Origin: Xanthomonas sontii
Lineage (GTDB): Bacteria; Pseudomonadota; Gammaproteobacteria; Xanthomonadales; Xanthomonadaceae
NCBI RefSeq assembly: GCF_040529055.1
Contig: NZ_CP132342.1
Coordinates: 3,904,001 to 3,968,000, forward strand
Length of the DNA: 64,000 nucleotides
Reading direction: 5' to 3'
Positions 1 to 64,000 of the stretch are shown one piece after another. The position numbers were made by a program, and so were the translations under genes. Within the stretch, counting starts at the first letter, position 1, and the number at the start of each line of letters is the position of its first letter. The notes beneath the pieces were generated by a model. It searched no databases. It was not told the origin of the DNA and saw only the letters and a program-made list of their open reading frames with translations.

Positions 1-204
1 GGAATCCACATCCCAATTGTCAGCGCGGCCATGCTGGGCTATGGTGCAGACGCGGTCGCGCACGCGTGACCGCACACGGGACACGCACTGCGTCGGGGGA
101 TGCACTGCCGGGATCCCGCACAGGATGGGCGCTCCCGCAGACGACGCCGCAGGCGTGCGTATGGATCGAACGCGTCGCATCGCGGCGTATGGGGAACATC
201 GCGA

Positions 205-672
205 ATGAAGACACTCTTGCGCAAGGCGCTGCTGACCGCTGCGGCGGCGTTGCCCGCCGCTGCCGCCACCGCGCAGCAGGCACAGAACTGCCCACCGCTG
301 CCGCCGCAGAGCAAACTGCAATGGAGCGAACGCAGCGACAAGGGCTTCATCGTCTGCCGCGCCAGCGACGCCGACGGACGTCAGGTGCTGGGCATGATGC
401 TCACCGCGCGCGACCCGAACATTCCGCTGCAGCGCACGCTGCGCGAGGAAAAGGGTGCCATCGCCGGCGAAGCGGTGTATTGGTACCGGCCGGATGTGGG
501 CGGTGTCGAGTTGCCGAACCAGGCCACACGCCGCATCACGGTTGCGGAACTGAAGAAGGACCAGTACGCACAGGTGTGGATCGATGCCGCCGACGCCCAG
601 GAACTGCAGACACTGCAATCGCTGGTGCAGGGCCTGGACATGCGCCAGTCGAGCCTGGCGCTGGAGCGCTGA
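205..672 (+). CDS. Small exported protein of unknown function
   Basis: Encodes 155 residues. The first ~25 form a classical Sec signal peptide (Lys/Arg start, Ala/Leu-rich core, AAATAQ cleavage region), so the product is probably periplasmic or secreted. The mature part has two Cys (one just after the signal, one about 25 residues later) that could form a disulfide. No catalytic motif or family is recognised. An open frame continues upstream to about position 100, but its N-terminus would be a run of Arg, and the signal peptide argues strongly for the ATG at 205. It is followed by a palindromic repeat and faces the convergent pirin gene. The role is unknown. Confidence 0.75.
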   Translation: MKTLLRKALLTAAAALPAAAATAQQAQNCPPLPPQSKLQWSERSDKGFIVCRASDADGRQVLGMMLTARDPNIPLQRTLREEKGAIAGEAVYWYRPDVGGVELPNQATRRITVAELKKDQYAQVWIDAADAQELQTLQSLVQGLDMRQSSLALER

Positions 673-704
673 GGCGGCGCACTGCGCCATGCACTGCGGT
701 CTCT

Positions 705-772
705 CTTAGCAGCGGCTTCAGCCGCGACAGGCATTCCCAATAACGCCGTCGCGGCTGAAGCCGCTGCTACGA
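705..772. repeat. Palindromic intergenic element, GGCTTCAGCC type
   Basis: Two arms of about 23 bp (706-728 and 748-770) carrying GGCTTCAGCC and its complement form a near-perfect hairpin. It lies between convergent genes and may also act as a bidirectional terminator. Three relatives occur at 5161, 9941 and 31998. Confidence 0.8.
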
Positions 773-813
773 GGAAACAAACCCTCGCACCACATGCGGC
801 GCGAAACGCGCGC

Positions 814-1674
814 TCAGAAGCGCCGTTCCTGGAAATCCACGAAGGCCTGCATCAGTTCCTGGCGCGTGTTCATCACGAACGGTCCATGCCGCGCCACCGG
901 CTCGCGCAACGGCCGTCCGGCGACCAGAATCAGCCGTGCGCCCTGCGTGCCGGCCTGCAACTGCAGCAGGTCGCCGCCGCCGAGCACCGCCAGCGTCTGC
1001 GCCGGCAGCATGCGCGCCGCCTCGCCTTCGCCCAGCGCCGCTTCGCCCTCGAACATGTAGGCGAAGGCGTTGTGCCCGGCCGGCAGTTCGAACGCCCAGC
1101 GCGTGCCGGCGTCCAGCGCGATGTCCAGATACAGCGGGTCGGTGGCCGGCTGCGCGATCGGGCCGTGCACCTCGCCGACCTGGCCGGCGATCACCTTGAC
1201 CGTCACCCCCGGCGCCGGCTGCGCCACCGGGATGCGCTCGGGCGCGAATTCCTGGTAGCGCGGCGCGGTCATCTTGTCGCGCGCCGGCAGGTTCACCCAC
1301 AGCTGGAAGCCGCGCATGCGCCCGTGTTCCTGCTCCGGCATCTCCGAATGCACCAGGCCGCGGCCGGCGGTCATCCATTGCACGCTGCCCGGGGTCAGCA
1401 GGCCCTCGTTGCCGTGGTTGTCCTTGTGCCGCATGCGCCCGTCGAGCATGTAGGTGACGGTCTCGAAGCCACGGTGCGGATGGCTGGGGAAGCCCCCGAT
1501 GTAGTCCTCGGCCCGGTCGGTGCCGAACTCGTCGAGCAGCAGGAACGGATCCAGTTCGGGCAGCGCACCGCCACCGATGACGCGGGTCAGCTTGACCCCA
1601 TCGCCGTCGGCGGTGGCGTGGCCGCGAATGGCACGCAGGATGCGCGCGGGGGCGACGGTGGTGGAAGCGGTCAT
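814..1674 (-). CDS. Pirin family protein
   Basis: This 286-residue protein has the pirin-type bicupin layout. The N-terminal cupin carries the motif HPHRGFET (residues 65-72) and a later VHSE (108-111). This gives the His/His/His/Glu metal ligands (H65, H67, H109, E111) typical of pirins. The C-terminal half is the second, degenerate cupin. Bacterial pirins include quercetin 2,3-dioxygenase-like enzymes and redox-sensing regulators; the sequence does not say which role applies. It is a single gene transcribed leftwards, and its start at 1674 is backed by the conserved N-terminus. A 142-bp-unit repeat array separates it from the divergent cstA. Confidence 0.9.
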   Translation of the reverse strand: MTASTTVAPARILRAIRGHATADGDGVKLTRVIGGGALPELDPFLLLDEFGTDRAEDYIGGFPSHPHRGFETVTYMLDGRMRHKDNHGNEGLLTPGSVQWMTAGRGLVHSEMPEQEHGRMRGFQLWVNLPARDKMTAPRYQEFAPERIPVAQPAPGVTVKVIAGQVGEVHGPIAQPATDPLYLDIALDAGTRWAFELPAGHNAFAYMFEGEAALGEGEAARMLPAQTLAVLGGGDLLQLQAGTQGARLILVAGRPLREPVARHGPFVMNTRQELMQAFVDFQERRF

Positions 1675-1770
1675 GGCGACGATCTCCTGATGAGCTCCCT
1701 ACTGTGGGTGCCGCCGCCACCGCGGCCAACCGCGACCGGCGCAACCCATCGTTCCATCGTCTGCGGCGAC

Positions 1771-2621
1771 TGGTTCCCCTCTCCCACCGGGAGAAGGTGT
1801 CCTGTAGGGGCGGATGGGGGTGCGGGCGTAGTCTCGTGCGCAGGCTGGCTTCGCGAGGGCTTCGCACCGGATCCTCACCCCAACCCCTCTCCCGCAGGGA
1901 GAGGGGCTCGCGCCTTTCCCTTCTCCCACCGGGAGAAGGTGCCCCGCAGGGGTGGATGAGGGTACGGGCGCAGCCTCGCGCACAGGCTGGCTTCGCGAGG
2001 GCTTCGCCCCGGACCCTCACCCCAACCCCTCTCCCGACGGGAGAGGGGCTCGCGCCTTTCCCTTCTCCCCCGGGAGAAGGTGCCCCGCAGGGGTGGATGA
2101 GGGTACGGGCGCAGCCTCGCGCACAGGCTGGCTTCGCGAGGGCTTCGCCCCGGACCCTCACCCCAACCCCTCTCCCGCAGGGAGAGGGGCTCGCGCCCTT
2201 CCCTTCTCCCTCCGGGAGAAGGTGCCCCGCAGGGGCGGATGAGGGTACGGGCGCAGCCTCGTGCGCAGGCTGGCTTCGCGAGGGCTTCGCCCCCGTACCC
2301 TCACCCCAACCCCTCTCCCGACGGGAGAGGGGCTCGCGCCTTTCCCTTCTCCCCCGGGAGAAGGTGCCCCGCAGGGGTGGATGAGGGTACGGGCGCAGCC
2401 TCGCGCACAGGCTGGCTTCGCGAGGGCTTCGCCCCGGACCCTCACCCCAACCCCTCTCCCGCAGGGAGAGGGGCTCGCGCCCTTCCCTTCTCCCTCCGGG
2501 AGAAGGTGCCCCGCAGGGGCGGATGAGGGTACGGGCGCAGCCTCGTGCGCAGGCTGGCTTCGCGAGGGCTTCGCCCCGGACCCTCACCCCAACCCCTCTC
2601 CCGGGGGGAGAGGGGCTCGCG
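1771..2621. repeat. Tandem array of ~142-bp units (six copies)
   Basis: A landmark in the unit (TTCGCGAGGGC) recurs at 1850, 1992, 2133, 2275, 2417 and 2559, a period of 141-142 bp. Each unit contains a short palindrome of the type CCTCTCCCGNNGGGAGAGG and an imperfect one around CTTCTCCC..GGGAGAAGG. The array fills most of the divergent gap between the pirin gene and cstA. All long ORFs drawn through it are repeat-derived and not genes. Related single or triple units occur at 14781-15088 and 51890-52055. Confidence 0.9.
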
Positions 2622-2761
2622 CGCTGCGCCGTCCGTCCACGCCACACCGTTCGTCACAAGGACTGTCTACGACCAAAGTACTAGACCCTCGGCCCTCCCC
2701 GCCATTGACCCCCCAGGCCATCGGGGCGACCCTTGCGGCAATCTCCGGGGGAGCGTTCTGC

Positions 2762-4843
2762 ATGAAAGGGTTTTCCAAGCTGGCCTGGGCCGCACTCGCC
2801 ATCCTGGCGGCGTTCTGCCTCGGCACCATCGCCCTGCGCCGCGGCGAGCACATCAATGCGCTGTGGATCGTGGTAGCCGCGGTGTCGATCTACCTGATCG
2901 CCTACCGCTTCTACAGCCTGTTCATCGCCGACAAGGTGATGCAGCTCGACCCCACCCGGGCCACGCCGGCAGTGCTCAACAACGACGGCCTGGACTACGT
3001 ACCGACCAACAAGCACGTGCTGTTCGGCCACCACTTCGCCGCCATCGCCGGCGCCGGGCCGCTGGTCGGGCCGGTGCTGGCCGCGCAGATGGGCTACCTG
3101 CCCGGCCTGCTGTGGCTGGTGATCGGCGTGGTGGTGGCCGGCGCGGTGCAGGACTTCATGGTGCTGTTCCTGTCCAGCCGCCGCAACGGCCGCTCGCTCG
3201 GCGACCTGGTGCGCGAGGAAATGGGTCAGGTGCCCGGCACCATCGCCCTGTTCGGCGCCTTCCTGATCATGATCATCATCCTGGCGGTGCTGGCGATGGT
3301 GGTGGTCAAGGCGCTGGCGGAAAGCCCCTGGGGCATGTTCACGGTGATCGCGACCATGCCCATCGCGATCCTGATGGGCGTGTACATGCGCTACATCCGC
3401 CCCGGCAAGATCGGCGAGATCTCGGTGGTCGGGCTGATCCTGCTGCTGGCGGCGATCTGGTTCGGCGGCAAGGTCGCCGCCGATCCCACCTGGGGCCCGG
3501 TCTTCACCTTCACCGGCACGCAGATCACCTGGATGCTGATCGGCTACGGCTTCGTCGCCTCGGTGCTGCCGGTGTGGCTGCTGCTGGCACCGCGCGACTA
3601 CCTGTCCACCTTCCTCAAGATCGGCACCATCATCGCCCTGGCGATCGGCATCCTGGTGGTGATGCCGGAGCTGAAGATGCCGGCGCTCACGCGGTTCGCC
3701 GCCAGCGGCGACGGCCCGGTGTGGAAGGGCGGCCTGTTCCCGTTCCTGTTCATCACCATCGCCTGCGGCGCGGTCTCCGGCTTCCACGCGCTGATCTCCT
3801 CGGGCACCACGCCCAAGCTGCTCGCCAACGAGTCGCACATGCGCTACATCGGCTACGGCGGCATGCTGATGGAATCGTTCGTGGCGGTGATGGCGTTGGT
3901 GGCGGCCTCGATCATCGACCCGGGCGTGTACTTCGCGATGAACAGCCCGGCCGCGGTGATCGGCGCCGACGTCGCCGCCGCCGCGCACCACATCAGCACC
4001 ACCTGGGGCTTCGCCATCACCCCGGAGCAACTGACCGCCACCGCCGCGGCGATCGGCGAACCCACCATCCTGCATCGCGCCGGCGGCGCGCCGACGCTGG
4101 CGGTGGGCATCGCGCAGATCCTGCACCAGGCCATCCCCAACAGCAGCGACGCGATGATGGCCTTCTGGTACCACTTCGCGATCCTGTTCGAGGCGCTGTT
4201 CATCCTCACCGCGGTGGACGCCGGGACCCGCGCCGGACGCTTCATGCTGCAGGACCTGCTCGGCAACTTCATCCCGGCGTTGAAGAAGACCGAGTCGTGG
4301 ACCGCCAACATCATCGGCACCGCCGGCTGCGTGGCGCTGTGGGGCTACCTGCTGTACACCGGCGTGATCGATCCGTTCGGCGGCATCCAGACGCTGTGGC
4401 CGCTGTTCGGCATCTCCAACCAGATGCTGGCCGGCATCGCGCTGATGCTGGGCACGGTGGTGCTGTTCAAGATGAAGCGCGACCGCTACGCCTGGGTGAC
4501 CGCGGTGCCGGCGGTATGGCTGCTGATCTGCACCACCTACGCCGGCCTGATCAAGATCTTCGACCGCAATCCTTCGCAGGGCTTCATGGCGCAGGCGCAA
4601 AAGTTCCAGGACGCCATCGCCAGCGGCACCATCACCGCACCGGCCAAGTCGGTGGCGCAGATGCAGCAGATCGTCACCAACGCCTACGTCAACACCGGGC
4701 TGACCGTGCTGTTCCTGTGCGTGGTGTTCGCGGTGCTGGTCTACGCGATCAAGACCATTCTTGCCGCGCGCCGCAACCCGCAGCGCAGCGACCGCGAGAC
4801 CGCGTACGTGGCCTTGCAGCCGCACCAGATGGCGGACCTGTAA
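2762..4843 (+). CDS. cstA: Carbon starvation protein CstA, pyruvate/peptide transporter
   Basis: A 693-residue integral membrane protein with many hydrophobic segments, close to the roughly 700 residues of Escherichia coli CstA. Characteristic CstA stretches are visible: the early [17 protein letters not shown] region followed by [16 protein letters not shown], and later [14 protein letters not shown]. CstA proteins are proton-coupled carriers for pyruvate and have been linked to peptide uptake under carbon starvation. The open frame continues upstream into the tandem repeat array, so the ATG at 2762, which begins the normal N-terminal membrane segment, is taken as the start. The stop codon overlaps the start of the small YbdD-type gene by one base, the usual cstA-ybdD arrangement. 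Confidence 0.95.
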
Positions 4844-5067
4844 TGGCCGGCGCCCTGGTTCCGGTCGGGCAGTATCAGGCGCACCGCCGGCTATGGCGGC
4901 GCCTGGTGCAGACCGCGCGGCTGTGCTGCGGCATTCCCGACTACGACAACTACGTGCGGCACATGCTGGAAAAGCATCCGGACCGCGAGCCGATGGACTA
5001 CAAGACCTTCTTCCGCGAGCGCCAGGAAGCGCGGTACGGCGGCAAGAGCGGGTTTCGCTGTTGTTGA
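4843..5067 (+). CDS. YbdD/YjiX family small protein
   Basis: A 74-residue Cys-containing soluble protein with the hallmark motif [12 protein letters not shown] (residues 30-41) and a C-terminal region rich in Arg and Gly ending in RCC. This is the DUF466 family, whose members accompany CstA or BtsT/YjiY pyruvate transporters and are needed for their activity. The ATG shares its first base with the last base of the cstA stop codon, so the two are translationally coupled. It is too short to have been called by length alone; the motif and position make it secure. Confidence 0.93.
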
Positions 5068-5160
5068 AAGGCGGGGATTGGGGAGTCGGGATTGGGGATT
5101 GGTGGCTGTAATCGTGATGAAAGTGCGGCGATGCTTGCAATGGGCATCGCCGCTTGGCTG

Positions 5161-5227
5161 TTGTAGGAACGGCTTCAGCCGTGACGCATTACCGACAAGG
5201 CATCGCGGCTGAAGCCGCTCTTACGGA
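5161..5227. repeat. Palindromic intergenic element, GGCTTCAGCC type
   Basis: Arms around GGAACGGCTTCAGCCGTGA and TCGCGGCTGAAGCCGCTCT fold on each other. The element is flanked by GGGATTG-type repeats at about 5073-5103 and 5268-5293. It lies between convergent genes. Confidence 0.8.
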
Positions 5228-5298
5228 GAAGCACGCGGATGCCATGCACTCGCGGCGCCGCTCCCATTCCCCAATCCCGATTCCCCAATCCCGGCTCT

Positions 5299-5985
5299 TC
5301 AGGCCGCCGCGGCGCGCACCAGTTCCGCATAGGTCTGCGGCAGTTCGCGCATATGTTCCATCACCGCGGCCACGCCGAGCTGGCTCAGGGTCGCGGCGTG
5401 CCCGGCGGGAATGTGCGCGGCGCCAGTAAAGCCGATCACGGTCATGCCCGCGGCCAGCGCGGCGCTGGCGCCGGTGGCGCTGTCCTCGATCACCAGGCAG
5501 CGTTCCGGCGCCACCTCCAGCGTGCGCGCGGCCAGCAGATACACGTCCGGCGCGGGCTTGGGCCGCGCCACCATGTCGGCGCTGAAGATGCGTTCGCCGA
5601 CACGCTCATGCAGGCCGGCGCGCGCCACCGAGGCGACCACGCTCTCGCGCATGCTGTTGGAGGCGACCGCCAGCGGCAGCGGCAACGCCAGCAAGGCCTC
5701 GCGCACGCCGTCGATCGGCTGCACCTCGGCGGCAATCAACGCCTCCGAGCGTGTGCGGATCTCCTGGCACAGGCCCGGCGGCAGCGCCAGCGCGTACTGC
5801 CGTTGCACGCGCTGCACGATTTCCTGCGCGGTGAGGCCGAAGCTGCCCGCAAGAAAGCGTTCCAGTTCGGCCCGCGGCACATAGGCGCCCAGCGCGTCGA
5901 GCATCACCCGGTCGGCCAGCACTTCGCTGTCGACGAGCACGCCGTCGCAATCGCTGATCAACAGGTCGAAGGGGGTCGCCGTCAT
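5299..5985 (-). CDS. HAD-IA hydrolase, phosphoglycolate/beta-phosphoglucomutase-like
   Basis: A 228-residue HAD phosphatase. Motif I is DCDGV at residues 12-16 (nucleophile Asp12, acid/base Asp14). The LVDSE signature follows, then ASNSMRESV (motif II), KPAPDVYL with its Lys (motif III), and IEDSATG (motif IV). The helical cap between motifs I and II marks subclass IA. This is the GpmB/YieH/YniC-like group acting on small phosphosugars or phosphoglycolate; the substrate cannot be read from sequence. The ATG at 5985 is preceded by AAAGGAG at proper spacing, so the open frame running further upstream is ignored. Confidence 0.88.
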   Translation of the reverse strand: MTATPFDLLISDCDGVLVDSEVLADRVMLDALGAYVPRAELERFLAGSFGLTAQEIVQRVQRQYALALPPGLCQEIRTRSEALIAAEVQPIDGVREALLALPLPLAVASNSMRESVVASVARAGLHERVGERIFSADMVARPKPAPDVYLLAARTLEVAPERCLVIEDSATGASAALAAGMTVIGFTGAAHIPAGHAATLSQLGVAAVMEHMRELPQTYAELVRAAAA

Positions 5986-6335
5986 CGCGCGCTCCTTTGG
6001 GAAAACGTCCATTATGCCGCTGCGCACATGTCCCTCGCCTGTGCGGCGCCTGCAGTCGCGGCAGCGCGGCCAATCCCATGCGCACGCGCTGCACGCGCCT
6101 GCTGCACTGCCTGTCCGCCCTGCCCGCTCGTGGCAGCAATCGCATCTCGGCGATATCCCGGCCGCCAAACGTTTGTTTCCGGTTAAACGACGGACCGCCT
6201 GGCGGGACGCCACCAGCGATTCGCAGACCGCGTCACAAAACTGGCACAACACCACTGCGTTCCGCTGCTAGCATCGGCAACGGCGCCAGGACGTGCGCCG
6301 TCATCCCAGGACCGCGAACAGGAAAGGAGCCTTGC

Positions 6336-7103
6336 ATGCGTACGCCCGTCCCCGCCCTGATCGCACTCGCGACCTCGCTGTTCTTCTCGGTCAGTTGCGC
6401 CGCACAGTCCGGCGCCAAGGAGCATTCCGCCATGTCAGCCTCGCTGCAGGATCATTCTGTCGCGTTCCGCGACCCCGCACTCGCCGACATCGCCGCCGCC
6501 ATCGCGCGCGGCGACGTCGCCCGCATCGCCGCCCTGGCGCCCGGCACGGACCTGTCCGCGCACGGCGACCAGAACGTCACCCTGCTCGAATGGGCCATCT
6601 GGAACGAACAGCCGCGCGCGCTGGCGGCGCTGCTCGACGCCGGTGCCGACCCGTCGCTGCCGGGCATGGATCAGGAAACCGTGGTGCACATGGCCGCCAT
6701 GGCCAAGGATCCGCAATACCTGCAGATCCTGCTGCAGCACGGCGCCCCGGTCGACCCGGTGAGCGCGCGCGCGAACTGGACGCCGCTGTTCCGCGCCGTG
6801 CAGAGCAAGCGCGACGCGCAGATCGAACTGCTGCTCAAGGCCGGCGCCGATCCGAAGCGGGTCGACGCCACCGGCAACTCGTTGCTGCACCTGGCCGCGC
6901 AGAGCAGCGCCGGCAATCCCTGGGTGCCGAAGCTGCTGCAGGCCGGGGTCGATCCGAGCCTGCGCAACGCCCAGGGCAAGACCTTCCAGGCGTACTTCTT
7001 CAACACGCCCGAGCGCCTGCTCAACGCCAACGCGCAGCAGGTCCGCAACGACGTGCGCGCCTGGCTGAGCGCCCACGCCATCCCGTTGGAAGCGAGCCGC
7101 TGA
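6336..7103 (+). CDS. Ankyrin-repeat lipoprotein, candidate effector immunity protein
   Basis: Encodes 255 residues with an N-terminal lipoprotein signal ending FFSVSC (Cys21 is the likely lipidated residue). About five ankyrin-type repeats follow from residue ~45 to the end (for example ALAALLDAGADPSLPG, IELLLKAGADPKRVD, KLLQAGVDPSLRNAQG). A GGAAAGGAG ribosome-binding site precedes the ATG. The gene lies 34 bp upstream of a lipase with an XVIPCD tail, on the same strand. In Xanthomonadales the periplasmic immunity proteins (X-Tfi) of the bacteria-killing type IV system are typically lipoproteins encoded next to their effector. I infer it protects the cell against the downstream lipase. It could instead be an unrelated ankyrin lipoprotein. 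Confidence 0.85.
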   Translation: MRTPVPALIALATSLFFSVSCAAQSGAKEHSAMSASLQDHSVAFRDPALADIAAAIARGDVARIAALAPGTDLSAHGDQNVTLLEWAIWNEQPRALAALLDAGADPSLPGMDQETVVHMAAMAKDPQYLQILLQHGAPVDPVSARANWTPLFRAVQSKRDAQIELLLKAGADPKRVDATGNSLLHLAAQSSAGNPWVPKLLQAGVDPSLRNAQGKTFQAYFFNTPERLLNANAQQVRNDVRAWLSAHAIPLEASR

Positions 7104-7137
7104 CGCGGTCGGTCGCCACATTCGCACGGAGCCGCGC

Positions 7138-8346
7138 ATGAACCAGAACGAGCTTTCCCCGTCCGATCCGTCCACCTCCTTCTCCGACGCCGTCCGCGGC
7201 CAGCAGCCGCAGGCCGTGGACCGGCAACTGCCGCCACTGCTGCAGGACCTCTACCACACCGCGGCCGAACGCCGCGCCGGCGGCGCCGAGACCTTCGCCG
7301 CGCTGCCCGACGGCTGGTCGCGCATGGACGACGCCGCGCTGCAGCGCGCCGGCATCGATCCCAGCCTGCAGCACGACGCCAAGAGCGGCTTCGATGCCGC
7401 GTTCTACCGCAACCCGCAGGGCAACGTGGTGCTGGGCTTCTGCGGCACCGACGAACTGAAGGACTGGAAACACAACCTTGGCCAGGGCCTGGGCTTTTCC
7501 GACGCGCAGTACGCCTCGGCGATCCAGCTCGGCAGCCAGGCCAAGCAGGCCTTCGGCGACAACCTGCTGATCTCCGGGCACTCGCTGGGCGGCGGCTTGG
7601 CCGCGGCCTCGTCGATGGTCAACGACGTGCCGGCGGTGACCTTCAACGCCGCCGGGGTCAACAACAAGACGCTCGAGCGCGAAGGGCTGGATGCCGACGC
7701 GGCCAAGGCCTATGCCGCCGACGGGCTGATCCGCGGCTATCACGTCAAGAACGAACTGCTGACCTACCTGCAGGAAGACAACCTGCTGACCCGCGGCCTG
7801 ATGCCCGACGCCGCCGGCCACCAGATCCAGCTGCCGGAACCGGACCCGCTGTCGTTCGGCCAGCGCCTGATCCCCGGGATGATGCTCAAGCATCGCCTGG
7901 ACCTGCACGGCATCGACTCGGTGATGAAGGCCGAGGACCTGGCGCAGAACCAGAGCCAGGGTCAGGTTCAGAGCCAGGGGCAATCGGGTTCGCTGTCGAC
8001 CGGCAGCCGCCTGTTCAACGACGCGGTGGTGCAGTTGGACGGCCAGCGCGACCGGCTCGGCCTGCACGACGACGCAGCCTTCCTCAACACCGCCGCCAGC
8101 GTCGCCGCGCGCGCCGGCCAGGACGGCCTGCAGCGCATCGACCAGGTGCTGCCCAGCCGCGATGGCGACCGACTGTTCGCGGTCCAGGGGCAACCGGAGA
8201 ACCCGGCGCACCTGCGCAGCCAGGTCCAGACCGCGGCCGCGGCCCACGAGCCGTCGCAGGCCAACGTCGGCCAGTTGCAGCAACAGAACCTGCAGGCGCC
8301 GCCACAGCAGCAGGAAGAACGGCAGCGCAGCGTGGCGATGCAGTAG
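7138..8346 (+). CDS. Lipase effector with C-terminal XVIPCD domain (X-T4SS)
   Basis: A 402-residue protein without a signal peptide. The N-terminal half is a class-3-like lipase fold, with the nucleophile elbow GHSLGG at residues 147-152 (Ser149) preceded by GFCGTDELKDWKHN. The C-terminal ~120 residues match the XVIPCD pattern: a Leu-rich N-terminal helix, RIDQVLPSRDGDRLFAVQGQ and a Gln-rich tail. XVIPCD domains are bound by VirD4 and send toxins (X-Tfes) through the Xanthomonadales type IV system into rival bacteria, where phospholipases attack membranes. No secretion genes are in this window. The upstream ankyrin lipoprotein is the presumed immunity partner. The family call is firm; toxicity is inference. 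Confidence 0.88.
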   Translation: MNQNELSPSDPSTSFSDAVRGQQPQAVDRQLPPLLQDLYHTAAERRAGGAETFAALPDGWSRMDDAALQRAGIDPSLQHDAKSGFDAAFYRNPQGNVVLGFCGTDELKDWKHNLGQGLGFSDAQYASAIQLGSQAKQAFGDNLLISGHSLGGGLAAASSMVNDVPAVTFNAAGVNNKTLEREGLDADAAKAYAADGLIRGYHVKNELLTYLQEDNLLTRGLMPDAAGHQIQLPEPDPLSFGQRLIPGMMLKHRLDLHGIDSVMKAEDLAQNQSQGQVQSQGQSGSLSTGSRLFNDAVVQLDGQRDRLGLHDDAAFLNTAASVAARAGQDGLQRIDQVLPSRDGDRLFAVQGQPENPAHLRSQVQTAAAAHEPSQANVGQLQQQNLQAPPQQQEERQRSVAMQ

Positions 8347-8549
8347 TCGCCGCCTGCGACTGCATCACGGCAGGCATCCACGCCGACGCCTGCCGTGGCG
8401 TCCACCACCCAGACCAGCGGTTTCGCAGGCACACCGCCGGACGCAGCGCCCTGGATCCATGCCCGCGATGTACGGCAGCAGTCCCAGCGCCGGCCCCCCG
8501 CATCGCGCTGCCGCACGCGAACAGGCTGCGGCGGTCACGCCGCCGCGGC

Positions 8550-9794
8550 TCAGCCCGCGCCGGCCATCGCGCGCAGGGTGATGCCGACCAGATAGGCCAG
8601 GTACGTGCCGGTGGCGTAGCCCATCGTGCCCAGCAACACGCCGACCGGGGCCAGCGCCGGGTGGAACGCGGCCGCCACCACTGGCGCCGAGGCCGGGCCG
8701 CCGACATTGCTCTGCGAGCCGATCGCGAAGTAGAAGAACGGCACCCGCAGCAGCTTGCCCAGCGCCAGCAGCAGCAGGACGTGCACGATGAGCCAGATCA
8801 GGCCGAGCGCGAAGATCCAGGGGCGGTCGAACAGCGCCAGCAGGTCCATCTGCATGCCGATGCAGGCGATCAGGAAATACAGCAGCAGCGTGCCGATGCG
8901 CGACGCGCCGGCGCCCTCGAGCGTGCGTGCGCGGGTGAAGCTGAGCAGCAGGCCGAAGGTGGTCGCCAGCACCACCACCCACACGAACGGCGAGCCGAGG
9001 CTGAACTGCTTGGCCCAACTCACGTTCGCGTCGAACCACGCCGCGGTCGGGGTGGCGATCGCATGCGCCAGGCCGACCGCGCCGAAGGCCACGCCGACGA
9101 TCAGCATCAAGTCGGTGAGGCTGGCGACGCGTTCGTGCTGGGCCTGGAAGTGGGCGATGCGCTGCTTGAGGTCGTCGATGCCGCGGGTGTCGGCGCCAGT
9201 GCGCGCATCGATCGCCGGCGCACGTTGCGCAAAGAAGATCAGCAGTGCCATCCACACGTAGCCGACGCCGACGTCGACCACCGCGAACTGGCCGAAGGTG
9301 GTGGCATCGACCTGGAACACCTCACGCATCGCCAGCATGTTGGCGCCGCCGCCGATCCAACTGCCGGCCAACGCGGCCATGCCGGCCCAGGTGTCGCCGG
9401 CCACGGTCACCGGATGCAGCCACTTCATCACCTGGAACGCGACCACCGCGCCGAGCATGATGCTGAAGGACGCGCCCAGGTACATCGCCACCAACTTCGG
9501 CCCCAGCCGCAGGATGCCCTTGAGATCGATGGTGAGGGTGAGCAGCACCAGCGCCGCCGGCAGCAGCACGTCGCGCGCGACCGGGTTGTAGAGCGAATTA
9601 TGCTGGCCGTCGATCAGCCCGACGGTGTTGTAGATGCCCGGGATCAGATAACACAACAACAGTGCCGGCACGATGCCGTAGAAGCGCTTCCAAAATCCCG
9701 ACGGCCGCGCCGCGGTCCAGAACACCGCGCCCAGGGTGGCGGCGATCAGGCCGAAGATGACGATGTCGTTGGTGATCAGGGGCGTCGAGGGCAT
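8550..9794 (-). CDS. DUF819 family integral membrane protein
   Basis: A 414-residue protein with 10-11 hydrophobic segments and conserved features of the DUF819/YjcL family, for example AALAGSWIGGGANMLAM and IGSQSNVGGPASAPVVAAAF, two Gly-rich half-site-like motifs suggesting an internal repeat as in CPA/BASS-type transporters. The substrate is unknown. A longer frame reaches 9926, but that extension is encoded by GGGATTC repeats, so the ATG at 9794 (MPSTPLITND) is preferred. It stands alone between a repeat-rich gap and the lipase gene. Confidence 0.85.
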   Translation of the reverse strand: MPSTPLITNDIVIFGLIAATLGAVFWTAARPSGFWKRFYGIVPALLLCYLIPGIYNTVGLIDGQHNSLYNPVARDVLLPAALVLLTLTIDLKGILRLGPKLVAMYLGASFSIMLGAVVAFQVMKWLHPVTVAGDTWAGMAALAGSWIGGGANMLAMREVFQVDATTFGQFAVVDVGVGYVWMALLIFFAQRAPAIDARTGADTRGIDDLKQRIAHFQAQHERVASLTDLMLIVGVAFGAVGLAHAIATPTAAWFDANVSWAKQFSLGSPFVWVVVLATTFGLLLSFTRARTLEGAGASRIGTLLLYFLIACIGMQMDLLALFDRPWIFALGLIWLIVHVLLLLALGKLLRVPFFYFAIGSQSNVGGPASAPVVAAAFHPALAPVGVLLGTMGYATGTYLAYLVGITLRAMAGAG

Positions 9795-9940
9795 CGGGCT
9801 GTGGGGCGGGGATTCGGGAGCGGGGATTCGGGATTCGTGCGCCGCGGTTGGAGGTTTGGAGGTGTCAACAACGATCGAAAGAGAGCAACAAGCCGCGGGT
9901 GAATTCGCAGGAGCGATGCGCTGCAAGCGCCCTGTTGTTT

Positions 9941-10006
9941 TTGTGGGAGGGGCTTCAGCCCCGACGCTTCATTGGTAAGGCGTCGGGGCTGAAGCCCCTC
10001 CCACAA
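9941..10006. repeat. Palindromic intergenic element, GGCTTCAGCC type
   Basis: A perfect 26-bp stem (TTGTGGGAGGGGCTTCAGCC plus CCGACG, and its complement) closes on a 14-base loop. It is the most intact copy of the dispersed element in the window. It sits between the divergent DUF819 gene and the 3' end of the S9 peptidase gene, where it could act as a terminator. Confidence 0.85.
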
Positions 10007-10040
10007 GGGTCATCGGATTACCGGGATCGCGGGAAAATCC

Positions 10041-10082
10041 CGAATCCCGAATCCCGAATCCCGAATCCCGAATCCCGAATCC
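10041..10082. repeat. Six perfect CGAATCC heptamers
   Basis: CGAATCC is repeated head to tail six times without error, immediately downstream of an S9 peptidase gene. It is the longest run in this window of the GGGATT/AATCCC motif, which also appears at 5073, 5268, 9810, 12293, 14737, 35593, 38101, 55358 and 55445. Confidence 0.9.
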
Positions 10083-10139
10083 CCGGGACCTGGGCCGCAT
10101 TTCCAGAAGCGGCCCGGGAAACCCAGGCCCCAGGTCCCC

Positions 10140-12209
10140 TCACTGCCCGATATGCTGCTTCAGCCAGCCGTTGACCGTGTCGTGCCAGAGGATGCTGTTC
10201 TGCGGCTTCAGCACCCAATGATTCTCGTCCGGGAAGTACAGGAACTTGGACTCAATGCCCTTGCGCTGCAGCGCGCCGAACGCGGCCAGGCCCTGCTCCA
10301 TCGGGATGCGGAAATCCTGCTGGCCATGGATCACCAGCATCGGCACCTTCCACTTGTCCACGTGCAGGATCGGGTTGAACTTTTCGTAGCCGGCCGGGTT
10401 CTGCCACGGCGTGCCGCCGTTCTCCCACTCGCTGAACCACAGCTCCTCGGTGGCGTAGCCCATCATGCGGTTGTCGAACACGCCGTCGTGGTCGACCAGG
10501 CACTTCCACGGCTTGTTCCAGTTGCCGGCCATCCAGTAGACCATGTAGCCGCCGTAGCTGGCGCCGAGCGCGCAGGCCTTGTCGCCGTTGAGGAAGCCGT
10601 ACTGCTTCTGCGCCGCGTCCCAGCCCTTCTGCAGGTCTTCCAGCGGGCGGTCGCCCCAGTGCTGGCTGATCGCATCGGTGAAGGCCTGGCCGTAGCCGGT
10701 GGAGCCGTGGAAGTCGATCATCACCACCGCGTAGCCCTGCCCCGCGTAGGTCTGCGGGTTCCAGCGATAGCTCCAGCCGTTGCCGAAGCTGCCCTGCGGG
10801 CCGCCGTGGATCAGGAACGCCACCGGATAGGTCTTGCCTTCCTGATAGTTGTACGGCTTGACCACATAGCCGTGCACGGTGTCGTTGTTCCAGCCCTTGA
10901 ACGAGAACTGCTCGTAGTCGCCGAACTTCACGTCCGGAAGCAGTTCGCCCGCGCTGGGGGTGATGGCGCGTGGCTGCTGGCCATCGGCATCGGCGACCAT
11001 GATCTGATCGCCGCTCTTGAGGCTGTTGCGGGTGAAGGCCAGGGTGTTGCCGGCCAGCACCGGTGAGCCGACGCTGCCGTCGGCGGCCACGGTGCGGACC
11101 TTGCCATCGGCCACGTCGACCGCGAACAGCGGGTGCTGGCCCATGTCGTCGGCGGTGGTATAGACGGTCTTGCCGTCGGCCGACAGCACGATCTCGCCAG
11201 CGGAGCGATCCCACTGCGGGGCGATCTCGCGGGTCTTGCCGCTGGCCACGTCCATCGCCATCAGGCCGAAGCGGTCGGCCTCGAAGCCGGGGCGCTTCAT
11301 CGCGCGGTAGAACAACGTCTTGCCGTCGGCGGAGAACACCGGGCCGGCGTCCCAGGCCGGGTTGGACGCGGTCAGGTTGACCGGCGCGGCCTTGCCGGCG
11401 GCGTCCAGCCGGTACAGGTCGAAGTTGGTCGACCACGGTTCCTCGCGGCCGGCCACGCGCACGCTGGCGACCAGCGACTGCCCGTCCGGCGCCCAGGTGT
11501 AGTCCTCGCTGCCGCCGAACGGCTTGGAGGGGATGTCGCCGGCCAGGGTCACGCTCACCGCAGAGGCGCCGGCCACCGGCTTGGCCTTGGCGCCGGCCGG
11601 CAGCGGCGCGACGAACAGGCTGTTGCGGCGACCGTCGTTCCAGGTATCCCAGTGGCGCACGAACAACTCGTCGAACACCACGCCGGTGGCCTTGGACTGC
11701 TTCTTGGCGTCCAGGCGCTTCTGCGTGCAGGCCAGGTCCGAACCGCAGTCCTGGAACACGCCGGCGCTGAAGGCCACGCGGTCGCCCTGCGGGGCGATGC
11801 GGTAGCTGTCCACGTCCAGCGCGAAATCGGTGAGCTGGCGCGGCGCGCCGCCGGCCAGCGGCAGCGCGTACAGCTGCTGGCGGCCGGACTTGGCGCTGAG
11901 GAAGTACACGGTCTTGCCGTCGGCCGACAGTTCCGGCGAGTTGACGTTCCAGCCTTCCGGGGTCAGCCGCTTCGGCGGCGCCGCATCGCGGGTGCGCAGG
12001 TCGCGCAGCCACAGGCTGGTGCTGGACTTCTCCAGCGCCTTGTCCATCTGCCGCTTGGCGAAGATCACCGTGCCGCCGTCGGGCGTCAGCAGCGGCGAGG
12101 ACACCCGATCCAGCGCGACCATGTCGCGAACTTCGAAACCGCGGGTGGCGGCCAGCGCGGGCAGCGCGGTCAGCAGGGCCAGGGGCAGCAAGGCGTAGCG
12201 CAGGGTCAT
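10140..12209 (-). CDS. S9 family prolyl oligopeptidase / dipeptidyl aminopeptidase
   Basis: A 689-residue exported serine peptidase. It has a signal peptide (residues 1-21, ending ALAA), a beta-propeller of WD40-like repeats in the first ~420 residues (recurrent LSADGKTVY and FSADGKTLF blades), then an alpha/beta-hydrolase domain. The catalytic triad is visible: Ser551 in GASYGGY, Asp632 in HGQQDFR and His664 in ENHW. Family members cleave short peptides, often after Pro or Ala. The ATG at 12209 opens the signal peptide; the frame continues upstream without meaning. The gene is near peptide transporters (OPT at 12681, POT at 15183), which fits peptide scavenging. Confidence 0.93.
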   Translation of the reverse strand: MTLRYALLPLALLTALPALAATRGFEVRDMVALDRVSSPLLTPDGGTVIFAKRQMDKALEKSSTSLWLRDLRTRDAAPPKRLTPEGWNVNSPELSADGKTVYFLSAKSGRQQLYALPLAGGAPRQLTDFALDVDSYRIAPQGDRVAFSAGVFQDCGSDLACTQKRLDAKKQSKATGVVFDELFVRHWDTWNDGRRNSLFVAPLPAGAKAKPVAGASAVSVTLAGDIPSKPFGGSEDYTWAPDGQSLVASVRVAGREEPWSTNFDLYRLDAAGKAAPVNLTASNPAWDAGPVFSADGKTLFYRAMKRPGFEADRFGLMAMDVASGKTREIAPQWDRSAGEIVLSADGKTVYTTADDMGQHPLFAVDVADGKVRTVAADGSVGSPVLAGNTLAFTRNSLKSGDQIMVADADGQQPRAITPSAGELLPDVKFGDYEQFSFKGWNNDTVHGYVVKPYNYQEGKTYPVAFLIHGGPQGSFGNGWSYRWNPQTYAGQGYAVVMIDFHGSTGYGQAFTDAISQHWGDRPLEDLQKGWDAAQKQYGFLNGDKACALGASYGGYMVYWMAGNWNKPWKCLVDHDGVFDNRMMGYATEELWFSEWENGGTPWQNPAGYEKFNPILHVDKWKVPMLVIHGQQDFRIPMEQGLAAFGALQRKGIESKFLYFPDENHWVLKPQNSILWHDTVNGWLKQHIGQ

Positions 12210-12612
12210 CGGGCGTCTCCGGAACACGGCAAAACGTCGATGGTAGGGGCCGCGGTGGGCGTGGTGCAAAGGACTGAAGTCATGGAGGGGCTGGGATTGG
12301 GGAGTCGGGATTGGGGATTGGGAAGCGCGGGGCGCTGGTTCGGCTGGGGCTACGAAGATCCGCACTGACCCGGTTTCGGATAGCAAGCGGACCGTGGCCA
12401 TACCGCGGCCGGATGAGCGTGATGGATCGGGAGTGGCCGCGAGGCACTGATACGGCGAAGTGCAGCAGGCCAATGCCGAAGCTGGCCTTGGTGGCGAGGC
12501 GGACCGCGGGAGGCGCACGCGGCCGGGGCAAGATTCGGTCTTTGCGACCCACGCGGCGCGGAGCAGCCAGCGAGAAGCTTGCGGGATCGGCACGTGCGGC
12601 GCGCGGGCCCGG
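12210..12612. other. Intergenic stretch with GGGATTG repeats
   Basis: About 400 bp lie between the S9 peptidase start and the OPT terminator. They hold a short run of GGGATTGGGGAGTCGGGATT repeats (12293-12325). The rest shows no convincing ORF with a ribosome-binding site on either strand. The promoter of the peptidase must lie here but no clear sigma-70 boxes stand out. Confidence 0.5.
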
Positions 12613-12616
12613 CCGG

Positions 12617-12648
12617 AAAAAGCGAAGCCCGGCGCGGGGCCGGACTTC
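12617..12648 (-). terminator. Intrinsic terminator of the OPT transporter gene
   Basis: Read leftwards, GAAGTCCGGC pairs with GCCGGGCTTC (10 bp including one G-U), with a 5-base loop, followed by GCTTTTTCC. It lies 33 bp after the stop of the OPT gene. Confidence 0.8.
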
Positions 12649-12680
12649 GGATGTTGCGTTGCAGGAGGCGATTGCGCCGG

Positions 12681-14639
12681 TTACGTGCGCGGCGCGGCCG
12701 CGGCTTCGCCCTTGCGGCCGGTGCGGTACAGCAGCCAGCCGACGAAGGCCAGCAGCGCCAGGCCGTACCACTGGTTGAGGTGGAATGCTTCCGGCAGCGC
12801 CAGCACGTCGGCGCGGCCCGAGGCCACGATCGGCACCGCGATCGCAATGCCCATCAACGCCTCACCGGTGATCAGGCCCGCGGCGAACAGCGTGCCCGGG
12901 CGGTGCACGCGATCGCGGCCCTCTTCGTCATCGGCGCGGATCTTGTGGAAGCGCTCGACCAGGTGGGTCAGCAGGCCGCCGAGGAAGATCGGCACCATCA
13001 GCTCCAGCGGCAGGTAAATGCCGATCGCCGCGGCCAGCACCGGCACGCGGAAGCGCTTGCCGGTCTTCTTCAGCCACTCGTCCAGGGCGATGATCGCCGC
13101 ACCGACGCCGGCACCGATGCCGATCATGGTCCACGGCAACTCGCCGCCGAACAGGCCCTTGGCCACCGACGCCATCAGCGTGGCTTGCGGCGCCGCGAGC
13201 GCATTGGGATGCTGCGGCGTGGCTGCGCCGATGCCATAGGCCTGGGCCAGCAGATTCAGCACCGGCGCCATGATCAACGCGCAGGAGAACGCACCGATCG
13301 CCAGCATCAGCTGCTGCTTCCACGGCGTGGCGCCGACCAGGTAGCCGGCCTTCAGATCCTGCAGGTTGTCGCCGCCCACCGCGGCGGCGCAGCACACCAC
13401 CGCGCCGATCATGATCGCGGCGACCGCGCCGATCGGCGAATCGCGCCCGAGCAGCACCACCAGCACCGCCGAGGCGAACAGGATGGTGGAGATGGTGATG
13501 CCGGAGACCGGGTTGTTCGACGAGCCGATCAGGCCGGCCAGGTAGCCGGACACCGAGACGAACAGGAAACCGGCGACGATCATGATGAGGGTCATCGGCA
13601 CGCTGACGTGCCACTGGCCGACGATGGCCTGGTACAGGCCCAGCAGCGGCAGCGTGCATAGCAGCAGCGCGACCAGCATCCACTTCATCGGCAGGTCGCG
13701 GTCGGTCTCGGCCACCGCGGCGCCGCCGGTGCTCTTGCGCGCTGCGGCGAAGCCGCTCTTGACGCCCGACAGCAGCGACTTGCGCAGCGAGAACAGCGTC
13801 CACACGCCGCCGATCAGCATCGCGCCCACGCCCAGATAGCGCACCTTGGCCGCCCAGATGCCGAACGCCGCTTCGGCCGCCGGCGCATTGACCAGGCTCT
13901 GCGCCAGCGCCGGGTCGGAGCCCATGAAGAACTGCTGGTACAGCGGGATGGCCAGATGCCAGGACAGGATCGAGCCGGACAGCACCACGATGCCGACGTT
14001 GAGCCCGACGATATAGCCCACGCCCAGCAACGCCGGCGACAGATTGGTGCCGACGTAACCGACCATCTTGCTGCTGCCGATGTACGCGGCCTGCGCCCAG
14101 GTATCCGGAATCACCTTCAGGCCGCTGGCCGCGCCGAGCTTGACCAGCCCGCCGATCGCCGCCGACAGGCCCAAGATCTTCAGCCCCGGCCCGGGATTCT
14201 CACCGGCCTTGAGCACTTCCGCGGCGGCCTTGCCCTCCGGGAACGGCAGCGGGTCCTCGACGATCATCGAGCGCCGCAGCGGCACCGAGAACAGCACCCC
14301 GAGCAGGCCGCCCATGCCGGCGATGCCGAGCACCCACCAGTACTTGAAGTCCGGCCAGTAGCCCATGATCACCAGCGCCGGGATGGTGAAGATCACCCCC
14401 GCCGCGATCGAGGAACCGGCCGAGGCGCCGGTCTGCACGATGTTGTTCTCGAGGATGGAACCGCCGCCGAGCAGGCGCAGCACCCCCATCGACACCACCG
14501 CCGCCGGAATCGCGGTGGCGATGGTCAGGCCGGCGAACAGACCGAGGTAGGCATTGGCGGCGGACAGCACCACGGCCAGCACGATCGCCAGCACCACGGC
14601 ACGGAACGTGAGCTGGCGCGGCGCGGCAGCGTTGTTCAT
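12681..14639 (-). CDS. OPT family oligopeptide transporter
   Basis: A 652-residue polytopic membrane protein (about 14-16 hydrophobic segments). It starts RQLTFRAVVLAIVLAVVLSAANAYLGLFAGLT, reading as the OPT first helix, and has the NNIVQTGASAGSSIAAG and GDNLQDLKAGYLVGATPWKQ motifs of the prokaryotic OPT branch. These proton-coupled carriers import small oligopeptides or metal-peptide chelates. A huge open frame runs on to 17015 through the repeats and across another gene. The true ATG at 14639 has AGGGGTAAC just upstream. It stands near two other peptide-use genes. Confidence 0.93.
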   Translation of the reverse strand: MNNAAAPRQLTFRAVVLAIVLAVVLSAANAYLGLFAGLTIATAIPAAVVSMGVLRLLGGGSILENNIVQTGASAGSSIAAGVIFTIPALVIMGYWPDFKYWWVLGIAGMGGLLGVLFSVPLRRSMIVEDPLPFPEGKAAAEVLKAGENPGPGLKILGLSAAIGGLVKLGAASGLKVIPDTWAQAAYIGSSKMVGYVGTNLSPALLGVGYIVGLNVGIVVLSGSILSWHLAIPLYQQFFMGSDPALAQSLVNAPAAEAAFGIWAAKVRYLGVGAMLIGGVWTLFSLRKSLLSGVKSGFAAARKSTGGAAVAETDRDLPMKWMLVALLLCTLPLLGLYQAIVGQWHVSVPMTLIMIVAGFLFVSVSGYLAGLIGSSNNPVSGITISTILFASAVLVVLLGRDSPIGAVAAIMIGAVVCCAAAVGGDNLQDLKAGYLVGATPWKQQLMLAIGAFSCALIMAPVLNLLAQAYGIGAATPQHPNALAAPQATLMASVAKGLFGGELPWTMIGIGAGVGAAIIALDEWLKKTGKRFRVPVLAAAIGIYLPLELMVPIFLGGLLTHLVERFHKIRADDEEGRDRVHRPGTLFAAGLITGEALMGIAIAVPIVASGRADVLALPEAFHLNQWYGLALLAFVGWLLYRTGRKGEAAAAPRT

Positions 14640-14780
14640 GGTTACCCCTGAAACGACAAAAACGCTTTGCACGCTAGCGTCTGGGGCCGGGCAAGTCCAG
14701 CATCGCGGTGCCCAGCTTGTGGCACATGCCTGGGGGCGGGGATTGGGGATTTGGGATTTGCAGAGGCTGAGGCAGCTAAT

Positions 14781-15088
14781 AGCCCCTCTCCCGTCGGGAG
14801 AGGGGTTGGGGTGAGGGTGAGGCGCACGCAGCACACCCCAACCCCCCAGGCGCAGCCCGACCCTCATCCGCCCCTTCGGGGCACCTTCTCCCGAGGGGAG
14901 AAGGAACGGCGTTAGCCCCTCTCCCACCGGGAGAGGGGTTGGGGTGAGGGTGCGGCGGCGCGCAGCGCGCTCACTCATTACCTGCTCTACCCGCCCCTCA
15001 TCCGCCCCTGCGGGGCACCTTCTCCCGAGGGGGAGAAGGAACAGCAAGAGCCCCTCTCCCACCGGGAGAGGGGTTGGGGTGAGGGTGC
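14781..15088. repeat. Three units of the CCTCTCCC repeat (~134-bp period)
   Basis: AGCCCCTCTCCC begins at 14781, 14914 and 15049. Each is followed by a GGGAGAGGGGTTGGGGTGAGGG palindrome half, and a CTTCTCCC..GGGAGAAGG hairpin lies between units. The repeats fill the divergent gap between the OPT and POT genes and are shorter cousins of the 1771-2621 array. Confidence 0.85.
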
Positions 15089-15145
15089 GCCCGCCGCCGA
15101 ACCATCCATGCCGCGCGCCGCCATTCGCGCGGGCGCCCGCGCGCC

Positions 15146-15151
15146 TATACT
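15146..15151 (+). promoter_or_regulatory. Possible -10 box of the POT gene
   Basis: TATACT sits 31 bp before the GTG at 15183. It is one argument against the ATG at 15108, which would lie upstream of the transcript start. No good -35 box is seen. Confidence 0.35.
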
Positions 15152-15182
15152 CCGCCGCTGCCTTCCTGCGCCGAGAGTCGCC

Positions 15183-16949
15183 GTGTCCGTGTCCTCCCTG
15201 CCGCTGCGCCACGCGCGCGACGATTTCCTCGGCCATCCCAAGGGCGTCTACGTCTGTTTCTTCACCGAGATGTGGGAGCGCTTCTCCTTCTACGGCATGA
15301 AGGCGCTGCTGTTGCTTTACCTCACCAAGTACCACCTGTTCGGCGACGACGCCGGGCTCGACCTGCTCGGCGCCTACGGCGGCCTGGTGTACTGCGTGCC
15401 GGTGCTCGGCGGGCTGCTCGCCGACCGCTGGCTGGGCATGCGCAAGGCGGTGGTGTTCGGCGGCCTGCTGCTGGTGCTCGGCCACATCGGCATGGCGTTC
15501 GAGGGTCACGCCGCCACCCGGGTCAACGGCGAGGTGGTGCGCGACACCGCATCCCTGGGCGTGACCTACCTGTCGCTCGCGCTGATCATCATGGGCGTGG
15601 GCTTCCTCAAGCCCAACATCTCCACCATCGTCGGCAAGCTGTATCCGGCCGACGACCCGCGCCGCGACGCCGGCTTCTCGCTGTTCTACGCCGGCATCAA
15701 TCTCGGCGCGCTGTTCGCCTCGCTGGTCTGCGGTTTTCTCGGCGAGGCCTACGGCTGGCGCTACGGCTTCGGCGCGGCCGGCATCGGCATGCTGCTCGGC
15801 CTGGGCATGTTCCTGTGGGGCCAGAAATACCTGCACGGCCACGCCGAACCGGCGCAGCCGGCGCTGCTGCGCGAGCGCGTGCTTGGCGTGCCGCGCGAAT
15901 GGGCGATCTACCTGTGCGCCGCGCTGGGCGTGCTGCCGGTGGCCGCGCTGATGTGGGCCGCGGCCAACGGCGCTTTCAGCCTGGGCGGGGAAATTTCCCT
16001 GGCCCTGCTGCTGATGCTGCTGGTGCTCGGCGCGGTGCTGCTGTGGTTCGCCTGGTTCACCGGCACCCAGTGCACGCCGGTGCAGCGCCAGCAGATGATC
16101 GCGCTGATGGTGCTGATCGCGATGGCGCTGGTGTACTTCACCCTGTACGAGCAGACCTACGGCTCGTGGGTCACCTTCACCGACCGGCTGATGACCAAGG
16201 ACATCGTACCGTCGCTGGTGATCCGCGGCGGCACGCCCCTGCCCTGGTCGATCGCCTCGTTGCTGCTGGCGCCGCTGGGTTTCGTGCTGGCGGCCTCGCT
16301 GTCCGACCGCCGCCCCGGCTCGTCGGCGCCGCGGCGGCTGTTCGTCGCGGTCAGCGCGCTGATGCTGCTGTTCCTGATCCGCGACTGCCTGGTGCTGCCG
16401 CAAACCGCCGGCTCGCTGACCTATCTGGGCGCGCTGTTCCTGGTGTTGCTGGCGCCGCTGTTCGCCGCGCTGTGGGCGTGGCTGGCACGGCGCGGACGCG
16501 AGCCGTCCAAGCCGGCCAAGTCGGCAATGGGACTGTTGTTGGCCGGCCTGTCCTTCGTGCCGCTGGCGCTGGCCGCGCAACAGGTCGGCGCGACCGGCCA
16601 GATGGCGAGCGTGTGGTGGCTGGTGCTGGCCTACTTCGTGCTGGAGGCCGGCGAAATGTGCCTGTCGCCGGTCGGCCTGTCGGCGGTGACCCAACTCGCG
16701 GTGCCGCGCGTGGTCAGCCTGATGATGGGCACCTGGTTCCTGGCCACGGCGTTCTCCGAGGCGCTGGCGGCGCTGTTCGGCAAGCTGGCCGCGATCGAGG
16801 TGCCGGATGGCCAGACCCTCAACATCGCCGACGCCGCGGCCAAGTACGCGCACCTGTTCTGGCTGCTGCTGTGGATCGGCGTGGGTTGCGCGGTGCTGGC
16901 CTTCCTCGCCGCGCCGCTGCTGCGGCGGATGATGCACGGGGTGCGTTGA
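15183..16949 (+). CDS. POT/PTR2 family proton-dependent peptide transporter
   Basis: A 588-residue major-facilitator protein with the POT signatures. The ExxER-type motif EMWERFSFYGM lies in helix 1 and the family stretch GKLYPADDPRRDAGFSLFY near helix 5; about 14 hydrophobic segments follow. It imports di- and tripeptides with protons. The start chosen is GTG 15183 (VSVSSLPL), because the ATG at 15108 would add an Arg-rich stretch lying upstream of a likely -10 box. GTG 15189 is equally possible. It is divergent from the OPT gene, with repeats in between. Confidence 0.9.
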   Translation: MSVSSLPLRHARDDFLGHPKGVYVCFFTEMWERFSFYGMKALLLLYLTKYHLFGDDAGLDLLGAYGGLVYCVPVLGGLLADRWLGMRKAVVFGGLLLVLGHIGMAFEGHAATRVNGEVVRDTASLGVTYLSLALIIMGVGFLKPNISTIVGKLYPADDPRRDAGFSLFYAGINLGALFASLVCGFLGEAYGWRYGFGAAGIGMLLGLGMFLWGQKYLHGHAEPAQPALLRERVLGVPREWAIYLCAALGVLPVAALMWAAANGAFSLGGEISLALLLMLLVLGAVLLWFAWFTGTQCTPVQRQQMIALMVLIAMALVYFTLYEQTYGSWVTFTDRLMTKDIVPSLVIRGGTPLPWSIASLLLAPLGFVLAASLSDRRPGSSAPRRLFVAVSALMLLFLIRDCLVLPQTAGSLTYLGALFLVLLAPLFAALWAWLARRGREPSKPAKSAMGLLLAGLSFVPLALAAQQVGATGQMASVWWLVLAYFVLEAGEMCLSPVGLSAVTQLAVPRVVSLMMGTWFLATAFSEALAALFGKLAAIEVPDGQTLNIADAAAKYAHLFWLLLWIGVGCAVLAFLAAPLLRRMMHGVR

Positions 16950-17129
16950 GGGGTTGTGTCGCCCGAGCGGCGACGCAACCGTTTCACATCGACACAGCGC
17001 ATTTCGCATGGTCAAGGACGACCTCGGCGATAAGTCCTGCTAGTCGTGCTGCGCCACAGATCCAACCAGAGCCAGTGCAACAGCGATGCGGCCGCCTGGA
17101 GCGCACATGGTCAGGCGCAAGCGCTCACG

Positions 17130-17262
17130 GTTTGGCCGACGCCGGCACCGCCTACGTGCTGCACAGCGAGCACTCAGCAGTTCCAGCGCGCGAGTGTAGA
17201 ACGCCCAGCGATGCGCTTCGGCATGGAATCCATGCCCCCCGCCGGGGCGTACATCCTCCCCA
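17130..17262 (-). pseudogene. Relic of an S9 peptidase C-terminus
   Basis: On the minus strand a short frame reads GHGFHAEAHRWAFYTRALEL, matching GHGFYTEAHRREFYTRLLAF around the catalytic His of the intact S9 peptidase encoded at 19581-21563. The match continues in DNA (about three quarters identical over some 60 bp) and then breaks down. Nothing of the rest of that gene remains. It shows that a second, related S9 peptidase gene once lay here, in the same orientation, left of the peptide/synthetase cassette. Confidence 0.75.
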
Positions 17263-17453
17263 CCGGCACACAGCCCCCAGCGTCGCCTCAATGCGCATTA
17301 GTGGTGCATGGGCAACGCAGATCGGCATTTGAACCTCTCAATACAATATTTTCATATGAAACTATTGAAATCTTAAAGATCTTGCCTTGCTACAGGCGCG
17401 GTGCTAGCTTCTGCTCGTCGCCGCATGACGACATCTAGAAAAGGAGCTTTGTG

Positions 17454-17618
17454 ATGAAAATCCAAGATGGCAAGCTTGAGAAACAAGATTCTCCATCCAA
17501 TCCTTTCGCTATCCAGCTCGACGAACCCATGCAAAATATCGCAGCGCCTGGCGTCTGCGAGATGAAGCCTTATCTTGGTGAGGATTCTCGCGGGTACTCC
17601 ACGCAACCTGGCGGCTAA
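17454..17618 (+). CDS. 54-residue peptide, candidate RiPP precursor
   Basis: A small ORF with a strong ribosome-binding site (AAGGAG, 17441-17446) seven bases before the ATG. The N-terminal ~27 residues are charged and leader-like (KIQDGKLEKQDSPSN). The C-terminal half is Gly/Pro-rich with acidic residues and one Cys (AAPGVCEMKPYLGED then SRGYSTQPGG). An asparagine-synthetase-like gene follows. In lasso peptides such an enzyme closes a ring between the core N-terminus and an Asp/Glu at position 7-9. Candidate pairs here are Ala30-Glu36, Ile29-Glu36, Cys35-Glu43 or Met37-Asp44. The usual Thr at leader position -2 is missing, so a lasso fold is not assured. The gene is AT-richer than its surroundings. 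Confidence 0.6.
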   Translation: MKIQDGKLEKQDSPSNPFAIQLDEPMQNIAAPGVCEMKPYLGEDSRGYSTQPGG

Positions 17619-17651
17619 AACGACGGCGATTGCACCAAAGGCATCGCGATA

Positions 17652-17679
17652 AAGAGCGCCGCCATCAGGCGGCGCTCTT
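17652..17679 (+). terminator. Strong hairpin between precursor and synthetase genes
   Basis: A perfect 12-bp stem (AAGAGCGCCGCC with GGCGGCGCTCTT) with an ATCA loop is followed by CTGTTCT, a weak U-tract. It lies 33 bp after the peptide stop and 54 bp before the synthetase. It may partly terminate transcription so that peptide mRNA exceeds enzyme mRNA, or protect its 3' end. Confidence 0.7.
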
Positions 17680-17732
17680 CTGTTCTAAAGCGCGATAACC
17701 ATCCGACGCCGATCGCAGGCAGCCGCGTCGCC

Positions 17733-19298
17733 ATGATCAAGGCCAACGTCGCTTTTTCCGACCTCGAACATTCCCCGGTGTGGCAGGACAGTATCCTGTG
17801 TCTCGGGAACAGCCAGATCGCGCCCTACCGTCACCCTGCGCTGGAAACCGTCGTGGTTCGCACGCAGGGACAGTGGTTCGCGACGGTACGCGAGCGCTGC
17901 ACGGACGTCGAATGGAAAAAAGACGATACGGGCGTGCTGGTCGATGCCGATCAATTCAACCGGCTATACAAAGAGGCTCTGCTATGGCCGCTTGATTATC
18001 TCATGATCGAAGTGGCCCAGGCCGGATCCCGACTGAAATTGCGCGCGGGCCTTCTCGCATCGGCGCCGGTCTATTGCCGGGTCACCGATGCCGCAGTAGA
18101 AATCTCCTACGATCTGGCCGACTTTTTTTCCCGACCCACCACCATCGACCTGGAGATGGCCAGTCGGCGTCTCGCACTTAACGCGGACTACTCCGCCAGA
18201 CAGTTGTGTTCGGGTGTCGTAATGCTGACAGAACGCGCCACGCTTTACGCCGAGCCGGCCAAGACGCGTTACGTCTATCCTTCGCCTGCTGACATCGGAT
18301 CGCCTTCCCAAGAAGCACTGATCGACTACGGCGTAGAGCGATTCGAGCAGTTGTTGCATCGTGCCATTTCGATTCGTCCCGCGTCGAAGCGGGTGGCCAC
18401 GGAGTTGAGTGGGGGCATGGATTCGGCGACGGTTGCATGCGCTCTGACGCGATCGCATGACAACATCCTGAGCTTTGGAATCTTGCTCGACGAGGGAGAC
18501 AGTCAAAACCAGGCACAACGCCGTCGCATGCTTGTTGAAAAGCTCGGCCTTCGCGACACGAGCATCCCTATCGCTTCATTCCCACCAACGCTCGATCTGC
18601 AACCGAGCGCGGCTCGACCGGACTATCCCCTTGTCGAGTTCTATCTCGAAGCGTTCGAACATTTGTGGGACTGCGCTCAAGCACAGGAAAGCGAATGGCT
18701 TTTCACCGGTATTGGCGGAGACCAGCTGTTCCCAATGTACCGGAACGAGGAACATCCCAGCGCAGGTCCCGGCAGCGGGGTGGCTGCAGAAGCCAAACGT
18801 CGCGCGAATCTGTTGTTGACGCCCCGAGCGCTCACTGCATCGCGTTCGATCAGTGGATTTGATGCTCCCACCGGTCTGTTGTCTGCATCCGTATTGGCGT
18901 CGAACGCGTGCCAGGCTCCCCATCTGCTTCGGCGAGGCCTCTGGCCGGTCAATCCCTTAAGCGATCCACATCTGGTGGCTTTCTGTCGGGGCCTCCCCCT
19001 CGAGTGCCGTAAAGATCGAGAAACGATGTGGCGCTATTTACGGGCCAACGTAGGCGACCTATTTTCGCGAGATTATTGCAAGGAAACGTTCGCCCATGTC
19101 CTGCCTGAGTTGATCGCACATCACGCCAAGACGATCGCCGTGCAGCTGAGCGAATGCGCCCTTGCCGACTTGGGCTTGGTCGACCGAGACGCCGTCCTCC
19201 AACTACTGGACGAGTTGGTGGCGACGCGCGCGCGTCCGCTGACGGCACCATTGATCTCGTTCCTTTGGCTGGAGCGCTTCGTTCGGCAGTTTGCCTGA
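17733..19298 (+). CDS. Asparagine-synthetase-like amide-forming enzyme, lasso-cyclase-like
   Basis: A 521-residue protein. The PP-loop SGGMDS lies at residues 226-231 (ATP adenylation) and a GIGGDQLF segment at 326-333 corresponds to the GDGGDELF motif of asparagine synthetases. The first ~200 residues resemble the glutaminase-like domain but lack its N-terminal catalytic Cys, so no ammonia from glutamine is expected. This pattern is that of lasso cyclases (McjC type) and beta-lactam-synthetase relatives, which join an amine to an activated carboxylate. It follows the 54-residue peptide gene, its presumed substrate. It is somewhat shorter than typical lasso cyclases (~600). Third codon positions are visibly less GC-biased than in neighbours, hinting at transfer. 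The substrate is inferred only. Confidence 0.75.
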   Translation: MIKANVAFSDLEHSPVWQDSILCLGNSQIAPYRHPALETVVVRTQGQWFATVRERCTDVEWKKDDTGVLVDADQFNRLYKEALLWPLDYLMIEVAQAGSRLKLRAGLLASAPVYCRVTDAAVEISYDLADFFSRPTTIDLEMASRRLALNADYSARQLCSGVVMLTERATLYAEPAKTRYVYPSPADIGSPSQEALIDYGVERFEQLLHRAISIRPASKRVATELSGGMDSATVACALTRSHDNILSFGILLDEGDSQNQAQRRRMLVEKLGLRDTSIPIASFPPTLDLQPSAARPDYPLVEFYLEAFEHLWDCAQAQESEWLFTGIGGDQLFPMYRNEEHPSAGPGSGVAAEAKRRANLLLTPRALTASRSISGFDAPTGLLSASVLASNACQAPHLLRRGLWPVNPLSDPHLVAFCRGLPLECRKDRETMWRYLRANVGDLFSRDYCKETFAHVLPELIAHHAKTIAVQLSECALADLGLVDRDAVLQLLDELVATRARPLTAPLISFLWLERFVRQFA

Positions 19299-19305
19299 CA
19301 ATCCC

Positions 19306-19440
19306 ATGCAGCAGGCGAAGCCAGGGCGGCGAGACCTCGACGTCATCGAGGCGGCGGTCAAGTATGCGCACCGCCTCTACCCATTCCAGCTGAACGGCAA
19401 GATCGACCAGCCATGGAAGCAGGTGACCAATTCGGTATGA
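19306..19440 (+). CDS. 44-residue ORF, possible remnant of a lasso B2 protease
   Basis: It begins seven bases after the synthetase stop and would be translated by coupling. The sequence includes DLDVIEAAVKYAHRLYPFQ, recalling the segment just before the catalytic Cys in lasso B2 leader peptidases (a helix of the type V..AV..A.R..P). It then ends with no Cys, His or Asp catalytic region. It could be a truncated B2 gene, a novel small partner, or chance coding. No family assignment is possible at this length. Confidence 0.35.
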   Translation: MQQAKPGRRDLDVIEAAVKYAHRLYPFQLNGKIDQPWKQVTNSV

Positions 19441-19493
19441 ACTCGAAGTGCCAGTGCCAGTCGCTCACGCTGAGCTATCGAGTCCAACCCGCG

Positions 19494-19526
19494 TCAGTGC
19501 GGTCCGGAAGTACCGGACCGCACTGA
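19494..19526. terminator. Bidirectional hairpin between convergent genes
   Basis: A perfect 14-bp stem (TCAGTGCGGTCCGG with CCGGACCGCACTGA) with an AAGTA loop. It lies between the synthetase cassette and the leftward S9 peptidase gene. No marked U-tract is present. Confidence 0.65.
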
Positions 19527-19580
19527 TACCGCACAGCAGTGGCGCCTGGCGCCTCGGCCGGAGTGTCAGGCGACAGCCCC

Positions 19581-21563
19581 TTACGGCTTCGCTGCCGCCG
19601 GCGCCGCCTGCGCACCGCCCAGCGACTTGCTCAGGAACGCCAGCAGCCGGGTGTAGAACTCGCGACGATGCGCCTCGGTGTAGAAGCCATGGCCCTCGGT
19701 CGGGACGTACAGCGTTTCCACCTGCACCCCTGCCTTCTTCAACGCCGCTTCCATCTTCTTGGAATGCTGGATGGGCGCACGCTCGTCCTCGCCACCCGCC
19801 GCCAAGAACACGGGCACCTTGATCTTGTCGGCCAGATTGACCGGCGAAATCGCGGCCAATCCATCGCCCGTCCCCATCCATTCGCGCAAGAAATTCTGGC
19901 TGGCATCGCGCAGCTGGGCATCGCCCCTGACATACATCATCGGCAGGTCGTAGACACCGACATAGCCGGCCGCGCAGCGATACAGCGTCGGCTCCTTGGC
20001 CACGCCCATCAACGACGCATAGGCGCCGTAGCTGGCGCCGTACATGCAGATGCGCTGCGGGTCCGCGATACCTTGGTCGATCGCCCAGCGGGTGGCATCG
20101 GTGACGTCGTCCTGCATCTTGCCGCCCCATTGGCCTGCGCCGGCCTGCTGGAAAGCGCGCCCGTAATTGCCGGAACCCCGATAATTGACCTGCAGCACCG
20201 CGTAACCGGCGCTGGCCAGGATCTGCGCATCCTCATCGAACATGCCGTTGTCGAAGATCCCGAACGGTCCGCCATGCGGCATCACCACCATCGGCACCTT
20301 GCCGGACTTGGCCGCCGCCGGCAGGGTCACGAACCCATGCAGTGGCAGGCCATCTCGCGCCTGCAACGCGACCGGCCGCACCTCGGCCAGCTTCGGCGGC
20401 TGCAGTGCCGCACGGCGTGCGAACACGAAATCGGCCTTCTTGGCGACGGTGTCGAACAGGTAGAACTCGCCCGGATTGCGACCGGACTGCACGTTGACCA
20501 GGTTGAGCTGGCCGTCGCGCGTGCTGGAGGTGACATAGACTGCCTGCCCCGGGAAGGCCGCTTCCAGCGAGCGCTGGGTCTTGGCTTCGGGCGAGGCGTC
20601 ATCGAAAAACAGGCTCCGCGGCTTGTCGCCCAGCACTTCGATCCCGACCGGGACATGGGTGCCATGGCGATACATGATCCGATAGGGATCGGCCAGCACA
20701 TCGCGTGCCACCACCTTGCGCTCGCCGCTGTCGGTATTCCACGACTCGATGACGTCACTCCCCTTCGCCTGCTGTACCTGCAGATACGCGACATGCCCGT
20801 CTTCGGAAAAACCGATCGGCGTCTCCACGTGATGGCTGACGTTTTCGTCATTGATCAGCTTCCAGTCGCTGCCCTGCGCATCGCGATAGAACAGCTTCTT
20901 GGCATTGTCGGCATCCGCGCCCAAGGCGAAGCGCACCTTGCCTTGCTCATCGCTGTAGAAATCCGCGCCGCGCACCTTGGGCGAACCGGTCAGCAACCGC
21001 CGGCGGCCGCTATAGACGTCCATGATTTCGGTGCGGCTATAAGGATCCTGGCTGGTGCTGAACGGCTGCGCCTGGATGATGACGTTGCGGTCGTCGCCGG
21101 GCAGCGAACCAACGAAATACGCGGCAACCTTCTCCACCTTCTTGGTCTGGATCAGCGTCCCCGGCCCGTTGCCGGTCACGCGCTGGCCCACCAACAGCTC
21201 CGCCGCGCCGCCATCGGCGTTGATCGCGAACAGTTCCCCGGTCCCCCACGGCCGATCCCGCTGCCCGATCTTCTGGACCATGTTGAACAGCACGCGCGTG
21301 TCGTTGACCCACACGAAATCGGAGACGTGCGTGTTCTTCTCCATCGAGAAGCTGCCGACGATCTTGTTGTCGGAGCGGCGCATGATCGCCAGCGCGGTCC
21401 GATCCTCCAGCGGCACCGTCGCCGCGTAGTACTCGCCGGTGGGCGACAACTTCAGCGTTTCGACCTGCTCCTTGACCAGATACGGCGCCAGATCCACCTG
21501 CGCCCATGCATTCCCCGCTCCCAGCAGACACAACAACGCGACTGCGCGCAGCCCCTTCTTCAT
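19581..21563 (-). CDS. S9 family peptidase, possible isopeptidase-like
   Basis: A 660-residue exported serine peptidase. It has a signal peptide (MKKGLRAVALLCLLGAGNAWA), an N-terminal beta-propeller of about 400 residues, then the hydrolase domain. The triad is Ser511 in GASYGAY, Asp593 in GGEDER and His625 in GHGFY. It belongs to the xanthomonad dipeptidyl-aminopeptidase-like branch. Lasso peptide isopeptidases are also S9 proteins encoded beside their clusters, and this gene faces the peptide/synthetase cassette; that function is only a possibility, because such peptidases are common in xanthomonads. The ATG at 21563 opens the signal peptide, with AACAGGGGAACAGGGA upstream. A relic of a close paralogue lies at 17130-17262. 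Confidence 0.88.
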   Translation of the reverse strand: MKKGLRAVALLCLLGAGNAWAQVDLAPYLVKEQVETLKLSPTGEYYAATVPLEDRTALAIMRRSDNKIVGSFSMEKNTHVSDFVWVNDTRVLFNMVQKIGQRDRPWGTGELFAINADGGAAELLVGQRVTGNGPGTLIQTKKVEKVAAYFVGSLPGDDRNVIIQAQPFSTSQDPYSRTEIMDVYSGRRRLLTGSPKVRGADFYSDEQGKVRFALGADADNAKKLFYRDAQGSDWKLINDENVSHHVETPIGFSEDGHVAYLQVQQAKGSDVIESWNTDSGERKVVARDVLADPYRIMYRHGTHVPVGIEVLGDKPRSLFFDDASPEAKTQRSLEAAFPGQAVYVTSSTRDGQLNLVNVQSGRNPGEFYLFDTVAKKADFVFARRAALQPPKLAEVRPVALQARDGLPLHGFVTLPAAAKSGKVPMVVMPHGGPFGIFDNGMFDEDAQILASAGYAVLQVNYRGSGNYGRAFQQAGAGQWGGKMQDDVTDATRWAIDQGIADPQRICMYGASYGAYASLMGVAKEPTLYRCAAGYVGVYDLPMMYVRGDAQLRDASQNFLREWMGTGDGLAAISPVNLADKIKVPVFLAAGGEDERAPIQHSKKMEAALKKAGVQVETLYVPTEGHGFYTEAHRREFYTRLLAFLSKSLGGAQAAPAAAKP

Positions 21564-21774
21564 TCCCTGTTCCCCTGTTCCTGTTGGCGTGACGTACGCG
21601 TGAAGTCTAATCCAGGCGCTTGTCCGATGGCGTACCGGAAGCTGGGCGCCGACCTCAGGCGACGACGGGGCTGGAAACTGAAAAAGCGCGCTGCCCGGAG
21701 GCCGCACGCCCGTCACCAGCCGCGGAAACGGCGGCGCGCACCGATCAGGCGCATCGCCGCCGCCCTGCCGTCGC

Positions 21775-22782
21775 CTACTCTCTCGGCGCGCCGGTCGACC
21801 CGCGCACCATCAAGCTGAAGTCCAGCGTCTGCTGCAGCGGCACGTCCACCCGTTCGATGATGGCAAGCAGCAGGTTGACTGCGCGGACACCGATGTCGCG
21901 CATGGGCTGCCTGATCGTCGTCAATGGGGGGGTGAGGTAACGGGACGACGCCAGGTCGTCGAAGCCGACGATGGACAGCTGGTCCGGCACGCCGATGCCC
22001 AGGTCCCGGCAGGCCGCCAGGGCCCCCAGCGCCATCTGGTCGCTGAAGCAGAAGATCGCGGTCGGCGCAGGCGCACGGCCCAGCAGCGCCAGCGCGGCCG
22101 CATGGCCGGATTCGACGGAGAAATCGCCCGGCACGACGGTCAGGCTGCGCAGGCGGCGGTGCGCCTTGGCGCAGGCCCGGACCCCTTCCAGTCGCTGCTG
22201 ATGCAGGGGATTGTCGGGCGGGCCGCCGACCACGGCGATCCGCGCGTGCCCCAGCCCATACAGGTGGTCCATCACCGCGCCCGCGGCGGCCGCGTTGTCG
22301 ATGTGCACGCTGGGAATGCCCAGCGCCGGGTCGAACTCGCAGCCGTTGACCACCGGCGCGGCGGCGCCCCGCTGCTTGACGATCGCGCGCGCCGTCGGCG
22401 GCAGGCGGTGGCCGAGCACGATCAGGCCGTCGGCCTCGTTGCGCCGGAGCATCTGCGCGTAGCGCTCCTCGCGGTCGGGCTGGTGCTGGGTATCGCCCAG
22501 CAGCACGGCGTAGCCGACCGCCTGCGCGGCGTCCTCCGCGCCCTGCAGGATCTGCGCAAAGAAGGGATTGGCGATGTCCGGGACGGTGACCAGGAGCTTG
22601 CCGCTGCGCTGGGTCTTGAGCGTCCTGGCCACGGTGTTGGGCACATAGCCCAGCGCGGCGGCGGCCTGCTCGATGCGCGCGCGCGTGGCGGGCAGGACCT
22701 TTTCCGGCCGGGACAGCGCCCGCGACACCGTGCCCGCAGTGACGCCAACGTGCTTTGCGATGTCGTAGATGGTTGTGGCCAT
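21775..22782 (-). CDS. LacI family repressor of the sugar-oxidation regulon
   Basis: A 335-residue protein. The N-terminal LacI helix-turn-helix reads TIYDIAKHVGVTAGTVSRALS (in residues 4-24) and is followed by the hinge helix. The rest is a periplasmic-binding-protein-like effector domain (for example VTVPDIANPFFAQILQGAE, GFDDLASSRY). The start at ATG 22782 places the DNA-binding domain at the very N-terminus; the frame is open 25 codons further but without family similarity. It is divergent from the catabolic operon, and a palindromic site at 22853 lies between. The inducer is unknown but should be a glycoside or its keto product. Confidence 0.93.
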   Translation of the reverse strand: MATTIYDIAKHVGVTAGTVSRALSRPEKVLPATRARIEQAAAALGYVPNTVARTLKTQRSGKLLVTVPDIANPFFAQILQGAEDAAQAVGYAVLLGDTQHQPDREERYAQMLRRNEADGLIVLGHRLPPTARAIVKQRGAAAPVVNGCEFDPALGIPSVHIDNAAAAGAVMDHLYGLGHARIAVVGGPPDNPLHQQRLEGVRACAKAHRRLRSLTVVPGDFSVESGHAAALALLGRAPAPTAIFCFSDQMALGALAACRDLGIGVPDQLSIVGFDDLASSRYLTPPLTTIRQPMRDIGVRAVNLLLAIIERVDVPLQQTLDFSLMVRGSTGAPRE

Positions 22783-22852
22783 GAATCTGAGCTCTTCTTC
22801 TTTCTGCTGTGCAGTGCACAACGGGTCTTGCGGGAGGCCCATGCTAGGATGA

Positions 22853-22866
22853 TTCAATCGATTGCA
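22853..22866. promoter_or_regulatory. LacI-type operator, left copy
   Basis: TTCAATCGATTGCA contains the perfect 10-bp palindrome CAATCGATTG with a central CG, typical of LacI-family sites. It lies between the divergent repressor and isomerase genes and matches 12 of 14 bases of the fully symmetric site at 31621. It is probably the autoregulatory and operon operator. Confidence 0.75.
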
Positions 22867-22881
22867 TGAGGTCGAATCACG

Positions 22882-23934
22882 TTGAAGACGCTCAAGGGTC
22901 CAGCGCTGTTCCTGGCACAGTTCATTGCCGACACACCTCCCTTCAATCGCTTGGACACGCTGGCCGAATGGGCCGCGGGCCTGGGCTATTCTGGCCTACA
23001 AGTACCGACCAGCGCGCCCCACCTGTTCGATCTGACCCAGGCCGCGCACAGCCAGGCGTACTGCGACGACCTCGCCGGCATGCTGGCCGGGCATGGCCTG
23101 CAGATCACCGAGCTGTCCACCCACCTGCAGGGACAGCTGGTCGCCGTCCACCCCGCCTACGACAGCCTGTTCGACGGCTTCGCCCCGCCGGACAAGCGCG
23201 GCAACCCCGCCGCCCGCCAGGCCTGGGCGGTGGAGCAGCTGCAGTTGGCCGCCAAGGCCAGCCAGCGCCTGGGACTGACGGCGCATGCCACGTTTTCCGG
23301 CGCGCTGGCCTGGCCCTACTTCTATCCCTGGCCGCAACGCCCGCCCGGACTGGTGGAAGAAGCCTTCGCCGAGCTCGGCCGGCGCTGGCGTCCGATCCTG
23401 GATGCCTTCGACGCCTGCGGCGTGGACCTGTGCTTCGAGATCCACCCGGGCGAGGACCTGCACGACGGCGCCACCTTCGAGCGCTTCCTCGACGTGGTCG
23501 ACCAGCACCCACGCGCCAAGATCCTGTACGACCCCAGCCACCTGCTGCTGCAGCAGATGGACTACCTGGGTTTCATCGATCGCTACCACGCGCGCATCGG
23601 CATCTTCCACGTCAAGGACGCGGAGTATCGCGCCAGCGCGCGCAGCGGCGTCTATGGCGGCTACCAGGACTGGATCGATCGTCCGGGGCGGTTCCGTTCG
23701 CTCGGGGATGGCCAGATCGATTTCAAGGCGATCTTCTCCAAGTTCGCGCAATACGATTTCCCGGGCTGGGCGGTGCTGGAGTGGGAGTGCTGTCTGAAGC
23801 ATCCGGAAGATGGAGCACGCGAGGGGGCCGCGTTCATTCGCGACCACATCATCCGCGTGACCGAACGCGCCTTCGACGATTTCGCCGATAGCGGCGCCGA
23901 TCCGGCATCGCTGCGCCGCATGCTGGGAACCTGA
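22882..23934 (+). CDS. Sugar phosphate isomerase/epimerase-like TIM barrel
   Basis: A 350-residue AP-endonuclease-2-like TIM barrel of the xylose-isomerase superfamily. Likely metal ligands sit in CFEIHPGED, YDPSHL, IFHVKD and VLEWEC. There is no signal peptide, so it is cytoplasmic. Relatives in keto-glycoside pathways act as isomerases, epimerases or lyases of keto-sugars. The TTG at 22882 is used because no ATG or GTG lies in frame nearby; a weak GAGG precedes it by about 11 bases. It is the first gene of a five-gene rightward operon and sits just after the LacI operator. Confidence 0.85.
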   Translation: MKTLKGPALFLAQFIADTPPFNRLDTLAEWAAGLGYSGLQVPTSAPHLFDLTQAAHSQAYCDDLAGMLAGHGLQITELSTHLQGQLVAVHPAYDSLFDGFAPPDKRGNPAARQAWAVEQLQLAAKASQRLGLTAHATFSGALAWPYFYPWPQRPPGLVEEAFAELGRRWRPILDAFDACGVDLCFEIHPGEDLHDGATFERFLDVVDQHPRAKILYDPSHLLLQQMDYLGFIDRYHARIGIFHVKDAEYRASARSGVYGGYQDWIDRPGRFRSLGDGQIDFKAIFSKFAQYDFPGWAVLEWECCLKHPEDGAREGAAFIRDHIIRVTERAFDDFADSGADPASLRRMLGT

Positions 23935-23961
23935 GTCATTACCGCCCTGGGAGGGGACGCC

Positions 23962-25179
23962 ATGACGCACACCATGTCGCGCTTGGGCGCGATGATGTTT
24001 CTGCAGTTCTTCATCTGGGGCGCCTGGTTCGTGACCCTGGGGACCTATCTGGTGCAGGGGCCGCTGCACGCCAGCGCGAGCCAGGTGGCGACGGCGTTCC
24101 TCAGCCAGTCCATCGGCGCCATCGTCGCGCCGTTCCTGGTCGGCCTGATCGCCGATCGCTACTTCGCGGCGCAGCGCATCCTGGGAGTGCTGCATCTCGC
24201 CGGCGCGGTACTCATGTGGCTGGCATCCACGGCGACGAGCTTCGGCGTGTTCTTCGCCTGCGTCATGGGCTACATGCTGCTGTTCATGCCGACGCTGGCG
24301 CTGGCCAACAGCGTGGCGATGCGGCACATGCAAGCGCCGGAAAAGCAGTTCCCGCCGGTGCGCGTGGCCGGCAGCGTCGGCTGGATCGTGGCCGGCGTGC
24401 TGATCGGCTGGCTGGGCTGGGAACAGGCGCATCGGCTCGAGCTGACCTTCCGGATGGCGGCGCTGGCCTCGCTGGCCCTGGGCCTGTACGCCTTCACCCT
24501 GCCGCACACGCCGCCGCTGGCGCGCCAGCGCGATGCCGGGCTGGGGCAGATCCTGGGGCTGGACGCGCTGCGGCTGCTGAAGTCGCGCTCCTATCTGGTG
24601 TTCTTCCTGGCGTCCATCGCCATCTGCATCCCGCTGGCGTTCTACTACAACTTCACCAACCCCTATCTCAACGACCTGGGCGTGCGCGGCGCGGCAGGCC
24701 TGCAGTCGCTGGGCCAGGTGTCCGAAGTCCTGCTGATGCTGGCCATGCCGTTCCTGTTCGTGCGGCTGGGAGTCAAGACGATGCTGGCGGTGGGCATGGC
24801 GGCGTGGGTGGTGCGCTATGCGATGTTCGCCTTCGGCGATGCGGGCGGCGGCTTTTCCCTGCTGGTGATCGGCATCGTGCTGCACGGCATCTGCTACGAC
24901 TTCTTCTTCGTCACCGGCCAGATCTACACCGATGCGCATGCCGGCCCCGCCGCACGTAGCAGCGCACAGGGCTTCATCACCCTGGCCACATACGGCGTGG
25001 GCATGCTGATCGGCACCTTCCTGTCCGGCGCGGTGGTGGAGCACTACACCACCGCGGCGGGCCCGGACTGGCGGCAGATCTGGCTGTTCCCGGCCGGCGT
25101 CGCGCTGCTCGTGCTGGTCGCCTTCCTGCTGCTGTTCCGCGACCGGCCCGCCGTCGCGGCCGCACGCTCCGCACCTTGA
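23962..25179 (+). CDS. MFS transporter, nucleoside/sugar-proton symporter type
   Basis: A 405-residue protein with 12 hydrophobic segments, beginning LGAMMFLQFFIWGAWFVTLGTYL as in the NupG/XapB nucleoside-proton symporter family. The family GWIVAGVLIGWLGWE segment appears near helix 5. In sugar-oxidation clusters these carriers bring in the glycoside or its oxidised product; the substrate here is inferred from context. A GGGAGGGGA ribosome-binding site precedes the ATG. It lies 27 bp after the isomerase and 11 bp before the Gfo/Idh gene. Confidence 0.88.
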   Translation: MTHTMSRLGAMMFLQFFIWGAWFVTLGTYLVQGPLHASASQVATAFLSQSIGAIVAPFLVGLIADRYFAAQRILGVLHLAGAVLMWLASTATSFGVFFACVMGYMLLFMPTLALANSVAMRHMQAPEKQFPPVRVAGSVGWIVAGVLIGWLGWEQAHRLELTFRMAALASLALGLYAFTLPHTPPLARQRDAGLGQILGLDALRLLKSRSYLVFFLASIAICIPLAFYYNFTNPYLNDLGVRGAAGLQSLGQVSEVLLMLAMPFLFVRLGVKTMLAVGMAAWVVRYAMFAFGDAGGGFSLLVIGIVLHGICYDFFFVTGQIYTDAHAGPAARSSAQGFITLATYGVGMLIGTFLSGAVVEHYTTAAGPDWRQIWLFPAGVALLVLVAFLLLFRDRPAVAAARSAP

Positions 25180-25190
25180 GGATCCCCCCG

Positions 25191-26315
25191 ATGCCCAAGC
25201 TTGGAATCGCCATCGTCGGCACCGGCATGATCGGCGCCGTACACCGTCGCGCGGCGCTGCTGGCCGGCGCCTCGGTCCGCGGTGTCGCCGCCTCGTCCCC
25301 ACACCGCGCACGCGAGGTGGCGCAATCGTGGGATGTCCCGCATGCGTATCGCGATATCGAGGAGGTCGTCGCCGATCCGCAGGTGCAGGTCGTGCACGTC
25401 TGCACGCCCAACCATCTGCACCGCGCCATGGCGCAGGCGGCGCTGGACGCCGGCAAGCACGTGATCTGCGAGAAGCCGCTGGCCACCACGCTGGAGGATG
25501 CGCGGGCGCTGGCGGCCCTGGCCCGCGCGACCGGGCTGGTCGCCACGGTGCCCTTCGTCTACCGCTACCACCCGGTAGTCCGCGAGGCACGCGCGCGCAT
25601 CGCCCAGGGCGAACTGGGGCCGCTGCGCCTGATCCACGGCAGCTATCTGCAGGACTGGCTGCTGGATCCGGCCAGCAACAACTGGCGTGTGGACCCGTCG
25701 CTGGGCGGCACGTCGCGCGTATTCGCCGACATCGGCTCGCACTGGTGCGACCTGGTGGAATGGGTGAGCGGCGAGCGCTTCGCCGAGGTCAGCGCGGCGT
25801 TCGCGACGGTGATCGCCGAACGCGGCACCAACACCGGACAGAGCTTCACCACGCCGGCGGCGGGCGGCGCGATGCAGGCGGTCGCGAGCGAAGACGTGGC
25901 CATGGCGATGCTCCGAACCGGCGCCGGAACGCTGGCCTCGTTGACGGTCAGCCAGGTCTCGGCGGGGCGCCGCAATCGGCTCTGGTTCGAGATCGATGGC
26001 GCCCAGGCCAGCGTGGCGTTCGACCAGGAGGACGCCGAACGTCTGTGGATCGGCCGGCCCGACCAGCGCGAGGAAGTCTTCGTGCGCGGACCGGGTGCCG
26101 GCAGCGCCGAACAACGCCGGCTGGCGACGCTGCCGGCCGGGCACGCGCAGGGCTACGGCGATTGCTTCGAGGCGTTCGTCGCCGACACCTACCGCGCCAT
26201 CGACGGCGAGCGGCCGGACGGCCTGCCCACCTTCGACGACGGGCTGCGCTCGGCGCTGATCGTCGATCGCGTCATCACATCGGCCAGGACACGCGGCTGG
26301 ACATCCATCGACTGA
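25191..26315 (+). CDS. Gfo/Idh/MocA family oxidoreductase
   Basis: A 374-residue NAD(P)-dependent dehydrogenase. It has a Rossmann nucleotide site GIAIVGTGMIGAVH near the N-terminus, the EKPL motif (CEKPLATTLEDA) and a C-terminal beta-sheet domain with the substrate-binding DIGSHWCDLVEW segment. There is no signal peptide. Members oxidise or reduce hydroxyls of sugars and inositols. In the ThuB-type pathway they interconvert sugars and 3-keto-sugars in the cytoplasm. The ATG at 25191 follows GAGGA by eight bases. An in-frame TTG at 25176 overlapping the previous stop is less likely. Confidence 0.9.
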   Translation: MPKLGIAIVGTGMIGAVHRRAALLAGASVRGVAASSPHRAREVAQSWDVPHAYRDIEEVVADPQVQVVHVCTPNHLHRAMAQAALDAGKHVICEKPLATTLEDARALAALARATGLVATVPFVYRYHPVVREARARIAQGELGPLRLIHGSYLQDWLLDPASNNWRVDPSLGGTSRVFADIGSHWCDLVEWVSGERFAEVSAAFATVIAERGTNTGQSFTTPAAGGAMQAVASEDVAMAMLRTGAGTLASLTVSQVSAGRRNRLWFEIDGAQASVAFDQEDAERLWIGRPDQREEVFVRGPGAGSAEQRRLATLPAGHAQGYGDCFEAFVADTYRAIDGERPDGLPTFDDGLRSALIVDRVITSARTRGWTSID

Positions 26316-26334
26316 CTCCCGGAAGGACTTCCTG

Positions 26335-27189
26335 ATGAACACAGCGACACGCAGAACCGCAACCCTCGCACTGCTGCTCTTCGCGGCCCTGCCCGCCTTC
26401 GCACGCGACGCCGCCGGCCAGGAGGCCCCCATCGCGGTGCAGATGTACTCGCTGCGCAACGCCGGCACGCTCGACCAGCAGTTGAAGATCGTCCATGACG
26501 CCGGCGTGGGCGCGGTGGAAACGGTCGGCACGCAGAACATGAGCGCGGTGGAACTCAAGCAACTGCTGGACAAGTATTCGATCAAGGCGATCTCCTCGCA
26601 CGTGCAGCTGGCCGACCTGCGCAAGGACCTGGACGGTGCGGTGGCCTTCAACCGCTCGATCGGCAACACGACGCTGGTGGTGCCTTACCTGGACCAGAAG
26701 GAGCGGCCCACCGATGCCGCAGGCTGGACCGCACTGGGCAAGGAGCTGGGCCAGCTCGCGACGCGGGCACGCGCCAAGGGCATGCGCCTGGCCTATCACA
26801 ACCACGATTTCGAGCTGGTCGATTTCGATGGCAAGACCGGCCTGGAACTGCTGTTCGCCGCGGCCGGCCCCGATCTCAAGACCGAGCTGGACCTGGCGTG
26901 GGTCGCGCGCGCGGGTTACGACCCGGCGACGATGCTGGGCAAGTTCAAGGGCCGCATGTTCGCGGTCCACGCCAAGGACAACGCACCGAAAGGCCAGGCC
27001 CAAGACGAAGGCGGCTTCGCCGCGGTCGGCAAGGGCGTGCTGAACTGGAACGCGATCCTGCCTGCCGCGGCGGCGAGCGGCGTGCAGTGGTACATCATCG
27101 AGCACGACCAGCCGCGCGACCCGGCCAGCGTCATCCGGACCGGGGCGGAGTACCTGCGCGAACATCTGCCCGCCAGCACACAGCGCTAG
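26335..27189 (+). CDS. Exported sugar phosphate isomerase/epimerase-like protein
   Basis: A 284-residue TIM-barrel protein of the xylose-isomerase superfamily with a Sec signal peptide (cleavage after LPAFA, about residue 23), so it acts in the periplasm. Likely metal or catalytic residues lie in YHNHDFE, TELDLAWV, AVHAKD and IEHDQP. The exported location fits the periplasmic dehydrogenase and DUF1080 hydrolase of the convergent operon. A GGAAGGA site precedes the ATG. Its substrate is unknown; a keto-sugar is inferred. Confidence 0.85.
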   Translation: MNTATRRTATLALLLFAALPAFARDAAGQEAPIAVQMYSLRNAGTLDQQLKIVHDAGVGAVETVGTQNMSAVELKQLLDKYSIKAISSHVQLADLRKDLDGAVAFNRSIGNTTLVVPYLDQKERPTDAAGWTALGKELGQLATRARAKGMRLAYHNHDFELVDFDGKTGLELLFAAAGPDLKTELDLAWVARAGYDPATMLGKFKGRMFAVHAKDNAPKGQAQDEGGFAAVGKGVLNWNAILPAAAASGVQWYIIEHDQPRDPASVIRTGAEYLREHLPASTQR

Positions 27190-27207
27190 CACGCAAAGGA
27201 GTTCCGC

Positions 27208-27504
27208 TTGAAAACGATCACGACGATGGCCGTGGTGCTGCTGGGGGCGACGCTTGCGCCCAAGGCCTGGTCCAAGGACGACCCGGCGGCCGGCGCGCAG
27301 CTCTACGCGAACCATTGCACGGCCTGCCATGGCGCGAATCGCGCGGGCGTCCCGCCCACCTTCCCCGCGCTGACCGACGTGGGCAAGCGCCTGCAGCCCG
27401 CGCAGATCAAGGAGAAGATCCGCAACGGCGGCGGGCTGATGCCGCCGTTTTCGCAGCTGTCGCAACAGGAGGTCGACGACCTCGCCAGCTTCCTGGCGCA
27501 GTAG
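27208..27504 (+). CDS. Small exported class I cytochrome c
   Basis: 98 residues: a Sec signal peptide (~22 residues), then a single haem site CTACH (Cys37, Cys40, His41) and a likely axial Met in GGGLMPPFSQL. TTG is the start; a textbook AAAGGAG lies six bases upstream. As last gene of the five-gene operon it is the natural electron acceptor for the GMC/subunit-3 dehydrogenase encoded by the convergent operon, passing electrons to the respiratory chain. Confidence 0.92.
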   Translation: MKTITTMAVVLLGATLAPKAWSKDDPAAGAQLYANHCTACHGANRAGVPPTFPALTDVGKRLQPAQIKEKIRNGGGLMPPFSQLSQQEVDDLASFLAQ

Positions 27505-27518
27505 GGCGCGCCCTCCAT

Positions 27519-27555
27519 TCCCGAGTATGCCGCGTTGGGCGCGGCATACCCGGGA
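27519..27555. terminator. Bidirectional terminator-like hairpin
   Basis: GTATGCCGCG pairs with CGCGGCATAC (10 bp) around TTGGG, and the stem extends past one mismatch (TCCCG with CGGGA). It lies between the two convergent operons. The 22-base left part is identical to the inner part of the right end of the element at 59615-59883. Confidence 0.7.
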
Positions 27556-27599
27556 TCGCCGACACGCCTCGGGCGATCGGCGCCGACTGCGCGCCGGCG

Positions 27600-28343
27600 C
27601 TACAGCTCGCGCACCCAGATGTTGCGGTAGCTGACCTTGGAATCGTGCTCCTGCAGGAAGATCGGCGCACATCCATGCGGCGCATACGACGGCGCGCCGA
27701 TGTATTCGGTCTTGCCCGCCAGCACGGTGTCGTTCTGCACCAGCACGCCGTTGTGCAGGACGGTGATGCGCGCGGGTGACGTGAGCCCGCCGCCCTGCGA
27801 GAAACGCGGCGCCGTCCAGATGATGTCGTACACCTGCCACTGGCCCGGCGCACGCGAGGCATTCACCAGCGGAATGGCCTGCTTGTAGATCGCACCGGCC
27901 TGGCCATTGGCATAGGTCGGGTTGTCGTAGCTGTCGAGCACCTGCAACTCATACAGCTCCTGCAGGAAGATGCCGCTGTTCCCCCGCTGCTGGCCGTCGA
28001 AGCCACGGGTCGCGGTGGGCGTGCGCCACTCGACATGCAACTGGATGTCGCAGAAGCGCTGCTTGGTGCGGATGCCCTTGCTGCCCGGCACCACGGTCAG
28101 CGCGCCGTCGGCGACGCTCCAGGGCACGCGTCCGCCCTGCTCCGACTCCCAGGCCGACAGATCCTTGCCGTCGAACAGCACGATCGCGTCGGAGGGCGCG
28201 CCGCCCGGGGGCGTGGCCACGGTCGCGGGCACGGGCTTCCACACTTCGGTCTTGGCAGGATCGCGTGCGGGGTCGCCGTCGGCCTGCGCGACCGCAGGCG
28301 CCACGGCCAGCAGGCAGGCCGCCATCAGCAGGGATCTGGTCAT
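27600..28343 (-). CDS. DUF1080 protein, 3-keto-disaccharide hydrolase-like
   Basis: A 247-residue exported protein (signal peptide ending VAQA) with a concanavalin-like beta-sandwich. DUF1080 hallmarks are visible: VLFDGKDLSAWES near the start, GIRTKQRFCDIQLHVEWRTP, and NSGIFLQELYELQVLDSYDN. The family has been shown to hydrolyse 3-keto-glycosides. It would split the keto-disaccharide made by the GMC dehydrogenase in the periplasm. It is the last gene of a four-gene leftward operon, 43 bp after the small subunit. Upstream in-frame codons to 28436 are rejected because the signal peptide begins at 28343. Confidence 0.9.
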   Translation of the reverse strand: MTRSLLMAACLLAVAPAVAQADGDPARDPAKTEVWKPVPATVATPPGGAPSDAIVLFDGKDLSAWESEQGGRVPWSVADGALTVVPGSKGIRTKQRFCDIQLHVEWRTPTATRGFDGQQRGNSGIFLQELYELQVLDSYDNPTYANGQAGAIYKQAIPLVNASRAPGQWQVYDIIWTAPRFSQGGGLTSPARITVLHNGVLVQNDTVLAGKTEYIGAPSYAPHGCAPIFLQEHDSKVSYRNIWVREL

Positions 28344-28386
28344 CGTGTTTCCAGGAAAAGGAGGAAGGGCGAAGCGTGGCGCTCCA

Positions 28387-28959
28387 TTAGCCAGTGGCCC
28401 AAGCAGGCGTACCGGGAACGTAGGTGATGTCTTCATAGCGTCCCGGCACGGCGACGTAGCGCAGCACTTCGGTCGCGCCGACCTCGGAGGTGAAGAAGCC
28501 GAAGATGGTCAGCTGCTTGATCATCGTGAAGGGATGCGGCATCGCGTCCGCCGCGTCGGCGGTGCCGGTGTCGGTCACGTCGACGGCCTTTGCCTTGGCC
28601 TCCGCATCCAGGGCGCGCAGCAGTTCGGCGCGCGCCTGCGGGGTGAGCGACACGAATCGGCCGCCGGCACGTTTGTCGATCTCGGCCAGGCCGGCGCGGA
28701 ACGTCGCCTGCTGCCGCGGGGTGTAGCAGTCGGTGACGAATTTCGCCATGAATGCACCGGCACCGGCGTCCTTCGCCCCCGGCGTCTTGGTCCGCGGCAG
28801 GATGGTCTCGGCGATCTCGTCCAGCGTGCCGATCTCGGCGGCGGAGAACAGCACCTTCGTCCCCGCGGCCGACGCTTGTGCCGGGGCGAGCGCGGGCAGG
28901 CCGACCATCGCCGCGCCCGTGGCGGCGAAGATCATCTTCAGCAGTTCGCGACGTTCCAT
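28387..28959 (-). CDS. Gluconate 2-dehydrogenase subunit 3 family, Tat-exported
   Basis: A 190-residue small subunit with a twin-arginine signal (ERRELLKMIFAATGAAMVG). This family pairs with GMC flavoproteins lacking their own signal; the complex is folded in the cytoplasm and exported together. It resembles LacA of the Caulobacter lactose 3-dehydrogenase and the small subunit of FAD glucose dehydrogenases. Its ATG shares one base with the stop of the GMC gene, so expression is coupled. Confidence 0.92.
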   Translation of the reverse strand: MERRELLKMIFAATGAAMVGLPALAPAQASAAGTKVLFSAAEIGTLDEIAETILPRTKTPGAKDAGAGAFMAKFVTDCYTPRQQATFRAGLAEIDKRAGGRFVSLTPQARAELLRALDAEAKAKAVDVTDTGTADAADAMPHPFTMIKQLTIFGFFTSEVGATEVLRYVAVPGRYEDITYVPGTPAWATG

Positions 28960-30644
28960 CACAGGTTCCCCGCTTTCAGTTCGCGCACGGCATGATCGGC
29001 GGCACGTGCGGTCAGCGCCATGTAGGTCAGCGAAGGATTCACGCAGCCGCTGGAGGTCATGCAAGCGCCATCGGTCACGTAGACGTTCGGCGCGTCCCAC
29101 ACCTGGTTGTACTGGTTCAGCACGGAGTTCTTGCGATCCCGGCCCATGCGCGCGGTGCCCATCTCATGGATGCCCTTGCCCGGCGCGTAGTCGCCATCGT
29201 GCATCTTCACGTCCTTGACGCCGGCCGCCTCCAGCATCTCGGCGGCATCGGCGGCCATGTCCTTGCGCATGGCCTTTTCGTTCTCGCGCATGGCGACGTC
29301 CATCGCCAGCACCGGCAGCCCCCATTTGTCCTTGCGCTGCGGGTCCAGGCGAATCGTGTTGTCGTGGTGCGGCAGCATTTCGCCGAATCCGGTCATGCCG
29401 ATGCTCCAGTCGCCCGGCACGGTCAGCGCCTCCTTCAGGTCGGCGCCGATGTTCAGCTCGGCGATCTCGCGCGACCAGCCGGTGCGGCTCGCACCGCCCT
29501 GGTAGCCGAAGCCGCGCAGGTAACCGCGCTTGTCCATGGCGACATTGCGGAACCGGGGGATGTAGAAGCCGCAGGGACGGCGGCCGAAGTAGTACTTGTC
29601 CTCGTAGCCCTCGACCCGGCCGGAGGCACCGGCGCCGAAATGATGGTCCATCACGTTGTGCCCGAGCTCGCCCGACGACGACCCCAGGCCGCCGTCCCAG
29701 ACGTCGGTGGCCGAGTTCATCAGCAGCCAGGTCGAATTGAACGAGGACGCATTGAGGAAGATGACATTGGCCGTGTACTGGTAGGTCTGTCCGCTCTCGG
29801 CATCGATGATCTCCACGCCGCGCGCACGCTTGCGGTCCTTGTCGTAGAGCACCTCCTTGACGATCGAGAACGGCCGCAGGGTCAGGTTGCCCGTCTTCAT
29901 GGCCGCTGGCAGCGTGGCCGCCTGGGTCGAGAAATAGGCGCCGAAGGGACAGCCCAGGATGCACTTGTTGCGATACTGGCAGTTGACGCGGCCCTGCTCG
30001 ACCTTGGGCTGGGTGATGTTGGCGGTACGCGAGTGGATCAGGTGCCGGGTGCCGCCAAAGGCCTTCTTGATCCGCGCGGCGACGTCCTTCTCGACGATGT
30101 TCAGCGGGATCGGCGGCAGGAACTCGCCGTCCGGCAACACGTCAAGTCCCTCGCGCGTGCCGGCGATGCCGGCGAACTTCTCCACGTGGTCGTACCACGG
30201 CGCGAGGTCGGCGTAACGGATCGGCCAATCGGTGGCGATGCCGTCCTTCAGGTTCGCCTCGAAATCCAGGTCCGACAGGCGATAGCTCTGCCGTCCCCAC
30301 ATCAGCGAGCGGCCGCCCACGTGATAGCCGCGGAACCAGTCGAATCGCTTGATCTCGGTGTAGGGCGATTCCTTTTCGTTGGCCCACATTCCCTGCAGGT
30401 TCTCGACCAGGGCGTAGTCGCGCATCAGCACCGGATAATCGGCCTTCATCGCCTGGGTCGGGCGGTTGCGATGCGGGAAATCCCACGCCTCCTTCATCGC
30501 GTTGACGTAGTCCTTGACGTGCTCGATGTTGCGTCCGCGTTCCAGCATCAGGACCTTGAGTCCCTTCTCGGTCAGCTCCTTCGCCGCCCAACCGCCACTG
30601 ATGCCCGAGCCAACGACGATGGCGTCGTAATGATTGTCTGCCAT
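28959..30644 (-). CDS. GMC oxidoreductase, probable glycoside 3-dehydrogenase
   Basis: A 561-residue flavoprotein. The FAD-binding GSGISGGWAAKEL lies near residue 12 and a C-terminal block GACMTSSGCVNPSLTYMALT belongs to the GMC/gluconate dehydrogenase large subunit. A CILGCPFGAYFS segment in the middle is Cys-bearing, like the iron-sulfur Cys region of FAD glucose dehydrogenases. There is no signal peptide; export is presumably with the Tat-borne subunit. By family and neighbours it should oxidise the C3 hydroxyl of a glycoside, with electrons going to cytochrome c. Context supports this over gluconate oxidation, but the substrate is unproven. Confidence 0.9.
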   Translation of the reverse strand: MADNHYDAIVVGSGISGGWAAKELTEKGLKVLMLERGRNIEHVKDYVNAMKEAWDFPHRNRPTQAMKADYPVLMRDYALVENLQGMWANEKESPYTEIKRFDWFRGYHVGGRSLMWGRQSYRLSDLDFEANLKDGIATDWPIRYADLAPWYDHVEKFAGIAGTREGLDVLPDGEFLPPIPLNIVEKDVAARIKKAFGGTRHLIHSRTANITQPKVEQGRVNCQYRNKCILGCPFGAYFSTQAATLPAAMKTGNLTLRPFSIVKEVLYDKDRKRARGVEIIDAESGQTYQYTANVIFLNASSFNSTWLLMNSATDVWDGGLGSSSGELGHNVMDHHFGAGASGRVEGYEDKYYFGRRPCGFYIPRFRNVAMDKRGYLRGFGYQGGASRTGWSREIAELNIGADLKEALTVPGDWSIGMTGFGEMLPHHDNTIRLDPQRKDKWGLPVLAMDVAMRENEKAMRKDMAADAAEMLEAAGVKDVKMHDGDYAPGKGIHEMGTARMGRDRKNSVLNQYNQVWDAPNVYVTDGACMTSSGCVNPSLTYMALTARAADHAVRELKAGNL

Positions 30645-30674
30645 GGGTTCTACTTCACCTCGGTGGATAGCGTT

Positions 30675-31571
30675 TCAGACATCGCAGAGGCGGATCGCCT
30701 CGCGCAGCGAGCCGACGGGATCCGGCGCGGTAGGAATGAACTCCTGCGCCAGATAGCCATCGAAACCGGTATCGCGGATCGCGCGACAGATGGCGGGATA
30801 GTGGAGCTCCTGAGCGTCCCCGATCTCGTGCCGGCCCGGGACGCCGGCGGTGTGGTAATGCTTGAAGCACGCGTGATGCTTGCCGATGGTGGCGATGATG
30901 TCGCCCTCCATGATCTGCATGTGGTAGATGTCGTACAGCAGGCCGAAATGGTCAGAGCCGATCCGCTGGCACAGCTCCACGCCCCAGGCGGAGTGGTCGC
31001 AGAGATAGTCGTGATGATCGACCTTGGAGTTCAGCAGTTCCATCACCAGCACGACCCCGCGCTTCTCGGCATGCCCGAGGATGCGCTTGAGTCCGACTTC
31101 GGCGTGGGCCATGCCCTCCTGGGGATCCATGCCATTCCGGTTGCCGGAAAAACAGATGAGGTTGCGATAGCCGGCATCGGCCACCAGATCGATGTGCCGC
31201 GTGTAGCGCGCGACCAGCTCATCGTGGAACTGGCTGCCGGCGAAGCCCTTGTCCAGGCCGAGTTCCGCGCCATTGCACATCGCGCTGTACACGCCATGCG
31301 CCCTCAGCGTGGGCCAATCCGCCGGGCCCACCAGATCGATGGCGGCGAACCCCAGGCCCTTCACCACCTGGCAAAGCTGTGCGGTCGACAGCTGCGGAAA
31401 CGTCCAGCGGGCGACAGACTGCTTCAGGTTGCCCTTGAGCGGCGTGGCGGCAGCGAGTGCCGGCAACATGCCCACTGCCCCAAGGCCAAGGCTCCCGGCG
31501 ACCGCCATGCGCAGCGCGTCGCGCCTCGTGAAGCCCGAGGCCGGCGCCGATCCGATCGAATGGATAGACAT
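30675..31571 (-). CDS. Hydroxypyruvate isomerase-like protein with Tat signal
   Basis: A 298-residue TIM-barrel protein whose first ~35 residues carry a twin-arginine signal (FTRRDALRMAVAGSLGLGA). Likely active-site acids lie in VVLVMELLNSKVDHHDYL, LLYDIYHMQIMEGD and LAQEFIP, as in Hyi-like isomerases. Export places a third isomerase-like protein of this locus outside the cytoplasm. GGAAGGTGG directly precedes the ATG. It is the first gene of the leftward operon, 30 bp before the GMC gene, with the symmetric operator 50 bp upstream. Confidence 0.87.
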   Translation of the reverse strand: MSIHSIGSAPASGFTRRDALRMAVAGSLGLGAVGMLPALAAATPLKGNLKQSVARWTFPQLSTAQLCQVVKGLGFAAIDLVGPADWPTLRAHGVYSAMCNGAELGLDKGFAGSQFHDELVARYTRHIDLVADAGYRNLICFSGNRNGMDPQEGMAHAEVGLKRILGHAEKRGVVLVMELLNSKVDHHDYLCDHSAWGVELCQRIGSDHFGLLYDIYHMQIMEGDIIATIGKHHACFKHYHTAGVPGRHEIGDAQELHYPAICRAIRDTGFDGYLAQEFIPTAPDPVGSLREAIRLCDV

Positions 31572-31620
31572 CCACCTTCCGGCCTCCCAACCGGTCTCAA
31601 ACGCTGACGATTCGCCGCAA

Positions 31621-31634
31621 TTCAATCGATTGAA
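31621..31634. promoter_or_regulatory. LacI-type operator, right copy
   Basis: TTCAATCGATTGAA is a perfect 14-bp palindrome. It lies 50 bp upstream of the leftward isomerase-GMC-subunit 3-DUF1080 operon. The near-identical site at 22853 shows both operons belong to one regulon. Confidence 0.78.
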
Positions 31635-31719
31635 CCATAGAGCAGTGAATTGCGCTTTTGCAAGACGCACTGCACGAAAACACATGCTGCAGGGCACAAC
31701 GCCTGTGGTGTCAGCCGTC

Positions 31720-31956
31720 ATGACGGTGATGGATTCTCGGGTGACGTACGGAGTTGTGCAGCGAGACGTAGAGCGACAAACAAACGGGTATTTGGTGAAC
31801 CTCCTCAAGCAGGCGACGCATGGCGAGATACCGACGGACCCGTGGTTCCTCCCTGGGACTAAGGCGCTAAATCGCCTGCAAGGCGGCGGGGATGGGAGGT
31901 CGGACCTGGAGCTTCAGGACACCTCCGCCGCGTTGCCATGCGCATTCATGTGGTGA
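31720..31956 (+). CDS. Doubtful 78-residue ORF of unknown origin
   Basis: It lies in a stretch with lower GC than its neighbours. The translation (RQTNGYLVNLLKQATHGEI, then PTDPWFLPGTKALNRLQ) looks protein-like for about 50 residues and then becomes unconvincing. No ribosome-binding site and no recognised domain are seen. It may be the remnant of a mobile or phage gene. Confidence 0.25.
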   Translation: MTVMDSRVTYGVVQRDVERQTNGYLVNLLKQATHGEIPTDPWFLPGTKALNRLQGGGDGRSDLELQDTSAALPCAFMW

Positions 31957-31997
31957 GGATCGTGGTGTAGCGGCGAGCGACGCCAATGTGCTTTCCG

Positions 31998-32064
31998 CAG
32001 AAGCGGCTTTAGCCGCGATGGCTTTCATCGGAAAGCCTGTCGCCGCTAAAGCAGCCCCTACGAC
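31998..32064. repeat. Palindromic intergenic element, diverged copy
   Basis: AAGCGGCTTTAGCCGCGA and the arm TCGCCGCTAAAGC pair, with T in place of C in the core (GGCTTTAGCC). It is the fourth and most diverged copy. The surrounding gap (31635-32358) has no other supported gene besides the doubtful ORF at 31720. Confidence 0.7.
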
Positions 32065-32358
32065 ACCTTCCCCGTTGCAGCGGGGTCGGCCGGCGTTGAG
32101 CGATAGCATGGACTCGGCACGAAAGCCGCGCCAAGGCGTTGCCGAGGCGACCGGGCACGACGCGACGCTTGGCGACCGACCCCGTTTTGAAGGCAAGAAC
32201 AGCGGGGCACTCGCCGCTTGCACGCACGCTCCGCCCCCAATCGCCAGCGGTGAAAAGCACGGTACGTGTGACCACTCCAGTCGACCGATACCGTCTGGCT
32301 TCATATCGCCTGCGTTGGAGGACCGGACAGACTCGCGCTAGAAAGGAAAACACCTCGC

Positions 32359-32401
32359 CAAAACAGAAAAAACCCCGGCAAGCACAATGGCTTACCGGGG
32401 T
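32359..32401 (-). terminator. Intrinsic terminator of ssb
   Basis: Read leftwards, a 12-bp stem with one mismatch (ACCCCGGTAAGC with GCTTGCCGGGGT) is followed by TTTTTTCTGTTTT. It lies 28 bp after the ssb stop codon. Confidence 0.85.
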
Positions 32402-32429
32402 CTGTTTGCATCGCAGGAACGACGAAAGA

Positions 32430-32957
32430 TCAGAACGGAATATCGTCGTCCGCGAAGTCGTCCATCGGCGCGGACTGCTGCGGGGCCGGCTGCTGCCGGC
32501 GCGGCGCGTAATCCTGCCCGCCGCCACCACCGCCGCCACCGCCCATGCCGGAGCGTTCCTGGCGCGGCGGCGCCGAGCGCTGCGGACGGTCGCCGCCGCC
32601 CATGCCGCCGCCACCGCCCTCGCCGCGGCCGCCGAGCATCTGCATCTCGTCGGCGACGATGTCGGTGGAGTACTTCTCCACGCCGTCCTGGCCGGTGTAC
32701 TTGTCGTAGCGGATCGAGCCTTCGACGTAGACCGAGCTGCCCTTGCGCAGGTACTCGCCGGCGATCTCACCGAGCTTTCCGAAAAACACCACGCGATGCC
32801 ACTCGGTGCGTTCCTGCTGGTTGCCGTCGCGGTCCTTGCGCACGCTGGTGGTGGCCAGGCTGATGCGGGTGATGGCCATGCCGGCCTGGGTGTACTTGGT
32901 GTCGGGATCGTTGCCGAGGTTGCCGACGAGGATGACTTTGTTGATGCCGCGGGCCAT
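32430..32957 (-). CDS. ssb: Single-stranded DNA-binding protein
   Basis: 175 residues: an OB fold (1 to ~110) opening with MARGINKVILVGNLGNDPD, a Gly/Arg/Gln-rich flexible linker, and the acidic tip DDDIPF that recruits replication and repair partners. It coats single-stranded DNA. The frame continues far upstream, but the MARGINKV start at 32957 is invariant in the family. It has its own terminator and no co-directional neighbour close by. Confidence 0.97.
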   Translation of the reverse strand: MARGINKVILVGNLGNDPDTKYTQAGMAITRISLATTSVRKDRDGNQQERTEWHRVVFFGKLGEIAGEYLRKGSSVYVEGSIRYDKYTGQDGVEKYSTDIVADEMQMLGGRGEGGGGGMGGGDRPQRSAPPRQERSGMGGGGGGGGGQDYAPRRQQPAPQQSAPMDDFADDDIPF

Positions 32958-33205
32958 GAGCTGCTTCCGTCTGGGGTCTCCGCGGCCAGGGGCGCGCAGA
33001 GCGGTAAAGAAGATTTCGGGGAGCAATCCTAACATCGCCGGGCCGGACCGGCCTGCGCCAGGCGCCCGCGGGCGCCCCGGAAAACGCCGCATTGGGCTGT
33101 CGGAATCCTGCCGGCACGCCTCCCGCCGGGCGCTGCAAACCCAGGCACGGCAAGCTCTCCGCCCCCTGCCCCGGCCCACAACGGGACGGATGTGGCCGCG
33201 CAGCC

Positions 33206-33211
33206 TATACT
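33206..33211 (+). promoter_or_regulatory. Possible -10 box of the polyprenyl synthase gene
   Basis: TATACT lies 27 bp before the ATG at 33238. The same hexamer occurs before the POT gene. No strong -35 box is seen. Confidence 0.4.
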
Positions 33212-33237
33212 TTGCGCACGTTTCCAGTCCTGTCCGC

Positions 33238-34236
33238 ATGAGCATCGCCGAATCCCCCAGCTCCGCCCTGGGCCTGCCCCAGATCCAGATGCTCGCCGCG
33301 CCGGACATGGCCGAGGTGGACGCCCTGATCCGCCGCCGCCTGTCCTCGGACGTCGTGCTGATCAACCAGATCGCCGACCACATCGTCTCCGCCGGCGGCA
33401 AGCGCCTGCGGCCGATGCTGGTGGTGCTGGCCGGCCGCGCCTGCGGCGCCGGCGGGCCGATGCAGCACCAGTTGGCGGCGATCATCGAATTCATCCACAC
33501 CTCGACCCTGCTGCACGACGACGTGGTCGACGAGTCGGACCTGCGCCGCGGCCGCAGCACCGCCAATGCGCTGTGGGGCAACGCGCCCAGCGTGCTGGTC
33601 GGCGATTTCCTGTATTCGCGCAGTTTCCAGCTGATGGTGGAGCTGGACAGCATGGCGGTGATGCGCCTGCTGGCCGACACCACCAACCGCATCGCCGAGG
33701 GCGAGGTGCTGCAGCTGCTGCACGTGCACAACCCCGACACCGACGAAGCCGCCTACCTGCGCGTGATCGAGCGCAAGACCGCGGTGCTGTTCGCCGCCGG
33801 CACCCGGCTTGGCGCGCTGGCCTCCGGTGCCAGCGAGGCGGTGCAGGAGCGCCTGTACGACTACGGCATGCAGCTGGGTTATGCGTTCCAGATCGCCGAC
33901 GACGTGCTCGACTACACCGCCGACGCCGCCGACCTGGGCAAGAACCTGGGCGACGACCTGGCCGAGGGCAAGGCCACGCTGCCGCTGATCCACGCCATGG
34001 CGCATGCCGACAACGTCACCCGCGCGCGCCTGCGCCAGATCGTCGAACAGGGCGACGCCAGCGCGATGCCAGAGGTGCTGGCCGCGATCGAGGCCAGCGG
34101 CGGCATCGACTACAGCCGCCGCCGCGCGGCCGACTACGCCGCCGCCGCCGAGCGCGCCCTGGACGGCCTGCCGGAGAACGAGGCGGTGGCCGCCCTGCGC
34201 GGCCTGGCCCGCTACGCGGTCGAGCGCAGACATTGA
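33238..34236 (+). CDS. ispB: Polyprenyl (octaprenyl) diphosphate synthase
   Basis: 332 residues. The two aspartate-rich motifs of trans-prenyltransferases are present: LHDDVVDESDLRRG (first) and FQIADDVLDYTAD (second), with GGKRLRPMLV upstream for pyrophosphate binding. Length and motifs match IspB, which makes the C40 side chain of ubiquinone-8, an essential step in most Proteobacteria. ATG 33238 follows a likely -10 box. A small helix-hairpin-helix gene, now broken by an IS, follows 13 bp downstream. Confidence 0.93.
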   Translation: MSIAESPSSALGLPQIQMLAAPDMAEVDALIRRRLSSDVVLINQIADHIVSAGGKRLRPMLVVLAGRACGAGGPMQHQLAAIIEFIHTSTLLHDDVVDESDLRRGRSTANALWGNAPSVLVGDFLYSRSFQLMVELDSMAVMRLLADTTNRIAEGEVLQLLHVHNPDTDEAAYLRVIERKTAVLFAAGTRLGALASGASEAVQERLYDYGMQLGYAFQIADDVLDYTADAADLGKNLGDDLAEGKATLPLIHAMAHADNVTRARLRQIVEQGDASAMPEVLAAIEASGGIDYSRRRAADYAAAAERALDGLPENEAVAALRGLARYAVERRH

Positions 34237-34362
34237 GCGCTGCCCAGGCATGATCGCCTTTGACGCCGAGGACCGCTCCGTATTGCTGGCGGTGAAAGGC
34301 GTCGGTCCCACCGTGGTCGCGCGCCTGGAACAATTGGGCGTGCATTCGCTGCAGGCGCTAGC

Positions 34363-35384
34363 TGTGATCTCTCAGTAGGTTGTTCATCCGGGGCATCTCT
34401 GGAAGATGGGGGTTACCAAGCCAACCCAGCCCCAGGAGCCCCGGATGAACCTGCATAAACATGCCCGTTTGAGCCCTCGCGGTCGAGCCCTGCTGGTGGA
34501 TCGCATCCTTGTTCATGGGCTGCGCGTGGAAGAAGCGGCGCATGCGGCCGGTGTGAGCGTCCGAACGGCCTACAAATGGCTCAAGCGCTTCAAGGAAGAG
34601 GGGGCGCAAGGGCTGAGCGACCGCACCTCCCGGCCTCACGACTGCCCCCATGCCACGCCTCGGGGCGTGGTGGATCAGGTCATCGCGCTGCGCCGTTCAC
34701 GCCACACGTATCGGCAGATCGCCGAGCAGCTGCCTGTGGCGCCGAGCACCATCGCCCGGTTGCTGCGCCGCGCCGGCCTGCACCGGCTGGCCGAGCTGGA
34801 ACCGGCGCTGCCGGACAATCGCTATGAATACGCCCAACCCGGCCAACTGCTGCATCTGGACATCAAGAAGCTGGCCCGTTTCCGCCAGCCCAGCCACCGC
34901 GTGACCGATGATCGGACGGTCACCTCCCGTGGCATTGGCTGGGAGTACGTCCACCTAGCCATCGACGATCACTCGCGCGTGGCCTTCGGCACCATCGAGC
35001 CCGATGAGCGCGGTTTCAGTGCCTGCAGGGCCCTGATGCAGGCGGTTCGCTACTACCGCAGCCTGGGCGTGCGCTTGGAGCGCGTGTTGACCGACAACGG
35101 CGCCTGCTACAAATCACGCCGCTTTCGACGCCTTGTCCGACGGCTCGGCCTGCGCCATCTGCGAACCCGACCCTACACGCCACGCACCAATGGCAAGGCC
35201 GAGCGGCTGGTGCAGACCAGCCTGCGAGAATGGGCTTATGCGCGCTCCTATATCGACTCCACGCAACGCGCCAACGCCTTCTCGGGCTGGCTGCATCATT
35301 ACAACTGGCATCGACCACACGCCAGCCTCGGCTACAAACCGCCCATCTCCCGAATTCCACTGAACAACGTGGTGGGTTTACACA
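34363..35384. mobile_element. IS481-family insertion sequence, 1022 bp
   Basis: It is flanked by GCTAGC on both sides (34357-34362 and 35385-35390), a 6-bp target duplication containing the CTAG often seen with this family. The ends begin TGTG and share GTTGTTCA 18 bases in, giving imperfect inverted repeats. It contains a single transposase gene. It interrupts the helix-hairpin-helix gene. Confidence 0.9.
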
Positions 35385-35389
35385 GCTAG
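34445..35389 (+). CDS. IS481 family transposase
   Basis: 314 residues: an N-terminal helix-turn-helix (VEEAAHAAGVSVRTAYKWLK) and an integrase-like DDE core with Asp in LLHLDIKKLARF, Asp in LTDNGACYKS and Glu in TPRTNGKAERLVQT. AGGAG lies six bases before the ATG. The stop codon TAG is supplied by the GCTAGC target duplication at the right junction, so the IS itself does not encode its stop. The gene is complete and probably functional. Confidence 0.95.
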   Translation: MNLHKHARLSPRGRALLVDRILVHGLRVEEAAHAAGVSVRTAYKWLKRFKEEGAQGLSDRTSRPHDCPHATPRGVVDQVIALRRSRHTYRQIAEQLPVAPSTIARLLRRAGLHRLAELEPALPDNRYEYAQPGQLLHLDIKKLARFRQPSHRVTDDRTVTSRGIGWEYVHLAIDDHSRVAFGTIEPDERGFSACRALMQAVRYYRSLGVRLERVLTDNGACYKSRRFRRLVRRLGLRHLRTRPYTPRTNGKAERLVQTSLREWAYARSYIDSTQRANAFSGWLHHYNWHRPHASLGYKPPISRIPLNNVVGLHS

Positions 35390-35592
35390 CCGCCTGCGAT
35401 GCACGGCAACTCACCGAACAGGCCGCGGCGCTGCTCGGCTCCACCTGCTGGCGCAACAGCCCGCAAGCGCGCGCGGCCATGAGCGGCGCCATCGCCGCGG
35501 CGCAGGCGCACTTGCTCAAGCACTCCGCCAAGACACCTTAAGGGCCTATTGGGCCCATTTAGCCGCCATCGGCGCGCAGCCGCGCGCCGGAG

Positions 35593-35765
35593 GGGATTGG
35601 TGATTCGGGATTGGGGATTCGCGACGGCGGCTTGGTTGACGCCTGAAGCGCTACGGGCTCGCCACACCAACCGATCAGTTGGGCGGCGCCGACGGTCCGC
35701 TTTTACCAATCCCCAATCCCGCCAAGCGCGCAGCGCGAGGCACCTCCCGAATCCCGGAAGCCCCT
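35593..35765. repeat. GGGATT-type repeats in the gap before the hydrolase
   Basis: GGGATTGGTGATTCGGGATT at about 35593 and AATCCCCAATCCCG plus CCCGAATCCCGG at 35707-35757 bracket a stretch with no supported gene, with the two blocks in opposite orientation. Confidence 0.7.
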
Positions 35766-35767
35766 CC

Positions 35768-36571
35768 CTACTCCCGCCCGAACCGCTCCTCGAAGAAATC
35801 CTCGAGCATCCGGTAGGCACGCTTGGCCGCACGCGGGTTGTACTGGCAGCCCGGCGGGCTGTTGGCGTCGGCTTCGGCGAAGCAATGCACGGCACCGCTG
35901 AAGTTGACGAACTGCCAGTCGGCGCCAGCGCCGTTCATTTCCTGCTCGAAGGCGGCGATATCGTCGCGGCTCACGCTCTTGTCGTCGGCGCCATTGAGCA
36001 CCAGCACCGGTGCCTTGGCGCTGCCTGCGGCTGCCGGTGCCGCCGTGACCAGGCCACCGTGCAGGCTGACCACGCCGGCGAGCGGCGCACCGGCGCGGAC
36101 CAGTTCCAGCACCGTGGTGCCGCCGAAGCAGAAGCCGACCGCGCCGATCCGGGCCGGATCCAGCGGCGCCTTGCCGGCCTGCGCCTTCAGCGCCGCCACC
36201 GCCGCCAACGCCCGCGCGCGCAGCGTGGCCGGATCCTTCTTCAACGCGCCGGCGAACTGCCCGGCCTCGGTATCGTTGGCCGGCCGCTTGCCCTTGCCGT
36301 AGACGTCGGCCACCAGCACCACGTAGTCGTCGCCGGCCAGGCGCTTGGCCTTCTCCACCGCGGAGTCGTTGACGCCGCGCCAGTTCGGCACCATCACCAG
36401 GCCGGGGCGAGTGTCGTGGTCGGCATCGTCGTAGACCAGCACGCCGCTGAAGGTGTCCTTGCCGACCTGCCACTCCACCGGCTTGGCCTGCATCGCCGCC
36501 CAGGCCGGCAGCGGCAGCGCCAAGGCCAGCCCGAGCAGACCGGCCCACCGCAGCATCGATCGTATGCGCAT
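35768..36571 (-). CDS. Dienelactone hydrolase family protein, exported
   Basis: A 267-residue alpha/beta hydrolase. It has a signal peptide (cleavage after PAWA, residue 25), nucleophile Cys148 in GFCFGG, a likely Asp in LNGADDKSV and a His in GAVHCF, the Cys-Asp-His triad of dienelactone hydrolases. The signal makes it periplasmic, unlike classical catabolic enzymes; its substrate is unknown. The ATG at 36571 opens the signal. The gene lies 208 bp downstream of murD2 on the same strand and is probably transcribed separately. Confidence 0.88.
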   Translation of the reverse strand: MRIRSMLRWAGLLGLALALPLPAWAAMQAKPVEWQVGKDTFSGVLVYDDADHDTRPGLVMVPNWRGVNDSAVEKAKRLAGDDYVVLVADVYGKGKRPANDTEAGQFAGALKKDPATLRARALAAVAALKAQAGKAPLDPARIGAVGFCFGGTTVLELVRAGAPLAGVVSLHGGLVTAAPAAAGSAKAPVLVLNGADDKSVSRDDIAAFEQEMNGAGADWQFVNFSGAVHCFAEADANSPPGCQYNPRAAKRAYRMLEDFFEERFGRE

Positions 36572-36779
36572 CGCCCTTCTCCCGTGGAAACCAGGCGGCA
36601 GTCTAGAACGTGCCATGCACGTCGAGGTGAGGGCGACGGCGGCCGGCGATGGCGATGGGACAAGGCGCACAGCGCCGTCGCATGGCGGCCCGGCGAATGC
36701 TTCCGGGCATGCTCTTTCCGCAGCACCCACGACGGACAGCGACATCAGCGCACCGCGTGCGCCGACGCCGCGCCGAGGC

Positions 36780-38216
36780 TCAGGCGATGCCCAGCCCCGG
36801 AATGGCGCTGATCGCATCGGGGTCGAACCCGGCCAGCGCGGCGAAATGGCGGCCGCGCGCCACGTAGTCGCGGTAGGCGCCGAAGCTGGGCGCACCGGGC
36901 GACAGCAGCACCACGCCGCCCTGCTCGCCCAGCGCCGCGCGCGCCAGCGCCACCGCCTCCGCCAGGTCGGCCGCGGCATGCAGGCCGAAGCCGGCGGCGG
37001 CGGCCAGCGGCGCCAGCAGCGCGTGGATGCGCGGGCCGTTGGCGCCCAGGGTGACGATCTCCAGCGGTGCCCCGCCATCGCGCATGTGCGCGGCGAAGTC
37101 CTGCCAGTCCAGGCCGCGGTCGTGACCGCCCACCAGCAGCGCGATGCGCCGCCCGCGGAAGCACTCCAGCGCCGCGAGGCTGGCATGCGGGGTGGTGCTG
37201 ATCGAGTCGTTCACATAGGTCACGCCGTCGCGCGTGCCCAGGGTCTGCAGCCGGTTCGGCAGCGGCCGGAAGCGATCGGCCGCCGGCGCCAGCGCCGCCG
37301 CATCCAGGCCCAGCGCCTCCACGGCGGCCAGCACCGCGCACAGGTTGCCGCGGTTGTGCCGGCCCGGCAGCGGCGCCTGCGCGCTGTCGTACACCGCGCT
37401 GTCGCCGCGGTAGACCACCTCGCCGCGCATGTGCCAGCCGTCCTCGCGGTTGAACCAGCGCACCTCGCTGTCGGGCAGCTGCAGGGCGGCCAGTTGCGGA
37501 TCGGCGGCGTTGAGCAGGGCGATGCGCGGCCGCGCATGGGTGACCAGTTCGAGCTTGTCGGCGATGTAACGCGCCTGGCTGCCGTGCCAGTCCAGATGCT
37601 CGGGAAACAGGTTCAGCACCAGCGCCAGCTGCGGCCGCGCGCCGCTGCGGGCCACGTCGCCGGTCTGGTAGCTGGACAGTTCGACCGCCCAGTACTGCGG
37701 CGGCGGCATCGGCGCCAGCACCTCCAGCAGCGGCACGCCGATGTTGCCGACCAGGCCGGTGCGATGGCCGCCGGCGCGCAGCAGGTGCGCCAGCAGCGCG
37801 GTGGTGGTGCTCTTGCCCTTGGTGCCGGTGACGCAGACGCTGCCGGGCACCACGCCGTCGGCGCCGGCGTGTTCGGCGAACCACAGGGCGGTGCCGCCGA
37901 TGAAGCGGGTGCCGCGCGCCGCGGCGGCCTGTGCCTCGGGCCGGTAAGGACTGATCCCGGGCGACTTGATCACCACATCGAACGCGGCCAGGCGCTCGGC
38001 GGTGGCCTCGGTCTCGACATGCAACGCAGGATCGTGCAGCGCGGCGATCTCCGCGGCCTCCTCAGCCGAACAGAACACCGTCAGCGGCAGCGCACGTCTC
38101 GCTTCCCCGTTCCCGATTCCCGCTTCCCAGCCACGCACGGCCGCATACGCCGCGCGGCCCTCGCGACCCCAGCCCCACAGCGCGACGCGCTGCGACTCAA
38201 GCTGCGAAATTCGCAC
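36780..38216 (-). CDS. murD2: UDP-MurNAc-L-alanine--L-glutamate ligase MurD2
   Basis: A 478-residue Mur ligase: N-terminal UDP-binding region, ATP loop GTKGKSTTT, central SSYQTGD and [10 protein letters not shown] motifs, and a C-terminal ligase domain with [10 protein letters not shown]. In xanthomonads MurD2 adds L-Glu (not D-Glu) to UDP-MurNAc-L-Ala, and MurL then epimerises it. The adjacent murL gene makes this assignment secure over ordinary MurD. The GTG at 38216 ([17 protein letters not shown]) overlaps the end of murL by 20 bp. Residues ~29-39 ([11 protein letters not shown]) are encoded by a GGGAATC-type repeat found elsewhere only between genes. Confidence 0.92.
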
Positions 38217-39552
38217 GCACGCGTTCCCACAGATCGGCCGGGATGCGGTGCTGCGCGTCCAGTTCCAGCAGCGGCTCCACGCGCAGGTCGGCGGGGTCGA
38301 GCTGCGGCTGGATCTCGCGGATGAAACGCGCCACCAGCGCGTCCTCCTTCCATTCCGCACGCGCCGCCAGCGCCGCCATCGCCGCGCGCGACTCGCGGCC
38401 TTCGCCGACGCACTCGAACGGCTTGTGGTCCTGGAACTCCAGCAGCGCGTCGAAGCCGCCGGCCTGGCCGGCGTCGTCGAGCAGGTTGCGGCCGAAGATG
38501 CGCACCAGCCGCGTCTTCGGCATGAACGGCGCCAGCGCCAGGAACACGAAATGGCACTTCGGGCAGACCCCGCACCAGCGGTGTGCCGGGCGCTCGCCGA
38601 GGATGTGGAAATTGCGGTTGCAGCTGGAGAAATGCGCGTCGTAATGGTCGGTTTTAGCGAACTGCCGCGCCACCGCCAGTTCCGACAGCGGACGCAGCAG
38701 CGAGTAGTAGCGCAGGTCCGCGGCCACGTAGCGCTGCACCTGCGTACCGAACGCCTGCTCGAAGGCCCAGCCCTTGGACCATTGGTGGTTGACCTCGCCG
38801 GTGCCGGCGATCTGGCTGCCGTAGCTGGCCGAGTGCTCGTTGGAGAACACCACCTGGCCGGCGTCGTGCAGCACCGCGGCGAACACCAGGATCGCCGAGT
38901 TCACCGCCGTCACCGGGATATGCCCGTTCCACGCGCCCTGCCGGTTCAGCTCGAACAGCTCCGGCGCCAGCGTGCGGCCGATGTTCAAGGTCGGCAGCCC
39001 GGTGCGCTCGGCGCAGGCGCGGATCAACTGCGAGCCGCCGATCCAGGTCACCGTCTGCGCCACGCCGGCCGCGCGCAGCGCTTCGATGCTGACCAGCGAA
39101 TCCTTGCCGCCGCCGATCGCCACCAGCGCCTGGTCGCGCAGGCCCAGCGCCGCCGCATCGGCCGCGTCGGCCTCCGCCGCCGGGAAGCGGATGCGCCCGC
39201 GCAGGTCCAGGCCATTGCGATAGGCGAACTCGCCCAGGCCATGCAGGTACACGCTGTCCAGCAGCGCGGCGGTCTCCGCATCGATGGCGTAGTCGTCGAT
39301 GACGATGCGCGGCGGCACCGCCGCCTTGTAGTAGCTGACGCCGGCGATCAGGTGCAGCAGGCGCAGCGCGCGCTGCGCCGCCTGCGCGCGCGCCGGGTCG
39401 AGCGCGAACGGCGCACCGGGCACGGTGATGGTCTCCACCAGCTCCGGGCCGTCGTCGAACGCATAGACCAGGCGCGCCACGCCGCTGTCGGCGTCGAAGC
39501 CGCAGCGCACGAAGCGGAAGGTGGCGATCTGCTGTTTGTCGAAAGCGGTCAT
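38197..39552 (-). CDS. murL: UDP-MurNAc-L-Ala-L-Glu epimerase MurL
   Basis: A 451-residue protein with an ATP-binding [17 protein letters not shown] (PP-loop-like) in the N-terminal half, a central [13 protein letters not shown], and the Cys-rich [15 protein letters not shown]. This is the glycopeptidyl-glutamate epimerase that converts terminal L-Glu of UDP-MurNAc-L-Ala-L-Glu to D-Glu, replacing glutamate racemase. The ATG at 39552 overlaps the stop of the preceding membrane-protein gene (ATGA), and its 3' end overlaps murD2. Confidence 0.92.
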
Positions 39553-40001
39553 GGACGTCCTGCAAGCACACGGGTGTGCCGCAAGTAGCGGCGGCACAGA
39601 AGAAATTCGAGCATCGAAAACGGCAAGGCGGCCCACAGCAGCGGCAGGCAGCCGAATACGAACGCCATCAGCAGCAGTTGCCAGTGCTGTCCGGCCGGCA
39701 CCGACGCGGCGGAGGCCAGGACGGCGACCAGCACATACAGCGCCAGTGCCGGCACGTAGGCCAACGCGGCCAGGAGCGAGGTGCGCAGGGCCAGCGCGCC
39801 GGTGCTCGCCGCGGGCCCGCGGCGCTGCCAGCGCACCGCCAACCATGCGCCGATGGCAGCGGCGGCCAACGCCGGCAACGCCCACTTCAGGCTGTCGGTC
39901 CACGGCAGCGAGGTGCCGGACTGATACACCGCGGTGGCAGCCACCATCGCAAGCGCGCCGGCCGCGGCGCTGCCCGCGACGAATTCAATCTGCGTGCCCA
40001 T
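39549..40001 (-). CDS. Small membrane protein of the lysAC-mur operon
   Basis: 150 residues with about four hydrophobic segments, rich in Ala, Leu and Val, and no recognised family. It overlaps the fusion gene upstream by 17 bp and murL by four bases. It is therefore co-translated with enzymes making DAP and the D-Glu of peptidoglycan. Its role is unknown; an envelope-related function is only suggested by position. Confidence 0.82.
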   Translation of the reverse strand: MGTQIEFVAGSAAAGALAMVAATAVYQSGTSLPWTDSLKWALPALAAAAIGAWLAVRWQRRGPAASTGALALRTSLLAALAYVPALALYVLVAVLASAASVPAGQHWQLLLMAFVFGCLPLLWAALPFSMLEFLLCRRYLRHTRVLAGRP

Positions 40002-42594
40002 CGATCGCCTCCTCGCGGGGCAGTTCGCGCTGGTTGTAGGTGCTGGCCATGCTGTAGCCGTAGGCGCCGGTGTCGGCGATCAACATCACGTCGTCGGGCG
40101 CGGTGCCCGCCGGCAGGCGCCGGCGCTTGCCGAACACGTCGCTGGATTCGCAGATCGGCCCGACCACGTCGAACACGGTCTCGGCCGGCTGCTCCAGGCG
40201 GCTCAGGTTCGCCACGTCGTGCCAGGCGTCGTACAGCGCCGGGCGGATCAAGGTGTTCATGCCGGCATCCAGGCCGACCCGGCGGATCCCGTCCTTCTCG
40301 ATCACCTGGGTGGCGCGGGCCAGCAGCACGCCGCATTCGGCGACCAGATAGCGGCCCGGTTCGATCGCCAGGCGGAACGCCGGATGCACGGCCTTGGCCT
40401 GGGCCAGGCCCTGGGCGAAGGTCTCCAGGTCGAACGGTTCGTCGTCGGCGCTGTACGGGATCGGCAGGCCGCCGCCGATGTCGATGACCTCGACGCTGCC
40501 GATGCGCCGGGCAAAGCCGGCCAGCTCGTCGCACATGCGCCGCCAGTGCTGCGCCGTCTCCACGCCGCTGCCCAGGTGCGCGTGCAGGCCGACGATGCGG
40601 ATGTCCAGAGCGCGCGCGGCCTCGACGAACTCGTCGACGCGGGTCGCCGACAGGCCGAACTTGGAGGCCTTGCCGCCGGTGTTGACCTTCTCGTGGTGGC
40701 CGTCGCCATGGCCCAGGTCGATGCGCAGCCACAGGCTGCGGCCACGGAACAGCTCCGGCCAGCGCTGCAGCGCCTCGACGTTGTCCACGGTCACGGTCAC
40801 GCCCAGCGCGAACGCGGCTTCGTACTCGGCGCGGGGTGCGAAGCTGGGGGTGAACAGCACGCGGCGCGGCGACAGCTCCGGCACGATCTCGAACACCCGG
40901 CGCAGCTCGCCGTGCGAAACGCACTCCAGGCCGAAGCCTTCCTCGACCAGGGTCTGCAGGATCGCCGGATGCGCGTTGGCCTTGATCGCGTAGTAGCGCT
41001 GGTCCACCGCCGCGATCGCCTTGAGCGCACGCGCGCGCTCGCGCAGCGTCGGTAGGTGATAGACGTAGCGCGGCGTGCCGGCCTCGGCCAGGCGCAGCAG
41101 ATGCGCGCGCTCGCCCTGCCACCACGGCACCGGCCGCGGCCGCACCGTGCCGGCGATCTCGCGCCAGCGCGGGCCGAACACCTCGGTCTCTTCCACCGGC
41201 ATCGCGCCGCTGTCGATCAGTTCGGCGTGCAGGATCGGCAGCAACCCGTCGGCGTCGGTCTCGTCGATGACGAAGGTCAGGTTCAGGTCGTTGGACGACT
41301 GCGAGATCATGTGCACGCGCTCCTTGCCGAACGTGGCCCACACGTCCGAGAGCTTGTGCAGCAGCGAGCGCATGCCGCGCCCGACCAGGGTGATCGCCGC
41401 GCACGGCACGATGATCTTGACCCGGCAGATCTCCGCCAGGTCGGCCGACAGCGCGGCCAGCACGTCGGTATTGACCAGATTCTCGCTCGGGTCCAGCGAC
41501 ACGGTGACGTTGGTCTCGGCCGAGCCGATCAGGTCCACCGACAGCCCGTGCTTCTTGAACAGCGCGAACACGTCGGCCAGGAAGCCGACCTGCTGCCACA
41601 TGCCGATGCCTTCCATCGACACCAGCACGATGCCGTTGCGGCGGCTGATCGCCTTGACCCCGGGCACGGTGCGGGCGTTGCCGTCGATGCTGGTGCCGGG
41701 CAGCTCCGGGCGCTCGGTGTCCAGGATCGCCATCGGCACGCCACCGTCGCGGCACGGCTTGATCGAGCGCGGGTGCAGCACCTTGGCGCCGGTGGTGGCG
41801 ATTTCCTGCGCCTCGTAGTAGTCCAGGCGGGTCAGCAGGCGCGCGTCCGGCACCTCGCGCGGATTGGCGCTGAACATGCCCGGCACGTCGGTCCAGATCT
41901 CGACCCGGCTGGCGCCGAGCAGCGCGCCGAAATACGCCGCCGAGGTATCCGAGCCGCCGCGGCCGAGGATGGCGGTGCCGCCGTCCTCGTGCCGGGCGAT
42001 GAAGCCCTGGGTGATCAGCATGCGCGAGGGCTGGGCGACGAAGCGCGCGCGCCACTGCGGATCGGACTGCCACTGGCACGACACCGACAGGCGCCGCGAC
42101 CAGGCGCTCTGGTTCGGCTGCGGCGGCAGCGCGTCCAGCCATTGCCGCGCGTCCATCCAGCCCATGTCCAGGCCGTTGGCACGCAGGTAGGCCGCGCCCA
42201 GGGTCGAGGACAGCAACTCGCCCTGCCCCAGCACCTCGGCCTGCCAGTCCAGCGTGCGCTCGGCGGCGCGCGGATCGGCGAGCAGGCCGCGCAGCGCCGC
42301 CAGGCGTTCGCCCAGCACCGCCTCGGCGTCCAGCTCCAGTTCGGCCAGAAAGTCGCGGTGGCGCTGCTCCAGCGCGGCGACGCGCTGCGCGCTGTCGGCG
42401 CTGCCGTCGGCAATCGCGGTCAGTTCGTTGGTGACCCCGGACAAGGCCGACACCACCACCAGCACCCGCGCACCGGTCTCCTCCGCGCGTTTTTTCGCCA
42501 GCGTCCCAATCGTGTCCCAGCGATGACGACGCGACACCGAAGTGCCGCCGAACTTGAGGACGATCCAGCGATCGACAGGAGAGGAAGCTGACAT
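39985..42594 (-). CDS. Fused aspartate kinase / diaminopimelate decarboxylase
   Basis: 869 residues. Residues ~8 to 460 are an aspartokinase (VLKFGGTSVSRRHRWD, RGGSDTSAAYFGALL) with two ACT regulatory domains near 310-450. The C-terminal ~400 are a PLP-dependent DAP decarboxylase (YYAIKANAHPAIL with the PLP Lys, ECVSHGELRR, DIGGGLPIPY, EPGRYLVAECGVLL). One chain thus makes both the first and the last enzyme of the lysine pathway, an arrangement known in xanthomonads. DAP also feeds peptidoglycan, matching the murL-murD2 genes behind it. ATG 42594 gives the normal kinase N-terminus. Confidence 0.94.
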   Translation of the reverse strand: MSASSPVDRWIVLKFGGTSVSRRHRWDTIGTLAKKRAEETGARVLVVVSALSGVTNELTAIADGSADSAQRVAALEQRHRDFLAELELDAEAVLGERLAALRGLLADPRAAERTLDWQAEVLGQGELLSSTLGAAYLRANGLDMGWMDARQWLDALPPQPNQSAWSRRLSVSCQWQSDPQWRARFVAQPSRMLITQGFIARHEDGGTAILGRGGSDTSAAYFGALLGASRVEIWTDVPGMFSANPREVPDARLLTRLDYYEAQEIATTGAKVLHPRSIKPCRDGGVPMAILDTERPELPGTSIDGNARTVPGVKAISRRNGIVLVSMEGIGMWQQVGFLADVFALFKKHGLSVDLIGSAETNVTVSLDPSENLVNTDVLAALSADLAEICRVKIIVPCAAITLVGRGMRSLLHKLSDVWATFGKERVHMISQSSNDLNLTFVIDETDADGLLPILHAELIDSGAMPVEETEVFGPRWREIAGTVRPRPVPWWQGERAHLLRLAEAGTPRYVYHLPTLRERARALKAIAAVDQRYYAIKANAHPAILQTLVEEGFGLECVSHGELRRVFEIVPELSPRRVLFTPSFAPRAEYEAAFALGVTVTVDNVEALQRWPELFRGRSLWLRIDLGHGDGHHEKVNTGGKASKFGLSATRVDEFVEAARALDIRIVGLHAHLGSGVETAQHWRRMCDELAGFARRIGSVEVIDIGGGLPIPYSADDEPFDLETFAQGLAQAKAVHPAFRLAIEPGRYLVAECGVLLARATQVIEKDGIRRVGLDAGMNTLIRPALYDAWHDVANLSRLEQPAETVFDVVGPICESSDVFGKRRRLPAGTAPDDVMLIADTGAYGYSMASTYNQRELPREEAIDGHAD

Positions 42595-42704
42595 GGAGTG
42601 GGGGTGTCTGGAATGTGGGGAAAACGCCTGCATGCGCGGGCGGAACCCCCGATTCTACTGCCAACGGAGCGCGGATGAGCGCGCGCTGCTGGCCGCAACC
42701 GGGC

Positions 42705-43055
42705 GTCTTTTCCGCCAGCCTGGGGTGGGCACTCCACCGTGCGCGGCCCTCGATGCCGCCGACCTGGACGCCCCGCGCATGCAGCGCCTGGCGGCCTGGC
42801 CGAACCTGTCGGAGACGGTTTTCTTGCTGACGCGCGGCGCGGGCGCGAACTACCGCATCCGCATCTTCACCCCCAGGGCGAACTGCGATTCGCAGGCCAC
42901 CCCAGCGTCGGCGCAGCCTGGGCGGCGGGCGCGACGTCGCCAGCCAGGGACGCGAACTCGGGCGCGATAGCCGCGTCGAACTCCTGGTCGATGGCGAAGA
43001 CGTGTGGATCGGCGGCCTGGTGCAAGCGGTGATCGCTGGCAAGATCGCTTGGTAA
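42705..43055 (+). pseudogene. Decayed PhzF-family paralogue
   Basis: The remains read as a PhzF N-terminus (ALDAADLDAPRMQRLAAWPN, then LSETVFLL and YRIRIFTP), then a one-base deletion in a C-run. This shifts the frame into GELRFAGHPSVGAAW. About 500 bp of the middle are missing, and the C-terminus resumes as DVASQGRELGRDSRVELLVD to a stop (AGKIAW). The same blocks occur intact in the next gene. It is a duplicate that has lost its core and cannot be functional. Confidence 0.85.
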
Positions 43056-43093
43056 GCTCCGGCCTCCCCCACCGCAGTCCGGAGTTTCCCCTC

Positions 43094-43972
43094 ATGGCCG
43101 CACGCCGCTTCTTCCAGGTCGATGTCTTCTCCGCCCGCGCCGGCAACGGCAATCCCTTGGCCGTCGTGCTCGATGCCGATGGCTTGGACGCCGCCACGAT
43201 GCAGGCCATCGCGCGCTGGACGCGCCTGCCGGAAACCACCTTCGTGTTCGCGCCGACGCGGCCGGATGCCAGCTACGGTCTGCGCATGTTCAGCCCGCAG
43301 AAGGAAGTGCCGTTCGCCGGCCATCCCAGCGTCGGCACCGCGCACGTCGCGCTGGAAGCGGGCATCGCCAGCCCGCGCGATGGCGTGCTGACCCAGGACG
43401 GCATCGCCGGCCTGTTGCCGCTGCGGGTCGACGTGGATGGCGGAGTGCGCAGCATCGCCATCCGCACCCCGCGCGCGCAGCTGGCCGAGATCGCCGATGC
43501 CGCGGATCCACGCCTGCAGGCGGCGCTGCGCGGCTGGACGCTGGGCGCGCTGCCGCCGGTGCGCATGGACGGCGGCCGCTGCTGGTGGCTGGTCGAAGTG
43601 GCCGACGAAGCCGCGCTGCGCGCGCTGACGCCGGACTGGGATGCGATCGCCGCCCTGGCCGAAAGCACCGCCAGCATGGGCGTGTTCGCCTACGCGCGCG
43701 CCAGCGGCCAGGCCTATGCAGTGGCCGTGCGCGCGTTCGTCGGCAACGGCCGGCGCTTCGAGGATGCGGCCTCCGGCGCGGCCAATGCGGTGCTGGCGGC
43801 ATGGCTGGATCACAGCAAGGCCCTGCCCGGCCAGGGTGGCCGCTACGTCGCCAGCCAGGGCCGCGAGGTCGGCCACGATGCGCTGCTGACGCTGTGCGTC
43901 GACGAGGCCGGCGAGGTGTGGTCCGGCGGACAGGTGCAGACGGTGATCGAAGGCCGCATCGACTGGCCCTGA
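43094..43972 (+). CDS. PhzF family isomerase/epimerase-like protein
   Basis: 292 residues in two pseudo-symmetric halves. The family motifs are FFQVDVFSARAGNGNPLAVV at the start, the LPETTFVF segment with the conserved Glu, EVPFAGHPSVGTA, and FEDAASGAANAVLAAW in the second half. Relatives isomerise small metabolites, as PhzF does in phenazine synthesis; no phenazine genes are nearby and the substrate is unknown. A good terminator follows. The truncated copy just upstream shows a past tandem duplication. Confidence 0.88.
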   Translation: MAARRFFQVDVFSARAGNGNPLAVVLDADGLDAATMQAIARWTRLPETTFVFAPTRPDASYGLRMFSPQKEVPFAGHPSVGTAHVALEAGIASPRDGVLTQDGIAGLLPLRVDVDGGVRSIAIRTPRAQLAEIADAADPRLQAALRGWTLGALPPVRMDGGRCWWLVEVADEAALRALTPDWDAIAALAESTASMGVFAYARASGQAYAVAVRAFVGNGRRFEDAASGAANAVLAAWLDHSKALPGQGGRYVASQGREVGHDALLTLCVDEAGEVWSGGQVQTVIEGRIDWP

Positions 43973-44020
43973 TCGCCGGCCGCCGCCCCGCACCGCGGGC
44001 GCGAACGCACGCGCAACAAC

Positions 44021-44049
44021 AAAGGGCGCCTCGCAAGGAGGCGCCCTTT
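44021..44049. terminator. Bidirectional intrinsic terminator
   Basis: AAAGGGCGCCTC pairs with GAGGCGCCCTTT (12 bp), loop GCAAG. It is followed rightwards by GTTTTAG and preceded by CAACAAC. It serves both phzF (rightward) and the convergent glycine-zipper gene. Confidence 0.88.
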
Positions 44050-44068
44050 GTTTTAGTCGGGCAATACG

Positions 44069-44674
44069 TCAGTCGGGCAGGACGTCGACGCGGACACGGA
44101 TGCGATCGCCCGGAGGCGAGGCGGTGCGGGTGTGGTAGTAGCGGCCGCCGTATTCGTAGGTCACGTCGTAGCCGTCGACGCGGTCGTAGCGTTCGGTCCG
44201 ATACGACACCGGGTCGCATTCGCGGACCACGCCGCCACCGTAGCCGCCGCCATAGCCGCGGGTATTGGAGTCGTAGATCGAGCGGCCTGCCAGGCTGCCG
44301 AGCATGGTGCCGACGGCGGTGCCGACGAAGCGGCCATTGCCGCCGCCGACGCGGCTGCCCAGCACGGCGCCGGCGATGCCGCCGACCACCGACGAGGCGG
44401 TGCGGCCGCCATCGGTACCGCGGTAGCCGTAGTCGCTGGCGTAGCTGCCCGAGGCCGGGCGGTCGTAACAGCGCTCGGTGGTCTCGCGCGGACCGTTGAC
44501 CTGCACCATGATCGGATCGGCGCGCACCACGCGCGCATATTCGTAGGTGCCGGACGCGTAGCCACGGTCGCGGTAGTCGTCGTAGCGGGTGTAACCGTAA
44601 TCCTGCGCGGCGGCGGAGCCGATGACGCCGACAGCGAGCGCAGCGGTCAACAGACGGGTCGAGAGCTTGTTCAT
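44069..44674 (-). CDS. Exported glycine-zipper 2TM-type envelope protein
   Basis: 201 residues with a Sec signal peptide (cleavage after SAAA, residue 23). A Tyr-rich N-terminal part is followed by a glycine-zipper stretch (SSVVGGIAGAVLGSRVGGGN, then TAVGTMLGSLAGRSIYD), then a C-terminal domain with a likely beta structure. Such Rick-17kDa/SlyB-like proteins sit in or at the outer membrane. There is no lipobox, so it is probably periplasmic or membrane-inserted. It is a single gene; ATG 44674 opens the signal. Confidence 0.87.
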   Translation of the reverse strand: MNKLSTRLLTAALAVGVIGSAAAQDYGYTRYDDYRDRGYASGTYEYARVVRADPIMVQVNGPRETTERCYDRPASGSYASDYGYRGTDGGRTASSVVGGIAGAVLGSRVGGGNGRFVGTAVGTMLGSLAGRSIYDSNTRGYGGGYGGGVVRECDPVSYRTERYDRVDGYDVTYEYGGRYYHTRTASPPGDRIRVRVDVLPD

Positions 44675-44907
44675 GGCGATGGTTCCAAGCGCGTGGATCG
44701 CGCGACTGCATGCTCGATCCGATGCGGTGAAACCAGACTGAATAGGGACGGCTGTGGCGCGCACATTTAGTGGCGCGACAGCTAGCGATCGATCGAGCCA
44801 CACGGGACGGTGCAGAGGCGCAACGCGTCCTGGTCTGCCATCGGCGGCGGCGCAGGTGCGCCGCACGCGCGCGGCCCGGCATGCCGCCGGGCCGCGCCGG
44901 GGATTCC

Positions 44908-45339
44908 TCAGCCCAGTTCCGCTTCCAGGCTGATCGGCACCGCGCTCAGCGCCTTGGACACCGGGCAATTCTGCTTGGCGTCGTCGGCCACTTCGCGGAA
45001 GCGCGCGGCGTCGATGTTGGGCACCACGGCCTTGACCTTCAACCGGATCTGCGAAAGCTGGGGGCCGCCTTCCATCGACAGGTCGACATCGGCGCGGGTG
45101 TCCAGCGCGGTCGGCGGGAAGCCGGCTTCGGTCAGCTTGGCCGACAGCGCCATGGTGAAGCAGCCGGCGTGCGCGGCGGCGATCAGTTCTTCCGGATTGG
45201 TGCCCTTCTCGTCGCCGAAGCGGCTGTTGAACGCATAGCGGGTGTTCTCCAGCAGGCCGCTCTGCGGCGTGTTCAACCGGCCCTGGCCGGTCTTGAGATC
45301 GCCTTCCCAATGCGCGGTGGCGTGACGCGAAATGCCCAT
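44908..45339 (-). CDS. OsmC family peroxiredoxin
   Basis: 143 residues with the OsmC active-site pair: Cys60 in AAAHAGCF and Cys125 in QNCPVSKAL, plus Arg40 and Glu50-51 in the usual places. It belongs to the OsmC/Ohr family that reduces organic hydroperoxides, in the osmotically inducible OsmC branch (the start MGISRHATAHWEGDLKTG is typical). It is a single gene, transcribed leftwards; the stretch 44675-44907 before it has nothing recognisable. Confidence 0.92.
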   Translation of the reverse strand: MGISRHATAHWEGDLKTGQGRLNTPQSGLLENTRYAFNSRFGDEKGTNPEELIAAAHAGCFTMALSAKLTEAGFPPTALDTRADVDLSMEGGPQLSQIRLKVKAVVPNIDAARFREVADDAKQNCPVSKALSAVPISLEAELG

Positions 45340-45627
45340 GCGAGGCTCCTGTCGGTGAGTGGAGCGCGGACCATAGGGGAGGCGGCGTTACGGGCTTGTG
45401 CTTCCGCGCGAAGGCGGCGGCGGCGGCGCGCGGCAGCGAAAATGCCCTGGCGCATCGCCGCGGATGTGCCGGCATCGGCGCCGTCCTCGGCAAAAAAGGC
45501 GTCGGTCGCGGCGAATATTCGCGTTTTTTGCTTCCGGCCTATTGGCGCGGCGTAGCACATGCCCTACATTTCGCCATGCCGACGGGGTCGGCGCGACCCA
45601 AACCACCAAATACGGAATCAGGACATC

Positions 45628-46026
45628 ATGGCAAAGACCGCAAAAAAGGCTGCCCCGAAGAAGGCAGTGAAGAAGGTAGCGACCAAGGCTGCCGCCAAGC
45701 CGGCCGCTCCCAAGCCGATCAAGGACGTGCTGAGCAAGTCCGCGCTCGTCGCCCACATCGCCGAAACCAGCGGCGTGATCGCCAAGGACGTGCGCGCCGT
45801 GATGGCCTCGCTGGAGCACGCCGTGGCCGGTTCGGTCAGCAAGAAGGGCGCTGGCTCGTTCACCCTGCCGGGCCTGCTGAAGATCACCGCCGTCAGCGTG
45901 CCGGCCAAGCCGAAGCGCAAGGGCATCAACCCGTTCACCAAGGAAGAGCAGTGGTTCGCCGCCAAGCCGGCCACCACCAAGCTCAAGGTGCGCCCGCTGA
46001 AGAAGCTCAAGGACGCCGCGCTCTGA
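45628..46026 (+). CDS. HU-like DNA-binding protein with Lys/Ala-rich N-tail
   Basis: 132 residues. The first ~30 are almost only Lys, Ala and Pro (MAKTAKKAAPKKAVKKVATK), like a histone H1 tail. Residues ~35 to 125 form an HU/IHF-type fold (SALVAHIAETSGVIAKDVRA, GSFTLPGLLKI, the arm region KRKGINPFTKEEQ). The tail probably adds DNA compaction or bridging. A strong intrinsic terminator follows. It is distinct from the canonical 90-residue HupB. Confidence 0.92.
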   Translation: MAKTAKKAAPKKAVKKVATKAAAKPAAPKPIKDVLSKSALVAHIAETSGVIAKDVRAVMASLEHAVAGSVSKKGAGSFTLPGLLKITAVSVPAKPKRKGINPFTKEEQWFAAKPATTKLKVRPLKKLKDAAL

Positions 46027-46058
46027 GCAGCGTCGCCTGATCCAGGCAAGCACACCGA

Positions 46059-46088
46059 CGAGACGGCCCCGGCCGTCTCGTTTTTTTT
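46059..46088 (+). terminator. Strong intrinsic terminator of the HU-like gene
   Basis: CGAGACGGCC pairs with GGCCGTCTCG, CC in the loop centre, followed by eight Ts. It lies 33 bp after the stop codon. Confidence 0.95.
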
Positions 46089-46169
46089 GTGTCTGCTGCG
46101 CATTTGGGTTGACGGCCCGCTAAGGCGACGGCCGCTATACCGGTGATTCCCTTCGACAGGATCACCTGC

Positions 46170-46874
46170 ATGAAACTACAGGGCTTTCTCGACCAACTGC
46201 TGCAATCGGCGCAGGGTGCCGCCGGCCAGACCATGGGCAAGACTGGCACCGCCGCTCCTGCCGCACCGGCGCACGCCGGCGCCGGCGGCCTGGGCGGCCT
46301 GCTCAACGCCGACTTCGGCAAGGGAGCCCTCAGCGGCGGCGCACTCGGCCTGCTGCTCGGCAAACACCGCACCACGCGCAAGCTGGCGACCTACGGCGGC
46401 CTGGCCGCGTTGGGGCTGATGGCCTATCGCGCCTACGGCGACTACCGACGCCAGCAACTCGGCGCCGCCGCACCCGAACCGCAGACGCTGGACCGGCTGC
46501 CGCCGCTGGACGTCGAGCAGCATAGCCAGGCGGTGCTGCGCGCACTGGTCGGCGCGGCCAAGGCCGATGGCCATCTGGACGAGCACGAGCGCCGCCTGAT
46601 CGAAGGCGAGTTCGCCCGCCTCCACGGCAACGATGCCGACGTGCAGCAGTGGCTGCATGCGGAACTGGAAAAACCGCTGGATCCGGCCGAGGTGGCGCGC
46701 GCGTCGACCAGTCCCGAGATGGCCGCGGAAATGTACCTGGCCAGCCTGCTCGCCGCCGACGAACAGGGCTTCATGGAGCGCAGCTACCTGGACGAACTGG
46801 CGCGGCAGCTCGGCATCGACGACACCCTGAAGCAGCGCCTGCAGCAACAGGCGGCTGCCCTGCACGCGGACTGA
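46170..46874 (+). CDS. DUF533/TerB-like (YebE family) protein
   Basis: 234 residues. The N-terminal part has a Gly-rich membrane-associating stretch (GGLGGLLNADFGKGALSGGALGLLLG, residues ~47-75) and a hydrophobic helix (ATYGGLAALGLMAYRAYG). The C-terminal ~120 residues are an acidic helical TerB-like bundle (AKADGHLDEHERRLIEGEF). This is the YebE/DUF533 family, of unknown function. An AGGATCA motif precedes ATG 46170; the ATG at 46143 lacks one. It stands four bases ahead of an M23 peptidase gene. Confidence 0.88.
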   Translation: MKLQGFLDQLLQSAQGAAGQTMGKTGTAAPAAPAHAGAGGLGGLLNADFGKGALSGGALGLLLGKHRTTRKLATYGGLAALGLMAYRAYGDYRRQQLGAAAPEPQTLDRLPPLDVEQHSQAVLRALVGAAKADGHLDEHERRLIEGEFARLHGNDADVQQWLHAELEKPLDPAEVARASTSPEMAAEMYLASLLAADEQGFMERSYLDELARQLGIDDTLKQRLQQQAAALHAD

Positions 46875-46878
46875 GCGC

Positions 46879-47445
46879 ATGGCCGCGACGCCCACGCTTT
46901 CGCCAGCACAGCGCCTGCGCCGCGACCTGCTGCGTGCGGCGTTGCTGGCTGCGCTGGCGCTCGCCGCCGCCTGGGCCTGGCGGCATCCGTGGGCGCAGCG
47001 CCTGCGCGTCGGCTGGGAGTTGGCGCGCGCGCCGGCGCCGACGGCCCTGCACATGCCGGTCGAAGGCGTGGATCCGCGGCGCGTGGCCGCCACCTTCGGC
47101 GCGCCGCGCGGGCGCGACCGCCAGCACGCCGGCGTGGACATCTTCGCCAGACGCGGCACGCCGGTGGTGTCGGCGACACGCGGCATCGTCGTGGCCATCG
47201 CCGACCGCGGCCTCGGCGGCCGCCAGGTCTGGGTGCTGGGCCCGGCCCGGCAGCGGCACTACTACGCGCACCTACAAACGTGGGCACCGGGGCTGCAGGT
47301 GGGCGACCTGGTGCAGCCCGGCGACCCGCTGGGCGCGGTGGGCGACAGCGGCAACGCGCGCGGCACGCCGCCGCACCTGCACTATGGCGTCTACGCCGAG
47401 GGCGGCGCCTATGATCCGCTGCCGCTGCTGCGCGCGGCACGCTGA
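46879..47445 (+). CDS. M23 family (LytM-type) metallopeptidase, membrane-anchored
   Basis: 188 residues: an N-terminal hydrophobic helix (residues ~17-33) anchoring it in the inner membrane, then a zinc peptidase domain. His83 and Asp87 of HAGVD and the HLHYG motif (His166, His168) are the zinc and catalytic residues. All four are present, so it should be active as an endopeptidase on peptidoglycan cross-bridges rather than a degenerate activator. It follows the DUF533 gene by four bases, suggesting a two-gene operon. Confidence 0.9.
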   Translation: MAATPTLSPAQRLRRDLLRAALLAALALAAAWAWRHPWAQRLRVGWELARAPAPTALHMPVEGVDPRRVAATFGAPRGRDRQHAGVDIFARRGTPVVSATRGIVVAIADRGLGGRQVWVLGPARQRHYYAHLQTWAPGLQVGDLVQPGDPLGAVGDSGNARGTPPHLHYGVYAEGGAYDPLPLLRAAR

Positions 47446-47539
47446 ACGGACGCACTGGAACAGAGCGTCGCGAGCGACAGGCTCGTGGTGCCGCTCGCGC
47501 GCGCCTATCTTGGAGGCACACCCCGCGTGCGCCACTGCC

Positions 47540-47839
47540 ATGACCGCCTCCCAACGCTACCGCGTCACCGTCACCCCGATCCAGGACGACGGCCTGCCCT
47601 GCCAGGGCCGCTGCACCATCGAACTGGAGGCGCGCTGTCGGCAGGACTGGATGCGCCTGCTCGAGGCGGCACAGCGCCAGCCCGGACTGCGCGGCGACGA
47701 GCACGCCGCACTGATCGTCGGTACGCAGTTGCTGCGCGGCCTGGGCGAGCGCAGCGAGGGAGAGGCGCGTGAACTGCTGGCGCCGCTGCAGCCGGCGCTG
47801 GACGCGCTACTGGCACGGCTGGCGCTGCCGGCCGCCTGA
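47540..47839 (+). CDS. DUF3861-like small protein
   Basis: 99 residues, soluble. It starts RYRVTVTPIQDDGLPCQGRC and is followed by a helical C-terminal half. The beginning fits the DUF3861 family, whose function is unknown. The start is the ATG at 47540; the longer frame upstream overlaps the peptidase gene in another frame and is ignored. It is probably a single gene. Confidence 0.75.
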   Translation: MTASQRYRVTVTPIQDDGLPCQGRCTIELEARCRQDWMRLLEAAQRQPGLRGDEHAALIVGTQLLRGLGERSEGEARELLAPLQPALDALLARLALPAA

Positions 47840-47928
47840 GCGACGACTCCCGCGCCGCCGGTTCCGCTAATCGCGCATTCACCGGCCACCGTTATGGTGA
47901 ATTCCTCTCGTTCGCCCAGGGCTTCCCG

Positions 47929-48525
47929 ATGATCTTCCGCAAGTTCACCCTGCGCGCGGCGGCGCTGCTGGCGCTCGCCGTCGCCACCCAGGCCCAGGCC
48001 GAGCCGACCATCCAGGGCCACCAGGTCAGCGTCGGTGCCGCCGACGTGCAGCATTACCTGGACAGCAGCTTCCCGCAGACGCACAAGGCGTTGGGCGGGC
48101 TGCTCAAGATGACCGTCCGCGATCCGAAGCTGAGCCTGCCGCCGGGCGACCGCCTGAAGATGCAGTTCGACCTGAGCATGGCCACCGGCGGCGGCACGCC
48201 GACGCCACTGGGCCAGGTCCTGCTGACCAGCGCCCTGCGCTATGACCCGCAGAGCCAGAGCTTCCACCTGCAGTCCCCGACCATCGATGATTTCCGCCCG
48301 GCTGCCAATGGCGGCAAGCTCGACGCCAATACGCGTGAGCTGCTCAATGCCTGGCTGGAGGATTACGCGCGCAAGGAGCCGATCTACAAGCTCGATCCGC
48401 GCCTGACCGCGATGCTGGGCGATGTGCAGATCCAGTCGGCCGGCGTGGAAAACGGTTCGCTGGTGGTGCGTTTCAACCAGGACATCGGCAAGCTGGTGCC
48501 GGCGGGCATGCTTCCCGCGCAGTGA
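47929..48525 (+). CDS. DUF1439-like exported protein
   Basis: 198 residues with a Sec signal peptide (cleavage after TQAQA, residue 24). The mature part has a DUF1439/YceB-like layout, with VSVGAADVQHYLDSSFPQ near the start and alternating beta strands and helices. YceB relatives are envelope lipid-binding-like proteins; here there is no lipobox Cys, so it is periplasmic. A terminator follows. Confidence 0.82.
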   Translation: MIFRKFTLRAAALLALAVATQAQAEPTIQGHQVSVGAADVQHYLDSSFPQTHKALGGLLKMTVRDPKLSLPPGDRLKMQFDLSMATGGGTPTPLGQVLLTSALRYDPQSQSFHLQSPTIDDFRPAANGGKLDANTRELLNAWLEDYARKEPIYKLDPRLTAMLGDVQIQSAGVENGSLVVRFNQDIGKLVPAGMLPAQ

Positions 48526-48574
48526 CCCACGCGACGTCCGGGGTGCGGCGGCAGCCGCCACCAGCAGCGCACGT

Positions 48575-48602
48575 AGAAACGGCGGCCTCGGCCGCCGTTT
48601 CT
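48575..48602 (+). terminator. Intrinsic terminator hairpin
   Basis: AGAAACGGCGGCC pairs with GGCCGCCGTTTCT, with a tight loop, then GTTTCTGG. It lies 50 bp after the DUF1439-like gene, between convergent genes. Confidence 0.75.
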
Positions 48603-48661
48603 GTTTCTGGGGGGCTCCCGCATCCGCCACCATCGCGGCGGCGCAGGCGAATCGCCAGGCC

Positions 48662-49207
48662 TCAGCCCAGCGCTTTGGCCACCGCCTGCGCGAACGCCGG
48701 GATGTCGTCCGGCTTGCGGCTGGTGATCAGGTTGCCATCCACCACCACCTCCTGATCCGCCCAGCGCCCGCCGGCATTGGACAGGTCGGTCTTCAGCGAC
48801 GGCCACGAGGTCACCTGGCGGTCGCGCACGAGCCCGCTTTCGGCCAGCAGCCACGGCCCGTGGCAGATCGCCGCCACCGGCTTGCCGGCGCTGGCGAAGG
48901 ACTGGATGAAGGCGATCGCGGTCGGCTCGGTGCGCAGGCTGTCCGGGTTGATGACGCCGCCCGGCAGCACCAGCGCGTCGTAGTCGCCGGCCTGGGCCTG
49001 CTGCAGGCGCTTGTCCACCGGCACGCTGTCGCCCCAGTCCTTCTTGTTCCAGCCACGAATGCTGTCGGCATCGCCCGGCGCGATCACGTCGACCTGGGCG
49101 CCCCAGGATTCGAGCAGACGCTTGGGTTCCTGCAGTTCCGACTGCTCGAAACCGTCAGTGGCCAGGACAGCCACCTGCTTGCCGGCAAGGGAAGGCATTG
49201 CGCTCAT
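48662..49207 (-). CDS. DJ-1/PfpI family protein (YhbO-like)
   Basis: 181 residues. The nucleophile elbow is AICHGPW with Cys115 and His116, and Glu21 sits in FEQSE. This is the PfpI/YhbO/DJ-1 class, described as deglycases or glyoxalases that protect against methylglyoxal, with peptidase activity in archaeal PfpI. It is a single leftward gene with GAGTGT just upstream of the ATG. Confidence 0.92.
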   Translation of the reverse strand: MSAMPSLAGKQVAVLATDGFEQSELQEPKRLLESWGAQVDVIAPGDADSIRGWNKKDWGDSVPVDKRLQQAQAGDYDALVLPGGVINPDSLRTEPTAIAFIQSFASAGKPVAAICHGPWLLAESGLVRDRQVTSWPSLKTDLSNAGGRWADQEVVVDGNLITSRKPDDIPAFAQAVAKALG

Positions 49208-49304
49208 CGGACACTCCTCGAGTAGGGGAGCCCCACCGTAGAAACGCGCCGGTGGCAGTGCCGTGAACCGCGCGTCGGCGCGGCGTGCACGGCTGGACGC
49301 GACC

Positions 49305-49772
49305 TCAGCGCTTGGGCTGCAGCATGGTGCCGGTGCAGTTCTTGGCGCCGCAGCGACATTCCCAGATCTTCTTCAGCCGCGGCGTGTGCCGTTCGGCCAG
49401 GGTGATGCCGTAGTTGTAGGTGAGTTCTTCGCCAGGCTTGATGTCGCGCAGCGCCTCGATCACCACCTTGTCCTTGCGGCGGTCATCGCCCTCGGCCTCG
49501 ACGATCACCGCCTCGCAGTTCGGCGCACAACTGTGGTTGATCCAGCGCGCGTCGTTGCCTTCGTAGTTGGCGTCGATCACATAGTCGTCGCTGAGGGTGA
49601 ACAGGAAGGTGTGCCCGGTCTCGACGTCGCCGGCCTCGTCGCGGTCGACCTCGGCGTGGCTGCGGCGGCGGCCCTTGTACTCGATGACCCGCTCGCCTTT
49701 CTTGAGCGGCAGCACGGCGAACACGCCGTTGCCATGGATGCGGGACTTGCGGGCGGCGATCTTGCGGGGCAT
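49305..49772 (-). CDS. SET-domain protein methyltransferase-like protein
   Basis: 155 residues containing an almost minimal SET domain: GNGVFAVLPLKKGERVIEYKG, then NHSCAPNC (79-86), ELTYNYG (116-122), and a post-SET zinc site with Cys139, Cys141 and Cys146 joining Cys86. These are the motifs for S-adenosylmethionine and Lys binding. Bacterial SET proteins are scattered and may methylate ribosomal or DNA-binding proteins; the target is unknown. ATG 49772 gives the family start. Confidence 0.9.
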   Translation of the reverse strand: MPRKIAARKSRIHGNGVFAVLPLKKGERVIEYKGRRRSHAEVDRDEAGDVETGHTFLFTLSDDYVIDANYEGNDARWINHSCAPNCEAVIVEAEGDDRRKDKVVIEALRDIKPGEELTYNYGITLAERHTPRLKKIWECRCGAKNCTGTMLQPKR

Positions 49773-49907
49773 GCGGCGATCCGGACAGGAAAGCCTAGAT
49801 TCTGGCGCACATCGCCCGCGATCCCAAGTCCACGCCTCCCGGTCCGGCGACCGCGGCCGCCGCGATCGCCCAATCGCCGCGATCGAAAGAAAAGATGAAT
49901 GGCCCGG

Positions 49908-49936
49908 TTGGACGCTGCGGCGCAAAAGAGTACAAT
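49908..49936 (+). promoter_or_regulatory. Sigma-70 promoter of the suf operon
   Basis: TTGGAC and TACAAT are separated by exactly 17 bases, 33 bp upstream of the regulator ATG. This is the best sigma-70 match in the window. Autorepression by the Rrf2 regulator is expected here. Confidence 0.7.
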
Positions 49937-49968
49937 TTCGGTCCGCATTGAAAAACCACCGCGTCGCC

Positions 49969-50427
49969 ATGCTCCGCGTCACCAAGCTCACCGATTACGC
50001 CACCGTCGTGCTGACCGTGCTCGCCGCGCGTCCGAACGAAGTGTTGAGCGCGACCGAACTGGCCGAACAGGCCGGGCTGGAGCCGCCCACGGTCAGCAAG
50101 CTGCTCAAGCCGCTGGCCCAGGCCGGCCTGGTGGAGGGCCTGCGCGGCGTGCGCGGCGGCTACCGGCTGGCGCGTCCGGCCGACGCCATCACCCTGATCC
50201 AGATCGTCGAGGCGATGGAAGGCCCGCTGGCGATCACCGAATGCAGCCACCACGGCAGCCAGTGCAGCATCGCCCAGACCTGCGGCGTGCGTTCCAACTG
50301 GCGGCTGATCAACGACGTGGTCGCCGACGCGCTGCGCGGCGTGACCCTGGCGCAGATGCTTCATCCCCTCCCCCCCTCCGGCGATCCGAAACGGCGTCCT
50401 ATCGCCGTGCGGTTCGCGACCACCTGA
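49969..50427 (+). CDS. Rrf2 family regulator of the suf operon
   Basis: 152 residues. The N-terminal winged helix reads ATVVLTVLAARPNEVLSATE and TVSKLLKPLAQAGLVEGLRG. The iron-sulfur ligands are Cys92, Cys99 and Cys105 (ECSHHGSQC then TC), near-identical in position to IscR. It senses cluster status and controls suf transcription. It is the first gene of the operon, 15 bp before sufB. The frame upstream is open but the HTH starts right after ATG 49969. Confidence 0.93.
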   Translation: MLRVTKLTDYATVVLTVLAARPNEVLSATELAEQAGLEPPTVSKLLKPLAQAGLVEGLRGVRGGYRLARPADAITLIQIVEAMEGPLAITECSHHGSQCSIAQTCGVRSNWRLINDVVADALRGVTLAQMLHPLPPSGDPKRRPIAVRFATT

Positions 50428-50442
50428 CCTGTAGGCAGCCCC

Positions 50443-51885
<1,443 letters not shown>

Positions 51886-51889
51886 CGCC

Positions 51890-52055
51890 TTTCCTTCTCC
51901 CTCTGGGACCTCGGCCCCCTTTTCGGGGGAAGGTGGCGCGAAGCGCCGGATGAGGGTACGTGCGCAGCCTCGCACACCCAAACCCGCGAGATGCTTCGCA
52001 CCGCTCCCTCACCCCAACCCCTCTCCCGGTGGGAGAGGGGCTACACCAAAGAATT
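51890..52055. repeat. CCTCTCCC repeat unit inside the suf operon
   Basis: A single diverged unit carries CTTCTCCC, GGATGAGGGTACGTGCGCAG, CCTCACCCCAACCCC and TCTCCCGGTGGGAGAGGGG, the same parts as in the 142-bp array. It lies between sufB and sufC, where operons are otherwise tight. Confidence 0.85.
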
Positions 52056-52070
52056 CTGACGGACCATCCC

Positions 52071-52834
<764 letters not shown>

Positions 52835-52838
<4 letters not shown>

Positions 52839-54097
52839 GCGCCCTGCTCGACTCGCTGGCCGCCGCGTTCCACGGCGATGCCGCACGCCGCGCGCCGCTG
52901 GAGCAGGCGCTGCGCGACGGCCTGCCCGGCACGCGCAGCGAAGCCTGGAAGTACACCTCGCTGCGCGCACTGGAACGGCGCAGCTTCGCGCCTGCACCGC
53001 AGAACGCGCCGGCGGTGGACGCGGCCTTGCTCGACGGTATCCCGGCGCCGCGCCTGGTGTTCGTCAACGGCCGCGCCAGCGATGCGCTGTCGGATCTGAG
53101 CGGCCTGCCGGCCGGGGTGGAGCTGCAGCGGCTGTCGACCATCCTGCGCAGCGGCGACGCTGCCATGCGCTTCCTCGGCCGCCGCTTCGAACGCAGCGAC
53201 GAGGTGTTCGCCCAGCTCAACGCCGCCCTCGCCGACGAAGGCTGCGTGCTGCGGGTGGACGCCGGCGTGCGCGTGGAGCAGCCGCTGCACCTGGTGTTCG
53301 TCTCCACCGCCGCCGAGGCCGACCTGGCCTGGCACCACCGCCACCTGATCGAACTGCGCCAGGACGCGACGCTGGCGCTGGTCGAGCACCATCTGCATGG
53401 CAGCGATGCCGCGCACCTGAGCAACAGCCTGGCGCACGTGCACCTGGCCGCCGGCGCGCAACTGAGCCACGCCCGCGTGCAGGACGAGGCGGCCGGCGTC
53501 ACCGCGCTGCTGCGTACCGATGCGGTGCTGGCGCGCGACGCGCAGTACCGGCGTGTGGACCTGGAACTGGGCGGCGCGCTGGCCCGGCACGAACTCAACG
53601 TGCGCCTGGAGGGCGACAACGCCAAGCTCGTCGCCAACGGCGTGCTGCTCGGCAACGGCCGGCGCCAGCTCGACACCCGCCTGGGCATCGAGCACATCGC
53701 CCGCGACACCGCCTGCGAGCTGCTGTGGCGCGGTGTCGCCACCGGGCGCAGCCGCGTGGCCTTCCATGGCGGCATCCGCATCCGCCACGGCGCCGACGGT
53801 ACCGACGCGGCGCTGTCGAACAAGAACCTGCTGCTGTCCGCCGACGCCGAAATCGACACCCAGCCAGTGCTGGTGATCGATGCCGACGAGGTCAAGGCCG
53901 CGCACGGCGCCACCGTCGGCCAGCTCGATGCCAATGCGCTGTTCTACCTGCGCTCGCGCGGGCTGCCGCAGGAACGCGCGCAGCAACTGCTGACCGCCGC
54001 GTTCTGCCGCGAGCCGGTCGGCACGCTGGCGCCGGCGCTGGGCGAAGGCCTGCTGGCACGGCTGGAGCGGGCGCTGAGCGCCGCAGGCGTGGCATGA
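52835..54097 (+). CDS. sufD: Fe-S assembly protein SufD
   Basis: 420 residues of the SufB/SufD beta-helix family. The N-terminal segment SEAWKYTSLRALERRSF is characteristic of SufD. The C-terminal half has HGGIRIRHGADGTDAALSNK, KNLLLSADAEIDTQPVLVID and KAAHGATVGQLDANALFYL. It forms the scaffold heterodimer with SufB. It is translationally coupled to sufC and sufS through ATGA overlaps. Confidence 0.95.
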
Positions 54098-55344
54098 ACG
54101 GGCCCGCCGCGCACAGCGCCACGCCGCAGGCGCCGGACTGGGATGCGGTCCGCCGCGACTTCCCGCTGCTGATGCGGGAAGTGCACGGCAAGCCGCTGGT
54201 GTACTTCGACAACGCCAACACCGGGCAGAAGCCGCTGCAGGTGATCGCGGCGACCGACGCGTTCTACCGCCGCCACAACGCCAACGTCAGCCGCGCCGTG
54301 CACGCGCTCGGCAGCGAGGCGACCGAGGCCTACGAAGGCGCACGGACCCGGCTGGCGCGCTTCCTCAACGTGCGCGCCGACGAGCTGGTGCTGTGCAGCG
54401 GCGCCACCTTCGCGCTGAACCTGGTGGCGTACTCGTGGGCGTTGCCGCGGCTGCGCGCCGGCGACACCATCCTGGTGTCGCGCATGGAACACCACGCCAA
54501 CATCGTGCCCTGGCAACTGGTCGCGCAGCGCACCGGCGCCACGGTCAAGGTCGCCGAGATCACCGCCGACGGCGCGCTGGACCTGGACGCGCTGCGCGCG
54601 GCGATGACCGCCGACGTCAAGCTGCTGGCCCTGGCGCACGTCTCCAACGTGCTGGGCACGGTCAACCCGGTGCGCGAGATCTGCCGCGAGGCGCGCAAGC
54701 GCGGCATCGTCAGCGTCATCGACGGCTCGCAGGCTGCGCCGCACCGACCGCTGGACGTGGCCGCGATCGGCTGCGACTTCTACGCCATCACCGGCCACAA
54801 GATGTGCGGCCCGACCGGCACCGGCGCGCTGTGGGCGCGGCGCGAGCACCTGCAGGCGATGCCGCCGTTCCTGGGCGGCGGCGAGATGATCAAGGAAGTC
54901 AGCTTCGACGGCACCGTGTTCAACGACCCGCCGCACAAGTTCGAGGCCGGCACCCCCAACATCGCCGGCTTCGTCGGCCTCGGCGCGGCGGTGGACTATC
55001 TGCAGGGGATCGGACTGCAGCACGTGGAAGCGCGCGAGACCGAACTGCTCGCGCACCTCACCGAGGAACTGCAGCGGATCGACGGCCTGCGCCTGTTCGG
55101 TACCGCGCCGGGCAAGGCCGCGGTGGTCTCGTTCCTGATCGAGGGCGCCCACGCCCACGACCTGGCGACCCTGCTCGACCTGGAAGGCGTGGCGGTGCGC
55201 TCCGGCCAGCACTGCGCGCACCCGCTGCTGCAGTTCTACGGCGTCGCCGCCACCTGCCGCGCCTCGCTGGCGTTCTACAACACGCATGCCGAGATCGAGC
55301 GTTTCGTGGCGGCACTGTTGAAGGTACGCAAGCTGTTGGGGTGA
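54094..55344 (+). CDS. sufS: Cysteine desulfurase SufS
   Basis: 416 residues, a class II PLP-dependent desulfurase. The PLP Lys is in ITGHKMCGPTG, the persulfide Cys in RSGQHCAHPLL, and RMEHHANIVPW and SNVLGTVNP are conserved. It supplies sulfur to SufBCD. The usual DNAATSQKP near the N-terminus reads DNANTGQKP here, a small deviation. No sufE or sufU lies in the window, so the sulfur-acceptor partner is elsewhere. Confidence 0.95.
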   Translation: MNGPAAHSATPQAPDWDAVRRDFPLLMREVHGKPLVYFDNANTGQKPLQVIAATDAFYRRHNANVSRAVHALGSEATEAYEGARTRLARFLNVRADELVLCSGATFALNLVAYSWALPRLRAGDTILVSRMEHHANIVPWQLVAQRTGATVKVAEITADGALDLDALRAAMTADVKLLALAHVSNVLGTVNPVREICREARKRGIVSVIDGSQAAPHRPLDVAAIGCDFYAITGHKMCGPTGTGALWARREHLQAMPPFLGGGEMIKEVSFDGTVFNDPPHKFEAGTPNIAGFVGLGAAVDYLQGIGLQHVEARETELLAHLTEELQRIDGLRLFGTAPGKAAVVSFLIEGAHAHDLATLLDLEGVAVRSGQHCAHPLLQFYGVAATCRASLAFYNTHAEIERFVAALLKVRKLLG

Positions 55345-55497
55345 TTGAAGCCGAGAATCGGGAGCAGGGAATCGGCAAAGCGCTCCACGACGGACTGTGC
55401 CTGGCGGGCAAGAGGTGTCCTCGCCTCCTTGAGAGCGCGCATTTCGATTCCCGATTCACCATTCCCCATTCCCGGCGGCACGCCCTAGAATCGGCCC

Positions 55498-56034
55498 ATG
55501 CACACGCTCACCTTCCGCACCGCCACCGTCGACGATCTCGACGCCATCGCCGCGCTGGTCACGTCGGCCTATCGTGGCGACAGCAGCCGCGTCGGCTGGA
55601 CCACCGAAGCCGACCTGCTCGACGGCAACCGCATCGACCGCGAGGTGCTGCGCGCCGACATCCTGCGTCCGCGCAGCCTGGTGTTGCTGGCCGAGCGCGA
55701 TGGCGAATTGATCGCCTGCGCGCATGTCGCCGACGAGGACGGCGCCGGCTATTTCGGCATGTTCTCGGTGCAGCCGCAGGCGCAGGGCAGCGGCCTGGGC
55801 AAGACCGTGCTGGCCGAGGCCGAACGCATCGCCTGGCAGGAATGGCGGTTGCCGCTGATGCGGATGACCGTGATCGATCTTCGCGAGGAACTCATGGCCT
55901 TCTATGAGCGCCGCGGCTATCGTCGCACCGGCATCAAGAAGCCGTTTCCGTACGGCGATGCGCGCTTCGGCCTGCCCCGCCGCGACGACCTGCGTTTCGA
56001 GGTGCTGGAAAAGCCGCTGGGCGGTGCCGCATGA
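55498..56034 (+). CDS. GNAT family N-acetyltransferase
   Basis: 178 residues with an acetyl-CoA site (MFSVQPQAQGSGLGKTVLAEAE, the Q/RxxGxG/A pattern) and the C-terminal AFYERRGYRRTG strand. The substrate is unknown. It lies 153 bp after sufS, a gap containing AATCGGGAGCAGGGAATCGG-type repeats (about 55358-55475), and overlaps the Rieske gene by four bases. The residues LRFEVLEKPL at the end are common in this subfamily. Confidence 0.88.
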   Translation: MHTLTFRTATVDDLDAIAALVTSAYRGDSSRVGWTTEADLLDGNRIDREVLRADILRPRSLVLLAERDGELIACAHVADEDGAGYFGMFSVQPQAQGSGLGKTVLAEAERIAWQEWRLPLMRMTVIDLREELMAFYERRGYRRTGIKKPFPYGDARFGLPRRDDLRFEVLEKPLGGAA

Positions 56035-56363
56035 GCGAGACCTGGACCTTCGTCTGCGCCGACGGCGAACTGGCGCCCGGCGAAATGAAGACGGTGTGGG
56101 ACGAAGTAACCGACACGCCGATCGTGGTGTTCAACTTCGATGGCCAGTTCTATGCGCTGGAAGACCGCTGCAGCCACGAGGACTACGAGCTGTCGCCGGG
56201 CACCTTCGATGCCGCCGCCGGCAGCATCGAGTGCGTGCTGCACGGCGCCCGCTTCGACGTGCGCGACGGTCGCGCGCTGTGCGCGCCGGCCTACGGCCCG
56301 GTGCCGAAGTTCCCGGTGAAGTCCGAACACGGCGGGCTGTGGACGCGCGACGACCGCGGTTGA
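56031..56363 (+). CDS. Rieske-type [2Fe-2S] ferredoxin
   Basis: 110 residues carrying the Rieske ligands: Cys47 and His49 (CSHEDY), and Cys68 and His71 (CVLHGARFD). It is small and soluble, like dioxygenase-type Rieske ferredoxins (NirD/NdmD-like). Small Rieske proteins behind suf genes may supply electrons or be cluster clients; the exact partner is unknown. It overlaps the GNAT gene (ATGA). Confidence 0.9.
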   Translation: MSETWTFVCADGELAPGEMKTVWDEVTDTPIVVFNFDGQFYALEDRCSHEDYELSPGTFDAAAGSIECVLHGARFDVRDGRALCAPAYGPVPKFPVKSEHGGLWTRDDRG

Positions 56364-56546
56364 GGCCACGCGTCTTCGTCGCGAACCGGCGCTAACCGCG
56401 TCCTTCGTCATCTCTGCAGCGCCGCTCACGGCGATCGCCACATCAAGCGCCCTTACCTGCAGCAAGCGCAACGCTTGCTGGCACGTTGCGCGTGCGCGCC
56501 GGCAAGGCGGCAACCGGGATGGAAAGGCCATCTCGATCGATCCGAT

Positions 56547-56573
56547 TCAAGATCCCGATCCCTCGGCCGATAA
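56547..56573 (+). promoter_or_regulatory. Sigma-28 (FliA)-like promoter of the chemoreceptor gene
   Basis: TCAAGATC, then exactly 11 bases, then GCCGATAA, matching the flagellar consensus TAAAGTTT-N11-GCCGATAA perfectly at -10 and at three of four core -35 bases. It lies 121 bp before the chemoreceptor ATG. Confidence 0.7.
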
Positions 56574-56590
56574 GGGGAGACGATGTAGAC

Positions 56591-56633
56591 GGATATGCAA
56601 CTTCGTCACGATTACGTGAAATATCCGTTGCAT
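56591..56633 (+). promoter_or_regulatory. Structured 5' leader of the chemoreceptor mRNA
   Basis: Nested inverted repeats lie in the leader: GGATAT with ATATCC, TCACG with CGTGA, and the overlapping alternative ATGCAAC with GTTGCAT. Two pairings share bases and exclude each other. A regulatory role is speculative. Confidence 0.35.
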
Positions 56634-56694
56634 TTCGTATCGGTTACTTATGCCCCCCCCCTGGTACTCCCATTCCCCTTGCTAGGACCAGAGC

Positions 56695-58860
56695 ATGACC
56701 GCTCTTCTGCACCGCTTTAACGTCTCCAGACGCCTCTCCATCGCGTTCGGCCTGCTCATCCTGCTGTCCTGCGGGCTGGTGGTCGGCGGCCTGGTCACCC
56801 TGTCGCAGGCGCGCAGCCAGTTGGACACCGTCGCCCGCCGCACCGTGTCCAGCATCGTCTATACCAACGAAATGCTCGATGCCAGCTCGGACATCGGCAT
56901 CCAGTTGCGCAACATCGTGCTGCCGACCACGCAGGAAGAGAACATCGCCTTCGCCAAGATCATGGTGACGGAACTGCGCCGTTATCGCGAATACTGCACC
57001 AAGCTGTTCGCCATCCCCGCCACCAGCGCGCGCGATCGCGCCTTGCGCGAGCAGATGAACCGGACCTACGCGCAGGCGAGCGAGGTCAACCAGCAAGTGC
57101 TGGAACTGGGCCTGACCTACAAGTCCGACGACGCGATGAAGGTGCTGCTGCAGCAGGCCGCGCCGGCGACTCAACGTTGGCGCGAGGCGATTAGCGCCTA
57201 CGCCAGCTGGCAACGCAACAACGGTGAACAGGCCTACGCCGATGCGACCGCGGTGATGGCGCGCGGCCGCTTCCTGCTGATCGCCGGCGGCCTGGCCGTG
57301 GTGTTGGTCAGCAGCCTGCTGGCCTGGCTGATCACCCGCAGCCTGACCGTGCCGCTGGCCCGCGCCACCCGTGCCGCCGAAGCCATCGCCGACGGCCGTC
57401 TGGACAACGACGTGGCCACCGAGGCGCGCGACGAACCCGGCCGCCTGCTGGTCGCGATGGGCCGCATGCAGACCCAATTGCAGCGCTTCTCCAGCGAAAC
57501 CGCGTTGATGATCGAACTGCATGCCGACAAGGACATGTCCCACCGCATGCCGCAGGACTTCCCGGGCGTGTACGGCGAGCTGAGCAAGGGCATCAACACC
57601 ATGATGTTCGAACACCTGGACGCCATCGTCGATGCCATCGGCGTGCTCAACGAATACGCCAACGGCGACCTGCGCCGCGACGCCCGGCGCCTGCCCGGCA
57701 GCCGCGCGGTGCTGCACGAATCGATGGATGCGGCCAAGGCCAGCCTGCTGGCGATCAATACCGAGATCAAGCGCCTGGCCGCAGCGGCCGCGGCCGGCGA
57801 CTTCAGCGCCCGCGGCGATGCGACCAGTTTCCAGCACGACTTCCGGCTGATGGTGCAGGACCTCAACGCGATGATGGAGGTCAGCGACGTCAATCTGGGC
57901 AAGCTGTCGGCATTGCTGCAGTCCATCGCCGCCGGCGACCTCACCACCCGCATGCATGGCGACTTCCACGGCGTGTTCGCACGGATGCGCGAGGACGCCA
58001 ACGCCACCACCGACCAATTGACCGGCATCGTCGCGCGCATCCAGACCGCGGCCAGCAGCATCAGCGCGGCCGCCGGCGAGATCGCCAGCGGCAACGACGA
58101 CCTGTCGCGCCGCACCGAGCAGCAGGCCGCCAGCCTGGAAGAAACCGCGGCCTCGATGGAAGAGTTGACCTCGACCGTGCGCCAGAACGCCGAACACGCC
58201 CGCCAGGCCAACCAGTTGGCGGTCGGTGCCGCCTCGGTGGCCTCGCAGGGCGGCATGGTGGTGGGCCAGGTGGTCGAAACCATGAGCGGCATCGAGGCCT
58301 CGTCGAAGAAGATCGCCGACATCATCTCGGTGATCGACGGCATCGCCTTCCAGACCAACATCCTGGCACTCAACGCCGCGGTCGAAGCCGCCCGCGCCGG
58401 CGACCAGGGCCGCGGCTTCGCGGTCGTCGCCACCGAAGTCAGGACCCTGGCGCAGCGCTCGGCCAACGCCGCCAAGGAGATCAAGACGCTGATCGACGAG
58501 TCGGTCGGCCGCGTCGCCGAGGGGTCCGCTCTCGTCGACCAGGCCGGCAAGACCATGCAGGAGATCGTGGGCTCGGTGCAGCGGGTGACCGACATCATGG
58601 GCGAGATCTCGGCGGCGTCGCAGGAACAGTCGGCGGGCATCGAGCAAGTCAACCAGACCGTCACCCAGATGGACGAGGCCACCCAGCAGAATGCGGCACT
58701 GGTGGAGGAAGCCACGGCGGCGGCGCGCTCGATGGAAGACCAGGCCGGCCAACTCACCCAGGCGGTGGCGCTGTTCAAGATCGACACCCGCAGTACCGCG
58801 ACGCGCAGCGCAGCAGCGCCACGCACGCGCGCGGCCGACGTGCTCGACCCCGCGGCCTGA
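56695..58860 (+). CDS. Methyl-accepting chemotaxis protein
   Basis: 721 residues: transmembrane helix 1 (~16-38), a periplasmic four-helix ligand-binding domain (~40-190), helix 2 (~195-217), a HAMP domain and further HAMP-like repeats (for example [29 protein letters not shown]), then the methylation and signalling region with the hairpin tip around [22 protein letters not shown] in the usual order. There is no C-terminal CheR-docking pentapeptide (it ends VLDPAA). The ligand is unknown. A sigma-28-like promoter precedes it, as for motility class III genes. Confidence 0.94.
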
Positions 58861-58984
58861 GTCGCCTCGGCACGGCGGGTGATGCGCCTTCCCGGCGCGT
58901 CACCCGCCGCGCGCTGGCGCCCACACCTGGCGGCGCCGGAGCCGGCTGCGGCACACTGTGCGCCTCCCCCTTGCGAGCGCGCCC

Positions 58985-59617
58985 ATGAAGATCGTCGAAG
59001 TCCGTCACCCGCTGGTACAGCACAAGATCGGCCTGTTGCGCGACGCGGCGCTGAGCACCAAGGGCTTCCGCGAACTGGTCACCGAGCTGGGCACCCTGCT
59101 CGGCTACGAGGCCACCGCCGACCTGGAGACCGAGACCCACACCATGGAGGGTTGGGCCGGCCCGACCCAGGTACAGCGCATCGCCGGCGCCAAGATCACC
59201 CTGGTGCCGATCCTGCGTGCCGGGCTGGGCATGCTGCCCGGCGTGCTGGCGCTGATTCCCGCGGCACGCGTCAGCGTGGTCGGCCTGCAGCGCGACGAGG
59301 AGACACTGCAACCGGTGCCCTACTTCGAACGTCTCACCGGACGACTGGAGGAGCGCGACGCGCTGATCCTGGATCCGATGCTGGCCACCGGCGGCACCCT
59401 CATCGCCACCGTGGACATGCTCAAGCGCGCCGGCGCGCGGCGGATCAAGGGCATCTTCCTGGTCGCCGCGCCGGAGGGCCTGCAGGCGCTGGAAGCGGCG
59501 CATCCGGACGTGGAGGTGTACACCGCCGCCATCGACGACCATCTCAACGAGAAGGGCTACATCCTGCCAGGCCTGGGCGACGCCGGCGACCGCATCTTCG
59601 GCACCCGCCTGGGCTAG
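58985..59617 (+). CDS. upp: Uracil phosphoribosyltransferase
   Basis: 210 residues, the family length. It converts uracil and PRPP to UMP in pyrimidine salvage. The PRPP loop is [18 protein letters not shown] and the uracil-binding C-terminus [16 protein letters not shown] is complete. The start [13 protein letters not shown] after ATG 58985 is typical. The stop codon TAG is formed by the first bases of the following MITE-like element. Confidence 0.96.
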
Positions 59618-59883
59618 GGCGTGTCATCAATCCCCGAGCATGCCGCGCCGCGGTTGCGCATGCCTGTGGCAAGGAAGAACGAGGAAGTGGATGTGCGTCC
59701 ACGCCCGAGCGATAACCCGGCCATGGGCGCGCGCAATCGCGGCCCTTCGGGTTGGGCCTGGCAGGCGCGCTGCCGGCGCCGCGCGGCTTGACCTGACGGC
59801 CAGTCAGGCGCTGCGCCACGCAACGCCGGCAGCGCGCCTGCCAGACCCAACGCGGCATACTCGGGAATCGGTGACACGCCCTA
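59615..59883. mobile_element. MITE-like element, 269 bp, starting at the upp stop codon
   Basis: The ends are inverted repeats (TAGGGCGTGTCA at 59615-59626, TGACACGCCCTA at 59872-59883) continuing, with mismatches, for about 32 bp. CTAG and CTAA at the edges suit an IS5-type YTAR target. The inside has a second pair of arms (GGGTTGGGCCTGGCAGGC and its partner near 59830). No transposase is encoded. It supplies the last codon and probably the terminator of upp. Confidence 0.75.
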
Positions 59884-59909
59884 AGCGGCGCCATCCGCGC
59901 CGTCCAGCA

Positions 59910-61640
59910 TCAGCGCTGCAGTACCTGCAGCGCGGCGCTCACGTACACCAGCGGCGCATTCCAGTTGATCGCCACTTCGTTGGTGGCGTAGCTGCATTCC
60001 TTGTCCAGGTACGACAGCGCCGGCAGCGACGACGTGTAAGCGTGCTTGCACGCGTCGGCGTCCTGCTGCCCCGGCTGCGGACCGCCCACCAGCCATCCCG
60101 GCACCGGCGTGGCGACGCCGTCGGCGATGGAGATGCGATGGTGGATGTGCATCGGCGAGCGCGCGCCGATGCCGGTGACGAAGGACATGCCCAGCGGGTT
60201 GCGGCCGAGCACGTAGTCCAGCTGCGACTGCGCGGCCTGCAGGTATTCGGGCTTGTGCTGCAACTGGTAGGCCTGCAGCAGCATCATGGCCTGGTTCATC
60301 GCGGTGGCGTTGCTGCCCCAGTGGAAATCGGCGTCGCGCATGGTCACGCGCCAGGCCGAGCCCTGCCACACCTGCACCAGGTGATCGGCCAGGCCCTCGA
60401 TCTCGTCGGCGATGCGCGCCTGGTCGGCACGCGGGGTCAGCCGCGCGCGGTGCTGCGCCAGCGACATCCACGCCAGCCCGCCGACCTGACGCCAGTCGGG
60501 CACGCTGGCCGGCACCTTGCGCGCCATCGCCGCCTCGTAGAAGGCGTCGTCGGCGGTAGCCAGATACAACTCGGTCGCGGCCCAGGCGAACTCGTCGTCG
60601 AACTCGGTGTCGTCGTAGGCGCCGGTGTGCACGTCGTCCGGCTGCCGGTAGGCCACGTCCGGATGCGCCTGCGCCCAGGCCCAGGCGCGCCGCGACGCCT
60701 CCAGCATGCGCGTGGAGATGCCGCCGAACTGCGCGTCGTACGGCGCGTAGATGCGGCTGGCCTGGGCCATCACCGCAGCGAAGTCGAGCGTGGCCGCGGT
60801 GCTCTTTTGCACCACGTAGCGTGGTGCGCGCGCCTGGTCCGGCATCTGCATGCCGGCGAAGTCCAGGTTGGTGAGCTTGTGGTACACGCCGCCGTCGTGC
60901 GGATCCTGCATCGCCAGCAGCCACTGCAGGTTCCAGTCGACCTCGCGCAGGATGTCCGGCACGTCGCCGCCGCTGTCGGGAATGCCTTCCGGGTGCGCGC
61001 TGAAGTAGGTGGGGAACTGTTCGTAGGCGGCCAGCAGGGTATAGACGGTGATGCCGGAGCTGACCACGTACTTGTTGTAGTCGCCGGCGTCGTACCAGCC
61101 CTTGGGCGCGGCGATCACGGTGCCGGCCGGGCGCTCCGGCGAGGCCGCCGAGGCATGCACCAGCACGCGGTCGTCGGGATGGCCGGCAGCGCGCGCGTGG
61201 CGGCCGGCGTAAGTGCCGTCCAGCGCGGTGCTGGCGCGGTTGTAGTAGTAGGCCTTGAGCGCGGCGCGCGACAGCGCGTTGTAGGCGTCTTCGCCGATGG
61301 CGAAGCTATCCGAGGGCGGCAGGCCGTCGACCTGCAGGCGGTAGCGGCCCGGCGTGCGCAACGCGGAGAAATCGGCGATGCGCACGGTCTGCTGCGCCGG
61401 CGGCCATGCCGCGGCGGCGCCGAGGGTGCCGCGCAGCACCACCTCGTCGCTGTCGGCGCGCACAATTGAGAACGCGTCGCCATGCCCATCCGGCACCACC
61501 GCCAGCTTGCTCGCGGCAGGCAGGAAACCGACCTGGTTCAGGCGGATCGGCGACGGCACGGTGGTGTCGGCATGCGAGGTGCAGCCGCCCAGCAACAGGC
61601 AGGCGAGGAACAGGCAGGACAGGGCATGGGGCAGCTTCAT
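59910..61640 (-). CDS. GH9 family endoglucanase, lipoprotein
   Basis: 576 residues. A lipoprotein signal ends LLGGC (Cys20). An N-terminal Ig-like CelD domain (IRLNQVGFLPAASKLAVV) precedes a GH9 (alpha/alpha)6 barrel. The catalytic Asp pair is in GWYDAGDYNKYVV, His in MHIHHRIS, and the acid Glu is near YATNEVAINWNAPL. It cleaves cellulose or mixed-linkage glucans at the outer membrane, suited to a plant pathogen. ATG 61640 opens the signal. It is divergent from the efflux operon. Confidence 0.93.
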   Translation of the reverse strand: MKLPHALSCLFLACLLLGGCTSHADTTVPSPIRLNQVGFLPAASKLAVVPDGHGDAFSIVRADSDEVVLRGTLGAAAAWPPAQQTVRIADFSALRTPGRYRLQVDGLPPSDSFAIGEDAYNALSRAALKAYYYNRASTALDGTYAGRHARAAGHPDDRVLVHASAASPERPAGTVIAAPKGWYDAGDYNKYVVSSGITVYTLLAAYEQFPTYFSAHPEGIPDSGGDVPDILREVDWNLQWLLAMQDPHDGGVYHKLTNLDFAGMQMPDQARAPRYVVQKSTAATLDFAAVMAQASRIYAPYDAQFGGISTRMLEASRRAWAWAQAHPDVAYRQPDDVHTGAYDDTEFDDEFAWAATELYLATADDAFYEAAMARKVPASVPDWRQVGGLAWMSLAQHRARLTPRADQARIADEIEGLADHLVQVWQGSAWRVTMRDADFHWGSNATAMNQAMMLLQAYQLQHKPEYLQAAQSQLDYVLGRNPLGMSFVTGIGARSPMHIHHRISIADGVATPVPGWLVGGPQPGQQDADACKHAYTSSLPALSYLDKECSYATNEVAINWNAPLVYVSAALQVLQR

Positions 61641-61827
61641 GCGCCGATACTGGCCGGCCATGATGACGGCTGCAAGCGCCACGTTGCGGACGCGCTGGCA
61701 GCGGTTCAAGACGCGGCGTTGGACGGCCGCATGCTGCGTTTCTGACAGCGCCGTCAGTGAGGCGTCAGCGTGGGGTCGCCATGCGGCGCCTACGGTGACG
61801 GCCTGTCCCCGCTGCCGGCGCCGCCCC

Positions 61828-63315
61828 GTGACCGCCCTGCCCCCACCGCCCGTTTCCCGCCGCGTGGTACCGCTCGTGCCGCTGCTGAGTGTGCTGCTGC
61901 TCGGCGGCTGCATGGTCGGCCCGGACTACGTGCGCCCGGCGCCGCCGGCCGCCGCGCAGCAGCCGTTCGAAGAGGCCGACGGCCGCTGGACGCCCGCCGC
62001 ACCGGCCGCGGCCGACCCGGAAGTGGCATGGTGGACCCGCTATGGCGATCCGCAGCTGGACACCCTGGTCGAACAGGCCGACCGCGCCAACCAGACCCTG
62101 CGCCAGGCCGAGGCGCGCTATCGGCAGGCGCAGGCGCTGGTCGGCAGCGCGCGGGCGGCCGAGGCGCCGTCGCTGGGCGTGCAGGCCGCGGCCACGCGCG
62201 AGCGCAGCGTCACCCCCAAGCCGGGGCTGCGCGACGCCGATACGCTGGGGCTCAGCGCCAGTTGGGAGCCGGACTTCTGGGGCAAGGTCCGACGCAGCGT
62301 CGAACAGGCCGGCGACAACGCCCAGGCCAGCGCCGCCGACCTGGCGCAGGCGCGGCTGTCGCTGCAGGCCGCGGTGGTCGCCGATTACCTGCAGCTGCGC
62401 TTCGACGACCAGACCCTGGCGCTGTACCAGCGCACCCTGGCCGGCTATCGCGACGCGCTGCGGCTGACCCAGGCCCGTGTGCGCGCGGGAGTCGCCAGCG
62501 CCGCCGATGTGGCCGCGGCCGAAGCAACCCTGCACAGCACCGAAGCCGCATCGACCGATCTGGCGCTGTCGCGACGGCAACTGGATCACGCGCTGGCGGT
62601 GCTGCTCGGCCGAACCCCTTCCGAGTTCTCGCTGGCGGCCAGCGACGCACCGCTGCCGGCGCTGCCGCCGACGCCGGAGGCCCTGCCCTCGATGCTGCTG
62701 CAGCGGCGCCCGGACATCGCCGGCGCCGAACGGCGCATGGCCGCGGCCAACGCCGGCATCGGCATCGCCGTGGCGGCGTGGTTCCCGACTCTGTCGCTGA
62801 GCGCCAGCGGCGGCTACGACGGCGCCGGGCTGGCCTCGCTGCTGAGCGTGCCGAACCAAGTCTGGGCGGTGGGCGCGGCGCTGGCCGGCACGCTGTTCGA
62901 CGGCGGCGCCCGCCACGCGCAACGCGCGCAGGCGCAAGCCAGCTTCGATGCGGCCGCGGCCAGCTACCGGCAAACCGTGTTGAGCGCGTTCCAAAGCGTG
63001 GAGGACCAGCTCGCCGCCGCACGCGAACTGGCGCGCGAACAGCAGCAACAGCGCAGCGCCGCCGACGCCGCGCAACAGGCCGAACGCGTGCTGATGGACC
63101 AGTACCGCGCCGGCACTGCGCTGTACAGCGCCGTCATCACCGCGCAGGCCAACGCGCTGGACGCGCAACGCACCCTGCTGCAGGTGCAATCGCGCCAGTT
63201 CGGCGCCCAGGTCGCGCTGCTGGTCGCGCTGGGCGGCGACTGGGACAGCGCCCGTCTCCCCGCCGTGCGCGGCGCCTCGCCGGGCGCCACGCCGGCTCCT
63301 GTCCTCCCGGAGTAG
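61828..63315 (+). CDS. NodT family outer-membrane efflux lipoprotein
   Basis: 495 residues. A lipoprotein signal ends LLLGGC (Cys28). Two OEP repeats follow with SWEPDFWGKVRRSVEQAG and RRPDIAGAERRMAAANAGIG, both standard in NodT/OprM proteins. Long helices form the periplasmic tunnel. It pairs with the RND adaptor gene three bases downstream. GTG 61828 is chosen to give a positively charged n-region; GTG 61864 is an alternative. Confidence 0.9.
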   Translation: MTALPPPPVSRRVVPLVPLLSVLLLGGCMVGPDYVRPAPPAAAQQPFEEADGRWTPAAPAAADPEVAWWTRYGDPQLDTLVEQADRANQTLRQAEARYRQAQALVGSARAAEAPSLGVQAAATRERSVTPKPGLRDADTLGLSASWEPDFWGKVRRSVEQAGDNAQASAADLAQARLSLQAAVVADYLQLRFDDQTLALYQRTLAGYRDALRLTQARVRAGVASAADVAAAEATLHSTEAASTDLALSRRQLDHALAVLLGRTPSEFSLAASDAPLPALPPTPEALPSMLLQRRPDIAGAERRMAAANAGIGIAVAAWFPTLSLSASGGYDGAGLASLLSVPNQVWAVGAALAGTLFDGGARHAQRAQAQASFDAAAASYRQTVLSAFQSVEDQLAAARELAREQQQQRSAADAAQQAERVLMDQYRAGTALYSAVITAQANALDAQRTLLQVQSRQFGAQVALLVALGGDWDSARLPAVRGASPGATPAPVLPE

Positions 63316-63318
63316 CCC

Positions 63319-64000
63319 ATGTCCACCGCCGCGCCCACCCGCCCTGCCGATCCGCCACCGCGCCATGCCATGCCACGGCGGCGCTGGCCATTCGTCGCCG
63401 CCGCAGTGCTGGTCGCGCTGCTGCTGGCGGTGTGGTTGCGCCCGCGCCATGCACCGACCAAGGCCACGCCGCCGGTGCCGGTGACCAGCGCGCCGGTGCT
63501 GCGCAAGGACGTGCCGATCCGCCAGACCGGGATCGGCACGGTGCTGCCGATCGCCTCGGTGACCGTGCACTCGCGCATCGATGGGCAACTGATCGACGTG
63601 GGCTTCAGCGAAGGCCAGGACGTCAAGGCCGGGCAGGTGCTGGCGCGGCTGGATCCGCGCACCGACCAGGCGCAACTGGCCGCGGCCACCGCGCAACTGG
63701 CGAAGGACAAGGCACAGCTGGGCAATGCGCAGGCCGACCTGCAGCGCTACACGCAACTGCTGCAGGACAACGCCACCACCCGCCAGACCCTGGACACGCA
63801 GAAGGCGCTGGTCACGCAACTGCGCGCCACCCTGCAGAGCGATGCGGCGGCGATCGACAACGCGCGGGTGCAACTGGACTTCACCACCATCCGCGCACCG
63901 ATCGACGGCCGCGCCGGCGCGCGCCTGGTCGATCCGGGCAACATCGTCCACGCCAGCGATGCCGGCGGCCTGGTGGTGCTGAACCAGATCGACCCGATCG
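63319..64000 (+). CDS. RND efflux periplasmic adaptor (MdtA-like), cut by window end
   Basis: The first 227 residues are present; the frame runs off the window. A basic N-terminus and one membrane helix (FVAAAVLVALLLAVWL) lead to a lipoyl half (VTVHSRIDGQLIDVGFSEGQ, VKAGQVLARLDP), a coiled-coil hairpin (to ~residue 185) and the second lipoyl half (TTIRAPIDGRAGARLVDPGN). It bridges an RND pump and the NodT channel. It starts three bases after the NodT stop; the pump gene is expected downstream. Confidence 0.92.
   Translation, partial: MSTAAPTRPADPPPRHAMPRRRWPFVAAAVLVALLLAVWLRPRHAPTKATPPVPVTSAPVLRKDVPIRQTGIGTVLPIASVTVHSRIDGQLIDVGFSEGQDVKAGQVLARLDPRTDQAQLAAATAQLAKDKAQLGNAQADLQRYTQLLQDNATTRQTLDTQKALVTQLRATLQSDAAAIDNARVQLDFTTIRAPIDGRAGARLVDPGNIVHASDAGGLVVLNQIDPI

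Follow-up and report, generated by a model that had tools for sequence, protein, structure and literature searches.

The window analysed here, a 64,000-nt stretch of the Xanthomonas sontii genome (a single contig of 5.02 Mb), contains a precursor peptide gene and a gene for an asparagine-synthetase-family enzyme that probably (at roughly two chances in three) form a two-gene RiPP system, in which the enzyme closes an isopeptide macrolactam between Lys38 and Asp44 of the peptide and no leader peptidase is needed first. Both genes are real and conserved, and they do not represent a decaying lasso cluster, which was one of the two possibilities raised in a preliminary description of this DNA.

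The precursor gene (17454..17618, forward strand; ATG at 17454, stop codon at 17616–17618) encodes 54 amino acids and is preceded by a ribosome-binding site, AGGAG (17442..17446, forward strand), which is located 7 nt 5' of the ATG and gives a Shine-Dalgarno match of 5/6, in agreement with the good site described earlier. Use of a GTG at 17451 as an alternative start would add one residue. The stop codon is separated by 114 bases from the ORF of the 521-aa enzyme (17733..19298 including the stop codon, forward strand). In an alignment of 28 precursors ranging from Xanthomonas to Bradyrhizobium and Cupriavidus, the mean column identity was 34% and the only invariant columns were Met1, Pro25, Lys38, and Asp44. 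Residues 16–27 of the window's precursor, NPFAIQLDEPMQ (17499..17534, forward strand), include Pro25 and constitute a putative leader recognition motif; the core motif KPYLGED (residues 38–44; 17565..17585, forward strand) begins with Lys38 and ends with Asp44, the two residues predicted to be linked in the macrolactam. When the window's precursor and 10 more from other clades were compared with Pfam and NCBIfam models, none of the 11 scored above the cut-off.

A profile built from 18 enzymes gave matches in 9 of 395 genomes sampled from the family, in 30 of 398 from the order, and in 1 of 296 from the family of a Bradyrhizobium, and a scan of a species-level genome collection yielded 79 loci. 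The 72 loci with enzymes scoring >280 bits against this profile were defined as the close set; they contain 52 distinct enzymes, and the enzymes of three loci are fragments, namely L036, L038, and L028, the last being located at the end of a contig. All 72 loci contain a same-strand precursor match at i-E ≤ 1e-5. The 28 precursors from which the search model was built were drawn from these loci and thus match by construction, and 74 of the 102 distinct precursors lie outside the model-building alignment. In 65 of the 72 loci, the precursor gene ends 40–165 nt 5' of the enzyme gene. It is located downstream of the enzyme in L013, L014, L034, and L095 (L095 and L014 being in the same genome), occurs twice upstream of the enzyme in L015 (at distances of 447 and 2171 nt), and is more distant in L036 and L038, where the enzymes are incomplete. 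Two precursors were found in five close-set loci (four genomes).

Among the 102 distinct precursors obtained from the loci and the protein database, 93 contain Lys-x5-Asp and nine contain Lys-x6-Asp; in one of the nine x6 calls the script chose a second Lys, and the homologous motif is likewise x6. Replacement of Asp by Glu, leaving no Lys-x5/6-Asp, was found in 0/102. The conserved acidic residue proposed as a check on a RiPP assignment is Asp44, which is conserved together with Lys38. The residues immediately preceding the motif Lys vary (EM, AP, LP, TP, GE, PF, and YH), as do the C-termini (GG, WL, YM, YL, EI, AS, and RRN). The single Cys and the terminal Gly-Gly, to which attention had been drawn, are not general features; Cys occurs in 29 and C-terminal Gly-Gly in 26 of the 102 distinct close-set precursors.

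Relatives of the enzyme, with identities as low as ~25%, were found in Pseudomonadota, Actinomycetota, Myxococcota, Acidobacteriota, and Bacteroidota, and a short peptide gene adjoins them nearly always. A distant set of 37 loci from the species-level scan (L037 and L039–L074), the enzymes of which show ~23–32% identity, was initially treated as an outgroup, and the 28-precursor search model gave no match in these loci. Upstream of these enzymes, however, short ORFs were seen that follow a Shine-Dalgarno site and show the same Lys–Asp spacing, e.g. EYTKEAGSSDTSDEYDEM (Lentzea), ETKKFSGNSDTNTERDEHE (Streptomyces), APKINEGNDRYGGYP (Myxococcus), and VRKRVDGSDSIGGYPPE (Gluconacetobacter). Because the first examples had been noticed through the motif, the comparison was repeated with motif-blind candidates, defined as ATG- or GTG-initiated ORFs of 28–150 aa with a Shine-Dalgarno match and an end ≤400 nt upstream. 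Of the 37 loci, 34 were testable, the other three being at contig ends. In 32/34 distant loci, such a candidate carried Lys-x5/6-Asp within the C-terminal 60% of its length, compared with 13/544 control windows of the same loci; in the per-ORF control, the motif was found in 42/1423. The two loci without such a candidate are L044 (Bacteroidota), the motif peptide of which has no Shine-Dalgarno match, and L062, which encodes a family enzyme with no motif peptide found. As six Streptomyces peptides are nearly identical and the loci are related, the result represents a strong enrichment and not 32 independent events; locus counts throughout this report refer to related loci in the same sense. When a wider profile was applied to further genomes, matches were obtained in 1/247 genomes of Acidobacteriota, 1/249 of a Sphingomonas family, and 13/249 of a Pseudonocardiaceae set. 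This search yielded 17 loci, of which eight were known before, three were fragments without the enzyme start, and six were new, and an upstream motif peptide was present in all six new loci with the enzyme start. The conservation of the peptide–enzyme pairing across phyla supports the other possibility raised earlier, namely a new RiPP class that uses one enzyme.

Two precursors carry the motif in tandem. That of L048 (Acidobacteriaceae) contains four units of KGTAG(T/Q)D(A/S)Q(N/S/G)RR, and that of L133, a second copy in a Sphingomonas genome, contains three units, KGTAGQDAQRRR, KRISGTDAQRRH, and KGTAGQDAQRRR. Lys and Asp are retained in every unit of both, and the middle unit of L133 differs between these two residues. 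The repeats look like those of a multi-core RiPP precursor, and their retention of Lys and Asp marks the Lys-x5-Asp unit as the element that would be modified. Taken as a whole, the pairing, the tandem precursors, and the tandem cores provide the genetically coupled precursor with a conserved leader and core that is expected of a RiPP.

A perfect 12-bp GC-rich hairpin is located between the precursor and enzyme genes (17652..17679, forward strand; fold z = −3.38 for the whole intergenic stretch). Of 49 distinct intergenic stretches compared, 45 can form a stem of at least 8, as can 248 of 2450 shuffles. The window's hairpin was not flagged in a terminator scan; it was not scored as terminator-like because its T run is weak. 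It is probably an attenuator or a transcript-stability element, and would probably raise the output of the precursor relative to that of the enzyme.

No widely shared neighbour was found besides the peptide gene. An ABC transporter is encoded within 6 kb in nine rhizobial and Cupriavidus loci (four of them scanned), accompanied in L023 by an HlyD protein, and a GNAT acetyltransferase gene adjoins the enzyme gene in three actinobacterial loci and an APH-type kinase gene in two others. The facing S9 peptidase that had been noted after the cassette is real (PF00326, 167.9 bits) and is not part of the system: as a candidate lasso isopeptidase it scored 59.2 bits against a cut-off of 400, and it is not among the neighbours common to at least four loci. 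The ORF at 19291..19440, which had been likened to the start of a B2 protease, has a TTG start and no family match near significance. It was also rejected as a part of the system, its frame not being intact in five Xanthomonas-type loci and a short similar stretch being present only in L084.

The absence of an adjoining protease, exporter, or immunity gene in Xanthomonas is what would be expected if the pair were a lasso-cluster remnant, or if the peptide ORF had arisen by chance next to a gene of the asparagine synthetase type. Against this, the dN/dS of the precursor gene is 0.079 (10 distinct Xanthomonas-type genes, 45 pairs), which points to strong purifying selection; the same motif recurs in several phyla; and the hairpin is kept in 45/49 stretches. 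We regard such an origin as scarcely credible. A remnant in particular is ruled out, as far as sequence can do so, by this selection, by the spread of the two-gene set to other families and phyla, and by the separate position of the enzymes on the tree described below. The lack of the usual Thr at −2 of the leader does not indicate decay if the system works without a lasso leader peptidase.

The enzyme belongs to the asparagine synthetase superfamily, matching Pfam Asn_synthase (PF00733) at 43.2 bits (cut-off, 21) and containing an SGGxDS PP-loop domain; the assignment made earlier from SGGMDS and GIGGDQLF is thus confirmed. Its closest named relatives are those of an uncultured Xanthomonas sp. 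(98% identity) and X. sacchari (87%). In the ATP-binding PP-loop SGGMDS (residues 226–231; 18408..18425, forward strand), S226, G228, and D230 are identical in all 25 rows of a divergent alignment. In GIGGD (residues 326–330; 18708..18722, forward strand), the residue at position 327, which aligns with the Glu of SGEGSDE in asparagine synthetases, is variable (11 Ile, 6 Leu, 4 Phe, and one each of Val, Asp, Ala, and Thr in the 25 rows), and it does not discriminate the family from lasso cyclases because it is variable there too. Lys at position 450, which may be the pyrophosphate Lys of asparagine synthetases, is replaced by Arg in four, Pro in three, and Thr in one of the 25 rows. The N-terminus reads MIKAN, so that no Cys adjoins the start Met and the reported loss of the glutaminase Cys is borne out. 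The N-terminal nucleophile Cys is likewise absent from the 24 other rows of the alignment. The L048 row opens with Cys at the chosen cut, and this Cys is residue 7 when counted from the GTG at 5944. The model for glutamine-dependent asparagine synthetases (TIGR01536) gave 32.3 bits, below its cut-off of 267.1.

The nearest solved folds to an AlphaFold2 model of the enzyme are beta-lactam synthetase, carbapenam synthetase, TsnB9, and asparagine synthetases. The close-set profile had no match among PDB sequences at 1e-3, and the wider profile matched asparagine synthetase B at 7.9e-6, plus others. When the peptide and enzyme were modelled as one chain, residues 1–90 had a pLDDT of <50 and the peptide was not placed on the enzyme. 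Beta-lactam and carbapenam synthetases, which share the two-domain asparagine synthetase fold and are the best or near-best PDB matches, form an amide intramolecularly without glutaminase use; unlike the enzyme predicted here, they act on small molecules and make four-membered rings. The catalytic residues of beta-lactam synthetase could not be placed reliably on the window's enzyme. From the Pfam match, the model and its fold matches, the alignment, and the tree, the enzyme is predicted to be a peptide macrolactam synthetase.

Asparagine-synthetase-like enzymes acting on RiPPs include TsrC and ScdTA, which amidate, and PesC, which nitrilates, according to a 2026 preprint (PMC13060819), which also counts ~3,800 members of the superfamily in the vicinity of RiPP elements. 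Of these, ~3,500 are related to lasso systems and ~300 are uncharacterised, with amidation, nitrilation, lactam formation, or other reactions named there as possible. The present enzyme, belonging to the same superfamily and having a peptide as its likely substrate, might similarly amidate or nitrilate a peptide carboxylate, or couple a small amine to Asp44. Yet the C-terminus is the part modified by TsrC, ScdTA, and PesC in that account, whereas the C-termini here are not conserved, the N-terminal Cys for glutamine use is missing from all 25 aligned rows, and an invariant Lys at a fixed spacing would be left unexplained; we therefore consider such a reaction quite unlikely.

Lasso cyclases belong to the asparagine synthetase family, work without glutamine, and close an amide within their substrate (PMC9266682). 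The two-gene system resembles lasso (A-B-C) systems in its short precursor, in its enzyme superfamily, and in the predicted formation of a macrolactam of similar size to an Asp side chain. It is therefore possible, although unlikely in our judgement, that the product is an ordinary lasso peptide, the leader of which is cut by an unlinked or housekeeping protease so that the new alpha-amine joins Asp44, 7–9 residues in, with Lys serving only for recognition. The ring size fits if the N-terminus is at residue 36, 37, or 38, and a title cited in PMC13352647 refers to a lasso peptide produced without a leader and leader peptidase. PF13471 (lasso leader peptidase B/B2) matched at E 1e-3 in 21 of 30 close-set genomes and exceeded the cut-off somewhere in 16 of them. 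Most of these matches are weak and lie in frames of ~500 aa or longer; by coordinates, 0 of the 24 matches listed is inside the fetched locus, and the window's own genome has no match. In 28 distant genomes, none of the 27 matches listed (14 genomes) could be placed inside the locus, contig names not always being matchable, and the gene list of one of these genomes, G428, shows no PF13471-type frame. A regular expression written to detect B2 proteases gave zero matches anywhere, including the distant loci; having no positive control, it was not used. The NCBIfam lasso models NF033535 and NF033561 scored 19.1 and 26.5 bits, respectively, far under their cut-offs of 525 and 300.

For comparison, 15 regions around PF13471 matches were taken as lasso controls, 14 of which contain an SGGxDS enzyme. 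In a quick maximum-likelihood tree calculated without bootstrap, a single branch (SH-aLRT 100) splits 43 family enzymes, 42 of them accompanied by a motif peptide (L062 being the exception), from the 14 lasso cyclases. L073 and L126 form long branches, and their placement is unsure. On this comparison, the ~520-aa family enzymes are set apart from lasso cyclases. Besides this split, the ordinary lasso route is opposed by the variable residues before Lys, by the invariance of Lys itself, which it leaves unexplained, and by the tandem cores of L048 and L133, which would require several cleavages. The predicted nucleophile also differs, being an invariant Lys here and the new N-terminus in lasso peptides, and no leader-peptidase gene was placed at the loci.

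We thus return to closure between the two side chains. The occurrence of Lys and Asp at a fixed distance across diverse peptides suggests that the enzyme probably joins both into a ring. The precursor would consist of an N-terminal leader, bound by the enzyme possibly through NPFAIQLDEPMQ, and a core that occupies the C-terminal part and contains Lys-x5-Asp. The beta-carboxylate of Asp44 would be adenylated with ATP in the PP-loop site, and the side-chain amine of Lys38 would then attack the activated Asp44 to give the isopeptide macrolactam with the loss of one water, trimming and export being left to other proteins. Because the amine would be supplied by the enzyme's own substrate, glutaminase activity would be unneeded, and because the side chain of Lys can react without prior release of an N-terminus, the scheme accounts for the lack of an encoded leader peptidase. 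By arithmetic, the ring would comprise 26 atoms for K-x5-D and 29 for K-x6-D, compared with 22–29 atoms for lasso rings closed at Asp7 to Glu9 (26 for Gly1-Glu8). The observations themselves comprise the pairing, the invariant Lys and Asp with their fixed spacing, the conserved ATP site, the fold, the separation from lasso cyclases, and the failure to place a lasso leader peptidase at the loci; from these we infer the bond, the order of the steps, leader recognition, and any biological role. It is also conceivable, if doubtful, that this separate multi-phylum RiPP class with leader-on Lys–Asp closure has a threaded C-terminal tail, in single or tandem cores, and is a one-enzyme lasso closed from a side chain. 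Several points are to be weighed against side-chain closure: the invariant Lys could serve recognition instead, the AlphaFold2 model did not place the peptide on the enzyme, no motif peptide was found for L062, and the non-Lys residues at enzyme position 450 are unexplained if that residue is the pyrophosphate Lys.

In graspetides (microviridins and their kin), the side chains of Lys and of an acidic residue are joined in a macrolactam (PMC8939145), and the bond predicted here is of that type. The ligases responsible in graspetides, however, are of the ATP-grasp type; in the present family the sole conserved partner of the precursor is a PP-loop asparagine-synthetase-family enzyme, and no ATP-grasp match was found among the neighbours scanned. 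In the predicted chemistry, a bond of the graspetide type would be made by an enzyme from the superfamily that serves lasso peptides. The precursor, the motif, the set of genes, and the clade of the enzyme all favour reading the system as a class of its own, and some members of the family may be among the ~300 uncharacterised candidates counted in PMC13060819. No description of this peptide–enzyme family was found in searches of open-licence full texts in PMC. If the ring is predicted correctly, the products would form a peptide class unrecognised in the literature searched.

Whether this bond or another is formed, a widespread and conserved precursor–enzyme family, for which no Pfam or NCBIfam model covers the 11 precursors scanned, is noteworthy. 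If the proposed closure is true, macrolactam peptides with rings the size of those in lasso peptides would require only a single enzyme, and the small, possibly multi-core system may serve as a tool for cyclic peptide production. The reaction would be a third kind of peptide chemistry for the asparagine synthetase fold, beside the closure of lasso rings and the amidation or nitrilation of C-termini, and the Lys-x5-Asp rule would allow products to be predicted directly from genomes in at least five phyla.

The precursor and enzyme genes of the pair are separated by an intergenic stretch that contains a perfect 12-bp hairpin (window 17652–17679), and counterparts of this hairpin were identified in 45 of the 49 distinct intergenic stretches. 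A precursor at L048 (around 5500–5912, and likewise L131; one of the fetched loci carrying relatives of the window enzyme, from an Acidobacteriaceae MAG) contains four tandem K-GTAG-x-D cores, and a second multi-core precursor, with three cores, was found at L133 in a Sphingomonas genome that also carries a single-core copy (L043).

In the enzyme, Lys450 (window 19080–19082) is aligned with the conserved C-terminal KE motif, but 8 of the 25 divergent rows of the enzyme alignment carry Arg, Pro or Thr at this position. If this residue is the pyrophosphate-binding Lys, these substitutions are unaccounted for.

The enzyme copy at L003, labelled Rhodanobacter sp., is 81% identical to the Xanthomonas enzyme, is accompanied by a nearly identical peptide, and is much closer to Xanthomonas than are other Rhodanobacteraceae copies, suggesting either recent transfer or misnaming. 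Two Bradyrhizobium loci (L036 and L038) contain incomplete enzyme frames (370 and 281 aa) alongside apparently intact precursors, and a family enzyme is present at L062 (Yoonia), in the vicinity of which no motif peptide (Lys-x5-Asp or Lys-x6-Asp) was found.

A GNAT acetyltransferase gene adjoins the enzyme gene in three actinobacterial loci (L037, L042 and L046), and APH-type phosphotransferase genes lie directly 3′ of it in Mesorhizobium and Cupriavidus hosts (L023:7533–8522 and L032:7588–8571). In nine rhizobial or Cupriavidus loci (L023, L024, L029–L033, L035 and L038), an ABC transporter gene, accompanied in L023 by an HlyD-type protein, is located within 6 kb of the pair and is a candidate exporter.
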